Source: Salinigranum rubrum
Lineage (GTDB): Archaea > Halobacteriota > Halobacteria > Halobacteriales > Haloferacaceae
NCBI RefSeq assembly: GCF_002906575.1
Contig: NZ_CP026309.1
Coordinates: 62,001 to 126,000 of the forward strand
DNA length: 64,000 nucleotides
Reading direction: 5' to 3'
Shown: positions 1-64,000 of the stretch, piece by piece
Position numbering within the stretch: the first letter of the stretch is position 1
Layout of the letters: each line of letters starts with the position of its first letter
The notes under the pieces: model-generated
What the model was told of the DNA's origin: nothing
Seen by the model: only the letters and a program-made list of their open reading frames with translations
The model's database searches: none
Made by a program: the position numbers and the translations under genes

Positions 1-414
1 CGGACCCTCGCGCCGTTCGTCCTGACGTTCGCGCTCTTCACGCTCTTTCACGGGACCAGTTCGGTCGGCGGCGGCTTCCAGGGCGGCGTCGTCGTCGCGG
101 CGACAGTGGTGACGCTCGCGTTCGCCTTCGGCGTCCGCGACACCGCCGCGTGGCTCTCCGCGGGGACGCTCCGCGCGCTCGTCGTCACCGCGCCGCTCGT
201 CTTCGTCGCCGTCGCCCTCGCCGGCGTCGCCAGCGGCGGCGCCTTCCTGCAGTTCGATACCCTCCCGATTCCGAAGGCATCGGTGTACGCCACGGAGGCC
301 ATCGAACTCGGCATCGGCGCAACCGTCGGGGCCGTCATCGTCGTGCTGTTCGTCGCCCTCGCCGGACCGTCCGCCGACGCGGACGCTCGGACCGACGGAG
401 GTGAGCGCGCGTGA
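1..414 (+). CDS. mnhB: MnhB-like subunit of Mrp Na+/H+ antiporter (5'-truncated by window edge)
   Basis: The frame is open from base 1, so the start lies left of the window; 137 codons are visible, ending in TGA at 412-414. The first residues show the HGTSSVGGGFQGG signature of the MnhB/MrpB domain, followed by further hydrophobic segments. MnhB is a small membrane subunit of the multisubunit Mrp antiporter, which exports Na+ in exchange for H+. Its stop overlaps the GTG start of the next gene (GTGA), so the genes are translationally coupled. In other haloarchaea mnhE, F and G lie upstream; they would be outside this window. Confidence 0.85.
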   Translation, partial: RTLAPFVLTFALFTLFHGTSSVGGGFQGGVVVAATVVTLAFAFGVRDTAAWLSAGTLRALVVTAPLVFVAVALAGVASGGAFLQFDTLPIPKASVYATEAIELGIGATVGAVIVVLFVALAGPSADADARTDGGERA

Positions 415-797
415 CCGTCACGTCGGCGCTCTCGCAGTCGGGCGCGTACGTCGTCTACGCGCTCTTGGTCGGCGTCGGTCTGTTCGTCCTCGTCGACGAG
501 GACGACCTCGTGAAGAAGGTCGTCGGCCTGAACCTCTTTCAGACGGGGGTCTTCCTGTTCTTCATCACGGCGGCGTTCCGAACCGGCGGGCGCGCCCCTC
601 TCGTCTCCGCGGCCGGGCCGTACGTCAACCCCCTGCCGCACGTGCTCATCCTGACGGCCATCGTCGTCGGCGTGAGCGTCACGGCCGTCGCGCTGGCGCT
701 GGTCGTCCGACTCTCCGACGCCCACGGTACGTTCAGCGAACGCGAGATCCGAGCGAAGCGAGAGGGCCCGACAGTCCCGGAGGAACCCCAGCCGTGA
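411..797 (+). CDS. mnhC: MnhC-like subunit of Mrp Na+/H+ antiporter
   Basis: The protein has 128 residues with three membrane segments and is related to NuoK, as expected for MnhC/MrpC. The conserved stretch KKVVGLNLFQTGVFLFF lies around residues 30-46 and NPLPHVLILTAIVVG around 74-88. It is an integral membrane subunit of the Mrp antiporter. The GTG start at 411 is set by the GTGA overlap with mnhB, and its own stop overlaps the next GTG start in the same way. The C-terminal tail of about 25 residues is charged and probably cytoplasmic. Confidence 0.9.
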   Translation: MTVTSALSQSGAYVVYALLVGVGLFVLVDEDDLVKKVVGLNLFQTGVFLFFITAAFRTGGRAPLVSAAGPYVNPLPHVLILTAIVVGVSVTAVALALVVRLSDAHGTFSEREIRAKREGPTVPEEPQP

Positions 798-2308
798 CCC
801 CGAGCGACCTCCTCCCACTTCTCGTCGCGCTCCCGCTCGTCGGTGCCGTCGCGCCGTTCGTCCTCGGCGCGACCCGACGCGGCCGCGTCGTGACGGCGGG
901 GATTCTGACCGCACAGGTCGCGCTCGCGCTCGCCGTCACGGTCGTCGTCGCGACGAGCGGGCCGGTCTGGACCGTCGTGGGCGGCCTGCCCGCCGCGGTG
1001 GGAATCGCCCTCGTCGTCGACCCGGTGTCGAGCGTCTTCGTCGTCCTCGTCGCCGTGGCCTCCTGGCTCCTCTACGTCACGGTCCGGACCGACGCCACCG
1101 GTCCCACCGACAGCCTGTGGCTCCTCTTCACCGCCGGCCTGACGGGCATGACCGTCACCGCCGACGTGTTCAACCTCTACGTCTTCCTCGAAATCTCGGG
1201 GCTGGCGGCGTACGCACTCGTCGCGAGTCGTCGGGGGACGAGGGCGGCGCTCGCCGCGCTCCACTACCTCCTCGTGGGGACCGTCGGGGCGACCCTGTAC
1301 CTCCTCGGTGTCGGCTACCTCTACGTCGCCACCGGCACGCTCGCGATGGCGGACCTCCGGACCGCCCTCCCCGCGGTCGGCTACGACTCGCCGCTCGTCG
1401 TCGCGGCGTTCGTTCTCATCGCCGTCGGGTTGGGCGTGAAGCTCGCGCTGTTCCCGCTCCACGCGTGGAAGCCCGACGCCTACGCCGCCTCGGCGCTCGA
1501 CGTGAGCGCGCTGCTGGCGACGCTCGGCTCTACCGTCCCGGGCTACGCGCTCGTCCGTCTCGTCTTCGACGTGTTCACCGGGTCGTTCCTCGCGGCGGTG
1601 CCCCTCGCGGAGGTGGGCCTCCTCGCCGCCGGCCTCGTCAGCGTCGCCGCGGGCGGCTACCTCACCTTCCGGCAGACCGACGTCCGCCGCTTCCTCGCGT
1701 ACTCCTCCATCCTGCAGTTCGGGCTCGTCGTCGTCGGGGTGGCGCTGGCGACGCCCGCGGCCGTGACGGCGGCGCTCGTCCTCCTCGTGGCGAACGCCGT
1801 CGCCAAGGGCGGCCTCTACGTCGCCGTCGGCCTGTTCGACCGGGAGTTCGGCGCGACGACGGTCGCCGACTACGCCCGACTCGCCCGCGACGCTCCCGTC
1901 GTCGCTGTCGGCGTCGCCTGCGCGTTCGCCTCGCTCGTCGGCCTCCCGCCCACCGTGGGCTTCGCCGGCAAGTGGTATCTCGCGCTCGCCGCTGTTGAGA
2001 CTCGAGCGTGGCTCGTCGCGGGCGTCGTCCTCCTCAGCACGCTCGTCTCGCTCGCGTACGCGGGCCGCGTGGTGGAGCGGCTCTTCCTCGCGCCCGAACC
2101 GGTGGCGGTCGGTTCGGCGCCCGTCGTCACCGACGGTGGGGAGGCCGCGTCCGAGGCCAAACCCGCGTCCGGGACGGCCGTTTCCCCCGCGTTCCGCCGG
2201 CGCGCGACCGGCGTGGTCGTCGTCTCGGCGGTCGCCCTCGTCGGTCTCGGCCTCGGCTCGACGGCGCTGGCCGAGTGGGTCGCGCCGGTCGTGGAGGGGT
2301 GGCTGTGA
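794..2308 (+). CDS. mnhD: MnhD-like proton-translocating antiporter subunit (first of three)
   Basis: This 504-residue polytopic membrane protein belongs to the NuoL/NuoM/MrpD (proton_antipo_M) family. GVKLALFPLHAWKPDAYA, near residues 215-232, contains the conserved membrane lysine and the histidine/tryptophan loop of the channel half. An FNLYVFLEISGLAAYALVA stretch lies near 125-143. The GTG start at 794 overlaps the mnhC stop (GTGA). The subunit is thought to carry H+ or Na+ across the membrane. The frame is open farther upstream, but that part overlaps mnhC and reads as shadow sequence, so the coupled GTG is preferred. Confidence 0.88.
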   Translation: MTPSDLLPLLVALPLVGAVAPFVLGATRRGRVVTAGILTAQVALALAVTVVVATSGPVWTVVGGLPAAVGIALVVDPVSSVFVVLVAVASWLLYVTVRTDATGPTDSLWLLFTAGLTGMTVTADVFNLYVFLEISGLAAYALVASRRGTRAALAALHYLLVGTVGATLYLLGVGYLYVATGTLAMADLRTALPAVGYDSPLVVAAFVLIAVGLGVKLALFPLHAWKPDAYAASALDVSALLATLGSTVPGYALVRLVFDVFTGSFLAAVPLAEVGLLAAGLVSVAAGGYLTFRQTDVRRFLAYSSILQFGLVVVGVALATPAAVTAALVLLVANAVAKGGLYVAVGLFDREFGATTVADYARLARDAPVVAVGVACAFASLVGLPPTVGFAGKWYLALAAVETRAWLVAGVVLLSTLVSLAYAGRVVERLFLAPEPVAVGSAPVVTDGGEAASEAKPASGTAVSPAFRRRATGVVVVSAVALVGLGLGSTALAEWVAPVVEGWL

Positions 2309-3843
2309 TCGGGGAGTACCTGCCGCTCGCCGCCGTCGCGATTCCGGCACTCGCGGTGCCGCTGGTCTACGCCGTCAGCGCGCGTGCGAACCTCAGAGAG
2401 GCCGTGACGCTCCTCGCGTCCCTGGTGCTCCTCGCGACCGTCTGGCTCATGGTCCAGGCGCCCGGGACGCCCGCCACGTCGCTCGGCTCGGTCGCCGGCG
2501 TCGAGTTCGTCCTCCGGGCCGACGCGGCCGGCCTGCTCTTCGCCCTGTTGGCGGCGACGCTGTGGCTCGTCACCAGCGTCTACAGCATCGGCTACATGCG
2601 AACCCTGCGGGAGGAGTCACAGACGCGGTACTTCGCCGCTTTCGCCGCGAGCATCGCCGCCACGATGGGCGTCGCCCTCTCGGCGAACCTGTTCACGCTG
2701 TTCGTCTTCTACGAACTGCTGACGCTCGCGACCTACCCGCTCGTCGTTCACGCGGGCTCGGAGACGGCCCGGAACGCCGGCCGGACGTACGTCGCGTACA
2801 CGCTCGGCGGCGGCGTCGCCGTCCTCGCGGGCGTCGTCCTCGTCGCCGTCCTCACCGGGACGGTGGCGTTCACGCCGGGCGGCATCGCCGCGCTCGCGAC
2901 TGCGGACCCGACACTCGCCCGCGCCGCGTTCGCCCTGCTCGTCGTCGGCTTCGGCGTCAAGACGGCGTTCGTCCCGCTCCACTCGTGGCTCCCGGCCGCG
3001 ATGGTCGCCCCGACGCCCGTCTCCGGACTCCTCCACGCCGTCGCCGTCGTCAAGAGCGGCGTGTTCGCGCTCGCGCGAACGGTCCTCTACACCTTCGGAC
3101 CGGAGACGACGTGGGACCTCGGCGTCGGCCTCCCGCTCGCCGTCGCCGCCGCCGCCACGATGCTCGTCGCGGGCGTCGTCGGCATCCGCCAGGACAACCT
3201 CAAGCGCGGGCTGGCGTACTCGACCATCGGCCAACTGTCGTACATCGCGCTCGGCCTCGGCCTCGCGACCCCGCTCGCGGTGTTCGGCGCGCTGCTGCAC
3301 GTGGTCGCCCACGCGTTCATGAAGATCACCCTGTTCTTCGCGGCGGGGCTGGTGTACGCCGAGACCGGCGAGAAGTACGTCTCGGACCTCGCGGGCATCG
3401 GCCGACGCCTCCCGCTGACGATGACGGCCTTCGCCGTCGCCGCGGCGGGACTCGTCGGCTTCCCGCTCGTGGCGGGCTTCGTCAGCAAGTTCCACCTCGT
3501 CCTCGGGGCGGCGGCGGTCTCTCCCGTGGTCGTCGCGGTCTACCTCGTCGCGGGCGTGTTGAAGCTGCTGTACTTCTGGCCGGTCGTCTACGTGGCGTTC
3601 TTCGGCGAGCGCGGCGACGACGGATCGGCGAGTCGGCACGCGTTCGCTCCGCCACACGCGACCGACGGTGGGTACGTCACTCCCACTCGGTGGGAACGCC
3701 GGTCGCTCGGCGCGGAGACCACGCCGTTCCTCCTCGTCCCCGTCCTCGTGACGGCCGGCGGGGCGGTCCTCCTGGGCGTCGTCCCGACCGCGCTCCCGTT
3801 CTGGGAACTCGCCGAGACCGTCGTGTGGGAGGTGTTCGGATGA
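2305..3843 (+). CDS. MnhD/MnhA-like proton antiporter subunit (second of three)
   Basis: This 512-residue polytopic protein is of the NuoL/MrpA-D family. The N-terminal half has the typical YSIGYM and FVFYELLTLATYPLVVH segments. Around residues 215-260 lie GFGVKTAFVPLHSWLP and then APTPVSGLLHAVAVVKSG, with the conserved lysines and the histidine of the antiporter channel. The GTG start at 2305 overlaps the stop of the previous gene (GTGA). It probably forms one of the ion-conducting modules of the Mrp complex. MnhA and MnhD types are hard to separate by eye, so no symbol is given. Confidence 0.88.
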   Translation: MIGEYLPLAAVAIPALAVPLVYAVSARANLREAVTLLASLVLLATVWLMVQAPGTPATSLGSVAGVEFVLRADAAGLLFALLAATLWLVTSVYSIGYMRTLREESQTRYFAAFAASIAATMGVALSANLFTLFVFYELLTLATYPLVVHAGSETARNAGRTYVAYTLGGGVAVLAGVVLVAVLTGTVAFTPGGIAALATADPTLARAAFALLVVGFGVKTAFVPLHSWLPAAMVAPTPVSGLLHAVAVVKSGVFALARTVLYTFGPETTWDLGVGLPLAVAAAATMLVAGVVGIRQDNLKRGLAYSTIGQLSYIALGLGLATPLAVFGALLHVVAHAFMKITLFFAAGLVYAETGEKYVSDLAGIGRRLPLTMTAFAVAAAGLVGFPLVAGFVSKFHLVLGAAAVSPVVVAVYLVAGVLKLLYFWPVVYVAFFGERGDDGSASRHAFAPPHATDGGYVTPTRWERRSLGAETTPFLLVPVLVTAGGAVLLGVVPTALPFWELAETVVWEVFG

Positions 3844-5540
3844 CCGACGTGCTCACCCTGCCGCTCTGGGTCGCGTTCGTCGTCGCAGCAGTCGCCGCTG
3901 CGACGCTGCCGCGGAGGCCGGGGCACGCCCTCGCGGTCGCTCTCACGCTCGTAACGGTCCCGTGGGCGTTCGCGCTCCCGGCCGGCACCGTCCTCTCGGT
4001 GGCACCGCTGGGCTTCGAGCAGGTCCTCCTCCGCGTGGACGGTCTGACTCGCCCCGTCGCCGCGCTGTTCGGGTTCGTCGCCGCCGCGAACGTGCTCTAC
4101 GGCTACGCGACCGGTGCCGACGGCCGGCAGACCGCGTACGCCCTCTGCTACATGGGCGCGGGCGTCGCCGCCGTCGTCGCCGGGGACTGGCTGACGCTCC
4201 TCGTCGCGTGGGAACTGCTGGCCGTCGCCTCCACCGTGTTGGTCTGGCACCACGGCGGCGAGGCCGTCCGGGTCGCGTTCAGGTACGCCGTCTACCACCT
4301 TCTCGGCGGGGCGTTCCTCGTCGCGGGCGTCGCGCTGCAGTTCACGGCGACGGGGACGTTCCTCTACGGCGACGGCTTCACCCCCGGCCTGCCGACCGCG
4401 CTCGCGCTGGTCGGCGTGAGCGTCAACCTCGGCGTCGTCGGTCTCCACGCCTGGCTCTCGGAGACCTACCCGGTGCCGCACGTCGCCGCGAGCGTCGTGC
4501 TGGCGGGCTTCACCACGAAGGTCGCCGTCTACGTCCTCGCGCGCGTCGTCCCCGACGGGAGCGTCGTCGTCGCCTGGCTCGGCGCCGTGATGATCCTGTA
4601 CGGCGTGACGCAGGCGGTCCTCCAGACCGATCTGCGACGACTGCTCTCGTACCACATCGTCTCGCAGGTGGGGTACATGGTCGTCGCCGTCGGCATCGGC
4701 ACGGCCGCCGGCCTCACGGGCGCGTTCGCCCACCTGACGGCACACGTCCTCTACAAGGGCCTGCTGTTCATGGTCGCCGGCGCCATCGTCATCCGCACGG
4801 GGGAGGAGTCGCTGAAGCGCCTCGGCGGCCTCGCCCGGCGGATGCCGCTCACGTTCGCGACGTTCCTCGTCGCGGCGCTGGCCATCGCGGGCTTCCCCGG
4901 TTTCTCCGGCTTCGTCAGCAAGGGCCTCGTCACCAAGGCTGTCGAGAGCGCCGGCACCGGCGTCGCGCTCGGTCCCCTCGGCGGGGACCTGCTCTGGTGG
5001 GCGCTCGTCGCCGGGAGCGTCGGCACGGTCCTGTCGTTCGCGAAGTTCGGCTACTACGCGTTCGTCCGCGCCGCCCCCGCCCGGGTTCCCGTCGCCCGCG
5101 CCCCCCGGACGCTGTCCGTCTCGCTCGTCGTCGTCGCCGTGCCCTGCGTCCTCTTCGGGGTCTTTCCCACCGCCTTCTTGGGGCTGTTCGCCGGCGACCC
5201 GGGGAGCTTCGAGCCGTACGCGGCGAGCGAACTCACGAAGGCGCTCGCGGCCACCGCCGTCGGCGTCGTCGGCTTCGTCGTCCTCCGCGGGCCAATCGCC
5301 CGCCTCCCGGCCGTCGACGTCGACCGGGTGCTGCACCCGGCGGCGGCGCGGGTCGCCACCGCGACGGCAGCGTCGTTCGTCCGCGTCGGCGACGCGGCGT
5401 CGGCGAGGGGCGCGGCCCTCTCGGCCCACCTCGGCTCGCTGGCCGGGCGGGACGAGCGCGTCGACACGTCGCTCCACGCGGCGCTGTGGGCGCTGGCGCT
5501 CACGACGGCGCTCGCGCTGCTCGCCGCGGCACTCGCGTGA
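3840..5540 (+). CDS. MnhD/NuoL-like proton antiporter subunit (third of three)
   Basis: The ATG at 3840 overlaps the previous stop (ATGA) and opens a 566-residue polytopic protein of the proton_antipo_M family. Near residues 200-240 lies GVVGLHAWLSETYPVPHVAAS followed by a TTKVAVYVLAR segment with a conserved membrane lysine. AHVLYKGLLFMVAGAI near 302-317 is also typical of the family. Residues after about 480 are a less hydrophobic, alanine-rich extension ending in one last helix, as in the longer MrpA-like paralogues. It closes the antiporter operon. The exact paralogue type is not resolved here. Confidence 0.88.
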   Translation: MTDVLTLPLWVAFVVAAVAAATLPRRPGHALAVALTLVTVPWAFALPAGTVLSVAPLGFEQVLLRVDGLTRPVAALFGFVAAANVLYGYATGADGRQTAYALCYMGAGVAAVVAGDWLTLLVAWELLAVASTVLVWHHGGEAVRVAFRYAVYHLLGGAFLVAGVALQFTATGTFLYGDGFTPGLPTALALVGVSVNLGVVGLHAWLSETYPVPHVAASVVLAGFTTKVAVYVLARVVPDGSVVVAWLGAVMILYGVTQAVLQTDLRRLLSYHIVSQVGYMVVAVGIGTAAGLTGAFAHLTAHVLYKGLLFMVAGAIVIRTGEESLKRLGGLARRMPLTFATFLVAALAIAGFPGFSGFVSKGLVTKAVESAGTGVALGPLGGDLLWWALVAGSVGTVLSFAKFGYYAFVRAAPARVPVARAPRTLSVSLVVVAVPCVLFGVFPTAFLGLFAGDPGSFEPYAASELTKALAATAVGVVGFVVLRGPIARLPAVDVDRVLHPAAARVATATAASFVRVGDAASARGAALSAHLGSLAGRDERVDTSLHAALWALALTTALALLAAALA

Positions 5541-5549
5541 CCCAGAGAC

Positions 5550-5981
5550 ATGATACACAACATACTCACCATGCTGTTCACCAACAACACGACACCCGAC
5601 TACGACCGCCTCGTCAGTATGCTCCAGGACCGCTTCGGCGACGACCTCCGCTGGGTCGCGTCGTTCGAATCGGAGCGGTACGACTACACCGTCCACTACG
5701 TCCGGCCGGACCTGAAGACGGAACTGTCGAGCCACGAGTTCGACGTCGTCGTCCACCGCTCGATCGCGCTGTTCCGCCGGCCGTACATCGAGGAGGTGTA
5801 CACGCACCTCGGCCCCGCCCGGACGCTCGTCGTCGAGCACGACCGCGCCACGGCGGTCCACCTCTACCTCACCGAGACCGAGGGCGTCATCATCAAGGTC
5901 GCCGCCGGCAACGAGATATCGCTCCCGGGGTTCCCCGACGACTGTCTCGCTGCCCTGTTCCCCGACGAGGAGGAGCCGTAA
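5550..5981 (+). CDS. Small haloarchaeal protein of unknown function
   Basis: This 143-residue soluble acidic protein starts nine bases after the antiporter operon. I do not recognise a catalytic motif. The sequence alternates beta-strand-like stretches (YDYTVHYVRPDL, TAVHLYLTETEGVIIKVAAG), suggesting a compact alpha/beta fold. Close spacing suggests co-transcription with the Mrp genes, so a role linked to ion or pH homeostasis is possible but is only inference. The ATG at 5571 (MLFTNNTTPDYDRL) is an alternative start; neither has a clear ribosome binding site. Confidence 0.7.
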   Translation: MIHNILTMLFTNNTTPDYDRLVSMLQDRFGDDLRWVASFESERYDYTVHYVRPDLKTELSSHEFDVVVHRSIALFRRPYIEEVYTHLGPARTLVVEHDRATAVHLYLTETEGVIIKVAAGNEISLPGFPDDCLAALFPDEEEP

Positions 5982-6187
5982 TCGCCCGGCTGAACGGTCG
6001 GGCCGGCGGCAGCCGTCTTACGACCGCCGGTCGTTCGACGGGCGATAGACGACGCGGCCCTCGACGCATCCGAGACGCCGTCCGTCGGGACGGTCGTCTC
6101 CGCGTCGTGACGTACGGTCGAACGGTTCTCGAATCAGCCGACGGGTGCGCGCCGTGCCGCGCTCGAAAAGCGTGAAACCGTCGACGC

Positions 6188-7995
6188 TCAGCTGCGGGTC
6201 GGCTCGCAGGTGAACGCGTCGAGTTGTTCTTGGAGGTCCCCGGTCTGGGTGGTGAGTTCGTCGAGCTGGGACCGGACGTCGGAGATGGTCGACGCGCGGG
6301 TCTCGGCGCGGTCCGCGAGCGACTCGCTCTGTTCGGCGACCGACCGGGCTTCGTCGGCGACGCGCGTGATGGCGTCGACGACCTCTTCGGTCGTTCGCGC
6401 GCCGTCGTCGGTGGCTGCGGCGACCTCCGTCACCGAAACGTCGACGCCCTCGACGGTCGTCGTCAGGTCGGTGAACGCCGTGCCCGCGTCTGCCGTGGTC
6501 TCCTTGCCGGTCTCGATCTGTGCTTTGGTCTGCTCCATCTCGCGCTGGACGCGCTTGACGTCCTCGATGGTCTCGTCGATGGTGAGACTGATGGCGGCCG
6601 AGTGGTCTTGCGTCTCGTCGGCGAGCGACTTCACCTCGTCGGCGACGACGGCGAACCCCTCGCTGTCGTTGACCGCCCGCGCGGCCTCGATGTTGGCGTT
6701 GAGCGCGAGCGTGTTCGTCTGCTCGGCGATGGACTCGATGAGGTCGGTGCTCTCGGAGACCTCGTCCATCCGGGTGTCGAGCGAGTCGACCAGCGCGGCG
6801 AGTTCGCCGACGCTCCGCTCGATGTGTTCGATGGCCTCGACCGCCGCCGCCGCGGTGTTGGTCCCCGCGTCGGTGGCGTCGGCCGCGTTCCCGGCCTCGT
6901 TCGACACCTGATCGGCGTTGGCGGCAATCTCCTCGATAGTCGCCGAGAGGTTGCTCAGTTCGCCCGTGGTCGATTCGAGGTTGCTCGCCTGGTCTCTGAC
7001 GTCGGTCGCGAACGCGCGGACGTCGGACGCGAGTTGCTGCTGGGCCTGTTCGAGCGTCTCGGCGTCGTCGTGGACCGACCGCGTCGTCCGCTCCACGCTG
7101 GTCGCGAACTCCCGGAGGTCGACGATGGTCGCGGAGAGTTCGTGCTTCATCTCGCTGAACGCGTCGCTGATGGCCGCGATGGCCTCGATGTCGGTGTTCT
7201 TCGGCGGTTCGGCGGTGAAGTCACCCTTCGAAACCGCGTTCATGGCCGTGGCGAGTTCGTCCGCCTGCACCACCAACTGCCTGTTCAGTTCCTCGACCTC
7301 GGCCTTCGCCTCCTCGCTGTCTTTGACGTTCTGGATCTGCTGTCTCGTCTCCTCGCGGGAGCGCTCGATGGAGAACCAGTTCGACACCAGCGCCGCACAG
7401 AGGCCGAGGAGGAAGACGGCGTGGACGAACCCCCATCCCATCGGGTTCGCGACGGCGTCGGGGTGGTTGTACACCGCCTCGGGGTACGTCATCCCGAACA
7501 TGCTGTGTTCGACGGCGACGTACACGATACCGACGGCGAAGGGGAGGTAGTCCTCGTAGGTGGCGATGACGCCCGCGACGACGAAGAAGTGAAAGTGCGC
7601 CTCGATGAACCCGCCGGAGAAGTACACTAAGAGCGCCGAACTCGTCATCAGCCCGACCGACGCGACGGATGCACGGACGCGTCGAGGGAGCCCCGACCAC
7701 CACGCGACTGCCGTGATGGCGGTGATTACTCCGACACCGCCGACGGCGTGTTCGAGCGGGACGGCCGTGAAATCAGTGCCGGTGATGTACGGGTCGGTTC
7801 CGTTGAACGTTCCGAGCGCGAAGAGAAGCGGGACGTGCGCGAGTAAGAGGACGAGGATGTTGCGGTGGCGTTTCTCCCAGGCTTCCTGTGGAAGCGACTC
7901 CCCCGCGGGACGTATCTGATGATGTTCCCGATAGTGTGCCGGAGTTCTCGGAAGCCGAGGTTTCGACTCGGCGAGTCCGGCGTACTCGTTGCCAT
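6188..7995 (-). CDS. Methyl-accepting transducer with His-rich membrane sensor (one-base frameshift at 7900-7904)
   Basis: Once the break is repaired this is a halobacterial transducer of about 602 residues. A short N-terminal cytoplasmic part (with RGESLPQEAWEKRHR) leads into several membrane helices, a coiled coil, and a methyl-accepting domain whose hairpin tip includes IAEQTNTLALNANIEAAR and [13 protein letters not shown]. The membrane part is rich in histidines (LEHAVGG, EAHFHFF, VEHSMFG, NHPDA, FVHAVFL). As written, the frame from the domain runs back to a TTG at 8044 giving nonsense, while an ATG at 7995 directly preceded by AGGAGGT opens the correct N-terminus. The two frames join if the C run at 7900-7904 has one more C. 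It signals to CheA/CheW. No chemotaxis partner lies nearby. Confidence 0.8.
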
Positions 7996-8166
7996 ACCTC
8001 CTAGGTGTCAATCGCGTTGAAATGGATTGCGTCCCGTGTATCAATCGAGATAATACTCCTCCTCACGAGGCTTTCGGCGATTCGGGATCGGATAACTAGT
8101 TCTATTCAAAAATATAGAAACTTGTATAACCCGGTTTCCGCGAACGAGTCGTGACCGGGGGTGTGC

Positions 8167-8427
8167 TCAGTGGCTAGTCCACTGACAGTCCGGACAGTTC
8201 TGGATGCCGTGGACGTTGACCGTCGACGTGGCGCAGTTCGGACACGCGGCCGTCCCGCCGTCGGCCACGACGGTTTCGGCGGTTTCGCTCGACGCCGCTT
8301 CACCGGGAACCGTGGGGTGACACGCCCGACACAGCCATCTGGTCACCCGGTGCGTCATCGCAACGCCGTACTCGCGGTACCGCACGACCTGTTCGACGTC
8401 GTCTCCGCAACTCTCGCACGCTATCAT
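8167..8427 (-). CDS. Small double zinc-ribbon protein
   Basis: Starting at the ATG at 8427 gives 86 residues with two CxxC pairs near the N-terminus (CESC, CRAC) and two near the C-terminus (CPNC, CPDC), the pattern of a protein with two structural zinc sites. The longer upstream frame is basic and unlike haloarchaeal coding sequence. A TATA-like element (TTCATATACAA on the minus strand, near 8446-8457) sits about 25 bases before this ATG, consistent with a leaderless transcript. Small zinc-finger proteins of this kind are common in haloarchaea and mostly uncharacterised; no function is assigned. Confidence 0.7.
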   Translation of the reverse strand: MIACESCGDDVEQVVRYREYGVAMTHRVTRWLCRACHPTVPGEAASSETAETVVADGGTAACPNCATSTVNVHGIQNCPDCQWTSH

Positions 8428-8934
8428 GACTGGACGATAGACCTTGTATATGAAGAACGTTATCCTACATGTGCTCTTATGGCTCGGATATTCTCCGTAA
8501 TACCTTATATCCTGAATACATCTGGATGTCCGTCCAGCGCCCAACACGATATCTCGACGGCGCGTCTCCACCGAGTGTCGCGCGTTCTGCCGCCGTCGTC
8601 TCCTCGCGGCCGTCGACGCCCCCGCAACCGGGATGGCCGTCTTCCGGAGCGCGTGCCTGTCGAGAGTCATCGGCGTCTCACGACCGGAGCGCGTCGACCG
8701 GACGGTCGTTGGCGGCTTTCCACACGGGGTCGGTCCCGCTCACGACGCTGGAGACGACCACGTTCGTCGTGATATGCTATTTCCGAACTATGACACGTGT
8801 CCGCCACAGATTAGGCACAAATCCGACCGAACGGTCGACTCTCCGGGCCGCTTTCGAGACTGTAGCGGTCTCGTCCGGACGGCGCTTCGCTCTGTCGCTC
8901 CCGAAAAAACACCGCGACCGATCGTCTCCGCCGT
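8428..8934 (+). other. Intergenic region with no intact gene
   Basis: About 500 bases lie between the zinc-ribbon gene and the NifU-like gene. The left end holds the zinc-ribbon promoter. The middle contains the C-terminal scar of an ABC permease on the minus strand. I see no other supportable gene, and the frames that are open here have composition unlike the neighbours. Confidence 0.6.
8678..8770 (-). pseudogene. Remnant C-terminus of an FtsX/MacB-like ABC transporter permease
   Basis: Read on the minus strand, about 30 codons from roughly 8770 end in TGA at 8678-8680 and give a peptide finishing GTDPVWKAANDRPVDALRS. The pattern G-x-x-P-x-W-K-A-A-x-x-x-P-V-x-A-L-R is the typical end of FtsX/MacB-type permeases, where it follows the last membrane helix. 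An in-frame TAG lies just upstream and no further homologous sequence is visible. This is therefore a short scar of a deleted gene. The match rests on one motif. Confidence 0.45.
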
Positions 8935-9261
8935 TCAGAACGGCGGGTCGTAGTCCTCGTACTCCTCCATCTCGTCCATCTCGTCGATCTTCGACGGCAT
9001 CACCGCTGCTCGGGGGCCGCCCGCCCGAACGACCTTGACCTCCGAAACCCCGTCGACGCTCTCGGGCAGGCGGTGTTCGATGGCCTTCATGGTCATCGGG
9101 GCGATACCGCACCCCGAACAGGCGCCGCCGATGGCGACGGTCACCTGTCCGGCCTCCTCGTCGACCTCTCGAATCTCGAAGTTGCCACCGTGCTGCTGGA
9201 TCTGCGGGACGTTGTTGCTCAGGTAGTTCCGCGTCTGCCGTTCGAGGCCTTGAGTGCTCAT
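8935..9261 (-). CDS. NifU-like (NfuA C-terminal type) iron-sulfur cluster protein
   Basis: The 108-residue protein consists almost entirely of a NifU C-terminal domain with the cluster-binding pair in GGACSGCGIAPMTMKAIEHRLPE (Cys-Ser-Gly-Cys) near residues 46-49. These proteins bind a 4Fe-4S cluster at a dimer interface and pass it to apo-proteins. The ATG at 9261 (MSTQGLE) is preferred over one ten codons upstream: an AT-rich TATA element (TTTATGATATAT on the minus strand, near 9281-9292) would overlap the upstream start. A TTTAGG-N4-CCTAAA box at 9303-9318 lies just upstream of that TATA element, suggesting iron-responsive control. Confidence 0.85.
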   Translation of the reverse strand: MSTQGLERQTRNYLSNNVPQIQQHGGNFEIREVDEEAGQVTVAIGGACSGCGIAPMTMKAIEHRLPESVDGVSEVKVVRAGGPRAAVMPSKIDEMDEMEEYEDYDPPF

Positions 9262-9302
9262 TGCGTTCGATGGTATGGGCGGATATATCATAAATCTGTT
9301 CT

Positions 9303-9318
9303 TTTAGGTGGCCCTAAA
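9303..9318. promoter_or_regulatory. Perfect 16-bp palindrome TTTAGG-N4-CCTAAA, site 1
   Basis: The sequence TTTAGGTGGCCCTAAA is an inverted repeat with six-base arms and a four-base spacer. It resembles the core of DtxR/IdeR operators (TTAGG...CCTAA). It lies upstream of the TATA element of the NifU-like gene, a position compatible with activation there, and upstream of the two further sites that precede the DtxR-like regulator. Confidence 0.75.
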
Positions 9319-9433
9319 GAATGGGGTTACAGGGTCCCAAATACGGAATCTGTCGATTTAGAGCCAGATAATGAGTTTATTCTGGTAATTTTTCGCACCA
9401 CCTAAAAACCCGGAACGGTGGTGTCTCCCTCGA

Positions 9434-9449
9434 TTTAGGGGTGCCTAAA
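9434..9449. promoter_or_regulatory. Perfect 16-bp palindrome TTTAGG-N4-CCTAAA, site 2
   Basis: TTTAGGGGTGCCTAAA repeats the arms of site 1 exactly with a different spacer. It lies 36 bases (centre to centre) before site 3, in the expected promoter region of the rightward transcript. An additional lone CCTAAA half-site is at 9401-9406. Confidence 0.75.
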
Positions 9450-9469
9450 ATCCGAAAATGTTTTGACTA

Positions 9470-9485
9470 TTTAGGCCACCCTAAA
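9470..9485. promoter_or_regulatory. Perfect 16-bp palindrome TTTAGG-N4-CCTAAA, site 3
   Basis: TTTAGGCCACCCTAAA ends five bases before an ATG at 9490. A protein bound here would cover the transcription start of a leaderless rightward message, which fits auto-repression of the DtxR-like gene that follows. Confidence 0.75.
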
Positions 9486-9489
9486 AAAT

Positions 9490-9615
9490 ATGCGTCACGC
9501 GGAGACACCGGGACGGTATCGGACCGGGTTCGACCACGACGCCGACGGAACGGACGGGTTCACGCCGGATGCGGCATCGGACAGTCGTAACGCTCGGCGT
9601 TCGGCCGGGGCGTAA
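9490..9615 (+). CDS. Possible 41-residue leader or small protein after the palindromes
   Basis: An ATG directly after operator site 3 opens 41 codons (MRHAETPGRYRTGFDHDADG...) ending in TAA. A second short frame from GTG 9619 runs 36 codons (with CRLC) and ends in TGA overlapping the ATG of the DtxR-like gene at 9726. Neither resembles a protein I know. Their position between operator and regulator would allow translational coupling, but they could equally be untranslated leader. Confidence 0.25.
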   Translation: MRHAETPGRYRTGFDHDADGTDGFTPDAASDSRNARRSAGA

Positions 9616-9725
9616 TCCGTGAGCCACGGACCTCGGCGGGTCGTCGTCCCCGTCGCGAACGACCCGGTGTGTCGGCTCTGTCCTTCGTTCGGAAGACGCC
9701 ACGACACACCGGGATGCGTGAGCGG

Positions 9726-10139
9726 ATGAGCGAGGCGTCACAGTACCTGCTCGCCGTCTACCTCGTCGAACGGGAGGCGTCGGCACCGGTTGCGCCCGGT
9801 ACCGTCGCCGACGCCGTCAACCGGTCGCCGTCCGCGGCGACCGAGATGCTCCAGCGCCTCGACGAACGGGGCCTCGTGGTTCACGAACCGTACGAGGGAG
9901 CATCGTTGACCCCTGCCGGGCGCGACACGGCCGAAGAACTGCACGAGACGTATCTCGTCCTCTCGCGGTTCTTCCGCGACGTGCTCGAACTGGACGACTA
10001 CGACGACGAGGCCATGCGACTCGCGGGGAACGTGAGTCCGGTCGTCGCCGAGCAGTTGGCGACGAACCTCCTCGATGACGAAGACACCCAGATGCGGAGG
10101 GACACGACGCATCAGTTCGTCGGCGACGGCGACGGGTGA
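9726..10139 (+). CDS. DtxR/MntR-like transcriptional regulator lacking the usual metal ligands
   Basis: The 137-residue protein has an N-terminal winged helix typical of DtxR regulators (YLLAVYLVEREASAPVAPG, then a recognition helix SPSAATEMLQRLDERGLV) and a short dimerisation domain. Aligned with DtxR, the classical ligands His79, Glu83, His98, Glu105 and His106 are replaced (Tyr, Ser, Tyr/Asp, Gly, Asn in YLVLSRFFRDVLELDDYDDEAMRLAGNVS), and Cys102 is Met. It may use other ligands or none. The start at 9726 is chosen because DtxR proteins begin just before this helix; 9714 is possible. The TTTAGG palindromes upstream are the likely operator. Confidence 0.75.
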   Translation: MSEASQYLLAVYLVEREASAPVAPGTVADAVNRSPSAATEMLQRLDERGLVVHEPYEGASLTPAGRDTAEELHETYLVLSRFFRDVLELDDYDDEAMRLAGNVSPVVAEQLATNLLDDEDTQMRRDTTHQFVGDGDG

Positions 10140-10485
10140 GTCTGACACCACACTCCGTTATCCGAGTCTGGCCAACGGCGAGAACTCTCGTGACGTGATG
10201 ATCGACTCTGAGGTCGCTGACGGAATTTTGGACGATCTCTCCACCTACGAGTACGCATCTGAACGTCACGTCTGCTTTCTCCTCATATGGCGTGCACCGC
10301 TCCGGAGAGGCGCTACTCATGCACTGGATGTGGACGACTACGATCCACAGGAAGTGTCGCTGGACGTTCGCCACCACCCGGAGACGGGGACACCAATCAA
10401 AAACAAGCGCGATGGGGAACGATTCATTGACCTCTCAGAAGAGACACACCCGTCGCACACGATTCAGCCATCGTACACCAGTCTA
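10138..10485 (+). pseudogene. Remnant of a haloarchaeal tyrosine recombinase/integrase
   Basis: Starting at the stop codon of the DtxR-like gene, the frame reads RYPSLANGENSRDV, an EYASERHVCFLLIW helix, LRRGATHALDVDDYDP, and RPETGTPIKNKRDGERF-like sequence. This order is characteristic of the N-terminal half of the catalytic domain of haloarchaeal phage-type integrases. The LRRGA arginine is the first catalytic Arg. The downstream HxxR and Tyr boxes are absent because the frame runs straight into a DUF2270 fragment. It is a dead integrase half left by an element, and it marks the left edge of a small accessory island. Confidence 0.75.
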
Positions 10486-10896
10486 TGGTACGATGTATAT
10501 CGATCGCGTATTCGGATGCTTCAGCAGAATCTCTTCGCAAATGCGCTCGACCCGTCCCAGGGCACCGAACATCCGGACTGGCGAGTAGAACTCAGCAACG
10601 ATTACCGGACGCCAAAGTTGAAAGTCACGTTCCGGGAGGCACTCGCTAACCGACTTCGACGTGTCTACCTCGCCCTGTTCGGGGTGTTGCTCGCTGCTTG
10701 GATCTTCCGCATCACAGTCACGCCTCGTCAAGATTGGCTCACCACCGCCGCAATTGCCGCTGCTCCTGGTTCCGTCGTGGTTGGGGTCGTCGCCACATTC
10801 TCCGTGACGGTACTCGGCATTGCGATATGGCCTCACAAACGACAGGCAAAGGGAGAGTCCCGTGAAGGCGATCCGGAGACGTGGAACGAGGATTAA
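10486..10896 (+). pseudogene. C-terminal part of a DUF2270 membrane protein, fused in frame to the integrase remnant
   Basis: From about 10486 the frame reads YDVYRSRIRMLQQNLFANALDPSQG, then EALANRLRRVYLALFGVLLAAWIFRIT, a second hydrophobic segment and KRQAKGE near the end. This is the order seen in the C-terminal 140 residues of haloarchaeal DUF2270 proteins. The N-terminal part, with the first two helices of the family, is missing and replaced by integrase sequence. The two pieces share one open frame (an ATG exists at 10198), so a chimeric product is conceivable but more likely non-functional. Confidence 0.75.
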
Positions 10897-11147
10897 GCAT
10901 AGTGATGACTAACGGCCCCTCCCGATTTCGTCGATACTACCCGTCCTGTGTTGTCTAAACTCGGTCAGCAGTCGATGTCTCTCTCACTGGCGCTCAACAA
11001 GCTGGAAGTGTCACTACGGACCGATATCGACCCGTAAGCATGAGATTCCACTGCACGACGCGGGAAAATAACGGCTACGGGTCAGGATGTAAGTACCGAT
11101 GAAACCTATTCCAAAGACTGTGTTACTTTCAGCAAGATCCGGTAGAC

Positions 11148-11543
11148 TTAGACGACTTTGCGTCCGCTGGTGGTTACATTTAACTTTTCAATTGTTGTTG
11201 AGTTCACCGAATTGCTCGCGACAAGTATCGCGTCTTGATGTGCAGGAAGCGAGAGAATCACTGTCGTCTGACCGGCATCGACTTGTGTCGATTGGAACGT
11301 TTGACCGTCTTCTTCGATCGCAGTTATGGTTGTCACATTCGAACCATTATCGCTTGATTTCAGGCTGATTTTCGTTCGAATACCGGGACCAGACCACGGT
11401 TCAGTAGCTGAGATGTGCTCGACAACGGTTGAATTATTCGTATCCGCCGAGACTGTCGGACTGAGCGTGAGACACCCGCTGAAGACGAGACTACAGGCCA
11501 CTATCGTCGTGAGGAGGGCTCGTTTGTGAGGGGTTTTGATCAC
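11148..11543 (-). CDS. Putative small secreted lipoprotein
   Basis: The 131-residue product has a basic N-terminus, a hydrophobic stretch (LLTTIVACSLVFSGC) and a lipobox FSGC with cysteine at residue 24, then a Thr/Ser/Asn-rich exported domain. There is no twin arginine, so Sec export is expected, which is less usual for haloarchaeal lipoproteins than Tat. Codon use and GC are lower than in neighbouring core genes, in line with acquired DNA. The start is GTG at 11543. I recognise no family. Confidence 0.55.
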   Translation of the reverse strand: MIKTPHKRALLTTIVACSLVFSGCLTLSPTVSADTNNSTVVEHISATEPWSGPGIRTKISLKSSDNGSNVTTITAIEEDGQTFQSTQVDAGQTTVILSLPAHQDAILVASNSVNSTTIEKLNVTTSGRKVV

Positions 11544-11740
11544 ACAGTGTTGTTGCGTACACGCTCAAAAAGATTCCCCTGCAGAGCACTGGGCTGGGCT
11601 ACGGAGGAGATATGTCGCTCAACTCCGCCTGGCTACGAAACTACGTCTCTCTCCCCCTGTAATTTAAATCGAACAATAAATAGATGGAATAAAAAGGGTA
11701 GTGGAGCAAGCACCCGAACTAAACGAGCGGGAGTTATACC

Positions 11741-11944
11741 ATGATCATGGACGGCAATAATCCATCAAAATGGGAGTACAAGACGCTCGAACCGCCGAAG
11801 GGATTGACGAAGCGTGAGACTATCGACCCCACAGAGGAGTTGAACGAACTCGGCGCGGAAGGTTGGGAACTCACCGCCACGCTCGATTACGACAGGGGTG
11901 GAACGAAGCTACTGCTCCTCAAGCGACCGGTGTACGATGAGTGA
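11741..11944 (+). CDS. DUF4177-like small protein
   Basis: The 67-residue protein has WEYKTLEPP near the start, ELNELGAEGWELTATLDYD in the middle and LLLLKRP at the end, the pattern of DUF4177 proteins, whose function is unknown. A second in-frame ATG lies two codons downstream (11747). An AT-rich region upstream (11655-11735) probably holds the promoter. The next gene starts eight bases before this stop, so the two are coupled and probably act together. Confidence 0.7.
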   Translation: MIMDGNNPSKWEYKTLEPPKGLTKRETIDPTEELNELGAEGWELTATLDYDRGGTKLLLLKRPVYDE

Positions 11945-12938
11945 GCTTGACCTCTCGAGTCCCGACAAGCTCCGTAAACGAACCGGGGTGAACGAATACC
12001 TGTTTTGGGTACTTCTTGGAGCAAACCGTTGGCTCCTCGCAGGAGTGCTCGCCCTCGTCGTCTTCATCTCGTTCATGAGTTTCGGGTTTCTCAAGCCGGT
12101 TTCGATCCAATCGACCATGGAGACGAGCGACATGGTCGAGACGGTCTTCGCGGGACTTGTGGGTGCGATTATCACCAGTACGACGCTAGTGGTCTCAATC
12201 AACCAGTTGGTGCTCTCCCAAGAGATTGGGTCTCTCGGCACCCAACGGAGCCGAATGGACGTAACGATGGATTTCTACCAGAATATCGACGATCTGATCG
12301 GAGAGACCAAACCCGTTGTTCCGGCTGATTTGCTCGATGAACTCATCAAGACGAGCGTACACCGAGCAGGAACGCTCCGAGAGACGATTTCCGAGAACGG
12401 GGACGACGAACTCCGTCGCCGGGTCAACGAGTACGTAGACGACCTCGAAGAAAGCGCAGATACCGCTCGAGAAGAGCTTGAAGGGGTGGATTTCGGATCG
12501 TTCGCGGTCGTTTCGCCAGCCTTGGACTTCGACTACAGCCGGAAGATGCACGACATCCGGCGCCTCGGCGAGCAGTACGAAGACAGTCTCAGTAGGGAGG
12601 AACGCAGGGCGTTTAGAGAGATGCTGGAAGCCGTAACGATGTTCGGTCCGGTTCGCGAGTATGTCAAGGTGCTGTACCTCCAGTGGGCGCTCGTTAAACT
12701 CTCTCGCGCGATTCTTTACGCGTCAGTCCCAGCGCTCATCGTTGCCGGTGGGGTTGTAGTCTTCGTCGATGCGACCACGTTCTCAGGGACGCTGCTGGGC
12801 TTTGACACCGTTCTCTGGGTTGTCAGTGCTAGCTTCACGATATCAGTCACGCCGTTTCTGGTATTTGCCGCCTACGTGCTCCGACTTGCGACGCTTGCGA
12901 AACAGACGCTCACAGTGGGGCCGCTCATTCTCAGTTAA
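11937..12938 (+). CDS. Membrane protein of unknown function
   Basis: The ATG at 11937 (MSELDLSSPDKL) overlaps the end of the DUF4177 gene by eight bases and gives 333 residues. Two helices lie at about residues 32-54 (WLLAGVLALVVFISFMSFGFL) and 73-98, two more at about 250-272 and 285-315, with a charged 150-residue cytoplasmic or external domain between the pairs. Four-helix proteins of this shape recur in haloarchaeal genomes, but I know no function. It is the last gene before the tRNA and belongs to the lower-GC island. Confidence 0.65.
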   Translation: MSELDLSSPDKLRKRTGVNEYLFWVLLGANRWLLAGVLALVVFISFMSFGFLKPVSIQSTMETSDMVETVFAGLVGAIITSTTLVVSINQLVLSQEIGSLGTQRSRMDVTMDFYQNIDDLIGETKPVVPADLLDELIKTSVHRAGTLRETISENGDDELRRRVNEYVDDLEESADTAREELEGVDFGSFAVVSPALDFDYSRKMHDIRRLGEQYEDSLSREERRAFREMLEAVTMFGPVREYVKVLYLQWALVKLSRAILYASVPALIVAGGVVVFVDATTFSGTLLGFDTVLWVVSASFTISVTPFLVFAAYVLRLATLAKQTLTVGPLILS

Positions 12939-13039
12939 AGCCACCAATACATACGGTTCTAAGAGAGAGTGGCACCGCTCATGATGAAACCGGATTAAAA
13001 CCTGACTCGATTCCACAGCCTTCCTGCGATTAGACGCTA

Positions 13040-13112
13040 CGGACCCGACGGGATTTGAACCCGCGACATCTTGGTCCGGAACCAAGCACTCTGTCCACTG
13101 AGCTACGGGCCC
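13040..13112 (-). tRNA. tRNA-Arg, anticodon CCG
   Basis: On the minus strand 73 bases fold as a complete tRNA. The acceptor stem is GGGCCCG/CGGGTCC with one G-U pair and discriminator G. The D arm begins GCTCAGTGG, the anticodon stem is CTTGG/CCAAG around loop TTCCGGA (anticodon CCG, reading CGG), and the T arm is GCGGG/CCCGT-like around TTCAAAT. No intron is present and CCA is not encoded. Its 3' end faces the accessory island at 10140-13035, the usual orientation for integration into a tRNA gene. Confidence 0.95.
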
Positions 13113-13135
13113 TCACCGGGTCGTAGCCCACAGCC

Positions 13136-13143
13136 ACGTATAA
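13136..13143 (-). promoter_or_regulatory. TATA element of the tRNA-Arg gene
   Basis: CGTTATAC on the minus strand is centred about 27 bases upstream of the tRNA 5' end, the normal archaeal TATA position. Confidence 0.55.
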
Positions 13144-13192
13144 CGATTGTCATCTCACCCCCCGGACTACGTCTCACCCCACTAACGACGCG

Positions 13193-13235
13193 AATCTATA
13201 TCTCCTGACACTCTCTCTACACACGGTACCGTGTG
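13193..13235 (+). promoter_or_regulatory. Promoter and palindromic operator of the molybdenum hydroxylase operon
   Basis: AATCTATATCTC at 13193-13204 is a TATA element. About 27 bases downstream, centred on the expected transcription start, is the perfect 16-bp palindrome CACACGGTACCGTGTG at 13220-13235. A dimeric repressor bound there would block initiation. The small-subunit ATG follows at 13300. Confidence 0.55.
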
Positions 13236-13299
13236 ACGGGCCACCGATTCACACATCCGGTGCGGTGTCCACGGCGTGGGCATCACACCCCCTCTCACC

Positions 13300-13779
13300 A
13301 TGAGTACACACGACATCACGTTGACCGTCAACGGAACCGACCACGACCTCACCGTCGCGTCGCGGACGCTCCTCGTCGACGCGCTCCGCGAGCAACTCGA
13401 CTACACCGGCACCCACGTCGGCTGTGAGACCACGCGCTGTGGCGCCTGTACCGTCCTCGTCGACGGCCGCGCGCTGAAGTCGTGCAACCTCCTGGCCGTG
13501 CAGGCCGACGGGCGACGGGTCGAGACCATCGAGGGCGTCTCCGAGGAGGGTCTCCACCCGCTCCAGGCGGCGTTCCAGGCCGAACACGGCCTGCAGTGCG
13601 GCTACTGCACGCCGGGGATGGTCGTCACCGCCCGCGCGCTGCTCGAATCGAACCCGGACCCCTCACGGGAGGAGATCCGCGAGGCCATCGAGGGGAACCT
13701 CTGCCGCTGTACGGGCTATCACAACATCGTCGATGCCGTCGAGAGCGCCGCGGCGACCCTCCGGGAGGACTCCGCATGA
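13300..13779 (+). CDS. Molybdenum hydroxylase small subunit, two [2Fe-2S] clusters (CoxS/XdhC type)
   Basis: The 159-residue protein has the plant-type ferredoxin motif GCETTRCGACTVLVDG (Cys x4 Cys x2 Cys, fourth Cys in KSCNLL) and the second motif CGYCTPGM...CRCTGY of xanthine dehydrogenase/CO dehydrogenase small subunits. It passes electrons from the Mo centre to FAD. The ATG at 13300 fits family starts; an upstream GTG would add eight atypical residues. The stop overlaps the large-subunit ATG (ATGA). Gene order small-large-medium differs from the medium-small-large order of classical coxMSL. Confidence 0.92.
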   Translation: MSTHDITLTVNGTDHDLTVASRTLLVDALREQLDYTGTHVGCETTRCGACTVLVDGRALKSCNLLAVQADGRRVETIEGVSEEGLHPLQAAFQAEHGLQCGYCTPGMVVTARALLESNPDPSREEIREAIEGNLCRCTGYHNIVDAVESAAATLREDSA

Positions 13780-16162
13780 GCGAATCGACGCTCGACGAAG
13801 AGGCCGTCGCGGCGGAGGTGTTCGGTTCCTCCGTCGCTCGCCGCGAGGACGTGCCGCTCGTCACGGGAACGGGCGAGTACACCGACGATATCGACCTCGC
13901 CGGCGCGCTGCACCTCGCCATCCGCCGGAGCGACCACGCCCACGCGCGAATCAAACACATCGACACGAGCGCGGCCGCGGCCCAGGAGGGCGTCGTCGCG
14001 GTGTTCACGGGCGCGGACGTCGAGGAGACCGGAGTTCCGAACAGCATCCCGACCGCGTGGTCGCTTCCAGGGCTCGTCACGCCCCAGTACCGCATCCTCG
14101 CCGTCGACAAGGTCCGACACCTCGGTGACGGCGTCGCCGCGGTCGTCGCCGAATCGAGAGAGCGGGCCCACGACGCGGCCGCGCTCGTCGAGGTCGAGTA
14201 CGAGCCACTCGACGCCGTCGTCGACCCCGTCGAGGCGGTCTCCGGCGACTATCCCCCGTCCACGACGAGGCCGCCGACAACGTCGCGTTCGACTTCACGC
14301 TCGGCGACGAGGATGGCGTCGACGAGGCGTTCGCGGACGCGGCCCACACCGTCTCGGTCGACCTCCGTCAGCAGCGGGTCATCCCGAACGCGATGGAGCC
14401 CCGCGCGGCGCTGGCGGACTACGACTCCCGAACCGAAGAGCTTCGCATCTGGATGACGAGCCAGAACCCCCACCTCCACCGGATGCTCCTCGCCGGCACG
14501 AGTCTGGGCCTCCCCGAGAACAAGATACAGGTCGTCGCCCCGGAGGTCGGCGGCGGCTTCGGCTCGAAGATCTACCACTACCCCGACGAGGCCGTCACGG
14601 CGTGGTGTTCGATGCAACTCGGCTCGCCCGTGCGGTGGCAGGCCACGCGCTCGGAGGGCTACCTCACCGACTGCCACGGCCGCGACCACACCACCACGGC
14701 GGAGATGGCGCTCGACTCCGAGGGAACGGTCCTCGGGATGCGCGTCGAGACCCACGCCGGCCTCGGGGCACACCTCTCGCAGTTCGCCACTGCAACCCCC
14801 TCGTACCTCTACGCGACCATCCTCTCGGGGCAGTACGCCATCCCCGCCATCCACTGCCGCGTGGTCGGCGCGTTCACCAACACGACGCCGGTCGACGCCT
14901 ACCGCGGGGCGGGGCGGGCGGAGGGCATCTACGTGCTCGAACGGCTGATGGACGTCGCTGCCAGCGAACTCGGACTCGACCCCGCCGACCTTCGGCGGCG
15001 GAACCTCGTGCCGAGCGACGCGTTCCCGTACGAGACGTGCGTCGCCGTCGTCTACGACAGCGGCGACTACGAGGGGGCGATGGACCACGCGCTCGACCTG
15101 GTGGGGTACGACGACCTGCGCGAGCGGCAGGCGAAACTGCGAGACGAGGGTCGCTACCTCGGCATCGGCGTCGCCAACTTCGTCGAGAGCGCCGGACTCT
15201 CCCCGTCGAAGGCGGCCGGTCAACTCGGTGCCGTCGCCGGCGGCTGGGAGAGTTCTATCGTCCGGTTCGACATGTCGGGGACGGTCACCGTCTTCGCCGG
15301 CACCGCCGACCAGGGACAGGGTCATCGAACGACCTACGCGCAGATCGTTGCCGGGGAACTCGGCGTCGACGTCGACGGCGTCGAGGTCGTCGAGGGTGAC
15401 ACCGACCAGATTCCACAGGGGATGGGCACCTACGGTAGTCGGAGCGCCCCCGTCGGCGGTGGCTCCATCGCGCTGGCCGCCCGCGACGTCCGCGAGAAGG
15501 CGCGGAAGATAGCCGCGCACAAGCTCGAAGCGGACGAGGACGACGTCGAGTTCGCCGAGGGGACGTTCAGCGTCAAGGGCGCGCCCGACCGCTCGATTCA
15601 CATCCAGGAGGCCGCCCACGAGGCCTACCTGGGCTTCGACCTCCCCGAGGGGATGGACCCCGGTCTCGAAGCGACCCACTTCTACGACCCGGAGAACTTC
15701 ACCTTCCCCTTCGGGACGCACGTCTGCGTCGCCGAGGTCGACGCGGAGACGGGCGAAGTCGCGGTGGAGAAGTACGTCGCCGTCGACGACTGCGGCGAGA
15801 TCATCAACCCGATGATCGTCGAGGGGCAGGTCCACGGCGGCGTCGCCCAGGGGATCGGCGTCGCGCTCTACGAGGAGGGTGCGTACGACGACGACGGGAG
15901 CCTCCTCACCCGGCGGATGGACGAGTACGCCGTCCCCGTGGCGACGATGCTCCCCGACTTCGAGACCGACGCGACGGTGACGCCGAGTCCGCATAATCCT
16001 CTGGGGGTGAAGGGTGTGGGCGAGTCCGCGACCATCGGTGCGACCCCCGCCACCGTGGCGGCCGTCTGTGACGCGCTCGCGCCGTTCGGCGTCACCCACC
16101 TCGACATGCCGCTCACGCCCGAGAAGCTGTGGACCGCCATGCGCGAGGGGGAGGTGTCGTAG
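13776..16162 (+). CDS. Molybdenum hydroxylase large subunit, form II-like (one-base frameshift at 14253-14257)
   Basis: After repair the gene encodes about 795 residues, the normal length of a molybdopterin-cytosine-dinucleotide large subunit. The N-terminal a/b hammerhead domain (GTGEYTDDIDL) is in one frame to about 14252, and the Mo-binding part (EVGGGFGSK, GQGHRTTYAQI, GVKGVGESA) in another. One extra C in the CCCCC run at 14253-14257 joins them as DYPPVHDEAADNVAF. The active-site loop reads AYRGAGR, as in form II enzymes, not the Cys-containing loop of true (form I) aerobic CO dehydrogenase. The substrate is therefore unknown. The break may be a sequencing error or a real mutation. Confidence 0.88.
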
Positions 16163-17032
16163 ATGTACCCCGCGGAGTTCGACTACTACCGCGCCGGTTC
16201 CGTCGACGAGGCCATCGACCTCCTCGGCGCGCACGAGGGTGCAGAACTCCTCGCCGGCGGCCACGGGCTCTTCCCGCTGATGAAGACGAACGAGCACTCG
16301 CCCCCGGTGCTCGTCGACATCGGACGCGTCGACGGGCTCTCGGGCGTCTCCGTCGACGGCGACACGGTCTCGGTCGGGGCGCTGACGACCCACGCCGAGA
16401 TGGCGGCCTCCGAGATCTTAAACGAGCGCGCGACCGCGCTCGCGGACGCCGCGGGCGAACTGGGCGACTTCCAGGTCCGAAACGGCGGGACGTTCGGCGG
16501 CAACGTCGCCCACGCCGACCCGCGCTCGGACCCGCCGGCCGCCCTGCTCGCACTCGGCGGCGAGGTTCACGTCGAGGGGCCCGACGGCGAACGGACCATG
16601 GCGGTCGACGACTTCTTCCGGGGAGCGTTCGAGACGGCGCTCGACCCCGGCGAACTCGTCACCTCGATTTCGGTCCCCGCCCACGGACCCGGCGAGGCGA
16701 GCGCGTACGTCCGCTATCGGAACCCGCTGTCGGGCTACGCGCTCGTCGGCGTCGGCGTCGCGCTGCGAACGGACGACGGACGAATCGAATCGGCCAGGGT
16801 CGCCGCGACGGGCGTCCTCGACGCGCCGTTCAGGCTCGACGCGGTCGAAGCCGCCCTCACCGATTCGAGGCTCGACGCCGACGTCGTGGACGACGCGGCG
16901 ACGGAGGCGGCGGACGGACTCGACGCCGAGGACGTCCAGTCCGACGTCCAGGCCTCCGGTGCGTACCGACTCGGCGTGCTCCCGACGTACACGCGCCGGG
17001 CGCTCTCGGCGGCGCTCGACCGACTCGACTAG
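16163..17032 (+). CDS. Molybdenum hydroxylase medium, FAD-binding subunit (CoxM type)
   Basis: The ATG follows the large-subunit stop directly. The 289-residue protein shows the two FAD signatures of the family: LLAGGHGLFPLMK near residues 29-41 and GTFGGNVAHADPRSDPPAALLAL near 109-131. A C-terminal CO-dehydrogenase flavoprotein domain covers about 185-285. It transfers electrons from the small subunit to an acceptor. With the two genes upstream it completes the heterotrimer; no maturation genes (CoxD, CoxE, XdhC chaperone) are in the window. Confidence 0.9.
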   Translation: MYPAEFDYYRAGSVDEAIDLLGAHEGAELLAGGHGLFPLMKTNEHSPPVLVDIGRVDGLSGVSVDGDTVSVGALTTHAEMAASEILNERATALADAAGELGDFQVRNGGTFGGNVAHADPRSDPPAALLALGGEVHVEGPDGERTMAVDDFFRGAFETALDPGELVTSISVPAHGPGEASAYVRYRNPLSGYALVGVGVALRTDDGRIESARVAATGVLDAPFRLDAVEAALTDSRLDADVVDDAATEAADGLDAEDVQSDVQASGAYRLGVLPTYTRRALSAALDRLD

Positions 17033-17135
17033 GCGGTCGGGAAAGACGGTCGAGAAACGGTCTCCGTCGCCGGTCGAGGGAGCGTCGAGGAGAAGAACCG
17101 AAACGGGTCGTGGCGCTCGTGCGTTCGAGCCGACC

Positions 17136-17723
17136 TCAGGGCGCTTTGCCCGTCTCGATGGTGAACGAACCGCGCGGATACGCCACACACGTCAGGGTGT
17201 AGCCGTCGTCGAGTTCGCCGTCGTCGAGCATCTGCTGGTTGTCGTGGACGACGTAGTCCTCGGAGGGTCCGTCCTGGATCTGTCCGGCACAGGAGACGCA
17301 CGACCCCTGCCGGCACGCATATGGGAGGTCCCAGCCGTGGTCCTCGCCGGATTCGAGGATGGTCTTGTTGTTGGCGACTTCGATGGTCTCGCCCTCCTTG
17401 ACGAACTCCACCTCGAAGTACTCGACCTCGTCCTCGGGGATGTCGGCGGGGCCGGTCTCCTCGGCGGTTTCCTCGCCGCCTTCTTCGAGTTCGGCACCCT
17501 CAGCGCTGGCGCCCGCGGCGACGGCGGCGGCGCCACCGCCGATGGAGCGGTTCATCGGTTCGGGGAAGTCCGTCTCGGGGACCGTCTCCGCCCGACGGTC
17601 CAGCACCTCCTGTGAGATGTCCTGCGTCGACTGCCACCCCGTCCCTTTGGAGTAGTGCAGCGCGACGGCGATGAGCGTCAGCAGGACGCCCATACTGAGT
17701 CCCACGACGTTGATCTCGACCAT
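17136..17723 (-). CDS. Membrane-anchored [2Fe-2S] ferredoxin
   Basis: The 195-residue protein begins with one hydrophobic helix (about residues 5-23), then an acidic, Ala/Gly/Glu-rich linker of about 70 residues, then a plant-type ferredoxin domain. The cluster motif is CRQGSCVSCAG with a fourth cysteine in TLTCVAYP. It likely tethers an electron carrier to the inner membrane face. The convergent molybdenum hydroxylase is adjacent, so it might accept its electrons, but the opposite orientation gives no operon support for this. Confidence 0.88.
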   Translation of the reverse strand: MVEINVVGLSMGVLLTLIAVALHYSKGTGWQSTQDISQEVLDRRAETVPETDFPEPMNRSIGGGAAAVAAGASAEGAELEEGGEETAEETGPADIPEDEVEYFEVEFVKEGETIEVANNKTILESGEDHGWDLPYACRQGSCVSCAGQIQDGPSEDYVVHDNQQMLDDGELDDGYTLTCVAYPRGSFTIETGKAP

Positions 17724-17799
17724 GTCGGCGGCTACGGATGCGGGGGTTAAGGGGATTGTGATTGTCCGTCCGCGCCGGGTCGACTACCGTCGCCCGATT

Positions 17800-20058
17800 T
17801 CACCGCCGTTCGGTGCTCGGTGGCTCGCCGCCGTCGGTCGCGGCGACGCCACCATCTCCCGTCGGTGTCCGTGCCGGGGCGTGCGACCCGTCCCGTTCGC
17901 CGAGTTCGAAGGCGTCGAGCGTCGACGAGAGCCTCGCCGCGCTCGCCGCCAGCGAGTCGGCGCTGTCGGACACCTCCGAGAGCGAGGCGGTCTGCTCCTC
18001 GGCGGCGGCCGAGACCGACTGTGCCTCCGCTGCCGTCTGCCGGCCGACGGTCGCCACCCTGTCGACGACCCCGACCACCTGCTCGGCGGTGGTCGCCTGT
18101 TCGTCGGTCGCGTCGCTGATGGACTGGACGCCGGCGTTCGCCGCGGTGACGTCCTCCGAAATCTCGTCGAGGGCGTCGAGCGCCTCCTCGACGGTGTCGG
18201 CCCCGTCCGCAACCCGCTCTCGCATCTCCGCCATGTCGTCGACGGCGCTCGTCGTCGAGGCCTGTACGTCCTCGACGAGGCCGGCGACCTCGGCGGTCGA
18301 CTCGGTCACCTCTTCGGCGAGCGCCTTGATCTCGTCGGCGACGACGGCGAACCCGTCGCCCGCGTCGCCCGCGCCGGCCGCCTCGATGGAGGCGTTCAGC
18401 GCCAGGAGGTTCGTCTGTTCGGCGACGCCCTCGATGAGCGAGACGACTTCCCCTATTCGATTCATCTCCTCGTCCAGCGCCGCCACCTCCTCGGCGGAGC
18501 GCTCGCTCTGCCGCTCGATGCGCCGCATCTCCGCCATCGCGTCGCTCGCGTACCCGGCACCGGCCTCGGCGCTGTCGGCCGCCGTCTCAGACGTCCGGGC
18601 GACCTCCGCCGACGAGGAGGCGATCTCCTCGACCGTCGCCGAGAGGTCGGTCATCTCCGCCGACACCTCCTCGAGCCGCTCTTCCTGTTCGGCCGCCCCG
18701 TCGGAGATTTCCTCCACCGAGAGCGCGACCTCGTCGCTCGCGCGGCTCACCTCGTCGGCGCCGGCGGTCACCTCCTCGCTCGCGGTGGCCACGCTGTCGG
18801 CGAACGACTGCACCTGTGTGAGCGTGGACTCGACCGACGCGACCATCTCGTTGAACCCCTCGCCGACCTTCCGCATCGCCTCGCTCTCGCTCTCGGGGTC
18901 GACGCGGACCGTGAGGTCTCCGTCCGCTGCCCGTTCCATCGCGGCGTCGTAGCTGGCGGCCTTCCGGTCGAGGTGCTCGGCGAGGGCGTTCGCCTCCCGC
19001 AACTGTTCGTGGATGGCGTCGCGCATCGCACCGAACGCCCCGTACAGCCGCCCGATTTCGTCCTCGCGGTCGGTCTCGACGGACACGTCGAGGTTCCCCG
19101 CCTCCAGTTCCCGCGCGGTCTCGGCGAGGTCGTCGAGCGCCCGGACGGTGCTCCGGCCGATGGTGAGGCCGACGACGACGAATCCGAGCGCCGAGAGCCC
19201 CACCAAGAGGAGCACGTCACGTTCGATGAGGTCGACGACCCCGTAGGCCCCTCCCGTCGGCGCGTGCGTCAGTACGACCCAGTCGGTCCCCTCGACGGGC
19301 GCGTAGCCGACGACGTATCCGTCCTGTTCGACGACGCCCGATTCGTCGGCAGCGCCGCGCTGGAGCGCGACCGCGTCGGCCCCCCACCGGTACTCGCGCA
19401 GCACGGCCTCCTCGCTCTCGGCGAACTCGACGATGCCGTTGCCGTCGACGACCTGGGTGAACCCGCCCTCGATGGGCGTGCTGAACTGGCTGGCGCGCTC
19501 GGTCGTGTCGACGGTCATCACGAGGGCGCGCTCGCCGGAGATGGGGCTGGCGAACGCGACGAGTTCGGTCCCGTCGCGCCGGTACCCCTCCGAGACGAGC
19601 GTGTCGTCCTGTGCGGCGTCGGCGAGCAACTGGTCCATCCACACGATTCCGAGCGTCCCGAGCGGCGCTCCCTCCCTGACGTCGTCGGTGCTTCCGATGA
19701 CCGTCCCCGACCGCCGGTCGACGAGGTGGAGCGCGTGGACGGTCTCGGGCAACTGCGCTCGCTTCTGGTCCAGCGCCCCGACCGCGGTCGACGTGTCGAT
19801 AACCTGGACCGCCTCCGAGTCCGACAGGAGTTGGACCGTGCGTTTGTTCGTCTCGACCCACCCCGCGAACCCGTCCGCTTCGAGTTCGGCGACTCGCCGG
19901 AGCTCGGTCTGGGTATCGTCTCTGAGTTCGTCGCCGATCATGTTCTGGACGAAGAACCCGAACCCGGCGACGACGACCATGACGACGAGGACCGTCGCGA
20001 CGAACTGCCGCATGTAGCTCCGACGAAGCCACGAGGGCAGCATCGACTGTCCGTTCAT
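17800..20058 (-). CDS. Methyl-accepting chemotaxis transducer with extracytoplasmic sensor and HAMP
   Basis: The 752-residue halobacterial transducer has a first membrane helix at about 18-41, an external sensor domain of dCache-like size to about 290, a second helix near 297-318, a HAMP region, and a long cytoplasmic methyl-accepting coiled coil. Its tip contains [20 protein letters not shown] and [16 protein letters not shown]. The sensor would bind a small solute outside the cell and signal to CheA. It lies next to the Bat-like regulator but is separated by about 100 bases, so co-regulation is not established. Confidence 0.9.
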
Positions 20059-20155
20059 ACCGCCGGTCGTGTCTCCAGCCCCCTCGGTGTACGGCCGAAG
20101 CGGTCCGGCATCGAATATCTTCGGTGATACTGAGAGGGTGTACCGGACCGCCCCG

Positions 20156-22459
20156 TCAGTCGAACAGTTCGGTCAGCACGGTTTCGAGGGCGATACGGAG
20201 GTGCTGGTGGAACGTCGACGCCGAGATGCCCATCGTCTCCGCGACGTCCTCGGCGGTCTGTCGGCGCGGGCGCTCGAAGTAGCCGCCGTGGTACGCCGCC
20301 TGCAGCGCCGACAGTTGTCGCTGGGTGAGCCGCGATTCGACCGTCTCCGCCACCGCTCGCGTCCGCTTCACGGGGCGGGCGACCTGTCGCTTCGAGACGA
20401 GTCCGCTGTCGGGGAACGCCGATCGGACCCCGTCGAGGAGCCGTCCGACGTCGACGTTCGGCGAGACGTCGACCATCACCCGGAGCGTCCCCTCCGACGC
20501 CTCCATCGTGTGGACCTTGGTGCCCATGCTCGCGAGGTAGGTCACGAGCACGTCCGTCACGGTCAGGGCGATGACGCCGCCCTCTCCCTCCCGGTCGTGG
20601 ACGACGGTCACCTCCTCGACCGCCGGGTTCGGCGCGACTGCCGCGACCCGGTCGGTCGGCGCGCTCCCTTCGAGCGTCACGTACACGAGGTACCGCCGGT
20701 CGTCGATGGGAACGAGGCGGTCGAGCGTCACCGTTCCGTCCCCGCTCCCGAGTTGGACCAGCGGGTCGTCGGCGTCGGTCGTCTCCAGCACGAGTTCGAC
20801 GACCCCGTCGGCCTGCAGGAGGTGCTCCGTCTCGACGGCGTGGATGCCGTACCCGGCGGCCGTCCCGATGTCCGCGAGCGCGCTCCGTTCGTTCTCGGTC
20901 AGGCCGCTCGCCGTCGTCGAGCAGAGGAGGACGAGCCCGGAGGTGGTCTCCCGATAGGTCAACGGGACACAGACCACCGAACGGATGGCGGTGGCGAGGT
21001 CGTGGTCGAGGTCGACCGCGGCGCTGTCGACGTGCTGGACCTCGACGCTTCCCCGTTCGTAGGCTCGCTCGATGACGCTGCGCGACGTGATGTGTTCGAA
21101 CACGTATCCGGCCGCGTCGGCGTCGAGGCCGCTCGCGAGTCGGACGTCGAACCCGCCCCCCTCCACGTAGTCGACGCTCGCCGCGAAGAGGTACGGCCCG
21201 TCGCCGGTGAGTCGGTCGCAGACGTCCTGTTCGATGTCCCGCCGCGAGGAGTCGTGGACGATGCGCCGCAGGATGTCGCGGAGGACTTCGTTCATCCGGT
21301 TCGCGGCCGCGAGCGACGCGCGCTGTGCCTCGAGTTCGTTCTCGCGCGCTCGCCGTTCCGTCATGTCGCGGGTCACGAACGCGAACCCCTGGTGGGTGCC
21401 GTCGTCGTCGAACACCGGCGTGACGACCACGTGTGCCCAGAAGCGCTGGCCGTCGCGGCGGACGCGCCACCCTTCGTCTTCGACGCACTCGCGTTCGAGC
21501 GCCTCGTCGAGAAGCCGCTCGGGGAGGCCGGCCGCGACGTCCTCAGGCGTGTAAAAGAGCGAGACGTGCTCGCCGACCGCCTCCTGTTCGGTGTACCCCT
21601 CGATGTCCTCGGCGCCCTCGTTCCACGTCACGATTCGCCCCTCCGTGTCGAGCATGAACACGGCGTACTCGGTGACGGCCGTGACCAGCGACTCGAACCG
21701 TTTCGCCTCCAGTAGTTCCTGCCGGCGGCGTTCGTCGTCGGTGATGTCCTGGGCGACGGAGATGAGTTCGCCGTCCTCGGTGTACGACAGCGAGTGGTTC
21801 GTCAACACCAGGTCGCCGTCCTTCCGCCGGTAGACGGTCTGACCGGTCCAGCCGCCGTTGGCCGCCGCGGGCAGTTGCTGGTCGTACACCCGCTGTCTGT
21901 CCTCCTCTCTGTACAGCAGTTCCCAGTGTCGGCCGAGGAGTTCGTCGCGGTCGTACCCGACGAGCGAGGCGAACGCCTCGTTCGTGTAGACGAACCGTCC
22001 GCTCTCGTCGAGGATGCTGATCCCCTCGCGGGCCCGCTCGATGGCCTCGTACCCCCGGAGACGCTCCTCCTCGGCGCGGCGGCGCTCGACGTAGTTGACG
22101 ATGCGGTTCGCGAGCAGGGTGTACTGCTCGTAGCCGCGCTTCTGGATGTAGTCCGTCACGCCCGCCGATATCGCCTCGCTCGCGACTTCCTCGGAGCCGT
22201 GGCCGGTGAAGAAGATGACCGGCATCGTGTCGTCGACGTCGCGCACCGCCCGCAGGAACTCCAGCCCGCTCACCTGTGGCATCTCGTAGTCGGAGACGAC
22301 GCAGTCGAACGACTCCTCGTCGAGGCGCTCCAGCGCCCGTTCGGCGTCCGGTTCGCTCTCGACGCTGAGCGCCTCGTTCTCCGCCTCGAGCGAGGCTGCT
22401 GCCAGGGAAGCGAACTCCCGGTCGTCGTCGACGTGGAGGACGCATATTGTGGCAGTCAT
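20156..22459 (-). CDS. Response regulator-PAS-PAS-GAF-Bat-type HTH regulator
   Basis: The ATG at 22459 ([13 protein letters not shown]), preceded by AGGAG, gives 767 residues. An N-terminal receiver domain has phospho-acceptor Asp57 (VVSDYEMP), then two PAS domains (about 140-245 and 255-375), a GAF domain (about 390-530), a Bat-type GAF/HTH-10-associated region and a C-terminal HTH-10 ([27 protein letters not shown]). It has no histidine kinase core. Such proteins are haloarchaeal transcription activators related to the bacterio-opsin activator. Neither PAS domain has the LOV cysteine. Its target genes are unknown. Confidence 0.88.
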
Positions 22460-22542
22460 CTCCTGTGTTATGCACCGGACGCTTGTATATGTCACTGCCC
22501 CTACGACGGGCCCTCTCGGCGTCTCGACCGGCGGCCGGTCGA

Positions 22543-23433
22543 CTACTCGCGGGCGACCTCGTGCCGGCCGAACCCGTAGCGCAGGCGGTTCGCCAGGCGA
22601 CGCGAGAACCGCTCCTCCCGGCTGGCGAATCGCTCGGCCAGCGCCTGGTAGATGAGGGGGACGGGGACCTCCTGTTCGAGCGCCTCCTGGACCGTCCACG
22701 TGCCCGTCGACCCGCCCGCGACGTGGTCTGCGACGTCGCCGAGGTCCGACCCCTCCTCTCGGAAGGCCTCCTCACAGAGTTCGAGCAGCCACGACCGGAT
22801 GACTGCGCCGTTGTTCCACGTCCGCGCCACGGATTCGAGGTCGAGGTCGTACCGGCCCTCGAAGAGGAGTTCGAACCCCTCGCCGTACGCCTGCATCAGC
22901 GCGTACTCGACGCCGTTGTGGACCATCTTCACGTAGTGGCCCGACCCCGCCGGTCCCATGTGTCCGTGCCCCTCGGGTCCCGTGGCGACGGCGTCGAACA
23001 CCGGCGTCATCTCCTCGTACGCCCACGCGGGACCGCCGATCATGAGCGAGAAGCCCAGTTCCGCACCCGCCGGTCCGCCGCTCGTCCCGCAGTCGAGGTA
23101 CGCGGCGTCGACGCGCTCTGCTCTCCGAACCGAGGCCTCGAAGTGGGAGTTTCCCCCGTCGACGACGACGTCCCGCTCTCTTAGATGCGGGGCCAGTTCG
23201 TCGAGGGTCGCGTCGACGGCCTCGCCCGCCGGTACCATCAGCCAGACGCGGCGCTCGTCGCCGAGGCGGTCCAGCACGTCGACGGGACCCTCGGCGGTCT
23301 CGGCACCCGCTTCGGCCGCGGTGGTGACTGCCTCGGAATTCAGATCGAACGCGACGACGTCGTGGCCCGCATCCAGGACGCGTTCGACGACGATCTGTCC
23401 CATCCGACCGAGTCCGATGACGCCCAGTTGCAT
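22543..23433 (-). CDS. gndA: 6-phosphogluconate dehydrogenase, decarboxylating (short type)
   Basis: The 296-residue enzyme starts at 23433 with MQLGVIGLGRMG, the dinucleotide-binding Rossmann motif. DGGNSHFE, CGTSGGPAGAE and YVKMVHNGVEYALMQ follow and supply the substrate and catalytic Lys/Asn residues of the family. It oxidises 6-phosphogluconate to ribulose 5-phosphate and CO2; in haloarchaea this feeds the oxidative pentose phosphate pathway. The open frame continues upstream through a GGT/GTG-rich repeat that would encode poly-Thr, which is more likely untranslated. Confidence 0.92.
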   Translation of the reverse strand: MQLGVIGLGRMGQIVVERVLDAGHDVVAFDLNSEAVTTAAEAGAETAEGPVDVLDRLGDERRVWLMVPAGEAVDATLDELAPHLRERDVVVDGGNSHFEASVRRAERVDAAYLDCGTSGGPAGAELGFSLMIGGPAWAYEEMTPVFDAVATGPEGHGHMGPAGSGHYVKMVHNGVEYALMQAYGEGFELLFEGRYDLDLESVARTWNNGAVIRSWLLELCEEAFREEGSDLGDVADHVAGGSTGTWTVQEALEQEVPVPLIYQALAERFASREERFSRRLANRLRYGFGRHEVARE

Positions 23434-23537
23434 ACCCGCCCCTGCGAGAGGGGAGGTGGTAGTGGTTGTGGTTGTGGTCGTGTTGTGGTCGTGTCCCTGC
23501 GTCTCGTACGGCCCGCCGCACACCCCGTCGACAGGAT

Positions 23538-23568
23538 ACGTTTACCCCGCTCCGGACCTTTCGTCCGG
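23538..23568 (+). promoter_or_regulatory. Promoter with inverted repeat in front of the CBS gene
   Basis: A TATA-like ACGTTTACC at about 23538-23546 lies 25-30 bases before the ATG at 23570, which suggests a leaderless transcript. Between them is the inverted repeat CCGGAC-CTTTC-GTCCGG (23552-23568), one base from the ATG. It could be an operator over the start site, or an RNA hairpin if transcription begins farther upstream. Confidence 0.4.
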
Positions 23569-23569
23569 T

Positions 23570-23974
23570 ATGACCGCCGACATCGCCCGGACGGACGTCC
23601 TGACGGCCGCGCCGGACACGACCGTCGTACAGGCGACCGACGCCATGCGGACGCACGGGGAGGCGTTCGTCGTCGTGCTCGACGAACAGCACCCGCTCGG
23701 GGTGCTCTCGGCGGCCGACGTCGGACTCGCACTCGGGACCGTCGACGGACTCGCCGACCGGCCGGTCGCCGACGTCGTCTCCCTGTCGGTGACCATCCGC
23801 GAGCGTGCCTCGCGCGAGGGACTCGTCTCGCGCTTCCGCGAGACGGGCGCCGAGCGACTCGTCGTCGTCGACGCGGCCGACGAGTTCGTCGGCGTCGTCT
23901 CCCGCCGCGACCTCCTCGCGACGTACGCCGACGAGATCGGATCGCTGTTCGACCTGTTCTCCTCGCTCGACTGA
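23570..23974 (+). CDS. Two-CBS-domain protein
   Basis: From ATG 23570 the protein has 134 residues made almost wholly of a CBS pair: VLTAAPDTTVVQATDAMRTHG...GVLSAADVGLAL and VSLSVTIRERASREGLVSRFRET...GVVSRRDLLATY. CBS pairs bind adenine nucleotides or S-adenosylmethionine and act as regulators. It stands alone, divergent from the 6-phosphogluconate dehydrogenase gene. The ligand cannot be told from sequence. Confidence 0.85.
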   Translation: MTADIARTDVLTAAPDTTVVQATDAMRTHGEAFVVVLDEQHPLGVLSAADVGLALGTVDGLADRPVADVVSLSVTIRERASREGLVSRFRETGAERLVVVDAADEFVGVVSRRDLLATYADEIGSLFDLFSSLD

Positions 23975-24067
23975 GGACCCCCTCCGGGAGTGGCGCTCCT
24001 TTCGTCTTCGATTGACACCGTCGACGCGCACGCGAGGGTTTTTCGCGGTCGGGGCGTTCTCGTCCGC

Positions 24068-25186
24068 ATGGACGAACGGATACGCGACCACGCGCGGACG
24101 CTGGTCGACTGGAGCGCCCGGGTCGAACGCGGCGACGACGTCGTCGTCAGCGTCGGCGAGGACGCACACGACCTCGCGGTCGCCGTCTGCGCCGAACTCG
24201 GCGAGCGCGGGGCGAGCGTCGTCACGACCTACGCCTCGGAGGAACTGGACCGCGCGTACCTGCGTGCCCACGACGGCGACTTCGACGCCTCGGACGCGGA
24301 ACTCGCGCTCTACGAACGCGCCGACGTCGTGCTCCGCCTGGGCGGTCCGCGGAACACGACGGCGATGGCGGACGTCTCCGGCGACAGCCAGGCGGCGTAC
24401 GCCCGTGCGAACCAGGCCGCCCGCGAGGCGCGCCTCGACACCCGCTGGGTCTCGACCGTTCACCCGACCCGGGCGCTCGCCCAGCAGGCCGGGATGGCGT
24501 TCGACGAGTACCGCGACTTCGTTTACGGGGCCGTCCTCCGCGACTGGGAGTCGCTCGCGGCGGAGATGGCCCAGTTGAAGGAACTGCTCGACGCCGGGAG
24601 CGAGGTCCGCCTCGTCACCGAGCGCGACGCACACCCGGACACGGACCTCACCATGGCCGTCGAGGGGCGGGTCGCGGTCAACAGCGCCGCCTCGGTCGCG
24701 TACGACTCGCACAACCTCCCCTCCGGCGAGGTGTTCACCGCGCCGTTCGCCACAGAAGGGGAGGTGTTCTTCGACGTCCCGATGACGCTGCAGGGTCGTC
24801 GGGTGCGGAACGTCTGGCTCTCGTTCGAATCGGGCGAAGTCGTCGATTTCTCGGCCGAGACGAACGAGGACGTCCTCGCGGACGTCCTCGACACCGACGC
24901 CGGGGCGAAGCGCCTCGGCGAACTCGGCGTCGGGATGAACCGCGGCATCGACCGGTTCACCGACAACGTCCTCTTCGACGAGAAGATGGGCGACACCGTT
25001 CACCTCGCGCTGGGGCGGGCGTACCGCTCGAACTTCCGGGACGGCGAAGAAGACGAGGCGAACGACTCCGCGGTCCACGTGGACATGATTACCGACGTGA
25101 GCGAGCGCTCGCGGATCGAAATCGACGGCGACGTGATACAGCGAAACGGCCGGTTCCGGTGGGAACCGGGGTTCGAGACGGCGTGA
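24068..25186 (+). CDS. Aminopeptidase, peptidase family M29
   Basis: The 372-residue protein starting MDERIRDHARTLVDWS matches the M29 (AmpS/PepS) family of cytoplasmic aminopeptidases that use two metal ions. Typical segments include HNLPSGEVFTAPFATEG, with a metal-ligand glutamate, and the C-terminal LFDEKMGDTVHLALG with glutamate and histidine ligands. It releases N-terminal amino acids from peptides. It lies about 90 bases after the CBS gene in the same direction and may be co-transcribed. Confidence 0.9.
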   Translation: MDERIRDHARTLVDWSARVERGDDVVVSVGEDAHDLAVAVCAELGERGASVVTTYASEELDRAYLRAHDGDFDASDAELALYERADVVLRLGGPRNTTAMADVSGDSQAAYARANQAAREARLDTRWVSTVHPTRALAQQAGMAFDEYRDFVYGAVLRDWESLAAEMAQLKELLDAGSEVRLVTERDAHPDTDLTMAVEGRVAVNSAASVAYDSHNLPSGEVFTAPFATEGEVFFDVPMTLQGRRVRNVWLSFESGEVVDFSAETNEDVLADVLDTDAGAKRLGELGVGMNRGIDRFTDNVLFDEKMGDTVHLALGRAYRSNFRDGEEDEANDSAVHVDMITDVSERSRIEIDGDVIQRNGRFRWEPGFETA

Positions 25187-25499
25187 GACCGCCCCGGTCG
25201 TCTGCCCCACCTCTCGGTCCCGTTCGGTCGTCTCCCTCGGCGTTCGACGCCGGGGCGACCCCGAGACGAAACCGGGGCGGGTCCAGTGGCCCGCGCGCTC
25301 GTCAGCGCGCGGGAACGATGCTCCCCCTCCTCACTCGTCCCCTCTCCGCTCGCTCGCCGGCACACCTGTGCGGCGAACCGGTGCCGCGCGGCGATATACC
25401 ATCGCGAGATGGTGAGATAACTGTATACTTCCGTTTTATTACGCTGTCATACCGTCGCACGCTGCGCTGGTGACGACCGCCCACCCGACGCCGAACGGG
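25187..25499 (+). other. Intergenic region with two strong hairpins
   Basis: No gene is visible. A perfect 10-bp stem with four-base loop (CCCGCGCGCT-CGTC-AGCGCGCGGG, 25290-25313) lies about 100 bases after the aminopeptidase stop. A second stem, ACCATC-GCGA-GATGGT with a GNRA-type loop, is at 25398-25413. An AT-rich stretch follows at 25415-25445. The first hairpin may stabilise or end the aminopeptidase message. Together they could belong to a small RNA. Confidence 0.4.
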
Positions 25500-26471
25500 T
25501 CACAGTGACAGTCGGTACGCCCGATTGACGAGGTACGCGCTCGCACGCCGGATGAATTCGAGTGGGTTCGCCCGGAACCGCCGCAGGTGGTGTTGGCTCT
25601 CGCGGCGGAAGACGGTGAGTCGGTCCTGTCGGATCACCTGGTTGTGTTCGACGCTGTACACCGGTCGGTCCGTGAGTCGGGCTATCTCCATCGCCTGCCG
25701 GTGGTCGCTCTCGACGAACAGCACCGCGTCGAGGTCGTTGTACACCTCGGCTTTGAACTCGGCGTGGTTCCCGAGCCGTTGTCGTATCTCCTTGCTCGGG
25801 AGGTCGAGCATGATCAGTTCGCCGTACTCGATGCCGTGGTCGTCGAGCCAGGCTTCCGTCTCCGCGCGGTACTTCTCCAGGCGGGCGGTGACGATCCAGC
25901 CGATGGGTTTCGAGGGGACGACGAGCGGTTCCACCGTCGACAGGAACTCCCGGTAGCGGGGGCCGTCGTCGTTCTCCTTCGGGGTGGGGTCGCGACAGAG
26001 GACGCCGTCGAGGTCGAAACAGCTCTTCGGGACGAACCCCGGGTGGTGCATCAGGTTCCACTCGAACACCCGCGGGAACCGGATCACGTCCGCGTAGGTG
26101 TCGACGAGGTCTCTCCCCTCGGGGCTGACGTAGACCGCGCCGAACACCACGTCGACCTCCTCGGGGAGCGACGCCTCGGCGACGCGCTCGCGCGCTTCGG
26201 TCATCGCCGAACCGGTCAGCACGCTGTCGTCGAGCACTAACACCCGCTTCGGCTGGGTCCCGACGTCACCCTCGAACCGTTCGCCGGTCGCGAAGGCCCG
26301 CGACTCCAGGAAGCCGTCGAGGTCGGTCAGCGGGGCGTTGAGGTGAAGCGCGAGGATGGACCCGGCCAGCAGACCGCTGCGGGGGACCCCGACGACGAGG
26401 TCGAACGGCGGGAGCGTCGGCGCCCAGCGCTTGATGTCGTCGTTCAGATCCGCGATACTCCGGTAGTTCAC
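25500..26471 (-). CDS. Phosphoribosyltransferase-HAD hydrolase fusion protein
   Basis: The 323-residue protein joins two domains. Residues 1-150 form a type I phosphoribosyltransferase domain with DLVVGVPRSGLLAG and the PRPP-binding loop VLVLDDSVLTGSAM (about 76-89). Residues 150-260 look HAD-like, with the nucleophile motif CFDLDGVLCRDP near 151-162 and a later GWIVTARLEKYR segment (Thr motif II, used to bind phosphate). Both active sites appear intact, so the protein could move or salvage a nucleobase and remove a phosphate. The substrate is unknown. It is divergent from S6e. Confidence 0.8.
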   Translation of the reverse strand: MNYRSIADLNDDIKRWAPTLPPFDLVVGVPRSGLLAGSILALHLNAPLTDLDGFLESRAFATGERFEGDVGTQPKRVLVLDDSVLTGSAMTEARERVAEASLPEEVDVVFGAVYVSPEGRDLVDTYADVIRFPRVFEWNLMHHPGFVPKSCFDLDGVLCRDPTPKENDDGPRYREFLSTVEPLVVPSKPIGWIVTARLEKYRAETEAWLDDHGIEYGELIMLDLPSKEIRQRLGNHAEFKAEVYNDLDAVLFVESDHRQAMEIARLTDRPVYSVEHNQVIRQDRLTVFRRESQHHLRRFRANPLEFIRRASAYLVNRAYRLSL

Positions 26472-26772
26472 GGCCCGCCTCCGCCCTGTTCGCGGCTCCG
26501 TCTTCGGCTGATCTTCCGGGCGGTTGTCGTGTGGGTCCGAGGGACGGCCTGTCGAGGTGGGAAACGGTAGTTCACGACTCAGTATCGTTGGCGGACGATA
26601 TAATCATATCCATTGATATTTTCGAAGATAAAAATATCGAGACAATAAAATGTGAGCTACCTGATACCGATTCGGTAGCTGATTCGTCGAATACCCCGAC
26701 ATGTGACACCACAACCCACGGGCGCCCGCCGTTTCGACGCGCTTTTCATCGGCCGCGGGTTTACACGCAGGC
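26472..26772 (+). promoter_or_regulatory. AT-rich divergent control region with inverted repeats
   Basis: The region between the phosphoribosyltransferase fusion and S6e is much more AT-rich than its surroundings between 26580 and 26690. It contains GATATTTT-N8-AAAATATC (26615-26638) and, overlapping one another, AGCTACC-N12-GGTAGCT (26655-26680) and TACCGA-T-TCGGTA (26665-26677). These look like operators or RNA hairpins. No small gene is evident. Confidence 0.45.
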
Positions 26773-27168
26773 ATGGCAGACTTCCAGGTGGTCGTCGCGG
26801 ACCCCGACTCCGGCGCGACCTACCAGACAGAGGTATCGGGACAGGACGCGAACCGCTTCCTCGGGCGCGACCTCGGCGACGAGGTCGACGGCAGCGCCGT
26901 CGGACTCGACGGCTTCACGCTCGAACTGACCGGCGGCTCCGACGCCGCCGGCCGACCGATGCGCGCGGACGTCTCCGGGCCGAACCTGAAGGAGATTCTC
27001 TCGACCGGCGGCGTCGGCCACAAGACCACCCGCGACGGCGAGCGCAAACGCATCACCGTCCGCGGCCGACGGGTCTCCGACGAGACGGTCCAGATCAACG
27101 CGAAGGTCGTCTCCGGCTCTGGCGACGTCGCCGCCGCCTTCGGCGAGGCGGACGAAGACGACGAGTAA
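26773..27168 (+). CDS. rps6e: Small-subunit ribosomal protein S6e
   Basis: The 131-residue protein matches archaeal S6e, with [21 protein letters not shown] at the start, [33 protein letters not shown] and [18 protein letters not shown]. It is a structural part of the 30S subunit. The C-terminus is the short acidic tail usual in haloarchaea. The stop is directly followed by the GTG of the next gene. Confidence 0.95.
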
Positions 27169-27615
27169 GTGACCGAACGCGTTCCCAGCGACCACCCCTC
27201 GGTTACGACCCACCGCGCGAGCCTCGAACGGAGCGGCGGCACCCGCCGGCCCTGTCTCCGCCTCCCCGACGCGACCGAACTCGAGTCGGGCGACCTCGTC
27301 CGGCTCGTCCTCGACGGCGACGAGTTCCACGCCGCCGTCACCGGCGACTCCTCGGGACTGGTCGTCCGGAGCGCCCACGACAACCGGCGGATGGCCCGCG
27401 AACGCGAGGGGGCAAACCGCCTCGTCGAGTGGGCCGACGACGTCGGGAGAGGTCCCGGTGATGCGGTCGAGGTCGACGAGGTCGTCCCCGGTACGCTGTA
27501 CGGCGTTCGCGTTCCGGGTGTCCGCGCGGTCTACTCGGCGACCGAAACGCCGCGCGACTCGCTCAGCTCTATCGCCGAATCCCTCGACGGCCGCGACGAC
27601 GCTCGACGCGACTGA
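27169..27615 (+). CDS. Conserved haloarchaeal protein of unknown function
   Basis: A GTG immediately after the S6e stop opens 148 residues. The sequence TELESGDLVRLVLDGDEFHAAVTGD suggests a small beta-barrel, and GDAVEVDEVVPGTLYGVRVPG follows in the second half. I recall such proteins annotated as DUF7112 beside S6e in other haloarchaea. The zero-base spacing implies co-translation with S6e and perhaps a ribosome-linked role, which is inference only. Confidence 0.75.
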   Translation: MTERVPSDHPSVTTHRASLERSGGTRRPCLRLPDATELESGDLVRLVLDGDEFHAAVTGDSSGLVVRSAHDNRRMAREREGANRLVEWADDVGRGPGDAVEVDEVVPGTLYGVRVPGVRAVYSATETPRDSLSSIAESLDGRDDARRD

Positions 27616-27711
27616 GGCGCCGCTCGCGTCGTCAGCCCGTGTTCTCGTCGCCGCACGCGCTCCTCGCTCCGGTGTGACGGGCTTTTGTATCCGTCGCTCC
27701 TCCCGGGAGGT

Positions 27712-28125
27712 ATGAGCAAACTCGACGAGTTCCTCGCGGGCGAGCGACTCGACGACGTCGCCCTCTTTCTCACCCACGCATTCCTCGACAGCGAGGGGAA
27801 GATAGCCAACTACGGCGAGGACGTCGACGACGGCGTCGTTCTCGTCGTCGACGGCGACAAGGGCCGGAAGCTGTTCGCTTCCGGGACTGGAATGGACGCG
27901 ATGGCGTTCGCCCGGGAGGCGATGGACACCGATGGAGAAATCGCCCGCGACCTCGGCGGCGGCGAGGCACCCGACGGCGGCGACGTCCAGTTCGTCTTCG
28001 CGTTCGCCGAGGCACAGAACGAGGAGGTCGGCGGCCTCTACGCCGAGGGCGACGTCATCCACGCGTACGCGTACTCCTCCGAGGGCACCGCCTTCTCCGA
28101 CCGGTGGGTCGTCGGCGACGAGTGA
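27712..28125 (+). CDS. Conserved haloarchaeal protein of unknown function (DUF5807-like)
   Basis: From ATG 27712 the 137-residue acidic protein reads MSKLDEFLAGERLDDVALFLTHAFLD, then VLVVDGDKGRKLFASGTGMDAMAFAREAM, and FAFAEAQNEEVGGLYAEGDVIHAYAYSS. I recall this as a conserved haloarchaeal family without known function (DUF5807, from memory). The ten residues upstream of this ATG in the same frame are atypical, so the later start is chosen. It may belong to the S6e transcript, 96 bases downstream of the previous gene. Confidence 0.75.
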   Translation: MSKLDEFLAGERLDDVALFLTHAFLDSEGKIANYGEDVDDGVVLVVDGDKGRKLFASGTGMDAMAFAREAMDTDGEIARDLGGGEAPDGGDVQFVFAFAEAQNEEVGGLYAEGDVIHAYAYSSEGTAFSDRWVVGDE

Positions 28126-28459
28126 CGCGCCCGCTGTGAGCGACGGCTCACCGGCAGACGACGGACCCATCGACGACGGATGGCGATCTGTTGATGCCGG
28201 ATGGCGCCTCGTTGACGACGAGTGACCACCGGGCGAGGTGACGACGCCATCGACCGGCGGCGGAACCGTCTGCCGTTCGAACGCCGTCCGTCAGACACGG
28301 ACAGAAAGCTCATTACGGAGGCGGGGAGAGCCACCGATGCCTTCGGGGTCGAAGGCTGTCACACGCCCCCCGTGGTCTTCGGGTCGCCCCCCCGACCCTT
28401 CCTCCGGTTTTCGCGTTCCCGTGAGCGACGTCTCCACCCCTCGGTTCCGCCGTCGCCGC
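28126..28459 (+). other. Intergenic region with a 21-nt imperfect tandem repeat
   Basis: No convincing gene. A 29-codon frame from GTG 28136 to TGA 28225 reads VSDGSPADDGPIDDG followed by WRSVDAG and WRLVDDE; its last part is an imperfect 21-base tandem repeat. It could be a very small acidic peptide or chance. The rest of the region to the DHH gene end is featureless. Confidence 0.3.
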
Positions 28460-29716
28460 TTAGCGCTCGGTGTCGATGCCCTCGTCGCTCTCGTCGCCCG
28501 GTTCGACCTCCGCTGCGACCCGCTCGAACGCCGCGAGGATGACGCGCTTCGTCGTCGCGCCCTCGGTCGTCCAGTGGTGGGCGTAGTCGAGCATGTCGTC
28601 GTAGATGTCGGGCTTACAGCCCGCCGCCTTCGGGTGGCCGCCGCCGTTGACCAGCGCGGCGACCTCGTGGCAGCGTTCGAACCCGTCCGACCCGCGCAGA
28701 GACGCGCTCCCCGCCGGTTTGACGACCACGGACGCGTCCGCGCCCTGTTCGCGGAGCGCGTCGGCGACTTCGTTCTGCGAGCATCTCCCGTAGGTGACGC
28801 CGACGGTCCACTCGCCCACCTGGGTGAACTCCGCGCGGTCGACCGCGCGGTCGATGAGCGCCTCCTTCTCCACCCGCCGGTACTCGACGTACTCGATGAC
28901 GGAGTCGGGGAGGTCCGCGCCGTACGCGCCGACGACGGCGACGTACTCCTCGGACGAACTCCAGTACGCGTAGTCCGCGAGGTCCTTGCTCCGCGGGTCC
29001 TCGTTCAGCCAGAGGTCGTGGTCGCGGGTCACCTCGGCGAGTTCGGTGAACCGCTCGGGGAAGTCGTACGCCAGCGAGCGAAGCGTCACGTCGGTCGTAC
29101 ACTCCTCGTCGGAGTCGCCGACGACGAGGTCGACGCCCGTCTCCCGGACGAACGCCGCGACCTCTTCGTCCCACTGGTGGTGGTCGAACCACCGCACCGC
29201 GCCCGCCCGCGACGCGAGCGATTCGAGCGACGCCGAAACCGTCTCGACGCTGTCGGGACAGAGGTCACAGACGTAGACGTCCGCGTCGGGTTCGAGGTAC
29301 TCGGCGACGCGTTCGAGCGCCTCGCCCAGCGAGTGCGGGCCCGCGGCGACCAGCGCGACGGGCGACTCCTCGCTTTCCTCGTCCTCGTCGTCCGCCTCGT
29401 TCTCTCCCGCGCCGTTCACGGTTACGTCGGCTTCGCCCTCGGGTTCGTCCTCGTCACGGAGCCTGGCGGTCAGTTCCGTCTCGAACGGGGCGACGTCGAG
29501 TGCGGCGTCGCGCACCTTCCGAATGAGGGCCACCGAGCCGAGTCCGTCGGCGTCGCTGTCGGCCACGATGACGGCTTCGGCGCCCTCGCACGCCTCGCGG
29601 ACCCGTTCCTCCGCGTACTCCTCGTCCAGCGAGTCCGGGTAGAAGAAGCCCTTTCCGGGCAGGCGGGACTTCCGTGACAGCGAGAGCGCGTCGTCGTCGA
29701 TGAGGCTGTCGTCCAT
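28460..29716 (-). CDS. DHH family phosphoesterase (RecJ-like)
   Basis: The 418-residue protein has the DHH-family motif I VIVADSDADGLGSVAL near residues 49-64, the DHH motif in RWFDHHQWD near 175, and the DHHA1 motif GGGHPKAAG near 363. These coordinate two metal ions in RecJ-like nucleases and related phosphoesterases. An acidic insert (about 90-118) is typical of haloarchaeal proteins. A role in DNA or RNA end processing is likely, but exonuclease and oligonucleotide phosphodiesterase roles cannot be separated. Confidence 0.9.
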   Translation of the reverse strand: MDDSLIDDDALSLSRKSRLPGKGFFYPDSLDEEYAEERVREACEGAEAVIVADSDADGLGSVALIRKVRDAALDVAPFETELTARLRDEDEPEGEADVTVNGAGENEADDEDEESEESPVALVAAGPHSLGEALERVAEYLEPDADVYVCDLCPDSVETVSASLESLASRAGAVRWFDHHQWDEEVAAFVRETGVDLVVGDSDEECTTDVTLRSLAYDFPERFTELAEVTRDHDLWLNEDPRSKDLADYAYWSSSEEYVAVVGAYGADLPDSVIEYVEYRRVEKEALIDRAVDRAEFTQVGEWTVGVTYGRCSQNEVADALREQGADASVVVKPAGSASLRGSDGFERCHEVAALVNGGGHPKAAGCKPDIYDDMLDYAHHWTTEGATTKRVILAAFERVAAEVEPGDESDEGIDTER

Positions 29717-29773
29717 ACCGCGTTCTGTCGTCGGTTCGGGAAAAGGGTGCCCTTCCGTTCCCGACCTCGGCCC

Positions 29774-30211
29774 TCAGAGCGTCTCGTCCGCCGCGAGCTG
29801 TCGCACCGTGAGCACCGGCATCGGACACGTCCGGACGATGCGCTCGGCGACGCTTCCGAGGAGGAACCGGTTCTCGCCGTGTCGTCCCCGGGTGCCCATC
29901 GCGACGAGGTCGGCGTCGTGGGCCTCGGCGTACTCGCGGATTTCGGTCGCCGGTCTCCCGACTCTGACCGACGTCGTCACGTCGAGGTCCGTCGACGCCA
30001 CGACGTCGGTCAGGGCCTCCTCGGCCTGGTCCTTCAGCGCCCGTTCCATCTCGTCTTGGAGGCGTTCGGGCGACGACTCGATCTCGTCGGTGTCGACGAT
30101 GGAGATGGTGTGGACTTCCGCCTCGAAGCGCCGGGCGAGGTCGAGTGCCACGTCGACGGCTCGCTGGACGCTCTCGGAACCGTCGGTGGCGATGACGATG
30201 GTCTCGAACAT
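29774..30211 (-). CDS. UspA-type universal stress protein
   Basis: The 145-residue protein starts MFETIVIATDGSESVQRAV and contains the ATP-binding signature GTRGRHGENRFLLGSVAERIV of the UspA family. It is soluble and probably dimeric. Such proteins are linked to stress survival; haloarchaea carry dozens. It is a single gene between the DHH phosphoesterase and the regulator genes, transcribed on its own. Confidence 0.92.
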   Translation of the reverse strand: MFETIVIATDGSESVQRAVDVALDLARRFEAEVHTISIVDTDEIESSPERLQDEMERALKDQAEEALTDVVASTDLDVTTSVRVGRPATEIREYAEAHDADLVAMGTRGRHGENRFLLGSVAERIVRTCPMPVLTVRQLAADETL

Positions 30212-30296
30212 CCTTGTCCGGGGGTTCCGCTGGCGACGACATAAATCCCGCGTGGACCCGTCCGCCCCCGAGTCCGATGCGTCCCCAGGGCGAGAA

Positions 30297-31097
30297 TCAG
30301 TCGAGAAACGCTCGCGTCTCGGGACTGAGTCGGACGAAGACCGCCCGCCCGTCGTACTCGCGGGTGAGTACGCCGGCCGCGACTAACCGGTCGACGTGGC
30401 TGCTCACGGTGCTCGTCGCGAGCCCGAGTTCCGAGCCGAGGTCGGTCGTTCCCACCGGCTGGAGTCGTTCGACCGCCCGGACGACGCGCTCCGTCGACTG
30501 GGTCGCGAGCGCGGCCGCCGGTGCGGTCGCCCTGTCGTCGACGGGTGTCGGGTACACCCGGTGGTGACCCAGTACCGACCGCGATTCGACGAGACCGGCC
30601 CGGTCGAGAATCCGCACGTGGTACCGGAGCGTGGACCGGTCGACGCCGCTCGCCCGGACGAGGTCAGCGATGCTCCTGCCCGGGACCTCCACCACGTGCC
30701 GGTAGACGTGCGCCCGCACCTCGTTGTCGAGCGCATCCCCGTTCGCGCGCCGTTCGTACCCGACGACGAACGCGATTCCGGGGGCACGCCGGGGGAGGTC
30801 GAGGTGGCTCACTAGCCGCTGGCCGTCGTCGAGTGCCGACGGGACCTCCTCGGCCACTTCGTCGAGGCCGACCGAGTCGAGGCCCGTCACGGCCACGGCG
30901 ACGCATCCGTCCTCGTCCGTGGGTTCGAGCGCGCTTTCCCCCGTCGGCGCCGCGGACGCTGCGGACGCCGGCATCGCCGTCAGGACGACGACGAGAAACA
31001 CCAGCGCGGCGAACCCCACGGTCCGACCCGCTCCGTGGGTGAACGCCGCGCTGTCGGAACGCACAGCCGAAGCCAGTTTCTCGGTCTGAACGAGCAT
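30297..31097 (-). CDS. Regulator with N-terminal signal/anchor helix and two winged-helix domains
   Basis: The 266-residue protein has a hydrophobic stretch (about 27-48, VGFAALVFLVVVLTAMPASA), a middle domain, and C-terminal winged-helix modules: VPGRSIADLVRASGVDRSTLRYHVRILDRAGLVE near 137-170 and QPVGTTDLGSELGLATSTVSSHVDRLVAAGVL near 213-245. Haloarchaea have a family of membrane-linked regulators like this. With only one hydrophobic helix ending in an AxA-like site, the predicted topology would put the DNA-binding part outside, so either the helix is an N-out anchor or the start is wrong. Confidence 0.7.
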   Translation of the reverse strand: MLVQTEKLASAVRSDSAAFTHGAGRTVGFAALVFLVVVLTAMPASAASAAPTGESALEPTDEDGCVAVAVTGLDSVGLDEVAEEVPSALDDGQRLVSHLDLPRRAPGIAFVVGYERRANGDALDNEVRAHVYRHVVEVPGRSIADLVRASGVDRSTLRYHVRILDRAGLVESRSVLGHHRVYPTPVDDRATAPAAALATQSTERVVRAVERLQPVGTTDLGSELGLATSTVSSHVDRLVAAGVLTREYDGRAVFVRLSPETRAFLD

Positions 31098-31128
31098 CGT
31101 CGTCTCCCACGTGTATACCAGGGGTACA

Positions 31129-31149
31129 AGAACGTTCTAGAAGTGTTCT
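31129..31149. promoter_or_regulatory. Tandem AGAA-TTCT boxes upstream of the winged-helix regulator
   Basis: AGAACGTTCT (31129-31138, perfect palindrome) is followed at once by AGAAGTGTTCT (31139-31149), giving two adjacent half-helical-turn repeats about 32-52 bases before the regulator start. This is a candidate operator for autoregulation. Confidence 0.4.
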
Positions 31150-31299
31150 GACGGAGCGAACCGGCCGGTAGGAGGTGTGTAACCACGGAGCACGACCCCC
31201 GTACCGGTTCTCACCCGCTGGGGAAGTCACCGCCTACTTATGCCCGATGTCCACGTTCTCCGAACTGTACCGGCTTCAGACCGTTCACCGCTCCCAACC

Positions 31300-31553
31300 A
31301 TGTCCGAACTCCCACTCCGCCGCGACGCCGACCAGTCGTCGACCGACAGCGACGTCCTCACCCCACCGACTACTCGGCGCGCGGCGCGTCGCTCTTCGAC
31401 GACGGCGCCGAGTACGCGGCCGTCGTCGTCCCCGCCGCCGACCGTCCGGACGAGTGCACCATCTTCCCGCTCGGCGTAAGCGAGGCGGAACTCGTCACGA
31501 CGTGGATTTCGGCCGGGGAAGGCTCGTTCGTCGCGCTCGACGAGATGCGGTGA
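31300..31553 (+). CDS. DUF7511-like small protein (one-base frameshift at 31361-31364)
   Basis: The ATG at 31300 begins MSELPLRRDADQSSTDSDVLT. The downstream sequence in another frame reads TDYSARG, then VPAADRPDECTIFPLGVSEAELVTTWISAGEGSFVALDEMR and TGA. The latter is the conserved core of a small haloarchaeal family (DUF7511, from memory). Adding one C to the CCCC run at 31361-31364 joins both into an 84-residue protein. No function is known. This is one of five breaks in C runs in the window. Confidence 0.6.
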
Positions 31554-32113
31554 GTCGAGTCACGCTCCGTTCTCGTTTGTATCGGTTCTCGGTTTCTCGC
31601 TTCTCGCGTTATTCGGTGGCCGGAAACCCGTGTCGGCGTGTCGCTCGAACGAGACAGCGACCGGTTGCGTGAGGCGGAACAGCGACCACGCAGGACACGG
31701 GGGCGGTGAGACCGGAGCCTCGCACCCCATCCCGTCCGACCGGGACGGAGCACGGCCGGGACCCTCGCACGCCGCCCGCTCGCTTCCATCGCCGGCGCTG
31801 CGCGTCGGCTTTCAGCGGAACCGAAGGGTCCGCCCGGTTCACTCGCCTCCGCGCGTCGACCACGAGGGCGGGGCGGTGGCGCGTGACGTCACGCGGTCCC
31901 TCCGCGTGACTCACGTGCGAGGGACGAGCGACGGAGCGAGCGGACGCGAGCGAGAGAGCGAATCGGCTGGGGTGGCTGTGGCTTCACCGCCCTGGCGACC
32001 GCGCGTCACCCGTTGCTCACAGGCCTCTCGACGATGTGCTCACAGGCCTCTTGACGATGTGCTCGCACGACTCCTGACGACGTGCTCACGACCGACGCGC
32101 GGTACGCGCTTTC
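31554..32113 (+). other. Intergenic region without a supportable gene
   Basis: About 560 bases separate the DUF7511-like gene from the 3' end of the RNase HII gene. Open frames here have arginine-rich, shadow-like composition. The only structure I see is a short tandem repeat at its right end (separate entry). Confidence 0.5.
32014..32093 (+). repeat. 23-bp tandem repeat, about 3.5 copies
   Basis: Copies begin at 32014, 32037, 32060 and 32083 (partial), each starting TGCTC. The first two differ at one base; the third has diverged at several. The unit is not a multiple of three and lies just after the RNase HII stop, so it is a non-coding minisatellite. Confidence 0.8.
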
Positions 32114-32764
32114 TCAGAAGTCATCCAGTGCGGACTGCTCGGCCGCGCGCAACACGTCGTCGCACGTCTTCCACGACGCCCGCGCACACGCCGGAAGCCG
32201 TCCGTGCTCGCGGACGTACTCCCGCAGGAAGGTCCGCGTCGTCGGGTCGCTCGGGTAGCCGCTCCCGACGTCGCCGTACTCGGCTCTCAACTCCTCGACC
32301 CGCCTGTCCCGTTCGACCTTCGCGACGATGCTCGCCGCCGCGACAATCGGGTAGGTCCCGTCCGCACCGTGTTCGGCGCGGACGTCGACGCTCACGCCGC
32401 GTTCGTCCGCTCCCCCGGCGACGCGACGCGCGAAGCGCGACTCGCTCACGTCGCCCGCGTCGGCGTACACCGGGTCGCCGTCGCGTGCCACCGCCGCGAC
32501 GGCCTCGACGTGGGCCGCGACGGTCAGCCCGTTCATGTCCGTCTCCGGCGCGTCGATGCGGGCGGTGGAGACGACGCCGACTCCGACCGCGTCGGTGGCG
32601 GCTCGAATCTCGGCGGCGAGTTCCGCTCTCCTCTCCGGCGTGAGCCGCTTCGAGTCGTCGACCGCCGCGGGGAGGTCGTCGGGGTCGACACGGACCGCCG
32701 CGGCGACCATCGGTCCCAACACCGGCCCCTTCCCGGCCTCGTCGCTCCCGACGTGGGTTGGCAT
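32114..32764 (-). CDS. rnhB: Ribonuclease HII
   Basis: The 216-residue protein starts MPTHVGSDEAGKGPVLGPMVAAAV, with the catalytic Asp/Glu pair of RNase HII (usual form IDEAGRGP; here SDEAGKGP). DDSKRLTPERR, AASIVAKVERDR and YGDVGSGYPSDP follow in family order. It cleaves the RNA strand of RNA-DNA hybrids, removing primers and misincorporated ribonucleotides. It is convergent with nothing close and precedes the Pus10 gene on the same strand. Confidence 0.95.
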   Translation of the reverse strand: MPTHVGSDEAGKGPVLGPMVAAAVRVDPDDLPAAVDDSKRLTPERRAELAAEIRAATDAVGVGVVSTARIDAPETDMNGLTVAAHVEAVAAVARDGDPVYADAGDVSESRFARRVAGGADERGVSVDVRAEHGADGTYPIVAAASIVAKVERDRRVEELRAEYGDVGSGYPSDPTTRTFLREYVREHGRLPACARASWKTCDDVLRAAEQSALDDF

Positions 32765-32831
32765 GCGCGGTGATTCGCGCGCCTCGAAAAACCGTTGTCG
32801 GTACTGCCGGGCTATCGGGGTCGGTTTCCGC

Positions 32832-34172
32832 CTACTCGTCCGTCTCGGCGACGGCTTCGGGTTCGGCCTCGTCCGCGTCCGTCCTCCGCTCGTCCCTGAA
32901 GTACGCCTCGTCCTCGAACGCCTCGCTCTCGCCGTAGACGCCGACGACGTCGAGCGCCGTCACCTCCGCGCCGACGCCGAGGAGGCCGGCCAGACTCGGC
33001 TCCGTCCGGCCGTCGTCGCCCGAGACGAGTTCCTTGATGTACAGTCCCCCCTGCCCGTGGAACTCGACGGTCGCGTGCGTCTCGTCCTCCCACTCGCCGG
33101 CGGCCTCGTACACCTCCCGGGTCCGGGTGAGGTTCGCCCGCCGGTGGTCGACGCGCTGTGGCGTGTACTGCTCGATGATCGCGCCTTCGAGGTCCGAGAG
33201 CGCCGCTCTCAGCGCGTCTTGGGAGATAGAAGAATCGAACTCGACCTCCGCGCGGTAGCGCTTCGAGGCGTCCAGTTCCTTCACCCGCTCGACCATCTCG
33301 TACGTCGCCAGCCGTAGCCCCTCGACCTCCACTCGACCCTCGGCGTGGTCGTTCACCACGCGTTCGAGGGGCTCGACGTTCACCGTCCGCCGCTTCGGCT
33401 CGCGCACCTCGACGACGAACGGGCGGCCCGTCCCGAGCATCCGCGCGTCGACGTCCTCGCGCCCGGCACCGTGGAACGTCGCCTCGCTCCCCTCCATCGC
33501 CTCCCGAATCGGCGGCGCGACGAGTCCCTCGACGCTCGCCTGGTACAGATAGCCTGTGCCGTCACACTGTGGACACTCCCGGCTCTCGCCGAGGACGCCC
33601 CGGCCGTCACACCGGCCGCAGGGCCACTCGGTCTGGGGGATGTCCCGTTCGAGCTTCCGGTAGCGCCCGTAGACGAACGCCGAGTTGACCGTCGCCTCTA
33701 CTCGACCCTCTTCGATGTCGAGGAGGAACTGGACGTCGGGCCGACCGAACTCGACCTCGGTCTCGGTGAGCCGTCCGACCCGCTTGCCGACCTCGCGGTT
33801 GAACTCGGACTTGAAGAGTTCGCCGGCGTCGGCGGCGAGGCCGGCTTCCTCCCTGAGAAGTAGCTCGTTCTCCTCGACGAGCGGTGGGGTGCGCGTCCCG
33901 ACCTGATACGTCTCGAACTCGACGCCCTCCACGGCGTTCACAGCGCGCTCGGCCCACGCGTCGAACCGCGCGCACTCGCCCTCGCAGACCCAACACTCCT
34001 CGGTAACGGGCTCGAACGGCTCGTCGTCCGCGAGGGCGGCGGCGACACGGAGCGACCGCCCGCGCTCGGCGTTCGTCAGCCCGAAGCTCCGGTCGGCGAA
34101 GACCCGGCCGAGACAGGCGTCACAGACCGGCCCCGCCCCGTCGAGCGCCCGGGCGTCGTCGAGAACACTCAT
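32832..34172 (-). CDS. pus10: tRNA pseudouridine synthase Pus10
   Basis: The ATG at 34172 (MSVLDDARALDG) gives 446 residues. A zinc-binding N-terminal part has CDAC near residue 17 and CWVCEGEC near 60, and a second CxxC pair appears in the middle (CGRCDG, CPQCDG). The catalytic domain has GAGREDVDARMLGTGRPFVVEV, with the catalytic Asp of the family. Archaeal Pus10 makes pseudouridine 54 and 55 in tRNA. A longer frame upstream is unsupported. The acidic C-terminal tail is a haloarchaeal feature. Confidence 0.93.
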   Translation of the reverse strand: MSVLDDARALDGAGPVCDACLGRVFADRSFGLTNAERGRSLRVAAALADDEPFEPVTEECWVCEGECARFDAWAERAVNAVEGVEFETYQVGTRTPPLVEENELLLREEAGLAADAGELFKSEFNREVGKRVGRLTETEVEFGRPDVQFLLDIEEGRVEATVNSAFVYGRYRKLERDIPQTEWPCGRCDGRGVLGESRECPQCDGTGYLYQASVEGLVAPPIREAMEGSEATFHGAGREDVDARMLGTGRPFVVEVREPKRRTVNVEPLERVVNDHAEGRVEVEGLRLATYEMVERVKELDASKRYRAEVEFDSSISQDALRAALSDLEGAIIEQYTPQRVDHRRANLTRTREVYEAAGEWEDETHATVEFHGQGGLYIKELVSGDDGRTEPSLAGLLGVGAEVTALDVVGVYGESEAFEDEAYFRDERRTDADEAEPEAVAETDE

Positions 34173-34259
34173 ACCCGAAGGTGTGTGGGGGGAAGTAACT
34201 GTCTTGCGTTGCCTGTCTCGGCGTCTCACACCCCAGCACGTCCGTCGCCCGTCTCGACG

Positions 34260-34829
34260 TCACACGACGCCGACCCGCACCAGCGCCCACCACGCCGCGA
34301 CGCCGACGCCGACCCCCACGAGGACGAGAAGCAGCGTCAACAGCGCGGTGACGACGACGACGTACCGACGGTCCAGGCTCGCTCCCTCTGGCTCGTCGAG
34401 TCGCGTCGCTGCGAGCCGAACGTTCCGCGTGTTCGCCTTCCACACCGCGTCGAAGACGTCGCCCACGAGGGGCAGTGACCCGAACACCGCGTCGACGACG
34501 AGCACGAGGAGCATCCGCGCGAGCGTCGCCCGCGGGACGCCGAGCGCGGCCGCCCGGGCGACGATGTACGCCGACGCGGCGCTCGTGGGGACGTCGCCGA
34601 CGCCCGGAACCAACCCGACGAGCGGGTCGAGACCGATTCGGTAGCTCGTCCCGGGAACGCGGAACAGGTCGTCGAGGTAGTAGCTCAACCGTCCGAGCGC
34701 GAGTAGCTCCGCTCGCTCGTCGTCGTCCGCGCCCTCGACTTCGACTCCGGTGCCGACGCCGACGTCCGCGTCCGTCCCGCCGCCGGTATCGACCGCGGCG
34801 TTCGGCGCCGCACCGTCCCTTCGGCTCAC
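34260..34829 (-). CDS. DUF4112 membrane protein
   Basis: The 189-residue protein has a hydrophilic acidic N-terminus and the DUF4112 core: LDDLFRVPGTSYRIGLDPLVGLVPGVGDV near residues 53-81 and GSLPLVGDVFDAVWKAN near 118-134, then a C-terminal helix. Function is unknown. The start is GTG at 34829 overlapping the stop of the upstream 92-residue gene (GTGA), so the two form a coupled pair. Confidence 0.85.
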   Translation of the reverse strand: MSRRDGAAPNAAVDTGGGTDADVGVGTGVEVEGADDDERAELLALGRLSYYLDDLFRVPGTSYRIGLDPLVGLVPGVGDVPTSAASAYIVARAAALGVPRATLARMLLVLVVDAVFGSLPLVGDVFDAVWKANTRNVRLAATRLDEPEGASLDRRYVVVVTALLTLLLVLVGVGVGVAAWWALVRVGVV

Positions 34830-35104
34830 CGCTCCGGCTCACCGCCGAGGAGTTCGACCGCTTCGATGCCGACCGCCGCCGCGAGGCTCGCGTCGAGGGC
34901 CGCCGCGTCCGTCTCGCAGGTGACGGTCGACCGCGCGTGGACGCGGAGGTCGTTGAGTCCCGGGCGTACCCCGGTGACGTCGAACGCCTCGACGCGCTCG
35001 ACGGTCTCGACCCGGGCGAGTCGCTCGCGCGCCTCCTCGCGGAGGTCCTTCCGACCGCCGCGCGGGACCCGTAGCGTCAGCCGGGCGTCGACGGGTTCGG
35101 ACAT
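34826..35104 (-). CDS. Small conserved haloarchaeal protein
   Basis: From ATG 35104 the protein has 92 residues (MSEPVDARLTLRVPRGGRKDLREEAR...). It alternates a beta strand, helix, beta strand and helix, like a ferredoxin-type fold, with FDVTGVRPGLNDLRVHARSTVTC in the middle. I do not recognise a named function. Its stop overlaps the DUF4112 start, which implies co-translation. The upstream extension of the frame (about 42 residues) overlaps the promoter zone of the divergent AstE-like gene and is rejected. Confidence 0.65.
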   Translation of the reverse strand: MSEPVDARLTLRVPRGGRKDLREEARERLARVETVERVEAFDVTGVRPGLNDLRVHARSTVTCETDAAALDASLAAAVGIEAVELLGGEPER

Positions 35105-35207
35105 CGCCTCTCGGGTTGCCCTCGTCTCCCACGGGCAAAAAGACTCGCTGCGGTCGGCCGCGCGACCCCGGTAACTAACTACAACCGCCGCGCCGAGTCG
35201 AACGCCC

Positions 35208-36290
35208 ATGTCCGACGACGACTCCACCACTCAGTCCCGGTCGTTTCGGTACGACGGGGAGGTCCGCCCCGGCGAGAAACGACAGTTCCGCTACGAGGTG
35301 GGCGAGACCTACCTGGGCGACCCCGTCGAGATTCCGGTGACGATCATCAACGGCGACGACCCCGGCCCGCGCGTCTGTCTGACCGCCGCGATTCACGGCG
35401 ACGAACTCAACGGCGTGAAGGTGCTTCAGGAGGTCGCCGACCGCTACACGCCCTCTGAGATTCACGGCACCCTCGTCTTGCTCCACGTCGTGAACGTCCC
35501 CGCCTACCAGGCCCAGCAGCGCTACATCCCGATCTACGACCAGGACCTCAACCGCTCTTTCCCGGGCAAGGAGCGCTCCAACACCGCCGAACGGATGGCA
35601 CACCGGGTGTACTCGCGCTTCGTGAGCCAGTGTGACCTCGGTCTCGACTTCCACACCTCCACCCGGAACCGGACGACGATGTACCACGTCCGCGCGGACG
35701 TCGAGAACCCCGAGACCAGACGGCTCGCGGAGGCGTTCGGCGCGAACGTCATCCTCTCGGGCGAGGGCGAGGAGAGTTCGCTCCGCGCCGTCGCCTCCCG
35801 CAACGGAACCCCGACCGTCACCGTCGAGATGGGGAAGGCCCACCGCTTCCAGTCGGGACTCGTCGACAAGGCGCTCGAAGGGGTCGAGAGCGTCCTCGCG
35901 GCGTACGACGTCTTCGACGGCGTGGTGGCGGAGCCGTCGTGGCGGAAGGTGATGGGTCCCGACGAGGAGAAACGCTGGCTCCGCGCGGAGACCGGGGGGC
36001 TCGTCGAGATGCAGTGGGGCCCCAGTCCGCTGGTCCACGAGGGCGAGACCATCTGTACCATCACGGACCACTTCAAACACGACGAGCACGTGATCGAGGC
36101 GCCCTTCACGGGCCTCATCGTCGGCGTCCTCGAGAACCCCGTCGCGCTCCCCGGCCACCCGCTCTGTCACCTCGTCCGCATCAGCAGCGAGACGCGCGCG
36201 GAGATCGAACGCCAGATAACCAGCGGCGAGTTCGACGGCTACCGCTCGCACGGACAGCGGTGGATGGCCGACGACGAGGAGGCGGAGTGA
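35208..36290 (+). CDS. Succinylglutamate desuccinylase/aspartoacylase (AstE/AspA) family zinc hydrolase
   Basis: The 360-residue protein has the M14-like zinc site of this family: AAIHGDELNGVKVLQEV (His and Glu ligands, near residues 60-76) and LDFHTSTRNRTT (third ligand His, near 147). DQDLNRSFPGK lies between. The C-terminal beta domain (about 250-340) includes APFTGLIVGVLENPVALPGHPL. These enzymes hydrolyse N-acyl amino acids. DoeB of ectoine degradation belongs to the same family, but this gene is 14 kb from the ectoine cluster and its kind is widespread in haloarchaea, so the substrate stays open. Confidence 0.85.
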   Translation: MSDDDSTTQSRSFRYDGEVRPGEKRQFRYEVGETYLGDPVEIPVTIINGDDPGPRVCLTAAIHGDELNGVKVLQEVADRYTPSEIHGTLVLLHVVNVPAYQAQQRYIPIYDQDLNRSFPGKERSNTAERMAHRVYSRFVSQCDLGLDFHTSTRNRTTMYHVRADVENPETRRLAEAFGANVILSGEGEESSLRAVASRNGTPTVTVEMGKAHRFQSGLVDKALEGVESVLAAYDVFDGVVAEPSWRKVMGPDEEKRWLRAETGGLVEMQWGPSPLVHEGETICTITDHFKHDEHVIEAPFTGLIVGVLENPVALPGHPLCHLVRISSETRAEIERQITSGEFDGYRSHGQRWMADDEEAE

Positions 36291-36302
36291 GGTCGCGGAG
36301 GG

Positions 36303-37691
36303 TCAGTCGGCGCGGCGTTCGGCCTCTTCGCCCGAGACGGCCGGCACGCCGACCCCGCCGTCGGCCGCGCTCACGGGGTCGGCAGGCGCTTTCGCCGCCG
36401 CCTCGCCGCCGGAGAGTATCCGCAGCGAGAACACGAGCGCCGCGCCGAGGAGGACGAGTCCCCCCGCGACGCCGAACGCGACCAGGTAGCCGAACGAGGC
36501 GGCCCACCCGCCGAGCACGCCGCCGATGCCGCCGGCGACGGCCCCGAGCGCGGTGTGGACGCCGAGCACCTCGCCCCGGACGCTCGGCGGTGCGAGCCGA
36601 GTGACGATGGCGGTGCCGATGACCGCGATGAACGCCCAGGTCACCCCGATGGCGGCGAGTCCCACGCCGGCCGCGACCAGCCCGACGACGAGCGCGCCGA
36701 GACCGGTCACGACACCGACAACCGGAAACAGCAGCCCGCGGGCGGCGAGCGCCCCCGACTGGAGGAGTCGGACGTCGTATCGCGTGGCGAACCGCCCCGC
36801 GCCCTCGTAGAGGACGGCGGAGCCGACGCTCGACGCGAGGTAGAGCGCGAACACCTCTCCCGACCCGAAGCCGAGGTCGGTGAAAAACAGCGGGAGCGGC
36901 GCCCAGAACGCGGCGAACCCGGTGAAAAACAGCGTGGCCGCGGCCAGATACGTCGCGAGCGCCGGGTTGAGTCTCCCCGCGAGTCGGCGCGGGTCGATGC
37001 CCCGCGTCGTCCAGTACAGCCGGTTCGGCGAGAACGCGAACGTCGCGCCCTTGACGCCGCGCCGCGAGTTCGAGAGGAGGCGAGCCACGCGCCGGATCCG
37101 TCGCTCGCTCGTGACGTGGTCCGCCGGCGCCGGGTTCGGCAGCGACCCCGCCGCACCGAGCGTGCTCACCCCCGCACAGGCGGCGAGCAGCCAGAACAGC
37201 GCCCGTGTGACCGCGTCAGTGCCGACGAGCGGTGTCGCCACGAGCGGCCAGACCGTCCCGAGGACGAGGCCCCCCGCCCAGCCGTACCCCTGGTACTTGT
37301 TGAGGCGGCCGATGCGTTCGCTCCACGCGGATTCGGGAGCGTCGTCGACGACGAGCATCGTCAGGACCGGCGCGACCGACGCGACGACGAGCCACAGCAC
37401 CGCGTTCGCGACGATGATCGCCGCGATGCTCGACAACAACGGGACCATCGCGAGCGCGACGGCCACACCCGCGAGCGTGAGCAACACCAGCGCCCGCCGG
37501 CGTTCGACCCGGTTGGCGAGTCGTCCGAACGCGATGGCACCCGGCGCGCCGATGACGGCCGCGCTGGCCGCGAGAATCCCTAGCTGTACCGGCGTCGCTC
37601 CCAACTCGACGATGTAGAGCGGGACGAGGAGCGAGGCTCCGCCGAACGCGACCGACCCGATCCCCCACGCGTAGAGCCACCGTTCGGTCAT
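36303..37691 (-). CDS. MFS transporter
   Basis: The 462-residue protein has about twelve membrane helices and an MFS-type cytoplasmic loop (GRLANRVERRRALVLL near residues 56-71). A long central loop with SNSRRGVKGATFAF and SPNRLYWTTRG separates the two six-helix halves. It is convergent with the AstE-like gene. The transported compound cannot be inferred; drug or solute efflux are possible. Confidence 0.88.
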   Translation of the reverse strand: MTERWLYAWGIGSVAFGGASLLVPLYIVELGATPVQLGILAASAAVIGAPGAIAFGRLANRVERRRALVLLTLAGVAVALAMVPLLSSIAAIIVANAVLWLVVASVAPVLTMLVVDDAPESAWSERIGRLNKYQGYGWAGGLVLGTVWPLVATPLVGTDAVTRALFWLLAACAGVSTLGAAGSLPNPAPADHVTSERRIRRVARLLSNSRRGVKGATFAFSPNRLYWTTRGIDPRRLAGRLNPALATYLAAATLFFTGFAAFWAPLPLFFTDLGFGSGEVFALYLASSVGSAVLYEGAGRFATRYDVRLLQSGALAARGLLFPVVGVVTGLGALVVGLVAAGVGLAAIGVTWAFIAVIGTAIVTRLAPPSVRGEVLGVHTALGAVAGGIGGVLGGWAASFGYLVAFGVAGGLVLLGAALVFSLRILSGGEAAAKAPADPVSAADGGVGVPAVSGEEAERRAD

Positions 37692-37788
37692 ACATCAGAG
37701 GAGGTGAACGTCTCCGAAAAGTGTTGTCGGTTCTCGTTCCCTCGCCGCCGCCCGTACACCTATTGCGTCGCCTCCCCTCCTCCCGTGC

Positions 37789-38574
37789 ATGGACGTCGCA
37801 CTCGTGACAGTCGGAGACGAACTCCTCGCGGGCGACACGGAGAACACCAACGCGACGTGGCTCTGCCGGCGTCTCACCGAGCGCGGTGTCACGGTCACCC
37901 GCGTCCTCACCATCCCCGACGACCGGGACGTCATCGCCAGCGCGGTCCGCGAGTTCTCCCAGGCGTTCGACGCGTGCGTCGTCACCGGGGGTCTCGGCGG
38001 GACGCCGGACGACGTGACGAAGGCGGCCGTCGCCGACGCGCTCGACCGCGACCTGGTGGTCGCCGACGACGTGAAGGCGGGTATCGTCGCGAAGGCGGAG
38101 GCTTACGCGGACCAGTACCCCGACCTCGCCGACGCGTACGACCTCGACGTCGATTTCGACGCGCAGGCGGCCGTCCCCGAGGACGCCCGTCCGCTCGTCA
38201 CCGACGAGAGTTTCGGGCCGGGGTTCGTCGCCGGCAACGTCTACGCCTTTCCCGGCATCCCGGACGAACTGTACGTCATGTTCGAACTCGTCGTCGACGA
38301 GTTCGACGGCGAGGTGGTCTCCGACTCCCTCTACACTCCGGCACCCGAAGGCGCGCTGAACGACCGGCTTTCGGACGTCCGCGAGCGGTTCGACGTGAGC
38401 GTGGGGAGCTACCCGGGGAAGGGTCGGATTCCGACGCGAATCAAGGTCTCGGGTCCCCCGGCGGCCGTCGACGAGGCCATGACGTGGCTCGGCGAACACG
38501 TCGACGTGACCGAACCGCCGGAGGGAGGTTCGGGGTACGCCGACAGGCCGGGGGCCGAGCCGGAGTCACGGTGA
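37789..38574 (+). CDS. CinA-like molybdopterin-binding domain protein
   Basis: The 261-residue protein begins MDVALVTVGDELLAGDTENTNATWL and contains VVTGGLGGTPDDVTKAAVADAL, the nucleotide/molybdopterin-binding motifs of the CinA N-terminal (MoCF) domain. The C-terminal deamidase domain of full bacterial CinA is absent; the tail is Pro/Gly/Glu-rich. CinA N-terminal domains hydrolyse ADP-ribose or FAD-like compounds in bacteria. The archaeal role is not settled. It is divergent from the MFS gene. Confidence 0.85.
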   Translation: MDVALVTVGDELLAGDTENTNATWLCRRLTERGVTVTRVLTIPDDRDVIASAVREFSQAFDACVVTGGLGGTPDDVTKAAVADALDRDLVVADDVKAGIVAKAEAYADQYPDLADAYDLDVDFDAQAAVPEDARPLVTDESFGPGFVAGNVYAFPGIPDELYVMFELVVDEFDGEVVSDSLYTPAPEGALNDRLSDVRERFDVSVGSYPGKGRIPTRIKVSGPPAAVDEAMTWLGEHVDVTEPPEGGSGYADRPGAEPESR

Positions 38575-38583
38575 GGCGTCAGC

Positions 38584-40833
38584 TCAGTCCGTATCGTCGC
38601 CTTTCGATGTCTCGACGCCGCGTATCTCGAACCGCGCCCCACCAGCCTCGCTCTCGGTGACGGAGAGTTCCCAGTCGTGGGCCATCGCGATCTGTTGGAC
38701 GCTCATCAGCCCGAACCCGGACCCGGCGGGCTTCGTCGTGTACCCCAACTCGAACACGCGGTCGCGCTCGCCTTCGGGGATGCCGGGGCCGTCGTCGGCG
38801 ACGTAGAAGCCGCCTCCTTCGTCGAGCATGCCGAGGGTGACGGTGACGGTCGATTCACCGTGTTCTCCGCCCTCCTCGACGGCGGCCGCATCCTCCCCCT
38901 CCGGGCGGCCGTTCGTCGAGTCGTGTTCCACGCTGTCCTCGCGAGCCTGCGAGCGAGGGCTTGTCGAGCCGTGCTCGACACTGTCGTCGGCCCATGGCCG
39001 ACTGCTCGTGGAACTGTGTTCCACGCTGTTACGAAAGAGGTTCTGCAACAGTCGCATCAGCGCCTGCTCGTCGGCGCGAACGGGCCGGACGCCCTCGACG
39101 CGGAGCGTCGCCTCGGGGGTGTCGATCGTCGTCCAGACCGTCCGCGCGACGCGACCGATGTCGACGACGCTCTGGTCGCCGACGAGGCTCCCCTCCCGCA
39201 TGACCGTCGCGAGGTCGTCGACGAGCGCCTCGACGCGGGCGAGCGACTCCTCGGCCGCGTCGAAGTGTTCGTCCGCCCCCGTTTCGCGGGCCAGTTGCAG
39301 ACGGCCTCGAAGCGCCGCCAGCGGCGTCCGGAGGTCGTGTGAGAGGACGTCGCCGAACGTCTCGATCCACTCCGTCCGCTGGTCGAGTCGTCGCTCGGTC
39401 GCCTTCTGCTCGCCGATGTCGCGGAAGTACACCGACAGCCCCGTCTCGGAGGGGTACAATCGGACCCGAAACCACGCGTCGAGCGGTGGGTAGTACTCCT
39501 CGAACGCGACCGTCTTCTGGGTCTCCATGGCGCGCTTGGCTTCCCGTTCGAAGACGGTGTCGACCTCCTCGGGGGACGTCTCCCAGACGCACGTTCCGAG
39601 CAGTTCCTCGACGGAACGACCGGCCAGTTCCGCGGCCCGTTCGTTGACGTACGTGTAGCGCCATTCCCGGTCGAGCGCGAAGAACGCGTCCGACACCCGC
39701 TCGAACACCGCCTCGTTCTCCCGCCGCGTCTCGACGTGCTCGGTTACGTCCTCCTGGAAGCCGACGAAGTTCGTGACCGTCCCCTCGTCGTCGCGGATGG
39801 GCGAGATCAACACCCGGTTCCAGAACGCCGTCCCGTCCTTGCGGTAGTTGCGGAGTTCGACCGACACGGGTTCCTCGTTGTCGATCGCCTCCCGCATCGC
39901 CGCGACGGACTCGGAATCGGTCGCTTCGCCCTGGAGAAATCGACAGTTCTCCCCGAGTATCTCCGACTCGGTGTAGCCGGTCAACCGCTCGAACCCCTCG
40001 TTCGCGTAGACGATGCCGTTGTCCGAAAGCGACGGGTCGGTCACGACGATACCGAACGGTGCGGTCTCCATCGCCCGACTCCTCACGAACAGGTCGTGCT
40101 CGCGGCGCTCGTCGGCCGAGATGTCCCGGACGGTACAGACGAGTTCGTCGCCGGCGGTCCGCGAGACGGCGACGTCGGCGAGCAACTCCGTCCCGTCGCG
40201 CCGACACATCAGCACCTCGCCCGTCCACTCCTCCTCGGCGAGGGTCGGTCGGATCTCCGTCTCGAACGTGTCGTCGACGAAGAGGTCCGCCGCTCTCCGT
40301 CCGACCACCCCCTCGTCCTCGTATCCGAACGTCTCCGCGAACGCGTGGTTGGCGTAGGTGACGGCCCCGCCGGACCCGACCAGAGCGATGCCCTCGCGGG
40401 CCGTCTCGATGGCGTCGATTCGCTGTCGCAGGGCGCGCTCGCTCCGATGTCCCGTCACCAGGTTCTCCACCCGGTTGGCGAGGACGGTGTACTGCTCCAC
40501 CCCGCCGCTCTTCTGGAGGTAGTCGCTCACTCCGGCCGAGATGGCCTTGGCGGCTATCTCCTCCGACCCCCGTCCGGTGAACAGCACGAACGGGAGGTCC
40601 AGCCACCGCTCTCGGACCGCTCGAAGCAGGTCGAGTCCCGTCTCGCCGGGCATCTCGTAGTCCGAGACGACGCAGTCGAACTCCTCCGACTCGAGCCTGT
40701 CGAGCGCCGTCGGTACGTCCGACACGGTCTCGACCGTGAAATCCCCCTGTTCTTGCCGTAAGAACTGGGCGACCATCTCCGCGAACGCCATGTCGTCGTC
40801 GACGTGAAGGAGACGTATCGAGCGGTCATTCAT
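38584..40833 (-). CDS. Receiver-PAS-LOV-PAS histidine kinase (putative blue-light sensor)
   Basis: The 749-residue protein has a receiver domain (about 5-120, phospho-acceptor Asp58), a PAS domain (about 140-240), a LOV-type PAS (about 250-365), a third PAS (about 375-475), HisKA (His499 in LSHDLRTPL) and a HATPase with N-box Asn598/Asn602 and VADDGPGIP. The LOV motif is GENCRFLQG with Cys297; Asn329, Asn339 and Gln360 occupy the flavin-contacting positions. A triplicated SVEH-ST repeat (603-648) is inserted after the N-box. The start MNDRSIRLLHVDDD follows a TATA-like ATAATA. Its partner regulator is unknown. Confidence 0.9.
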   Translation of the reverse strand: MNDRSIRLLHVDDDMAFAEMVAQFLRQEQGDFTVETVSDVPTALDRLESEEFDCVVSDYEMPGETGLDLLRAVRERWLDLPFVLFTGRGSEEIAAKAISAGVSDYLQKSGGVEQYTVLANRVENLVTGHRSERALRQRIDAIETAREGIALVGSGGAVTYANHAFAETFGYEDEGVVGRRAADLFVDDTFETEIRPTLAEEEWTGEVLMCRRDGTELLADVAVSRTAGDELVCTVRDISADERREHDLFVRSRAMETAPFGIVVTDPSLSDNGIVYANEGFERLTGYTESEILGENCRFLQGEATDSESVAAMREAIDNEEPVSVELRNYRKDGTAFWNRVLISPIRDDEGTVTNFVGFQEDVTEHVETRRENEAVFERVSDAFFALDREWRYTYVNERAAELAGRSVEELLGTCVWETSPEEVDTVFEREAKRAMETQKTVAFEEYYPPLDAWFRVRLYPSETGLSVYFRDIGEQKATERRLDQRTEWIETFGDVLSHDLRTPLAALRGRLQLARETGADEHFDAAEESLARVEALVDDLATVMREGSLVGDQSVVDIGRVARTVWTTIDTPEATLRVEGVRPVRADEQALMRLLQNLFRNSVEHSSTSSRPWADDSVEHGSTSPRSQAREDSVEHDSTNGRPEGEDAAAVEEGGEHGESTVTVTLGMLDEGGGFYVADDGPGIPEGERDRVFELGYTTKPAGSGFGLMSVQQIAMAHDWELSVTESEAGGARFEIRGVETSKGDDTD

Positions 40834-40975
40834 TATTATACACGTGGGATACGGATCTGATATGCGTTGTGGGGGTTCGTTCGACGTTTCGGTCGACTTT
40901 TCCACCGCTGTGGGGTCTGCGGTCGACCGGTGGACCGATCACGACGGTTCGGTTCGGCGCGGAGTGCCGACCCCA

Positions 40976-43027
40976 TCAGTGTTGGTCGCGCAGCTCCATC
41001 TCGGCGACGACTTCGTAGGGACCGAACCCGTTCCGGATGCAGTCAAGCAGGGTGAACGCCTCCGACGGGGTGAGAAAGTGCCGACAGACGGCGTTCCCCA
41101 GCGGGGTGGGCTCGAAGCCGTCGATGAACTCCCACTCCAGCAAGCGTCCGACCGACCGCGTCGTGTCGATGTCGCCGAGCATCCGGTCGTTCAGCCCCTT
41201 GGCGCGCTTGCCGGCGACGATGACGTTCGCGAGGGTCTCCTCGGCGGCGGCGGCCTCGTCGTAGACGGTCGCGACGTCCTCCATCTCGCCTTTCAGGAGC
41301 TTGAACGCGACTTCGTCCTCGGTCATCTCCATCGAGCCGTGGTAGGCGCCGTCGGGCTCGACGAGGAGGTACACTCTCCCCCTGTCGTGGTAGTCCGGCC
41401 TTCCTGCGCGTCCGAGCATCTGCTCGAACTCCTGGACGGAGAGCCACTCGATCCCCATCGCCAGCGAGTCGAACACCACCTGCGAGGCGGGGAAGTCGAC
41501 GCCGGCGGCGAGGGCCGCCGTGGTGACGACCGCCGCGAGGTCCTGGTCGCCGAACATCCGCTCGACGCGCTTTCGACGGCCGTAGTCCAGCCCGGCGTGG
41601 TACGGCGCCGCGTCGTATCCGATCTTCCGCGCGAGTTCGTGACAGCGCCGTCGCGAGTTGGTGAAGACGATGGTCTGTCCTCGATACCCCTTCGACGACT
41701 CGCTGTCGAACTCCCGCTTGACGAGTTTGTCGATGATCCTGGCCTTCTCCTGTCCGTCGGCGAACGTGACGTGCCGCTCGATGGGGACGGGACGCTCCTC
41801 GAACTCGATGAGCGTCGCTTCGAGTCTGCGAGCGAGCCACTCGGGGTTCCCGACGGTCGCGGAGAGGTAGACCCACTGCGCCCCCTCGTACGTCTCTTTC
41901 GACCTGGCTCGGCGCTCGCAGTAGTACTTCAGTCGGGATATCATCCCGTCGAGGCGGTGGCCGCGTTCCTCCTCCTTGAGGGTGTGGACCTCGTCGATGA
42001 CGACGGTGCCGATGTCGCCGAGGTTCTTCCCCGTGCGGAGCGCGTGGTCGATGCCCTCGTAGGTGCCGACGATGATGTCCGCGGAGGGGTCGAACGACGC
42101 GTTCGAGTCGGAGATGCGCGAGGCCCCCACCCGGATGGTGACGTCGGCGATGTCGCCGTACCTCTCTTCGAAGTCCTCGTGCTTCTGGTTCGCTAACGCG
42201 ACGAGGGGAACGAGAAAGAGGAGTTTGCCTCTCCCCTTCAACACCCTGTCGAGGCCGGCGAGTTCGCCGACGAGCGTTTTCCCGGTCGCCGTCGCGCTCA
42301 CCACGAGCTGATCCCTCCCCTCGAAGAGGCCGTTCTCGACCGACAGCGACTGGACGGGGAGGAGGGTGTCGAACCGCCCCTCCACGCGCGACTGCAGCGT
42401 CGGGTGGAGGTCAAGCGAGGACGTGGGAACGGGGTCGACGTCCTCGACAGTGGCGGAGACCTCGTCGAACTTGGTGAGTTCGGGGTTCAGCCCTCCTTGC
42501 AAGAGGTTCGTCACCTTGTCGAGGTCCTGGGTCGCGAGAAGCAGTTCTTCGAGGCGGTCCTTCGCCGCGCCCGTGATACCTCCCGAAAAGGACAGTTCGC
42601 GTTCGAGTTCGCGGCGGGCGCAGTCGGGGCAGACGTGGTCGCGGTCGGCCTTGATGGCCGTCTCTTCGGTGATGGGCGAGTAGCGCCCGTTCGAGGCGCA
42701 GTACCGGCAGGTCCGGACCGTCAGCGCCTCTAGCTGGTAACCGTCGAGCATCTCCTTCAGTCGGGTCCGAGCGTGCTTCGAGGTCTGCTGTGAGATTCGA
42801 ATCCGTGCGGCGCGGCGGGCGAGTTCGACGAACTGCTGGGGGTCGCGCGGCTCCTCGGAGGAACCGCGCTTGATGCGGAACTTCGCCGGACGGGGCCCCG
42901 CGGAGGTTTCCTTCAGCTCGAGGACCGCCCGGAACACCCGCTTGCCGTCGCGCTGGACCACCACGAGGAAGTTCTCGCCCCGTTCGTGGAGGAACAGCGT
43001 GTCGACCTGCCCGACCTGCTGTGACAC
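40976..43027 (-). CDS. Archaeal DEAD/DEAH-box (Ski2-like) helicase with N-terminal zinc-binding domain
   Basis: The 683-residue protein has an N-terminal domain with CRYC and CPDC pairs (about 107-145), then a superfamily 2 helicase core: motif I SATATGKT near 246-253, motif II DEVH near 345, motif III LSATVGNP near 390, and motif VI QMLGRAGRPDYHDRGR near 563. A C-terminal helical domain follows. DUF5814-type N-termini mark this haloarchaeal family. It probably unwinds nucleic acids in repair or RNA turnover. The acidic insertions are few, so the protein is well conserved. Confidence 0.9.
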   Translation of the reverse strand: MSQQVGQVDTLFLHERGENFLVVVQRDGKRVFRAVLELKETSAGPRPAKFRIKRGSSEEPRDPQQFVELARRAARIRISQQTSKHARTRLKEMLDGYQLEALTVRTCRYCASNGRYSPITEETAIKADRDHVCPDCARRELERELSFSGGITGAAKDRLEELLLATQDLDKVTNLLQGGLNPELTKFDEVSATVEDVDPVPTSSLDLHPTLQSRVEGRFDTLLPVQSLSVENGLFEGRDQLVVSATATGKTLVGELAGLDRVLKGRGKLLFLVPLVALANQKHEDFEERYGDIADVTIRVGASRISDSNASFDPSADIIVGTYEGIDHALRTGKNLGDIGTVVIDEVHTLKEEERGHRLDGMISRLKYYCERRARSKETYEGAQWVYLSATVGNPEWLARRLEATLIEFEERPVPIERHVTFADGQEKARIIDKLVKREFDSESSKGYRGQTIVFTNSRRRCHELARKIGYDAAPYHAGLDYGRRKRVERMFGDQDLAAVVTTAALAAGVDFPASQVVFDSLAMGIEWLSVQEFEQMLGRAGRPDYHDRGRVYLLVEPDGAYHGSMEMTEDEVAFKLLKGEMEDVATVYDEAAAAEETLANVIVAGKRAKGLNDRMLGDIDTTRSVGRLLEWEFIDGFEPTPLGNAVCRHFLTPSEAFTLLDCIRNGFGPYEVVAEMELRDQH

Positions 43028-43142
43028 GCCTTCGAGTAGGAGAACGGGGTATTTCAGCGGTTCGTCTCCCGGTGGCGGTCGGACCGACTCGGCGAGATAC
43101 TCCCGAAAAATTCGTGTCGAAACGGGCGAGCCGCACGCCCGT

Positions 43143-43240
43143 CGTTCTCCTCTCCTCTTCGCCTCCTCTCTCTTTTCTCTCCTCTCCTCTTCTCTCCTCT
43201 TCGCCTCCTCTCTCTTTTCCTCGCCCTCTCCTCGCGCCCT
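43143..43240 (+). repeat. Polypyrimidine tract with a 27-bp direct repeat
   Basis: On the + strand nearly every base from 43146 to 43230 is C or T. An exact 27-base direct repeat lies at 43151-43177 and 43193-43219 (offset 42). It sits between the helicase start and the ferritin-like gene stop. Such mirror-like homopyrimidine tracts can form triplex DNA. No coding sense is likely. Confidence 0.8.
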
Positions 43241-43262
43241 CCGAATGCGCGCAGCGGTGTGC

Positions 43263-44024
43263 CTACTCGACGATGAACTGCCCGGCGACGTCGAGGATCT
43301 CGTCCATCGACTGCGCCTCGTCGAACGCGTCGGGGAACGGCACGCCGCCGTTGAGCAGGTTGAGATACGAGGCGTGGCGGGCTTCGACGGTGGCGACGGT
43401 CGCCGCGGCCGTCTGGAGGTCGGGGCTCTCGATGAGGTCGAGCGCCCCCGCGTACGCCATCACGCCGGTGTTCTCCAGCGCCTGTGCGGTCGAGAGGAAC
43501 TGCATCGGACCCATCTCGCTGTTTCGAGGGACGCCGAAGTCGTACTCGGCCGCCTGGACGGGTTCGCCGCCGAGCGTCCGGATGGCGGTCGTCAGCACGT
43601 CCACGTGGGTCGACTCGTGCTCGCCGATGAGCTGGATGTTGTCGTACACCTCGTTGAGGAGTTCCTCGGGGAACCGCTGGAGCGGCTCCGCCGACATCAC
43701 CGTCTCCCGGCTGAGAATCGCGTCGCGGTAGAAGGCGTTTTCGAGGTGTTCGAGCGTCAGCGCGTAGTTGAGGACGTCGACGTCGGTTCCGGCCTGGCTG
43801 AACGGGTTCTCCTCTCCCATTCCGCTGCCACGGCCGTTTCCGGACTCGCCCTCGTGTTCGTCCGCGCTCGCGAGGCCGCTCGCGCTGAGCGCCCCCGCAC
43901 CGAGCGCGGCGGAACCGGCGAGGAAGCCGCGTCGTGAGGTCAGTTGGTCTCGGACTCGCGCGATGACGCGCGCGAACTCCGGGCTGGACTGTGGGTCGTC
44001 GGTCGGGGACTCGTCGTCTGTCAT
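43263..44024 (-). CDS. Tat-exported ferritin-like domain protein
   Basis: From ATG 44024 the protein has 253 residues. A twin-arginine signal (SRRGFLAGSAALGAGAL, about 31-47) precedes the mature part, a four-helix ferritin-like bundle. The likely iron or metal ligands are the Glu and His residues in ALTLEHLENAFYRD, IGEHESTHVDVL, ALENTGVMAYAGAL and VEARHASYLNLL. Proteins of the Ferritin_2 type are exported, cofactor binding is assumed, and function is unknown. A TATA-like TTTCATATC lies near 44068 on the minus strand. Confidence 0.85.
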   Translation of the reverse strand: MTDDESPTDDPQSSPEFARVIARVRDQLTSRRGFLAGSAALGAGALSASGLASADEHEGESGNGRGSGMGEENPFSQAGTDVDVLNYALTLEHLENAFYRDAILSRETVMSAEPLQRFPEELLNEVYDNIQLIGEHESTHVDVLTTAIRTLGGEPVQAAEYDFGVPRNSEMGPMQFLSTAQALENTGVMAYAGALDLIESPDLQTAAATVATVEARHASYLNLLNGGVPFPDAFDEAQSMDEILDVAGQFIVE

Positions 44025-44284
44025 GGTTCTGCGGCGTGTCGCCGCGACTACTGCTCTCTCGACTGATATGAAAGCGGTTTTCCGAGTTCTAACCGGGTTC
44101 TCACCCAATTCTCTTCGGAGTCAGTAGCGGTGAATTTCACGACATTGAGACGTTCTGTGCGGTCCTCCCGCCTCGTCCTTCGATAGACTACACCCGCTGA
44201 AAACACGTTCCGAACCCCTGTCATAACCCCGTCTGGTCGACGGTACGTGTCCGTCTCCGTCGGGGTTCTCGAACGCGGCTCGAC

Positions 44285-44683
44285 TCAGCGGTCGTCGTCG
44301 ACGAGTTCGATGGCGTCGTCGCCGTTGGGTACCGCACAGATGAACGCACCCTCCTCTTCGCCCGTGTTCCGGTACCAGTGGACCGTGCCGGCGGGAATGA
44401 GAAGCGAGTCGCCCGCCTCGACCGAGAACTCCTCGTCGCCGATGCCGACCGTGTACTCGCCGGCGAGGACGTACTGTTCGTGTTCGACCTCGTTGGTGTG
44501 TCTCGGCACTTCCGCGCCCGGCGCGAGCGTGAACCGCCGGATTGCGAAGTGTGGCGCGCCGTCGGCTTCTGAGACCAGGACGCCTTTCTTCATCCCCGTT
44601 GCCGCACTCACGTCCTCGTACTCGATTTCTTCTGCGCGTCGCACGAGCGGCTGTGGTTCGGTGTCGGTGGTGGTTTCGCTCAT
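44285..44683 (-). CDS. Cupin-domain protein
   Basis: From ATG 44683 (MSETTTDTEPQPL) the 132-residue protein is a single cupin barrel. Motif 1 is PRHTNEVEHEQYVLAGEY, with the His, His and Glu metal ligands, and motif 2 is IPAGTVHWYRN, with the last His. Small cupins bind a metal ion and may act as isomerases, dioxygenases or sensors; no substrate can be assigned. The longer upstream frame has no cupin homology and overlaps the start of the divergent S2P gene. Confidence 0.85.
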   Translation of the reverse strand: MSETTTDTEPQPLVRRAEEIEYEDVSAATGMKKGVLVSEADGAPHFAIRRFTLAPGAEVPRHTNEVEHEQYVLAGEYTVGIGDEEFSVEAGDSLLIPAGTVHWYRNTGEEEGAFICAVPNGDDAIELVDDDR

Positions 44684-44984
44684 GGGATAGACCACGTCGC
44701 GGCCGGTGTAAGGTCTGTCGCCGGAAGGGTGGCTAGTTTCGGTTCGACTTCTCCCCGTGAGGCGGGTTCCGACACGAGGTGTACGGCTGTCCCGAGCGGC
44801 TGGTGTGGTGCAGGAGGTCTGACGAGCAGGGTCGGGAGGACGAGGCTGCGGTTCACCGTGCCCGTGTACTGTGCGGACGTTCCCTGGAGCCACCTGTTTA
44901 TCAATCGCTCCTCCCCCGTCCGACGGCACGACGTTCTCACGGCAGACACGTCCGTTTAAGAACCTCAACCGATTACCTACTCGT
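44684..44984 (+). other. Intergenic region between the divergent cupin and site-2 protease genes
   Basis: About 300 bases without a supportable gene. TTTAAGAACC at 44955-44964 is a likely TATA element for the protease gene, about 27 bases before its ATG, implying a leaderless transcript. I see no clear cupin promoter. Confidence 0.45.
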
Positions 44985-46154
44985 ATGCGAGGAATCCGTA
45001 TCGGGAGCGCGTTCGGAATCCCCATCCGTCTCGACGTCACCTTTCTCCTCGTGCTCCCGCTGTTCGCCTGGCTCATCGGCTCCGACATCGCGAACCTGAC
45101 GGGGGTGATAAACGGCCTCTTCGGGACCGCAATCGCGCCGGACCCGCTCACCGCCGGGTCGATGCGGTGGGTGCTGGGGAGCGCCGCCGCCCTCGGGCTG
45201 TTCTTCGGCGTCTTACTCCACGAGTTCGGCCACTCGCTCGTCGCGATGCGCTACGGCTACGAAATCGAATCCATCACCCTCTGGCTCTTCGGCGGGGTCG
45301 CCCGCTTCACCGAGATTCCCGAAGACTGGAAGCAGGAACTGAACATCGCCGTCGCGGGTCCGGTCGTGAGCGTCCTCGTCGGCGTCGTCTCCTACGTCGG
45401 CTTCGTCGCGCTCCCGTTGGGCGATCCGGTGCAGTTCGTCCTCGGCTACCTCGCGCTGACGAACGTCGCGCTCGCGGTGTTCAACATGCTCCCGGGCTTC
45501 CCGATGGACGGCGGGCGCGTCCTCCGCGCGCTCCTCGCGCGCAACCGTCCGCACGCCCGCGCGACCCAGTTGGCGGCCGAGGTCGGCAAGGTGTTCGCGT
45601 TCCTCCTGGGGCTGTTCGGCCTCTTCGCGAACCTGTTCCTCGTCGCGCTCGCCTTCTTCATCTACATGGGCGCGTCCAGCGAGGCCCAGCAGACGGTGAT
45701 GAAGGCGGCGTTCCAGGACGTCATCGTCCGCGACATCATGACGCCCCGCGAGGAACTCCACGTCGTCGACGAGCGCACCTCCATCGCCGAACTCCTCGAG
45801 CGGATGTTCCGCGAGCGTCACACCGGCTACCCAGTGATGCGAAACGGGCACCTCGTCGGGATGGTGACGCTCGACGACGCCCGCGAGGTGCGCGAGGTCG
45901 AACGCGACGCCTACCGCGTCGACGACGTGATGGCGGACGAACTCGCGACCATCGCGCCCGACGCCGACGCGATGGAGGCCATCACGATGATGCAGCAACA
46001 CGGCGTCGGTCGTCTCCCCGTCGTCCAAGACGGCGAGTTCGTCGGCCTCGTCTCCCGGTCGGACCTCGTCACCGCGTTCAACATCATTCAGTCCCGCGGG
46101 TCGCTCGATTCTCTCGGGCGAGAGCCGTCGCTCGACGTCCGCCCCGGTCCCTAA
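44985..46154 (+). CDS. Site-2 protease (M50) with C-terminal CBS pair
   Basis: From ATG 44985 the 389-residue membrane protein has the metallopeptidase motif HEFGH at 79-83 and the third-ligand motif NMLPGFPMDGGR near 166-177, within five or six helices. Two CBS domains follow (about 245-380): DIMTPREELHVVDE and VDDVMADELATIAPD. It would cleave membrane-spanning regulators or anchors, with activity gated by nucleotide binding at the CBS pair. A leaderless promoter is likely. It stands alone between the cupin and amidase genes. Confidence 0.92.
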   Translation: MRGIRIGSAFGIPIRLDVTFLLVLPLFAWLIGSDIANLTGVINGLFGTAIAPDPLTAGSMRWVLGSAAALGLFFGVLLHEFGHSLVAMRYGYEIESITLWLFGGVARFTEIPEDWKQELNIAVAGPVVSVLVGVVSYVGFVALPLGDPVQFVLGYLALTNVALAVFNMLPGFPMDGGRVLRALLARNRPHARATQLAAEVGKVFAFLLGLFGLFANLFLVALAFFIYMGASSEAQQTVMKAAFQDVIVRDIMTPREELHVVDERTSIAELLERMFRERHTGYPVMRNGHLVGMVTLDDAREVREVERDAYRVDDVMADELATIAPDADAMEAITMMQQHGVGRLPVVQDGEFVGLVSRSDLVTAFNIIQSRGSLDSLGREPSLDVRPGP

Positions 46155-46239
46155 CACGGTCCTGCGTCCTCCCCCGTTGTTCCGCTTCGTTCGAGCGAGG
46201 CTCTTCGACCCGCTCTCTCGACGACCGGTGCCGCAGACG

Positions 46240-47712
46240 TCACCGGGGCGGGTAGGCGTCGTGCCAGGGGCGGACGCGCTCGAACGCGCCGCTCGCCGCG
46301 AACACCGTCTCGTCGTCGAACCGGTCGCCGACGAGCTGCATCCCCACCGGGAGACCGTCAGTGAAGCCCGCCGGGATGGACGCCGCCGGATGGCCCGTGA
46401 AGTTGATGGGGTAGGTGAGACACCAGCCGATGAGCGGGTCGACCGGTTCGCCGTTTATCTCCGAGGGGCCGACGGTCTGTCCCGTCCCTCCGTCGTCGTT
46501 CTCCACCGGTGGGACGGCGAGCGTCGGCGTCACGAGGAGGTCGTACCCCTCGACGGTGAAGACGTCCTGGACCGCGTCGTACACCTCGGTCCGGAGGTGC
46601 TCGTCGCGCTTGTAGTCGATGACGGACTGGTCGCGCGTCTCCTCCAGCAGGTCGGCGAACTCGGGCGTGAGGTCGTCCCGATGGTCGCCGAGGAGGTCCA
46701 GCCCCTCGTCTTTGAACCCCTCGACGGCCGAGTGGTACAGCATCCCGATTTCGCGTATCCACAGGTCGGCCAGCTCTAACTGGTCGTGGGTCAGTCCGAG
46801 CGACACCTCGTCGACGGTCGCCCCGGCCGTCTCGAACGCGGTCACCGCGTCGTCGACGACCGCTCGAACCCGGTCGTCGACGGGGAAGATGTCGAAGTCG
46901 GGGCTGTACGCGACTTCCAGCCCCTCGATTCCCCGACGGACGGCCCCCTGGAAGTCGTGTGGCTCCTCGGGCACGCTCAGCGGGTCGCGCGGGTCGGGGC
47001 CGGTCATCACGTCGAGCATCAGCGCGGCGTCCTCGACGGTCCGGGTCAGCGGGCCGGCGTGGATGGTCGGGGTGTGCGAGAGGAACGCGTCCGGGCGGAT
47101 GGCCTGGGCGACCCGACCGTAGGTCGCTTTGAAGCCGTACACGCCCGACCACGCCGCGGGGATGCGCACCGACCCGCCGCCGTCGGAGCCCTGCGCGATG
47201 GGGACGAGGCCGTCCGCGACGGCGGCCGCGCTTCCACCCGAGGACCCGCCCGCGTTCCGGTCGAGGTCGAACGGCGTGCTCGTCGGGCCGAAGAGCCGGT
47301 TGTCCGTCGTTCCCTTGTGTCCCATCTCCGGCGTGTTCGTCTTCCCCAGGACGATGGCCCCTGCCTCCTCCAGCCGTCGGACGTACGTCGCCGACTCCTC
47401 GGGAACGAACTCCGCGAACGGGACCGATCCCATCGTGTTCCGCACCCCGGCCTTGAAGTCGAAGAGGTCCTTGACGGCGATGGGAACGCCGTGGAGCGGG
47501 CCGAGTTCCTCGCCGCGACGCACCGCGGCCTCCGCCTCCTCCGCACGCTCGCGCGCGTCGTCGCCCAGCACGGTCACGAACGCGTTGATGTCCTCGTTCC
47601 GCGCGTCGATGCGTTCGAGACACGCGTCGACGACGTCGACCGGTGAGAGGTCGCCCCGTCTGATCCGCGATGCGAGTACCGCTGCCGACGTGTACGCGAA
47701 CGTGTCTGCCAT
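46240..47712 (-). CDS. Amidase signature family enzyme
   Basis: The 490-residue protein has the full Ser-cisSer-Lys triad: Lys81 in GVPIAVKD, the cis-Ser in GGSSGGS near 157-158, and Ser181 in GSDGGGSVRIPAAWSG. The C-terminus has the usual GHPAASIPAGF motif. It hydrolyses amide bonds and might be an aryl-acylamidase or GatA relative; however, GatA would normally sit with GatB or GatC, which are absent. The preceding non-coding region is short. Confidence 0.9.
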   Translation of the reverse strand: MADTFAYTSAAVLASRIRRGDLSPVDVVDACLERIDARNEDINAFVTVLGDDARERAEEAEAAVRRGEELGPLHGVPIAVKDLFDFKAGVRNTMGSVPFAEFVPEESATYVRRLEEAGAIVLGKTNTPEMGHKGTTDNRLFGPTSTPFDLDRNAGGSSGGSAAAVADGLVPIAQGSDGGGSVRIPAAWSGVYGFKATYGRVAQAIRPDAFLSHTPTIHAGPLTRTVEDAALMLDVMTGPDPRDPLSVPEEPHDFQGAVRRGIEGLEVAYSPDFDIFPVDDRVRAVVDDAVTAFETAGATVDEVSLGLTHDQLELADLWIREIGMLYHSAVEGFKDEGLDLLGDHRDDLTPEFADLLEETRDQSVIDYKRDEHLRTEVYDAVQDVFTVEGYDLLVTPTLAVPPVENDDGGTGQTVGPSEINGEPVDPLIGWCLTYPINFTGHPAASIPAGFTDGLPVGMQLVGDRFDDETVFAASGAFERVRPWHDAYPPR

Positions 47713-47854
47713 TGCCTCTCACACTTCGACGTGTAGTGACAAAAATACAACTGCTCCTCGCAGGGGAGACACCGCGGTTCACGCTCGCATCTCCACCGGA
47801 GGGGCCGACCAGCAACCCTTAACATCCGTTCGGGTGACTGTCCATCCAACACCG

Positions 47855-48688
47855 ATGTCCCTGGATATCTCCGACGCCCTCTCGGACGGACTCGACCGCA
47901 CGTTCCAGCGAAACGGTCTCCTCCTCGCCGTCGTCTTCGTCGTCTTCGGCATCGCCGACGCCGTGGCCGGCCAGACGCTCGCGGCGGCCACCGCCCGTTT
48001 CGTCGAACAGACCGTCAGCCAGTTCCCCTCCGACGCCTCGCCCGCTCCGACCACGACCCTTCCGAGCGCCGAAGCGACGCCGCTGTCGCTCCCGCTTCCG
48101 CTCCCGGTCGCGCTCGGCCTCGTGGCCGTCCTCGCGTTCGTCGCCGAGGCGGTTCGCATCGTCGCCGTCCGGACGCTCGTCAGCGACGAGACCGAGACGA
48201 TTCCCGACGAGTTCGTCTCGCGGAACCTCCTCTCGGCGACGCTCAACGGCTTCGTCGGGGGCCTCGTCGTCCTCATCCTCGTCGGCGTCGGCCTCCTCTT
48301 CCTCGTCGTGCCCGGGGTGTTTCTCGCCCTCTCCTTCTTCTTCGTCCGCCAGGAAATCGCCGTCGAGGACAAGAACTTCATCGACGCGCTCTCGGCGAGC
48401 TGGGAGCTCACCTCGGGCCACCGCCTCCAACTGTTCGGCCTCGCGCTGGTCGTCTTCGTCATCGGCCTCGTGGTGACCGGCGTCGGGAGCCTCGTCGGCT
48501 TCGTCGGCATCCCGCTTCTCACCACTGTCGTCACCGTCCTCCTCGGGTCGGTGACGACCGTCTTCGGCGTCGCCGTCACCTCCCGAGCGTACGTCCAGCT
48601 CACGGAGGAGGCGAACGTCGAAGCCGACACCGACGCCGCCGACAGCCTCGGTGCGGACGAAGAGAGCGAGTGGAAGTACGACCCTTAG
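47855..48688 (+). CDS. Polytopic membrane protein of unknown function
   Basis: From ATG 47855 the 277-residue protein has about six membrane helices. A segment FFFVRQEIAVEDKNFIDALSASWELTSGHR near residues 165-193 resembles the conserved loop of membrane proteins often seen with glycerophosphodiesterases (DUF7847-type, from memory). The C-terminal tail is acidic. No catalytic residues are visible. It is followed at 75 bases by the FAD protein, and a shared transcript is possible but the FAD gene has its own TATA element. Confidence 0.75.
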   Translation: MSLDISDALSDGLDRTFQRNGLLLAVVFVVFGIADAVAGQTLAAATARFVEQTVSQFPSDASPAPTTTLPSAEATPLSLPLPLPVALGLVAVLAFVAEAVRIVAVRTLVSDETETIPDEFVSRNLLSATLNGFVGGLVVLILVGVGLLFLVVPGVFLALSFFFVRQEIAVEDKNFIDALSASWELTSGHRLQLFGLALVVFVIGLVVTGVGSLVGFVGIPLLTTVVTVLLGSVTTVFGVAVTSRAYVQLTEEANVEADTDAADSLGADEESEWKYDP

Positions 48689-48762
48689 CGCGTCCGTCGG
48701 CGGACAACTCACACTGCCCCGAACTTTGCTTTTATCACCGTGGCGCTCGAACAAAATACCGT

Positions 48763-49344
48763 ATGACGGACGTACTCGTCGTCGGCGGCGGTCCCGCCGG
48801 CCTCACCGCCGCACTGTTCACCGCGAAGAACGGCCTCGACACCGTGGTGTTCGACACGGACGGCACGTGGATGCACAAGGCACACCTGTTCAACTACCCG
48901 GGCATCGGCTCCGTCGACGGCTCGAACTACATGTCGATCCTCCGCGACCAGGTCGACGACTTCGGCGTCGAGCGCAACCAGGCGGAAGTGACATCCGTGA
49001 ACGCGACCGACGGTGGCTTCACCGTCACCACCGACGACGGCGAGCACAGCGCCGACTACGTCGTCCTCGCCACGGGCGCGAACCGTGACCTCGCGGAGGA
49101 CCTCGGGTGTGCGTTCACGGACGACGTCGTCGACGTCGGCGTGACGATGGAGACGAGCGTCGAGAATGCCTACGCCACCGGTGCGATGGTCCGCGTCGAA
49201 GAGTGGCAGGCGGTCATCTCCGCGGGCGACGGCGCCGCGGCCGCACTCAACATCCTCTCGAAGGAGAAGGGCGAGAACTTCCACGACTTCGACGTGCCGG
49301 CGACGGCCGACGAGGTCATGGGCTCGCTCGTCGACGAGGCGTGA
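48763..49344 (+). CDS. FAD-binding thioredoxin reductase-like protein, minimal form
   Basis: From ATG 48763 the 193-residue protein shows the FAD motif VLVVGGGPAGLTAALFTAK, the ATG motif VVLATGAN and the C-terminal FAD motif NAYATGAMVR...AISAGDGAAAA. The NADPH domain and the redox-active CxxC of thioredoxin reductases are missing; the only cysteine is at LGCAF. It is therefore a FAD-only relative whose electron donor and function are unknown. A TATA element (CTTTTATCAC, 48729-48738) lies about 28 bases before the ATG, suggesting a leaderless message. Confidence 0.8.
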   Translation: MTDVLVVGGGPAGLTAALFTAKNGLDTVVFDTDGTWMHKAHLFNYPGIGSVDGSNYMSILRDQVDDFGVERNQAEVTSVNATDGGFTVTTDDGEHSADYVVLATGANRDLAEDLGCAFTDDVVDVGVTMETSVENAYATGAMVRVEEWQAVISAGDGAAAALNILSKEKGENFHDFDVPATADEVMGSLVDEA

Positions 49345-49840
49345 AGCCAACCCCCTGAGTATCCAACCCGTTTTGTCGAATCGGGCGAAAAGGCGGTGAC
49401 GACCGACGAGTCGGTCGACCGGCGCCGCTTCGTCGGTGTCGTCCCGTCGGTCTGCACCGTCCGGTCTCTAGACCGGTCAGCCGACCATACTACCGACCGA
49501 GCCGTCGATTCTCCGGTTCAGTCACTGTCTCTCCGGTTCAGTCACTGTCTCTCCGGTTCAGTCACTGTCTCTCCGGTTCAGTCACTGTCTCTCCGGTTCA
49601 GTCACTGTCTCTCCGGTCCAGGCGCCGTCTCTCGACGGGATTCCGATTGGGCTCTCGTCTCGATGCCCGGTCCCTCTTCGGTCGAACCACTCCGCCGATT
49701 CGCAATCGAGATGTAGAAGTAATTGTATTCGTGGCGTCGATCCGTCGCCGGGATACCCGACCGGCCGACCCCCCGCACTCGTGCTCACCCACACAACACT
49801 TTTGACAGCGGTTCACGAAACGGGTAAGCGAGCCGTTACC
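49345..49840 (+). other. Intergenic region upstream of the ectoine cluster
   Basis: About 500 bases without a gene. The centre is a 20-bp tandem repeat (separate entry); the frames that cross it are non-coding because the unit is not a multiple of three. The right end, 49790-49840, is AT-richer with ACACTTTTGACAG at 49795-49807 and is probably the DoeA promoter, though the spacing of about 38 bases is longer than usual for leaderless genes. Confidence 0.4.
49511..49620 (+). repeat. Five exact 20-bp tandem repeats plus a half copy
   Basis: The unit CTCCGGTTCAGTCACTGTCT is repeated five times without change from 49511 to 49610, then a degenerate half copy. No spacers separate the copies, so it is not a CRISPR. 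Perfect identity implies recent expansion or selection. It is 230 bases from the doeA start. It may be a minisatellite, a protein-binding array, or an iteron-like element; the adjacent genes give no replication function. Confidence 0.9.
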
Positions 49841-51019
49841 ATGCCCGAGGCTGTCTTCGACAGGAGTGAGTACGAGCGGCGTATCGCCCGGACGAAAGAG
49901 CAGTTGCGCGAGCGCGGGCTGGACGCGGTGTTCGTCACCGACCCGGCGAACATGAACTACCTGACGGGGTACGACGGGTGGTCGTTCTACGTCCACCAGG
50001 GGGTCGTCGTCACGCCCGACCGCGACGAACCGGTCTGGATCGGCCGTCAGATGGACGCCAACGGCGCGCGGGCCACGACGACCCTGGCCGAAGAGAGCAT
50101 CCGCCCGTACAGCGACGACCACGTCCACTCGCCGTACGACCTCCACCCGATGGACTTCGTCGCCGAGGTGCTGGAGGACCTCGGCCTCGACGAGGGCCGC
50201 ATCGGCCTCGAGATGGACGCGTACTACTTCACGGCGAAGTCGTACACTCGGTTACAACAGAACCTCCCCGAAGCCACGTTCGATGACACGACGCTCCTCG
50301 TGAACTGGCTCCGGGTGAAGAAGTCCGACCGGGAAATCGAGTACATGCGGCAGGCCGCGCGCATCTCCGAGAACGCGATGCAGGCCGGCCTCGACACCAT
50401 CGCCGAGGGCGTCCCGGAGTACGAGGCCGCCGAGGCCATCTACTCGGCGCTCATCGAGGGCACGGGGGAGTACGGCGGCGACTACCCCGCCATCGTCCCG
50501 CTGATGCCCTCGGGCGACCACACCGGGACGCCACACCTGACGTGGACCGACCGGCCCTTCGAAGACGGCGACCCGGTCATCATCGAACTCTCGGGCTGTC
50601 GGCACCGCTACCACTCCCCGCTCGCGCGGACCACGTTCGTGGGCGACCCGCCCGAAGAGGTTCAGGAGACGGCCGACATCGTCGTCGCCGGGATGGAGGC
50701 GGCCCTCGACGCCGTCGAACCGGGCGTCACCTGCGAGGCCGTCGAGAAGGCCTGGCGCGACGAAATCGCGAAGCACGACGTCGAGAAGGAGGATAGAATC
50801 GGCTACTCGATGGGGCTCGGCTACCCCCCGGACTGGGGTGAACACACCGCGAGCCTCCGCCCCGGCGACGAGACCGTGTTGGAGGAGAACATGACGTTCC
50901 ACACGATTCCGGGGCTGTGGTTCGACGACTTCGGCGTCGAACTCTCGGAGACGTTCCGCGTCACGTCCACCGGAGCGGAACCGCTCGCTGACTTCCCACG
51001 ACGGCTGTTCACTGCCTGA
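49841..51019 (+). CDS. doeA: Ectoine hydrolase (DoeA-type, peptidase M24/creatinase fold)
   Basis: The 392-residue protein matches the DoeA/EutD pattern segment by segment: [35 protein letters not shown] then [39 protein letters not shown], and [16 protein letters not shown]. DoeA opens the ectoine ring to N-acetyl-2,4-diaminobutyrate and, for hydroxyectoine, the hydroxy analogue. The pita-bread fold is shared with creatinase and Xaa-Pro peptidases. The ATG at 49841 is followed, after its stop at 51019, by only two bases before the glutamate dehydrogenase ATG. Confidence 0.85.
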
Positions 51020-51021
51020 CC

Positions 51022-52313
51022 ATGCCCCCGTCGAGCACTCCCCGACCACGGCCGAGGGGAACGACGACGAACCGAGTTCCGCGCTGGCGACCGCCCGGCG
51101 ACAACTCGAACGGGCGACCACGCACACCGACGTCGACGAGGGCGTCGTCGAGCGGCTGAAGCACCCGACGAAACTCACCCGGGTGTCCGTCCCGCTCCGT
51201 CGTGACGACGGCTCGCTGGAGGTGTTCACGGGCTACCGCGCCCAGCACGACGACGTCCGCGGTCCGTACAAGGGCGGCCTGCGTTACCACCCGGAGGTCG
51301 ACGCCGAGGAGTGTATCGGTCTCTCGATGTGGATGACCTGGAAGTGCGCCGTGATGGACCTGCCGTTCGGCGGTGGGAAGGGCGGTGTCGCCGTCGACCC
51401 GCGGACGCTCTCGTCTGGGGAGCGCGAACGACTCACCCGGCGGTTCGCCGAGGAGATCCGCGACGTGATCGGGCCGAAGACGGACGTCCCCGCCCCGGAC
51501 ATGGGGACCGACGCCCAGACGATGGCGTGGTTCATGGACGCGTACTCGATGCAGTCCGGCGAGACCACGCCCGGCGTCGTCACCGGAAAACCGCCCGTCA
51601 TCGGCGGCTCTCACGGGCGCGAAGGGGCTCCCGGTCGGTCGGTCGCCATCGTCACCCGCGAGGCCGTCGACTACTACGACTGGGACCTCTCCGACGTGAC
51701 CGTCGCCGTCCAGGGGTTCGGGAGCGTCGGCGCGCCCGCCGCGCGTCTCCTCGACGAGTGGGGTGCGACGGTGGTGGCCGTCAGCGACGTCGACGGCGCC
51801 ATCTACGACCCCGCCGGTCTGGACACGAACGACGTCGAGGCGCACGACGAGCGACCCGGCATGGTCTCGGGGTACGACGCGCCGGAGACGCTCACGAACG
51901 CCGAACTGCTCGAACTCGACGTCGACGTGCTCGTCCCGGCGGCCGTCGGCAACGTCGTCACGACGGAGAACGTCCACGACGTCTCGGCGGACATGGTCGT
52001 CGAGGGAGCCAACGGCCCGACGACGTTCGCCGCCGACGCCGTCCTCGAAGAGCGAGACGTCCCGGTCATCCCCGACATCCTCGCGAACGCCGGCGGGGTG
52101 ACCGTCTCGTACTTCGAGTGGCTCCAGGACATCAACCGCCGGCAGTGGTCGCTCGACCGCGTCCACGAGGAACTCGAATCCGAGATGCTCGGCGCCTGGG
52201 ACGCCGTCCGACGGGAGGTCGACGCCCGCGGCCTGACGTGGCGCGACGCCGCCTACGTCGTCGCCCTCTCGCGCATCGGCGAGGCGAAGTCGACGCGCGG
52301 GCTCTGGCCCTGA
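51022..52313 (+). CDS. gdhA: Glutamate dehydrogenase (Glu/Leu/Phe/Val family; one-base frameshift at 51025-51029)
   Basis: The ATG at 51022 follows the doeA stop by two bases. After ATGCCC only two C of the next codon are present; one more C in the CCCCC run at 51025-51029 puts the ATG in frame with [24 protein letters not shown], a normal archaeal GDH start. The enzyme (about 430 residues) then has [32 protein letters not shown] with catalytic Lys, and [16 protein letters not shown] Rossmann motifs. It interconverts glutamate and 2-oxoglutarate plus ammonia. Context suggests regeneration of the amino acceptor for ectoine-derived transamination. Confidence 0.88.
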
Positions 52314-52376
52314 GCGACCGAACGGTAAACGCCTGAAACCCCCCGAAACACGCCCGCGAGGGCGTGTCGGACCCGG

Positions 52377-53357
52377 TCAGTCCTCGCTCGGTGCGAGGAC
52401 CAGGTTCTCCAACTCTTCGCCCGTGTCGAGTCGTTCGACGTTCCGCGCGACGATGTCGGCCAGTCGGTCCCAGTGTTTCGGGGTGTGACCGCCCGTGTGA
52501 GGCGTGATGAGACAGTTCTCCAGGTCCCACAGCGGATGTTCGCTCGGGAGGGGCTCGGGGTCGGTCACGTCCAGCGCCGCCCCGCGAATCTTGTTCGAGC
52601 GGAGCGCCGCCACGAGTGCGTCGGTGTCGACGATTCCTCCCCGCGCCGTGTTGACGAGAACGGCTTCCGGCGGCATCGTCGCCAGTTCCGCCTCGCCGAT
52701 GAGCCCGCGCGTCAGGTCGTTGAGCGGGCAGGCGACGACGACGTACTCGCTCCGCGAGAGCGCGTCGTGAATCGCGTCCTCGTCGAAGCCGACGACTTCG
52801 TCCGTCGGGCCGCCCTTCTCGGGCGTGTAGCGGACGCCGATGGTGTCGACCTCCATCCCCTGCAGGCGCTGGACGACGGCTTCCCCGATGGAGCCGAGGC
52901 CGACGACGGTCACCGTGGAGTCGGTGAACTCCCTCGACTGGAAGTGCCGCCACTCCGAGCGCTGCTTGCGCCGCCACCCCTCGTGGAGGCGGCGAGCGAA
53001 GACGAGCATGTTCCCGACGGCCTGTTCGGCGATGCCGGGCGCGTGGATGCCGCCGGCGTTCGTCACCCTGATCCTCTGCTCTTCGAGCGTCTCTTTCGGG
53101 AGGTGGTCGATACCGGCGAACGTGCAGGCGAACACCTCCATCCGCGAGTCGACGACGAGGTCCTCGTCGATGGTGATGCCGGTGACGACCCGCGCTCTGG
53201 GGGCGAGTTCGCGCTCCTGCTTCGGGGTACGGGCGAGCGCGACCCGCCGGTCGGGGAGGCGTTCGCGCAGCGTCTCGGCGTACGATTCCATCGACAGGCC
53301 CTCGGTCCCCTCGCGGAGGACGACGACGTCCGGGTCGGGGTCGGTGTTCTCGCTCAT
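52377..53357 (-). CDS. D-2-hydroxyacid dehydrogenase
   Basis: The 326-residue protein has the family's Rossmann motif VVGLGSIGEAVVQRL near residues 149-163, the catalytic arginine in NTARGGIVD, the glutamate in DVTDPEPLP, and the histidine in ITPHTGGHT. It reduces or oxidises a 2-keto acid/2-hydroxyacid pair with NAD(P). It sits within the ectoine-like cluster but on the opposite strand, so its link to the pathway is only positional. Its substrate is unknown. Confidence 0.85.
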   Translation of the reverse strand: MSENTDPDPDVVVLREGTEGLSMESYAETLRERLPDRRVALARTPKQERELAPRARVVTGITIDEDLVVDSRMEVFACTFAGIDHLPKETLEEQRIRVTNAGGIHAPGIAEQAVGNMLVFARRLHEGWRRKQRSEWRHFQSREFTDSTVTVVGLGSIGEAVVQRLQGMEVDTIGVRYTPEKGGPTDEVVGFDEDAIHDALSRSEYVVVACPLNDLTRGLIGEAELATMPPEAVLVNTARGGIVDTDALVAALRSNKIRGAALDVTDPEPLPSEHPLWDLENCLITPHTGGHTPKHWDRLADIVARNVERLDTGEELENLVLAPSED

Positions 53358-53576
53358 GGGTGGGTGGCTCCGCCCCGCCCGTCAGAACCCGGATACGGCC
53401 CGTCGCGAGTCGGTACCGGCTGTCGCCGACAGGGTCGGCGACGACCGGGACACAGTCACGACAGCCCGTCCGAGACGACGGTCGGGTCACGTACGCTTCC
53501 GGTCGGTTGGTGCCGGCTTATGCTTTTTCGTCTCCGCCGTTCGGTATTAAGTAGATGGAGAGTGGTAGTGAGAGCC

Positions 53577-54869
53577 ATGGTCGAGTCGATTCATGAGCCG
53601 ATTCGTGAGCGACTGCCCGAACTCAGACGCGAACTCCACCGATATCCGGAGCCGGGGTGGTGTGAGTTCCACACGACTGCTCGCCTCGTCGAGGAGATCG
53701 AACGGATCGGCGTCGACGAACTCGCGGTCGGTCCCGACGCGTACGACCCCGCGGACCGGATGGCGGTCCCGTCCGACGACCGGCTGGAGGAGTGGTACGA
53801 CCGCGCCCGCGACCGGAACGTCGACCCCGCACTCCTCGACAAGATGGCCGGCGGGAACACCGGCGTCGTCGCCGTCCTCGACCGGGGTGACGGTCCCGCC
53901 GTCGGCCTCCGCGTCGACATCGACGGGCTGTTTATCAAGGAGTCCGAGGACCGAGAACACCTCCCCGCACAGGAGGGATTCAACTCGGAGACCGGAGAGA
54001 CGATGCACGCCTGCGGGCACGACGCCCACATGACGTGGGGGCTCGCGACGCTCGAAGCCATCAAGGAGAGTGACTTCGACGGTCGACTCGTCGTGTTCTT
54101 CCAGCCCGCGGAGGAGGTTTCCGGCGGGGGGCATCCGATGGCCGAAAGCGACTACGCCGCCGATCTCGACTACCTCTTCGCGGTCCACGTCGGCCTCGAC
54201 CACCCCACCGGAGAGGTCGTCGCCGGCATCGAACGACCGTTGGCGATGTGTCACCTCGACGTCGACATCCGGGGAACGTCGGCCCACGCCGGGAAGGCCC
54301 CCGAGGAGGGGAACAACGCCATCCAGGCGCTCGGCACCGCCATCGAGAACGTCTACGGGATCCCGCGACACTCAGCGGGGATGACGCGGGTGAACGTCGG
54401 CCGGGTCGAAGGCGGGACCGCGAGCAACATCGTCGCCGAGCAGGTCACCGCAGTCGCGGAGGCCCGCGGCGAGACGACGGCGCTCATGGAGTACGTCAAA
54501 TCGGAAGTCGTCCACCGGTTCGAGACGGCCTCGGAGATGCACGGCTGTCGGGCGGAGGTGGACGTGGTGAGCGAGAGCCCCCGGGCCGACAGCGACCCCG
54601 AACTCGCCGCCGTCGTCGAACACGTCGCCCGCGACACCGACGGCGTCGACAGCGTGGTCTCGTTGGCCGACTTCGGGGCCAGCGAGGACGCGACGTTCCT
54701 CATGGAACGGGTCCAGGAGGAGGGCGGCCTCGCCACCTACCTCGTCGTCGGCACGGACCACCCGACGAGTCACCACACCCCGACGTTCGACGTCGACGAG
54801 CGGAGCCTCCCCATCGGCGTCGAGGTGCTGACGGGCGCCATCCTGGCTGTGGAGGAAGGCGAACCGTGA
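53577..54869 (+). CDS. M20-type amidohydrolase, candidate N-acetyl-diaminobutyrate deacetylase
   Basis: The 430-residue protein has the M20D (AbgB/IAA-amino acid hydrolase) metal sites: MHACGHDAHMTWGLATL, PAEEVSGGGHPM, and VHVGLDHPTGEVV. A lid domain includes DVDIRGTSAHAGKAPEEGNNAIQAL. A TATA-like GGTATTAAGT lies about 32 bases upstream. Its stop overlaps the GTG of the EutB-like gene. In ectoine degradation the deacetylase DoeB is usually of the AstE/AspA family, so this would be a non-homologous replacement. The assignment rests on position. Confidence 0.75.
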   Translation: MVESIHEPIRERLPELRRELHRYPEPGWCEFHTTARLVEEIERIGVDELAVGPDAYDPADRMAVPSDDRLEEWYDRARDRNVDPALLDKMAGGNTGVVAVLDRGDGPAVGLRVDIDGLFIKESEDREHLPAQEGFNSETGETMHACGHDAHMTWGLATLEAIKESDFDGRLVVFFQPAEEVSGGGHPMAESDYAADLDYLFAVHVGLDHPTGEVVAGIERPLAMCHLDVDIRGTSAHAGKAPEEGNNAIQALGTAIENVYGIPRHSAGMTRVNVGRVEGGTASNIVAEQVTAVAEARGETTALMEYVKSEVVHRFETASEMHGCRAEVDVVSESPRADSDPELAAVVEHVARDTDGVDSVVSLADFGASEDATFLMERVQEEGGLATYLVVGTDHPTSHHTPTFDVDERSLPIGVEVLTGAILAVEEGEP

Positions 54870-56118
54870 GCGGCGCGCAGGTCCCCCCGCGTCGGACATC
54901 GTCACGCTCGCCGACGTCGAGGCCGCCCGCGACCGCCTCGACGGCGTCGTCCACCGGACGCCGCTCGACACTTCGACCACCCTCGCCGAGCGCTGTGGCG
55001 CCGCGGCGGTCGGGCTCAAACTCGAAAACACCCAGCGGACGGGGTCGTTCAAGATTCGCGGCGCGTACAACGCGATGGCTCGACTCTCGGACGAAGAACG
55101 CGAGCGTGGTGTCGTCGCCGCCAGCGCCGGGAACCACGCGCAGGGCGTCGCGCTCGCCGGCCGACTGCTGGGCATCGACGCGACCATCGTCGTGCCCAGG
55201 GTGACGCCCGCGGCGAAAATCGAGGCGACGCGCGGCTACGGCGCCGAGGTCGTCGTCGAGGGCGAGAGCTACGAACCGGCGTACGAGCACGCGCTCGAAC
55301 TCCGCGACCGGGAGGAGAGAGCGTTCGTCCACCCGTTCGACGACCGGGACGTCATCGCCGGCCAGGGGACGGTCGGCCTCGAACTCCGCGAGCAGTTCGA
55401 CCCCGACACCGTGCTCGTCTCCATCGGCGGCGGCGGCCTCATCTCGGGCGTCGCGACGGCGCTGAAGGCGCACGTCCCCGACACACGAGTCGTCGGCGTC
55501 CAGCCCGAGGGGGCGGCCCACGCCGGGCCCTCGCTCGAACGCGACGCCATCCACCGTCTGGACGAGGTCGACACCGTCGCCGAGGGTATCGCCGACGCCC
55601 GCCTCTTGGAGAAGACGTTCGCCGTGATACGCGAGCGGGTCGATAGCGTGGTGGCGGTGACAGACACGGACCTCGCGGTGGCGTCCACGCTGTTGGCCGA
55701 GCGGGCGAAAACGGTGGCAGAGGCGGCGGGTGCCGCCCCGGTCGCCGCGCTCCTCTCGGGCGCCGTCGACGTCGCGGGCGAGCGGGTCGCCTGCGTCGTC
55801 TCCGGCGGCAACACGAACCTCTCCGACCACGCCGACCTGACGCGGGTGGGGCTGATGGAACTCGACCGCTACGTCGAGGCGCGCCTCGCGCTCCGCGGGT
55901 GGCCGACGAGCGTCGGCGACGTGACCGAGACGGTCGAAGCGGAGGGAGCCGAACTCGACGAACTCGAACGCGCGCGGCCGACGGCGGCGGACGACCCGAA
56001 CCGAACACCGGTTCGAATCGGCCTCGAAGGCAGCGGCGCGGAACACCTCACGGGCGTGCTCAGCGCGCTCGACGACCTCTCACCCGTTACCGTGGTCGAC
56101 CACAGCCTCGACGAGTAG
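54866..56118 (+). CDS. Threonine dehydratase-like PLP enzyme, EutB-type candidate (one-base frameshift at 54883-54888)
   Basis: The GTG at 54866 overlaps the deacetylase stop (GTGA). Its frame reads VSGAQVP and then breaks; adding one C to the C6 run at 54883-54888 joins it to ASDIVTLADVEAARDRLDGVVHRTPLD, the expected start of the family. The repaired protein has about 417 residues: Lys in GSFKIRGAYNA, SAGNHAQGVALA, GQGTVGLELREQ, and GGGGLISG for PLP phosphate. The C-terminal third is a regulatory ACT-like region. In hydroxyectoine degradation EutB, a relative of this family, processes the hydroxy intermediate. Confidence 0.8.
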
Positions 56119-56138
56119 CCGAGTCCGCGGTCGGAGTA

Positions 56139-57497
56139 TCAGGCGGTCGCCGTCGAGGCGACGGCGTCCATCGCCTCGCGGAATATCTCCGTCCCCATCT
56201 CGATCTCCCGCTCGGTCACGTCGAGCGGCGGGAGGAGGCGGATCGTCTTCTTCCCACAGCCGAGGGTGAGCATGCCGCGGTCGAGCGCGGCCTTCACGAC
56301 CGCGTTCCGTCGCTCGGCCGAATCGAACTCGACGGCGAGCATGAGCCCCTTCCCGCGGACGTCCTCGACGTGGTCGGGCGCGCCGTCGCGGAGTCGTTCC
56401 TTCGCCTCTTCGCCCCGTTGGGTCGCGTTCGCCAGCAGGTCGTGCTCCTCGATGGCTTCGAGGGTGAACGCCCCGTACATCGACGCGAGGATGTCGCCGC
56501 CGCCGAACGTCGACCCGAGCCGGTTCTTCTCGCTGGGGAAAATCTCCGCTCGGGACACCGTCGCGCCGACCCGCAGTCCCTTCGCCGCGCAGATGACGTC
56601 CGGGTCGATGGCGTAGTGGTTCGACGCCCACATCTCCCCCGTTCTCCCGACGCCCGACTGTATCTCGTCGACGACGAGCGGGATGTCGTAGGTGTCGCAG
56701 ACGTCGCCCACCTCGGCCATGAACGACTCGCTCGGGAAGCGGTAGCCGCCCACCCCCTGGATGGGTTCGAGGACGGCGAAGGCGACCTCGCCGGGGTCGA
56801 TGTGCCCGCCCTCGGGCGCGAGCATCGACCGGAATCGCGACTCCCCTCCCGCGAAGAACCCACAGTCACACGTGTCGGGGGTACAGCCGCGGTCGTCACA
56901 GAACGGAACGGTCTCGATACCGGCGACCTGCGGGTAGTGCCGCGTGTAGACGTCCTTCGCCTTCGTGAGCGAGAGCGTTCCCAGCGTGCGGCCGTGGAAG
57001 CTCCCCGAGAAGGCGACGCCGTACTGTGCGGCGGGGTTGTGGTCGTGGGTGATCTTCATCGCGTTCTCGACGGCCTCCGCGCCCGAGTTCGAGAGGAACA
57101 CCGTGTCCATCCCGTACTCGTCCGAGACGTCGACGAGGCGGTTCATCAGGTGGCTCGAACTGGGGAAGTCGGCCGTCGCGGGGTCGGGCCCCGCACCGAA
57201 GTACAGGTCCTGGCCGGCGATCTTCAGCGGCTCGACGAGGTCGAACTCGCGGAGCTTCGAGAGCACCTTCTCGTTGTCGTAGCCGAGCGGCGCGGCGCCG
57301 ATGTGGCACGTGAAGTCGAGGAGGACGTTCCCGTCGACGTCGGTGACGAACGGCCCGTCCGCCTCGGCGGTGATGTCCCAGACGAAGTCGTGGGAGTACT
57401 CGCTCGGGGCGGCACGCTCGGCGTGAAACTCGATCCACCGCTGCGCGTTGGGACCGGGCAGCGCCTCCGCTTTCGGTTCCGCGGTGTCCCTGTCCAT
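56139..57497 (-). CDS. Class-III aminotransferase 1
   Basis: The 452-residue PLP enzyme shows SNSGAEAVENAMK (phosphate-binding), GSFHGRTLGTL, VVDEIQSGVGRTG (Asp binding PLP nitrogen) and the Schiff-base lysine in ICAAKGLRVGA. It is closest in layout to lysine or GABA/diaminobutyrate transaminases. CTPDTCDCG is an unusual cysteine group in the middle. It is convergent with the EutB-like gene and may transaminate diaminobutyrate-derived amines. The ATG is inside an inverted repeat (separate entry), with a TATA element 27 bases upstream. Confidence 0.85.
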   Translation of the reverse strand: MDRDTAEPKAEALPGPNAQRWIEFHAERAAPSEYSHDFVWDITAEADGPFVTDVDGNVLLDFTCHIGAAPLGYDNEKVLSKLREFDLVEPLKIAGQDLYFGAGPDPATADFPSSSHLMNRLVDVSDEYGMDTVFLSNSGAEAVENAMKITHDHNPAAQYGVAFSGSFHGRTLGTLSLTKAKDVYTRHYPQVAGIETVPFCDDRGCTPDTCDCGFFAGGESRFRSMLAPEGGHIDPGEVAFAVLEPIQGVGGYRFPSESFMAEVGDVCDTYDIPLVVDEIQSGVGRTGEMWASNHYAIDPDVICAAKGLRVGATVSRAEIFPSEKNRLGSTFGGGDILASMYGAFTLEAIEEHDLLANATQRGEEAKERLRDGAPDHVEDVRGKGLMLAVEFDSAERRNAVVKAALDRGMLTLGCGKKTIRLLPPLDVTEREIEMGTEIFREAMDAVASTATA

Positions 57498-57529
57498 ACA
57501 CAGAAGGTGTATCCGGTGTCAATTAAATC
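57496..57529 (-). promoter_or_regulatory. Leaderless promoter and operator-like inverted repeat of aminotransferase 1
   Basis: ATACAC-AGAAG-GTGTAT (57496-57512) overlaps the ATG. ATTTAAT on the minus strand, near 57522-57528, is a TATA element about 27 bases before the ATG. A regulator bound to the inverted repeat would cover the start site. The IclR regulator of the cluster is a candidate. Confidence 0.45.
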
Positions 57530-57599
57530 TTGGTACAATTTCCCTGAAGATGTCGGAGGAAGCCGAGGGAGGGGAGACGCCGACGGGGCGAGCGGGCGG

Positions 57600-59213
57600 T
57601 CAGTCGTCGTCCTGTGCGACCACCCGCCCGGAGGAGCCGTCACTCTTGCTCGGCTTGCCGAAGATGTTCGTCCGGTCCTGGAGCAAGACGCCGCCCGTCT
57701 CCTTCTGGAACGTCCGGATGAGCCCGAGCATCGCGACGAGACAGACGACGGCGAACGGCGCGCCGGTGATGATGGCTGCCGACTGGAGCGCGTTCACACC
57801 GCCGACGACCATCAGGATGGAGGCGACGAGCCCCTGCAGCACGCCCCAGAAGACTCGGTTGATAGAGGAGGGGTGCTCCTTCCCGCCGGTGGTCATCATC
57901 GACACCGCGAGCGTCGAGGAGTCCGCCGACGTGACGAAGAACGTCGTCACGAGGAGCAGGAAGGCGAAGAGGAGCACCGTCCCGACGAGCGGGAGCGCCC
58001 CGAAGAGGACGTAGCCCGAGACGGATTCGCCGTACTCGGTGACGGGACCGAGGAGGTTCGCCGCCCCCGTGTGCTGCATGATGACCGCCGATCCGCCGAC
58101 GATGGCGAACCAGGGGATGGTCGCCATCGACGTCGCGCCGATCCCGGCGAAGGCGACCTCGCGGACGCTCCGGCCGCGCGAGATACGGGCGATGAACAGC
58201 CCCGCGAAGGGCGACCACGCGAGCGGCCAGAGCCAGTAGAAGACGGTCCACGCGTTCGCCCAGTCGCCGCCGTTCGTGAAGTCGGTGTAGAGGCTCGTCT
58301 GGAAGAACTCGCCGACGAACCTCCCGGTCGCCTGCGTGCCGAGTTCGAGGATGCGCACCGTCGGGCCGAAGATCAGCGTCGCGACCATCAGCAGGAGGAA
58401 GAGGGCCATGTTGAAGTTCGACAGCCGCCGGATACCCTTGTCGACGCCGAGCACCAGCGAGATGGTGAAGATGACCGTCATCCCCGTGATGACGAGGATG
58501 GTTCCGATGTCACCCAGTTGAACCCCCCACTGGAAGTCGAGGCCGGTGATGAACTGGCTCCCGATGAAGCCGAGCGAGGTGGCAACGCCCCCGAGCGTCG
58601 CGAACACGGCGAGGATGTCGACGATTTTCCCGACCGGACCGTTGACGTTGTCCGCACCGAGGACCGGCGTCAGCACCGCCGAGACCCGCAGCGGGGCGTC
58701 GTAATTGTAGACGAAGTAGCCGATGCCGATGCCCATCACGGTGAAACACGACCACTGGGTGAGACTCCAGTGGAAGATGGAGTACTGCACCGCGACTGGC
58801 ATCGCCGCCGCCGACTCCGCCGACACGTCGTAGATGGGCGGGACCGTCGAGTAGTGGAACAACGCCTCGGCTGGGCCCCAGAAGACGATGCCGGCGGCGA
58901 GGCCGGCGGAGTACATCATCGCGAAGTACGAAAAGTAGCTGTACTCGGGGTCCTCGTCACCCATCCTGAGTCGGCCCCAGGGTCCGAAGATGAGGAAGCC
59001 GAGGAAGAGTACGAACCCCAGCATGACGAAGAGGAAGAACCAGTTGAAGTGTGCGAGGATCCACACGCGTATCCCGTCTACGACGTTGTACGCCGCGTCC
59101 GGACTCACCGCGAAGGCGACGACGAAAAGCAGCGTGATGGCCGCCCCGGCCCCGAAGATGGTCGGCTCGATTTCGTCGAGGAACTCGCTCACGGCACCGC
59201 CGGAGGTGCTCAC
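57600..59213 (-). CDS. BCCT family transporter (betaine/ectoine/choline type)
   Basis: The 537-residue protein has twelve helices and the BCCT signature WSPFAGLFIARISRGRSVRE near residues 311-330, plus the preceding tryptophan-rich helix that forms the substrate cage (VFYWLWPLAWSPFAG). MYSAGLAAGIVFWGPAEAL and QWSCFTVMGIGIGYF are also typical. These transporters import compatible solutes with Na+ or H+. In this cluster it is the likely importer of ectoine or hydroxyectoine. Confidence 0.92.
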   Translation of the reverse strand: MSTSGGAVSEFLDEIEPTIFGAGAAITLLFVVAFAVSPDAAYNVVDGIRVWILAHFNWFFLFVMLGFVLFLGFLIFGPWGRLRMGDEDPEYSYFSYFAMMYSAGLAAGIVFWGPAEALFHYSTVPPIYDVSAESAAAMPVAVQYSIFHWSLTQWSCFTVMGIGIGYFVYNYDAPLRVSAVLTPVLGADNVNGPVGKIVDILAVFATLGGVATSLGFIGSQFITGLDFQWGVQLGDIGTILVITGMTVIFTISLVLGVDKGIRRLSNFNMALFLLLMVATLIFGPTVRILELGTQATGRFVGEFFQTSLYTDFTNGGDWANAWTVFYWLWPLAWSPFAGLFIARISRGRSVREVAFAGIGATSMATIPWFAIVGGSAVIMQHTGAANLLGPVTEYGESVSGYVLFGALPLVGTVLLFAFLLLVTTFFVTSADSSTLAVSMMTTGGKEHPSSINRVFWGVLQGLVASILMVVGGVNALQSAAIITGAPFAVVCLVAMLGLIRTFQKETGGVLLQDRTNIFGKPSKSDGSSGRVVAQDDD

Positions 59214-59584
59214 CGCGAACCACCTCCGCGTCCGAGTCGGTGGTGATCAGACTGTACTCCGCGGTCGTATCGTCGAGTGCGTTTGGGTACTGGCATGAGA
59301 CTGCCCTCCGCTACCATGGTATTCGGTGCCGTCCGTCACGACAATTGTCAATGTAGTAGATAAAACTTGTGGTAATCGGTTCCGGTGAGTACAGTTTTCG
59401 TGTATGTCCGGGCGCCTCCCTGGCGACACCGGCGTCCACGTCCGCCACGCCATCGGTCGCGCCGCCTCCCATCGCTGTACACAGTTTTCACTCCTCACGA
59501 GACGCGAGAAAACCCTCGATACGCCCCGCTCTCGACCGAGCGAGCGGCGTAACGCTTAATCGTGACGGTCAACGAAAACCGTGT
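59214..59584 (+). other. Divergent control region between BCCT and a hypothetical gene
   Basis: About 370 bases without a gene. GACAATTGTC (59340-59349) is a 10-bp palindrome next to AT-rich sequence (59350-59385) that should hold the BCCT promoter. CGCTTAATC near 59551-59559 is a likely TATA element for the rightward gene. Nothing else is visible. Confidence 0.4.
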
Positions 59585-60274
59585 ATGAAGAACGCCGATG
59601 CCGACGCCGATGCGGACGGGGACGCCGGGACGCCTGCGGACGAGCCTCGAGCGACGGACCTCGCGTTCTCGGCCGACCGCGACCGCGGCATCCTCACCCC
59701 CAGCGACCGGGAGTTCCTCCTCGGCCGGAAGACCGACTACACCGAGCACTCGAAGAAACAGAAGCGCAACCGCATCCGCCGCCGCCTCCGGAACGCCATC
59801 CTCGACTTCACTATCCTTTTCGAACACCTGGAGGCGCGCGACCGCGAGACGGTGTTCAACCCCGACGACGAGAACCGCGAGGCGTACACCCGGGGCATCA
59901 CGGACATGCTCGCCTTTCTCCACCTGGGGACGATGGGCTATCACACCCCGTTCAAACACATGCTCGCGACGGGCGTCAACAGGGCGGAGCAGGAACTGGC
60001 CGACTCGGAGTACCGGATGGTGACGGTCGACTTCAACGTCGACCCGGTGGGCCGAATCGACGTCGACGCCGTCGTCGACAAACTCGACTCGGGTGCGTTC
60101 GACGACCTCACCGACGAGGAACTCCGCGCGTTCGTCCGCCTGCTCGGCGAGTCGGACGACTTCGACGCGACGGCCGTCCGCTCGGAGATGAAAGCACAGA
60201 TGACGGCGTTCCTCGAACGGGTCGACGCCGCGGCCGAGCGCCGCGAGCGCCGGGTCGAAGAACTGAACGACTGA
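59585..60274 (+). CDS. Haloarchaeal protein of unknown function
   Basis: From ATG 59585 the 229-residue hydrophilic protein has an Asp/Ala repeat at the start (DADADADADGDAG), then LTPSDREFLLGRKTDYTEHSKKQKRNRIRRRLRNAILDF, and a C-terminal coiled-coil segment. The middle helices are strongly charged. Haloarchaea carry conserved proteins of this type, but I know no function. It is the only rightward gene in the right half of the ectoine-like cluster and may be unrelated to it. Confidence 0.7.
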   Translation: MKNADADADADGDAGTPADEPRATDLAFSADRDRGILTPSDREFLLGRKTDYTEHSKKQKRNRIRRRLRNAILDFTILFEHLEARDRETVFNPDDENREAYTRGITDMLAFLHLGTMGYHTPFKHMLATGVNRAEQELADSEYRMVTVDFNVDPVGRIDVDAVVDKLDSGAFDDLTDEELRAFVRLLGESDDFDATAVRSEMKAQMTAFLERVDAAAERRERRVEELND

Positions 60275-60283
60275 TCGCCCGAC

Positions 60284-60670
60284 TCAACCCAGATACGCGA
60301 CGGCGTCCATCTCGACGCGGACCTCTCCTGGAAGGCGCGACACCTCGACGCAGACTCTCGCCGGCGGGTCGTCGCCGAACCGGGCGCCGTAGGCTTCGTT
60401 CACCCGGTCGTAGTCGTCGAGGTCGGTGAGGTAGACGGTCACCTTCACCATGTCGTCGAGGCCGTCGCCGCCCGCCGCCCTGACGACGGCGGCGACGTTG
60501 TCGAGGACCCGTTCGGTCTGTTCCTCGATGGCTCCCGTCACCTCCTCGCCGGTTTCGGGGTCGACCGGGCCGTAGCCGGAGACGTACAGCGTGTCGCCGG
60601 CGCGCACCCCCTGCGAGTAAGGGTTGTCGTTCCGCGGTGCGTCGTCCGTGACGACTGGGTCTGTGGACAT
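60284..60670 (-). CDS. ridA: RidA family enamine/imine deaminase
   Basis: The 128-residue protein has the RidA fold signature: NPYSQGVRAGDTLYVSGYGPVDPETGE, VYLTDLDDYDRVNEAYGARFGDDPPARVCVEVSRLP and VRVEMDAVAYLG, with the active-site arginine and glutamate. RidA hydrolyses reactive 2-aminoacrylate-type intermediates released by PLP dehydratases. A RidA gene beside an EutB-like dehydratase is biologically sensible. It lies 13 bases after aminotransferase 2 and is probably co-transcribed with it. Confidence 0.92.
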   Translation of the reverse strand: MSTDPVVTDDAPRNDNPYSQGVRAGDTLYVSGYGPVDPETGEEVTGAIEEQTERVLDNVAAVVRAAGGDGLDDMVKVTVYLTDLDDYDRVNEAYGARFGDDPPARVCVEVSRLPGEVRVEMDAVAYLG

Positions 60671-60683
60671 CTCGCTCCCCCGT

Positions 60684-62105
60684 TCAGGCGTGCTGTGCCT
60701 CCGCCGTCACGGTCTCGATGCCCTCGACGACGACGTCCATCGCCGTCTCGGCGAGGTCCTCCGTGAGGACGAGCGGGGGGAGTAACCGGAGGACGTTGCC
60801 GTGCCGCCCCGCCTTCCAGACGAGGACGCCGTGCTCGAAGCAGTAGTCCTGAAGCGCGTCGGCGGCGTCGCCGTCCGGGTTGCCGTCGCTGTCGACGAAC
60901 TCGCAGCCGACGAACAGCCCCTTCCCGCGCACGTCGAGGATGCGGGGGTTGTCCGCGGCGACCTGTGAGAGGCGTCCGCGGATGTACTCGCCGAGGTCGC
61001 GGGCGTGTGCGAGCAGGTCGTGTTCCTGGATGTACTCGATGGCGCGGGAACCGGCGCGCATCGCGACGACGTGGCCCCGGTAGGTGCCGGCGTGGTCGCC
61101 CGACCCCCACGTGTCGAGGTCCTCGTGGTAGATCGTCGCCGAGAGCGGGAAGCCGACACCGCCGAGCGCCTTGGCCGTCGTCATGATGTCCGGCGTGACG
61201 TCGTACCACTCGGAGGCCCACCACTGTCCCGAGCGACCGAAGCCGCTCTGAATCTCGTCGAAGATGAGCGGGATGTCGTTGGCGTCGGCGAGTTCGCGGA
61301 GACCCGTCAGGAAGCCCTCCGGCGGGACGATGACGCCGCCCTCGCCCTGGATGGGTTCGACGAAGATGCCCGCCGGGTTGGCGAGGCCGCCGTAGGGGTC
61401 TTCGAGTATCTCTTTCACTTCTCGAAGCGCCCGCGCACACGAGAACGACTCACAGCATGCGCCCCCGTCGCGCGGACACAGCGCCGCCGCGTCCCCGTTC
61501 GAGTCGGTCGCAGGCGTCGGGTACTTGGCGTGGACGACGTCCGACAGCAGCGGGGTGTACTCGCCCTTGAACTTCTTGTTGCCGGTGAGGCTCATCGCGC
61601 CGCTCGTCGCGCCGTGGTACGCGCCGCGGAACGCGATGAGGCCGTCGCCGCCGGTGTTGTACTTCGCGAGTTTGATGGCCGCCTCGACCGCGTCGCTCCC
61701 CGTGGGACCGCCGAAGACGACGCGGTTCTGGCCGCGAAGTCCGGGCGGGGCGATTTCGTCGAGTTTCTCGATGAGTTCGAGCCGTGCCTCGGTGGGGAAG
61801 TCCACGGTGTGGACGAGTTTGTCCGCCTGTTCGTGGACCGCCTCCATCACGTAGGGGTTCGCGTGGCCGACGTTCAACACGCCGATACCCGCGAACATGT
61901 CGATGAACGTGTTGCCGTCCGCGTCGCGGACCGTCGCGCCCTTGCCCTCCTCGAAGGCGACTGGAACGTCCTCGGGGTAGGCGACTGCGCTCGAATCTAT
62001 CTCGCGCTGTCGCTCCAGCAGTTCGCGCGAGTTCGGCCCGGGGACCGCGTCCACGTCCGGTGCGTCGTCGTAGTGTAACTCGTCGATCGGTGGACTCGCG
62101 ACCAT
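60684..62105 (-). CDS. Class-III aminotransferase 2, candidate diaminobutyrate transaminase (DoeD-like)
   Basis: From ATG 62105 the 473-residue PLP enzyme has [57 protein letters not shown] and the PLP lysine in [17 protein letters not shown], the layout of diaminobutyrate-2-oxoglutarate and GABA transaminases. The upstream ATG at 62126 would place the start before the palindrome and TATA element, so 62105 is chosen. It would convert 2,4-diaminobutyrate to aspartate semialdehyde with production of glutamate. It lies 13 bases before ridA and 74 after the IclR gene. Confidence 0.85.
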
Positions 62106-62140
62106 GGTTCGAACCACGAAAAACATCCATAAAAAATTTG
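62105..62140 (-). promoter_or_regulatory. Leaderless promoter and palindrome of aminotransferase 2
   Basis: TGGTTCGAACCA (62105-62116) is a perfect 12-bp palindrome overlapping the ATG. On the minus strand AAATTTTTTATGG (about 62128-62140) is a TATA element 23-35 bases before the ATG. The operator position suggests repression at the start site. The upstream IclR gene is the obvious candidate regulator. Confidence 0.5.
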
Positions 62141-62178
62141 TCCACGTTTTCCATGGAGAGCGTACACAGATTCCGTAC

Positions 62179-62985
62179 TCACTCTTCGGTCGCGTCCGAC
62201 GCCGGTCGATACAGCTGTTCGACCTCGCGCTCGAACGTCTCGACGGCCCGCGAGAGGAGGTCGGCCTGCGTCGCTCGGACCTCGTCGTCGACGAGGTACT
62301 CCGGTCCGCTGAGGTTCAGCGAGCCGTACACTTCCCCCCGCGGCGACATCACCGCCTTCCCTATCGCCCAGAACCCCTCGATGGCCTCGCCACGGTTCTC
62401 GGCGTAGCCCCGCTCGCGTACCCGTGCCAGTTCCTCGAACAGTTCCTCCTCGGTAGTGATCGACCGCTCCGTCGCCGCCGGGAGCCCCCACCGGTCGATG
62501 ATGGCGCGGACGCGTTCCTCGTCGTACTGGGCGACGATGGCCTTCCCGGAGGCGGTCGTGTGGACGTGGAACGGGCTGCCGTCGATGAGAAACCGCGGGA
62601 TGTTCGAGAAGTCGAGGTTCCCGTACAGGGAGACGACGCGGCCGTGTTCCTCGACGGCGAAGTCGACCTCCATCGTCGACTCCTCGGCGAGTCCCGCGAT
62701 GACCTCCTCGGCGATTCGGTGGTACTCCTTGCCCGTCCGAACGTAATCGCCGAGGTGGCAGAACTTCGCCCCGAGGTGGTACCGGTTGTCCTCGTTGACG
62801 ACGTACCCGTACTCCGAGAGCGTGCGGAGGTGGCTGTGGACGGTGCTCTTGGCCAGCCCCGTCGCCTCGACCAACTGGGACAGGCTTGCCCCCCCGAGTT
62901 CGAGAATCTCGTCGACGAGCTGGAGCGAGGCGGCCGTCGTCTGTAGCACCTGCGTTCCCTCCGTCCGTCCCCGGCGTTCTGTCAT
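62179..62985 (-). CDS. IclR family transcriptional regulator
   Basis: The 268-residue protein has an N-terminal winged helix ([44 protein letters not shown]) and a C-terminal IclR effector domain with [12 protein letters not shown] near 142-153 and [18 protein letters not shown] near 196-213. IclR proteins bind small metabolites and control catabolic operons. It is the first gene of the leftward run IclR, aminotransferase 2, ridA and is the natural local regulator of the ectoine-like cluster. Confidence 0.92.
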
Positions 62986-63915
62986 ACTTCCTCTGGAACG
63001 GCAATCCCTATAGACGTTCGTGACCGAGTCGGCTCCCGGTGCTCGTTCGTTCGGACATGCGGGACGTTCTTATACTTCGACCGCGAAACTATGTGGTATG
63101 ATAGCACGAAACTCGGACGAAACTCGTCGCTGCTCCTCTTCATTCCCCTCGGATGCGCCCGTCATGGCACGCCCATCTCTTATAAACGTCCGTCTCTCGA
63201 GAACCGTTCGAAGGCACTGAACGTTTCAGGTGGAGCGTATCCCGAGCGTCCCGAGAAGTTTCGTTTCGAGTCGCTACTGCGTTCGTGAGAGACGAACATT
63301 TATAAATAGCCGTCGTACCGCCGACATATATTCCGTTACAATAGTATCGATGTAAATGACTACGTCGTGATGCGCGTATCGCGCCGACCGACGTCTTCGA
63401 CCCCGTCAACAGAACAGAGATAATTAAATCTTTCGACGAGTGAGAACAAAATTTGCGATATTTGGTATTAACCGGAGATAAGGTCTAATAGTTGTGTAAT
63501 ACTCTAGATATTCAAAAATACTACTATAGTTAGGCTACCCTCGAAATAATCGTGAACTAAAGAGAATGGCATCGGGGTTCTCACTGATTCCGCTCACGTC
63601 GGTTATCCTTACTACTGAACGCCCCGAGCAGACGTGCTCCAGTGAATTCAACTATTTCTATCGATGTAGTTCGTCGGTCGTTTCCGGAGCGTGCGGTCAC
63701 GCGGGGACGGCGAAGTTCTCCGACTCCCGTCGAGTGAGACGCCCCCCTCGGTCGTTCATCCACCCTCGGGCGCCGTCGCTCGATGACGTCGAGCGGTTCG
63801 AAGGGCAGCATGAGCACCGGCGGTTCAGTCGACGAGCGACGGGTCGGTGTCAAGGTGTGTCCCCGTCCCGTCATGATCTCCGCTCACGCCCGTCGGCGTG
63901 TGGTTCCGTCGTCAC
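62986..63915 (+). other. Long non-coding region, partly strongly AT-rich
   Basis: About 930 bases without a supportable gene. The left part carries the IclR promoter region and scattered TATA-like sequences (GTTCTTATACTT near 63068, TCTTATAAAC near 63178, ATTTATAAATAG near 63299). From about 63290 to 63560 it is far more AT-rich than the rest of the window. It could be an untranslated leader, a decayed element, or hold small RNA. I see no repeat pair or tRNA. Confidence 0.5.
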
Positions 63916-64000
63916 TCACGGCCGCTTCAGCGCGCCGTCCGCGTCGAACAGACTGTGGCTGTCCTTCGGTTCGCCGGGGTGAGCGCGCGCGGCGTCCTCG
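63916..64000 (-). CDS. C-terminus of an unidentified protein (5' part beyond the window)
   Basis: On the minus strand a frame open from the window edge ends EDAARAHPGEPKDSHSLFDADGALKRP and TGA at 63916-63918. The composition is normal for haloarchaeal coding sequence, and the stop matches the start of the non-coding region. The fragment is too short to identify. Confidence 0.45.
   Translation of the reverse strand, partial: EDAARAHPGEPKDSHSLFDADGALKRP

Follow-up and report, generated by a model that had tools for sequence, protein, structure and literature searches.

A putative blue-light LOV histidine kinase of Salinigranum rubrum with a coding hairpin array, possibly kept by template switching, in its ATPase domain

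The stretch of Salinigranum rubrum DNA analysed here (64,000 nucleotides of contig NZ_CP026309.1, hereafter the window) contains a histidine kinase gene on its minus strand, the features of which are listed in Table 1. According to its open reading frame and translation, the gene starts with an ATG at 40833 and ends with a stop at 38584, exactly where the earlier note had placed it. A GTG further upstream, at 40905, would lengthen the product to 773 aa, and coding on the plus strand is ruled out by stops in that frame. Shortly 5' of the ATG, positions 40876-40902 hold a 12-nt direct repeat (TTCGGTCGACGT, 2.2 copies). Downstream of the kinase gene, in convergent orientation, lies a CinA-like gene, and upstream of it a helicase gene, both named from their translations; this pair encloses the kinase gene in all four genomes of the genus.

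Table 1. Features of the kinase gene and of its hairpin array, in window positions
Feature	Position	Strand	Description and evidence
Histidine kinase gene	38584..40833	minus	749 aa, REC-PAS-LOV-PAS-HisKA-HATPase; ORF and translation, Pfam, syntenic orthologues L014-L016
Receiver domain, residues 9-111	40501..40809	minus	Pfam Response_reg, E 2e-21
First PAS domain, about residues 140-238 (approximate limits)	40120..40416	minus	Pfam, three PAS stretches
LOV domain (second PAS), about residues 253-366	39736..40077	minus	Pfam, sequence search, AlphaFold/Foldseek
Codon of the putatively photoactive Cys297 (GENCRFLQG)	39943..39945	minus	aligned to YtvA Cys62
Third PAS domain (PAS_4), residues 377-477	39403..39705	minus	Pfam
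HisKA domain, residues 495-541, phospho-acceptor His499	39211..39351	minus	Pfam
N box NLFRNSVEH, residues 598-606	39016..39042	minus	motif and homologue alignment
HATPase_c match, residues 651-738, with G1 (DDGPGIP) and G2 (GSGFGL) boxes	38620..38883	minus	Pfam
Hairpin repeat array	38887..39024	minus	starts at the N-box end; units of 15 and 16 codons, then a decayed third
Hairpin A1 GTGGAACACAGTTCCAC	39008..39024	minus	7 bp, 3-nt loop, perfect
Hairpin B1 GTCGGCCATGGGCCGAC	38986..39002	minus	7 bp, 3-nt loop, perfect
Hairpin A2 GTCGAGCACGGCTCGAC	38963..38979	minus	7 bp, 3-nt loop, perfect
Hairpin B2 CCTCGC(tcgcaggctc)GCGAGG	38937..38958	minus	perfect 6-bp stem, 10-nt loop

The receiver, the three PAS, the HisKA and the HATPase matches all exceed their Pfam cut-offs, and the protein has what a histidine kinase needs, that is, a HisKA domain with a phospho-acceptor histidine and an ATPase domain with N, G1 and G2 boxes. 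The acceptor of the receiver is Asp58, which is present in nearly all aligned homologues of the family. No helix-turn-helix was found in the kinase by Pfam; unlike the bacterio-opsin activator Bat, whose output is a C-terminal helix-turn-helix, this protein has a kinase as its output. At the whole-protein level it stays below the NCBIfam cut-offs of YtvA_fam (179.8 of 250 bits) and BluLightHisKinLov (159.8 of 450 bits), and what it has in common with these families is the LOV domain, without membership of the whole protein.

The second PAS domain has the hallmarks of a LOV photosensor. As the earlier note had read, it contains the motif GENCRFLQG, here at residues 294-302 with Cys297 as the adduct-forming cysteine, and Asn329, Asn339 and Gln360 occupy exactly the flavin-binding positions. 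All 11 checked pocket positions of YtvA (T30, N37, N61, C62, R63, Q66, R79, N94, N104, F119, and Q123) are identical. In sequence searches the domain matches the YtvA LOV domain (4gcz, 2pr5) with an E value of about 1e-35, the closest solved LOV domains being those of YtvA, Meiothermus, aureochrome, and phototropin. Its AlphaFold model (pLDDT 93.9) likewise has LOV domains as the top Foldseek PDB matches (TM about 0.9). Judged by sequence and model together, the LOV assignment is far beyond chance. A relative at E 1e-100 or better occurs in 40 of the 148 genomes of the family, and the cysteine and the flavin pocket are retained in most aligned family homologues. The sequence, the residues of the pocket, the predicted fold, and a related domain found photoactive by experiment support the proposal, also made by the earlier note, of a blue-light kinase with an N-terminal receiver; its LOV domain is very probably photoactive. 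As a LOV kinase the gene is ordinary, with the same architecture recurring across the family.

The earlier note held that photoactive LOV kinases of archaea are little studied, which is only partly true, since the LOV domain of a haloarchaeal three-PAS kinase was characterized in 2025 (PMC12202551). That study covers 28 LOV sequences from archaea, many of which also contain receiver, PAS, and kinase domains, and it reports LOV proteins that combine a receiver with a histidine kinase from archaea of Lake Diamante; its ALovD-1, the second of three PAS domains in a kinase of the Halonotius type, undergoes a photocycle in up to 3 M salt. The present protein, a haloarchaeal kinase with three PAS domains of which the second is a canonical LOV domain, is a further member of this kind; ALovD-1 itself derives from an incomplete metagenomic ORF. 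The photoactive ALovD-1 is assigned to Halonotius (PMC12202551), and two kinases of H. roseus (L047) and H. pteroides (L048) have LOV domains 71% and 62% identical to the present one. However, these two have another HisKA type (RILRHNLRN) and no VEHGST array was seen in them, whereas the window kinase has a clear receiver and an array. The LOV domains of B. subtilis YtvA and of Brucella LOV-HK have the LOV fold and flavin pocket in common with it. YtvA has STAS as its output, Brucella LOV-HK is a kinase of a different type, and neither is known to have an N-terminal receiver.

On blue light, Cys297 would become linked to the FMN of the LOV domain in the usual thioether adduct. The third PAS domain would relay this change to HisKA, with its His499, and to the ATPase domain, altering the PAS-HisKA coupling, and the N-terminal receiver would act as a phosphate sink or a second input. 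This photochemistry, together with signal polarity, output partner, and physiological role, is what we infer from a domain content and a pocket that can be seen directly. Alternatively, the second PAS domain may be a relative of LOV that binds flavin but is insensitive to light or senses redox state, and the kinase no light sensor in the cell. The cysteine is indeed lost in three aligned family homologues (L016, L028, and L035). In L016, a syntenic orthologue from the same genus, the motif is GENHRILQG (Cys to His) and Asn339 is replaced by Ser; the CinA-like and helicase neighbours common to all four genomes mark L016 as a true orthologue. Photochemistry was probably lost once within the genus, in L016, and LOV activity is therefore not to be taken for granted across the group. 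Among the four further strong LOV-like matches in the genome, three keep the cysteine and the fourth (L005) has proline instead. For the window kinase, the canonical state of every checked pocket position and the photocycle of a related haloarchaeal LOV domain (PMC12202551) make a light-insensitive domain rather improbable. L005 (G000:C1:829502-829834) is a paralogous LOV-like kinase with the motif GKNPRHLQG and a VEHGST array of its own, and L002 (G000:C1:252848-253174), one of the three matches that keep the cysteine, is a Bat-like protein with a canonical LOV motif (GRNCRYLQG) and a helix-turn-helix-like C-terminal end. Within the window, a weaker second PAS match (L006, 21338-21640) is a non-LOV PAS domain in an 871-aa frame.

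The most unusual feature of the gene, overlooked by the earlier note, is a hairpin repeat in its ATPase domain. Directly after the N box there are tandem units of 15-17 codons (V-E-H-G-S-T...), each with two DNA hairpins, typically of 7-bp stems and 3-nt loops. The insert in the window kinase reads N-S-V-E-H-S-S-T-S-S-R-P-W-A-D-D / S-V-E-H-G-S-T-S-P-R-S-Q-A-R-E-D / S-V-E-H-D-S-T.... The starts of hairpins A1, B1, and A2 are spaced 22-23 nt apart. The number of hairpins with 7-bp stems and 3-nt loops in the window (16) is ordinary compared with simulations (7-19), and these three are the only ones that stand in an evenly spaced row. Tandem Repeats Finder did not detect the array in the window, presumably because its copies are too divergent. 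Units of 45 nt have the consensus GTGGAAC-ACG-GTTCCAC-GGGCA-GTCGGAC-TGC-GTCCGAC-GACGCC, with two 7-bp stems and 3-nt loops; in the 48-nt class the second hairpin has a 6-bp stem and a 10-nt loop, and in the 51-nt class a stem of about 10 bp and a 3-nt loop. From the N box through the G1 box, array-free kinases mostly have 34-36 aa, each unit adds about 15 aa, and the longest segment reaches 135 aa. Because of the insert, many family alignments break near residue 608, right after the N box. In the AlphaFold model, array residues 612-662 are predicted to form a disordered loop right behind the N-box helix. In L170, L172, and L173, where the segment between N box and G1 is up to 135 aa long, a second long insert of non-VEHGST type (PDEAPNPGVRRPVPDATDGGTPG) follows the array.

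The arms of the array are constrained at the DNA level, silent sites included. In 38 distinct 45-nt units, 94.5% of the stem cells pair, where shuffles give an expectation of 82.6 ± 0.9% and slid partners one of 23-46%; these units are related by ancestry, and such pairing figures are not probabilities from independent samples. Two-sided changes in the stems number 78 compared with 27 ± 5 in shuffles, a value reached by none of 500 shuffles, and the position pairs with the highest mutual information are the stem pairs. The silent third positions of Val and Ser pair as G-C in 63 cases and as C-G in 30, versus 5 and 5 mismatched (Fisher 9e-16; 7e-4 on unique sequences). When the codons of 73 45-nt units were redealt within columns with the protein fixed, the expected pairing was 0.846 ± 0.012 in hairpin A and 0.761 ± 0.014 in hairpin B, whereas 0.961 and 0.914 were observed, and the difference survives the removal of units more than 85% alike. 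The 48-nt units (n=22) have the same pairing excess; in the 51-nt units (n=12) the excess is clear for hairpin A and modest for hairpin B (0.892 vs 0.808 ± 0.024).

The array also changes in number and place. Four syntenic orthologues with flanks 64-77% identical have 3, 2-3, 4, and 0 units, the one without the array being L016. Genome G064 contains two kinases that have an identical 48-nt unit between flanks of only 38% identity, and a non-orthologous kinase of a congener, with flanks 40% identical, has a unit that matches the 48-nt unit of the window at 94% identity. In coding orientation, the loop of hairpin A is inverted in frame in L166 (ACG to CGT) and L265 (ATG to CAT), both of which change VEHGST to VEPCST; these two are the only clear A-loop inversions. 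The B loops of identical stems are not enriched in reverse complements (1 of 32 pairs). L265 has two 51-nt units with mutually inverted loops in both hairpins (ATG/CAT and GGT/ACC).

Arm homogenization with spacer inversion is the signature of template switching between inverted repeats (PMC8604942), and such switching can reportedly give rise to stems and maintain them (PMC8794818). The array arms are homogenized in the way expected of such quasipalindromes, and the two in-frame loop inversions, few as they are and with no enrichment among B loops, may point to template switching. We put the chance that the array is a product of mutation, a coding minisatellite that recombines, is driven by its hairpins, and lies in a disordered loop, at somewhat better than even. 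The account as a whole, in which a blue-light kinase carries a minisatellite kept by template switching, has a probability of roughly 60%, and the array is its weaker part. In this scenario, the codons at the end of the N box (VEHG) would supply half of hairpin A, and tandem duplication in the tolerant loop would have built the array, which would expand and contract likewise. Template switching between the arms during DNA synthesis would be the main process that keeps the hairpins near-perfect and would at times flip their loops, and recombination at the conserved N boxes of paralogous kinases would spread the units. Selection would remove frameshifts, and the host would tolerate an insert that lies in a disordered surface loop and has a length of a multiple of three. 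While arm covariation, copy-number differences between orthologues, sharing between non-orthologous kinases, loop inversions, and placement in a predicted disordered loop are seen in the data, template switching as the driver and the absence of a benefit at the protein level are presumed. Against template switching, selection for a DNA hairpin would yield the same arm covariation; moreover, A-loop inversions are few, B loops lack the enrichment, and the third unit in the window has decayed.

The main rival is that selection acts on the hairpins as such, because they serve as a signal for recombination or mobility. They would then be a hotspot for, or the target of, a structure-specific nuclease, transposase, or recombinase that relocates and diversifies kinase sequences, and the array would be a site-specific mobile or diversifying element. 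The B stems pair even where their sequence has changed fully (CCTCGC/GCGAGG, CCTGAC/GTCAGG, CCTCCT/AGGAGG, and ATCAGAACGC/GCGTTCTGAT), which fits recognition of structure rather than sequence, and units have spread between paralogues and occur across families of the order. An exact 17-mer (GTGGAACACGGTTCCAC) was found in 37 of 195 genomes and 21 of 67 genera of the order, and its reversed control in none. Degenerate matches to hairpin A on either strand, only part of which were read as loci, occur in 222 of 392 genomes and 59 of 96 genera of the order, the control again giving none. In outgroups of the phylum outside the order, matches are scattered and mostly non-palindromic. However, all 20 exact 17-mer loci that were read lie in frame within arrays at kinase N boxes, unlike elements that enter many genes; no partner enzyme was identified, and mutation alone could account for both arm homogenization and loop inversion. 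Selection for the DNA structure is possible, but we consider it unlikely. The palindromic elements of Rickettsia are in-frame palindromic repeats in protein genes that enter many unrelated genes. The array resembles them in its in-frame palindromes, but its copies as read are tandem and confined to kinase N boxes. A mobile element in viruses was considered as well and rejected: the 17-mer is present in seven viral contigs, but in unrelated contexts and with stops in that frame. It is tempting to speculate that haloarchaea have a self-perpetuating DNA-structure repeat, driven by hairpins and not by a classical transposon, that is targeted to kinase N boxes, moves between paralogues, keeps its hairpins at the expense of the protein, and continually remodels the ATP-binding domain of sensory kinases, but we hold this wider idea to be unlikely.

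Still less likely is that the repeat is selected as protein; copies of the N-box end VEHG would then tune the kinase, and codon use would produce the DNA symmetry as a side effect. The units do stay in frame throughout and look like the last part of the N box, but much of the pairing is lost when codons are redealt with the protein fixed, the region is predicted to be disordered, and one orthologue has no array. Furthermore, the amino acid changes themselves follow base pairing, as in S-R..D-D versus N-R..G-D and in R..R, D..R, A..R, and P..Q in the 48-nt class. That the hairpins are kept as mRNA folds, which might make translation slower or shield the transcript, is the least probable explanation: the arms pair in 89-99% of cells and covary, but where a conserved RNA stem would tolerate G-U above A-C, G-T cells are rarer than A-C cells (18 vs 46; 10 vs 33 in a second count) and so give no sign of mRNA-stem wobble, a scarcity to which codon bias may contribute. 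A stem in an antisense RNA could still be involved, as A-C on the coding strand is G-T on the other.

Perfect inverted repeats within protein-coding genes have been described in the mitochondria of Nematomorpha (PMC6649704). Those palindromes are long (up to 284 bp) and lie in conserved protein regions, whereas the hairpins of the array are short and in tandem, occupy a disordered loop at a single site in a family of paralogous kinases, and are common to paralogues. With template-switch quasipalindromes (PMC8604942, PMC8794818) it has in common arm homogenization and, in a few cases, a loop inversion able to alter amino acids, but those are dispersed over yeast genes or concern RNA-gene stems, while the array is a standing, multi-copy feature across an archaeal order. 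We found no description of VEHGSTS or of repeats in haloarchaeal kinases in the open-access literature. While the LOV kinase is one more well-formed example in a recently characterized group, the array matters more, as a natural case where the symmetry of the nucleic acid, and not protein function, appears to dictate some of the protein sequence, and this in many paralogous kinases across the order. The long-standing question whether perfect hairpins with compensatory changes require selection, or whether template switching can produce and preserve them by itself, thereby becomes directly testable in laboratory haloarchaea. The array is also a warning that arm covariation in a coding region need not imply a functional RNA.

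Related arrays are carried by plasmid-borne kinases in named records of Haloferax alexandrinus, Haloferax lucentense, Natrinema thermotolerans, and Salinigranum marinum. Arrays of the 16-codon type are also found in L185 and L186, which belong to another kinase subfamily with an N box ending in VENAVEH, and the repeat is therefore not restricted to the FENLFRN subfamily.
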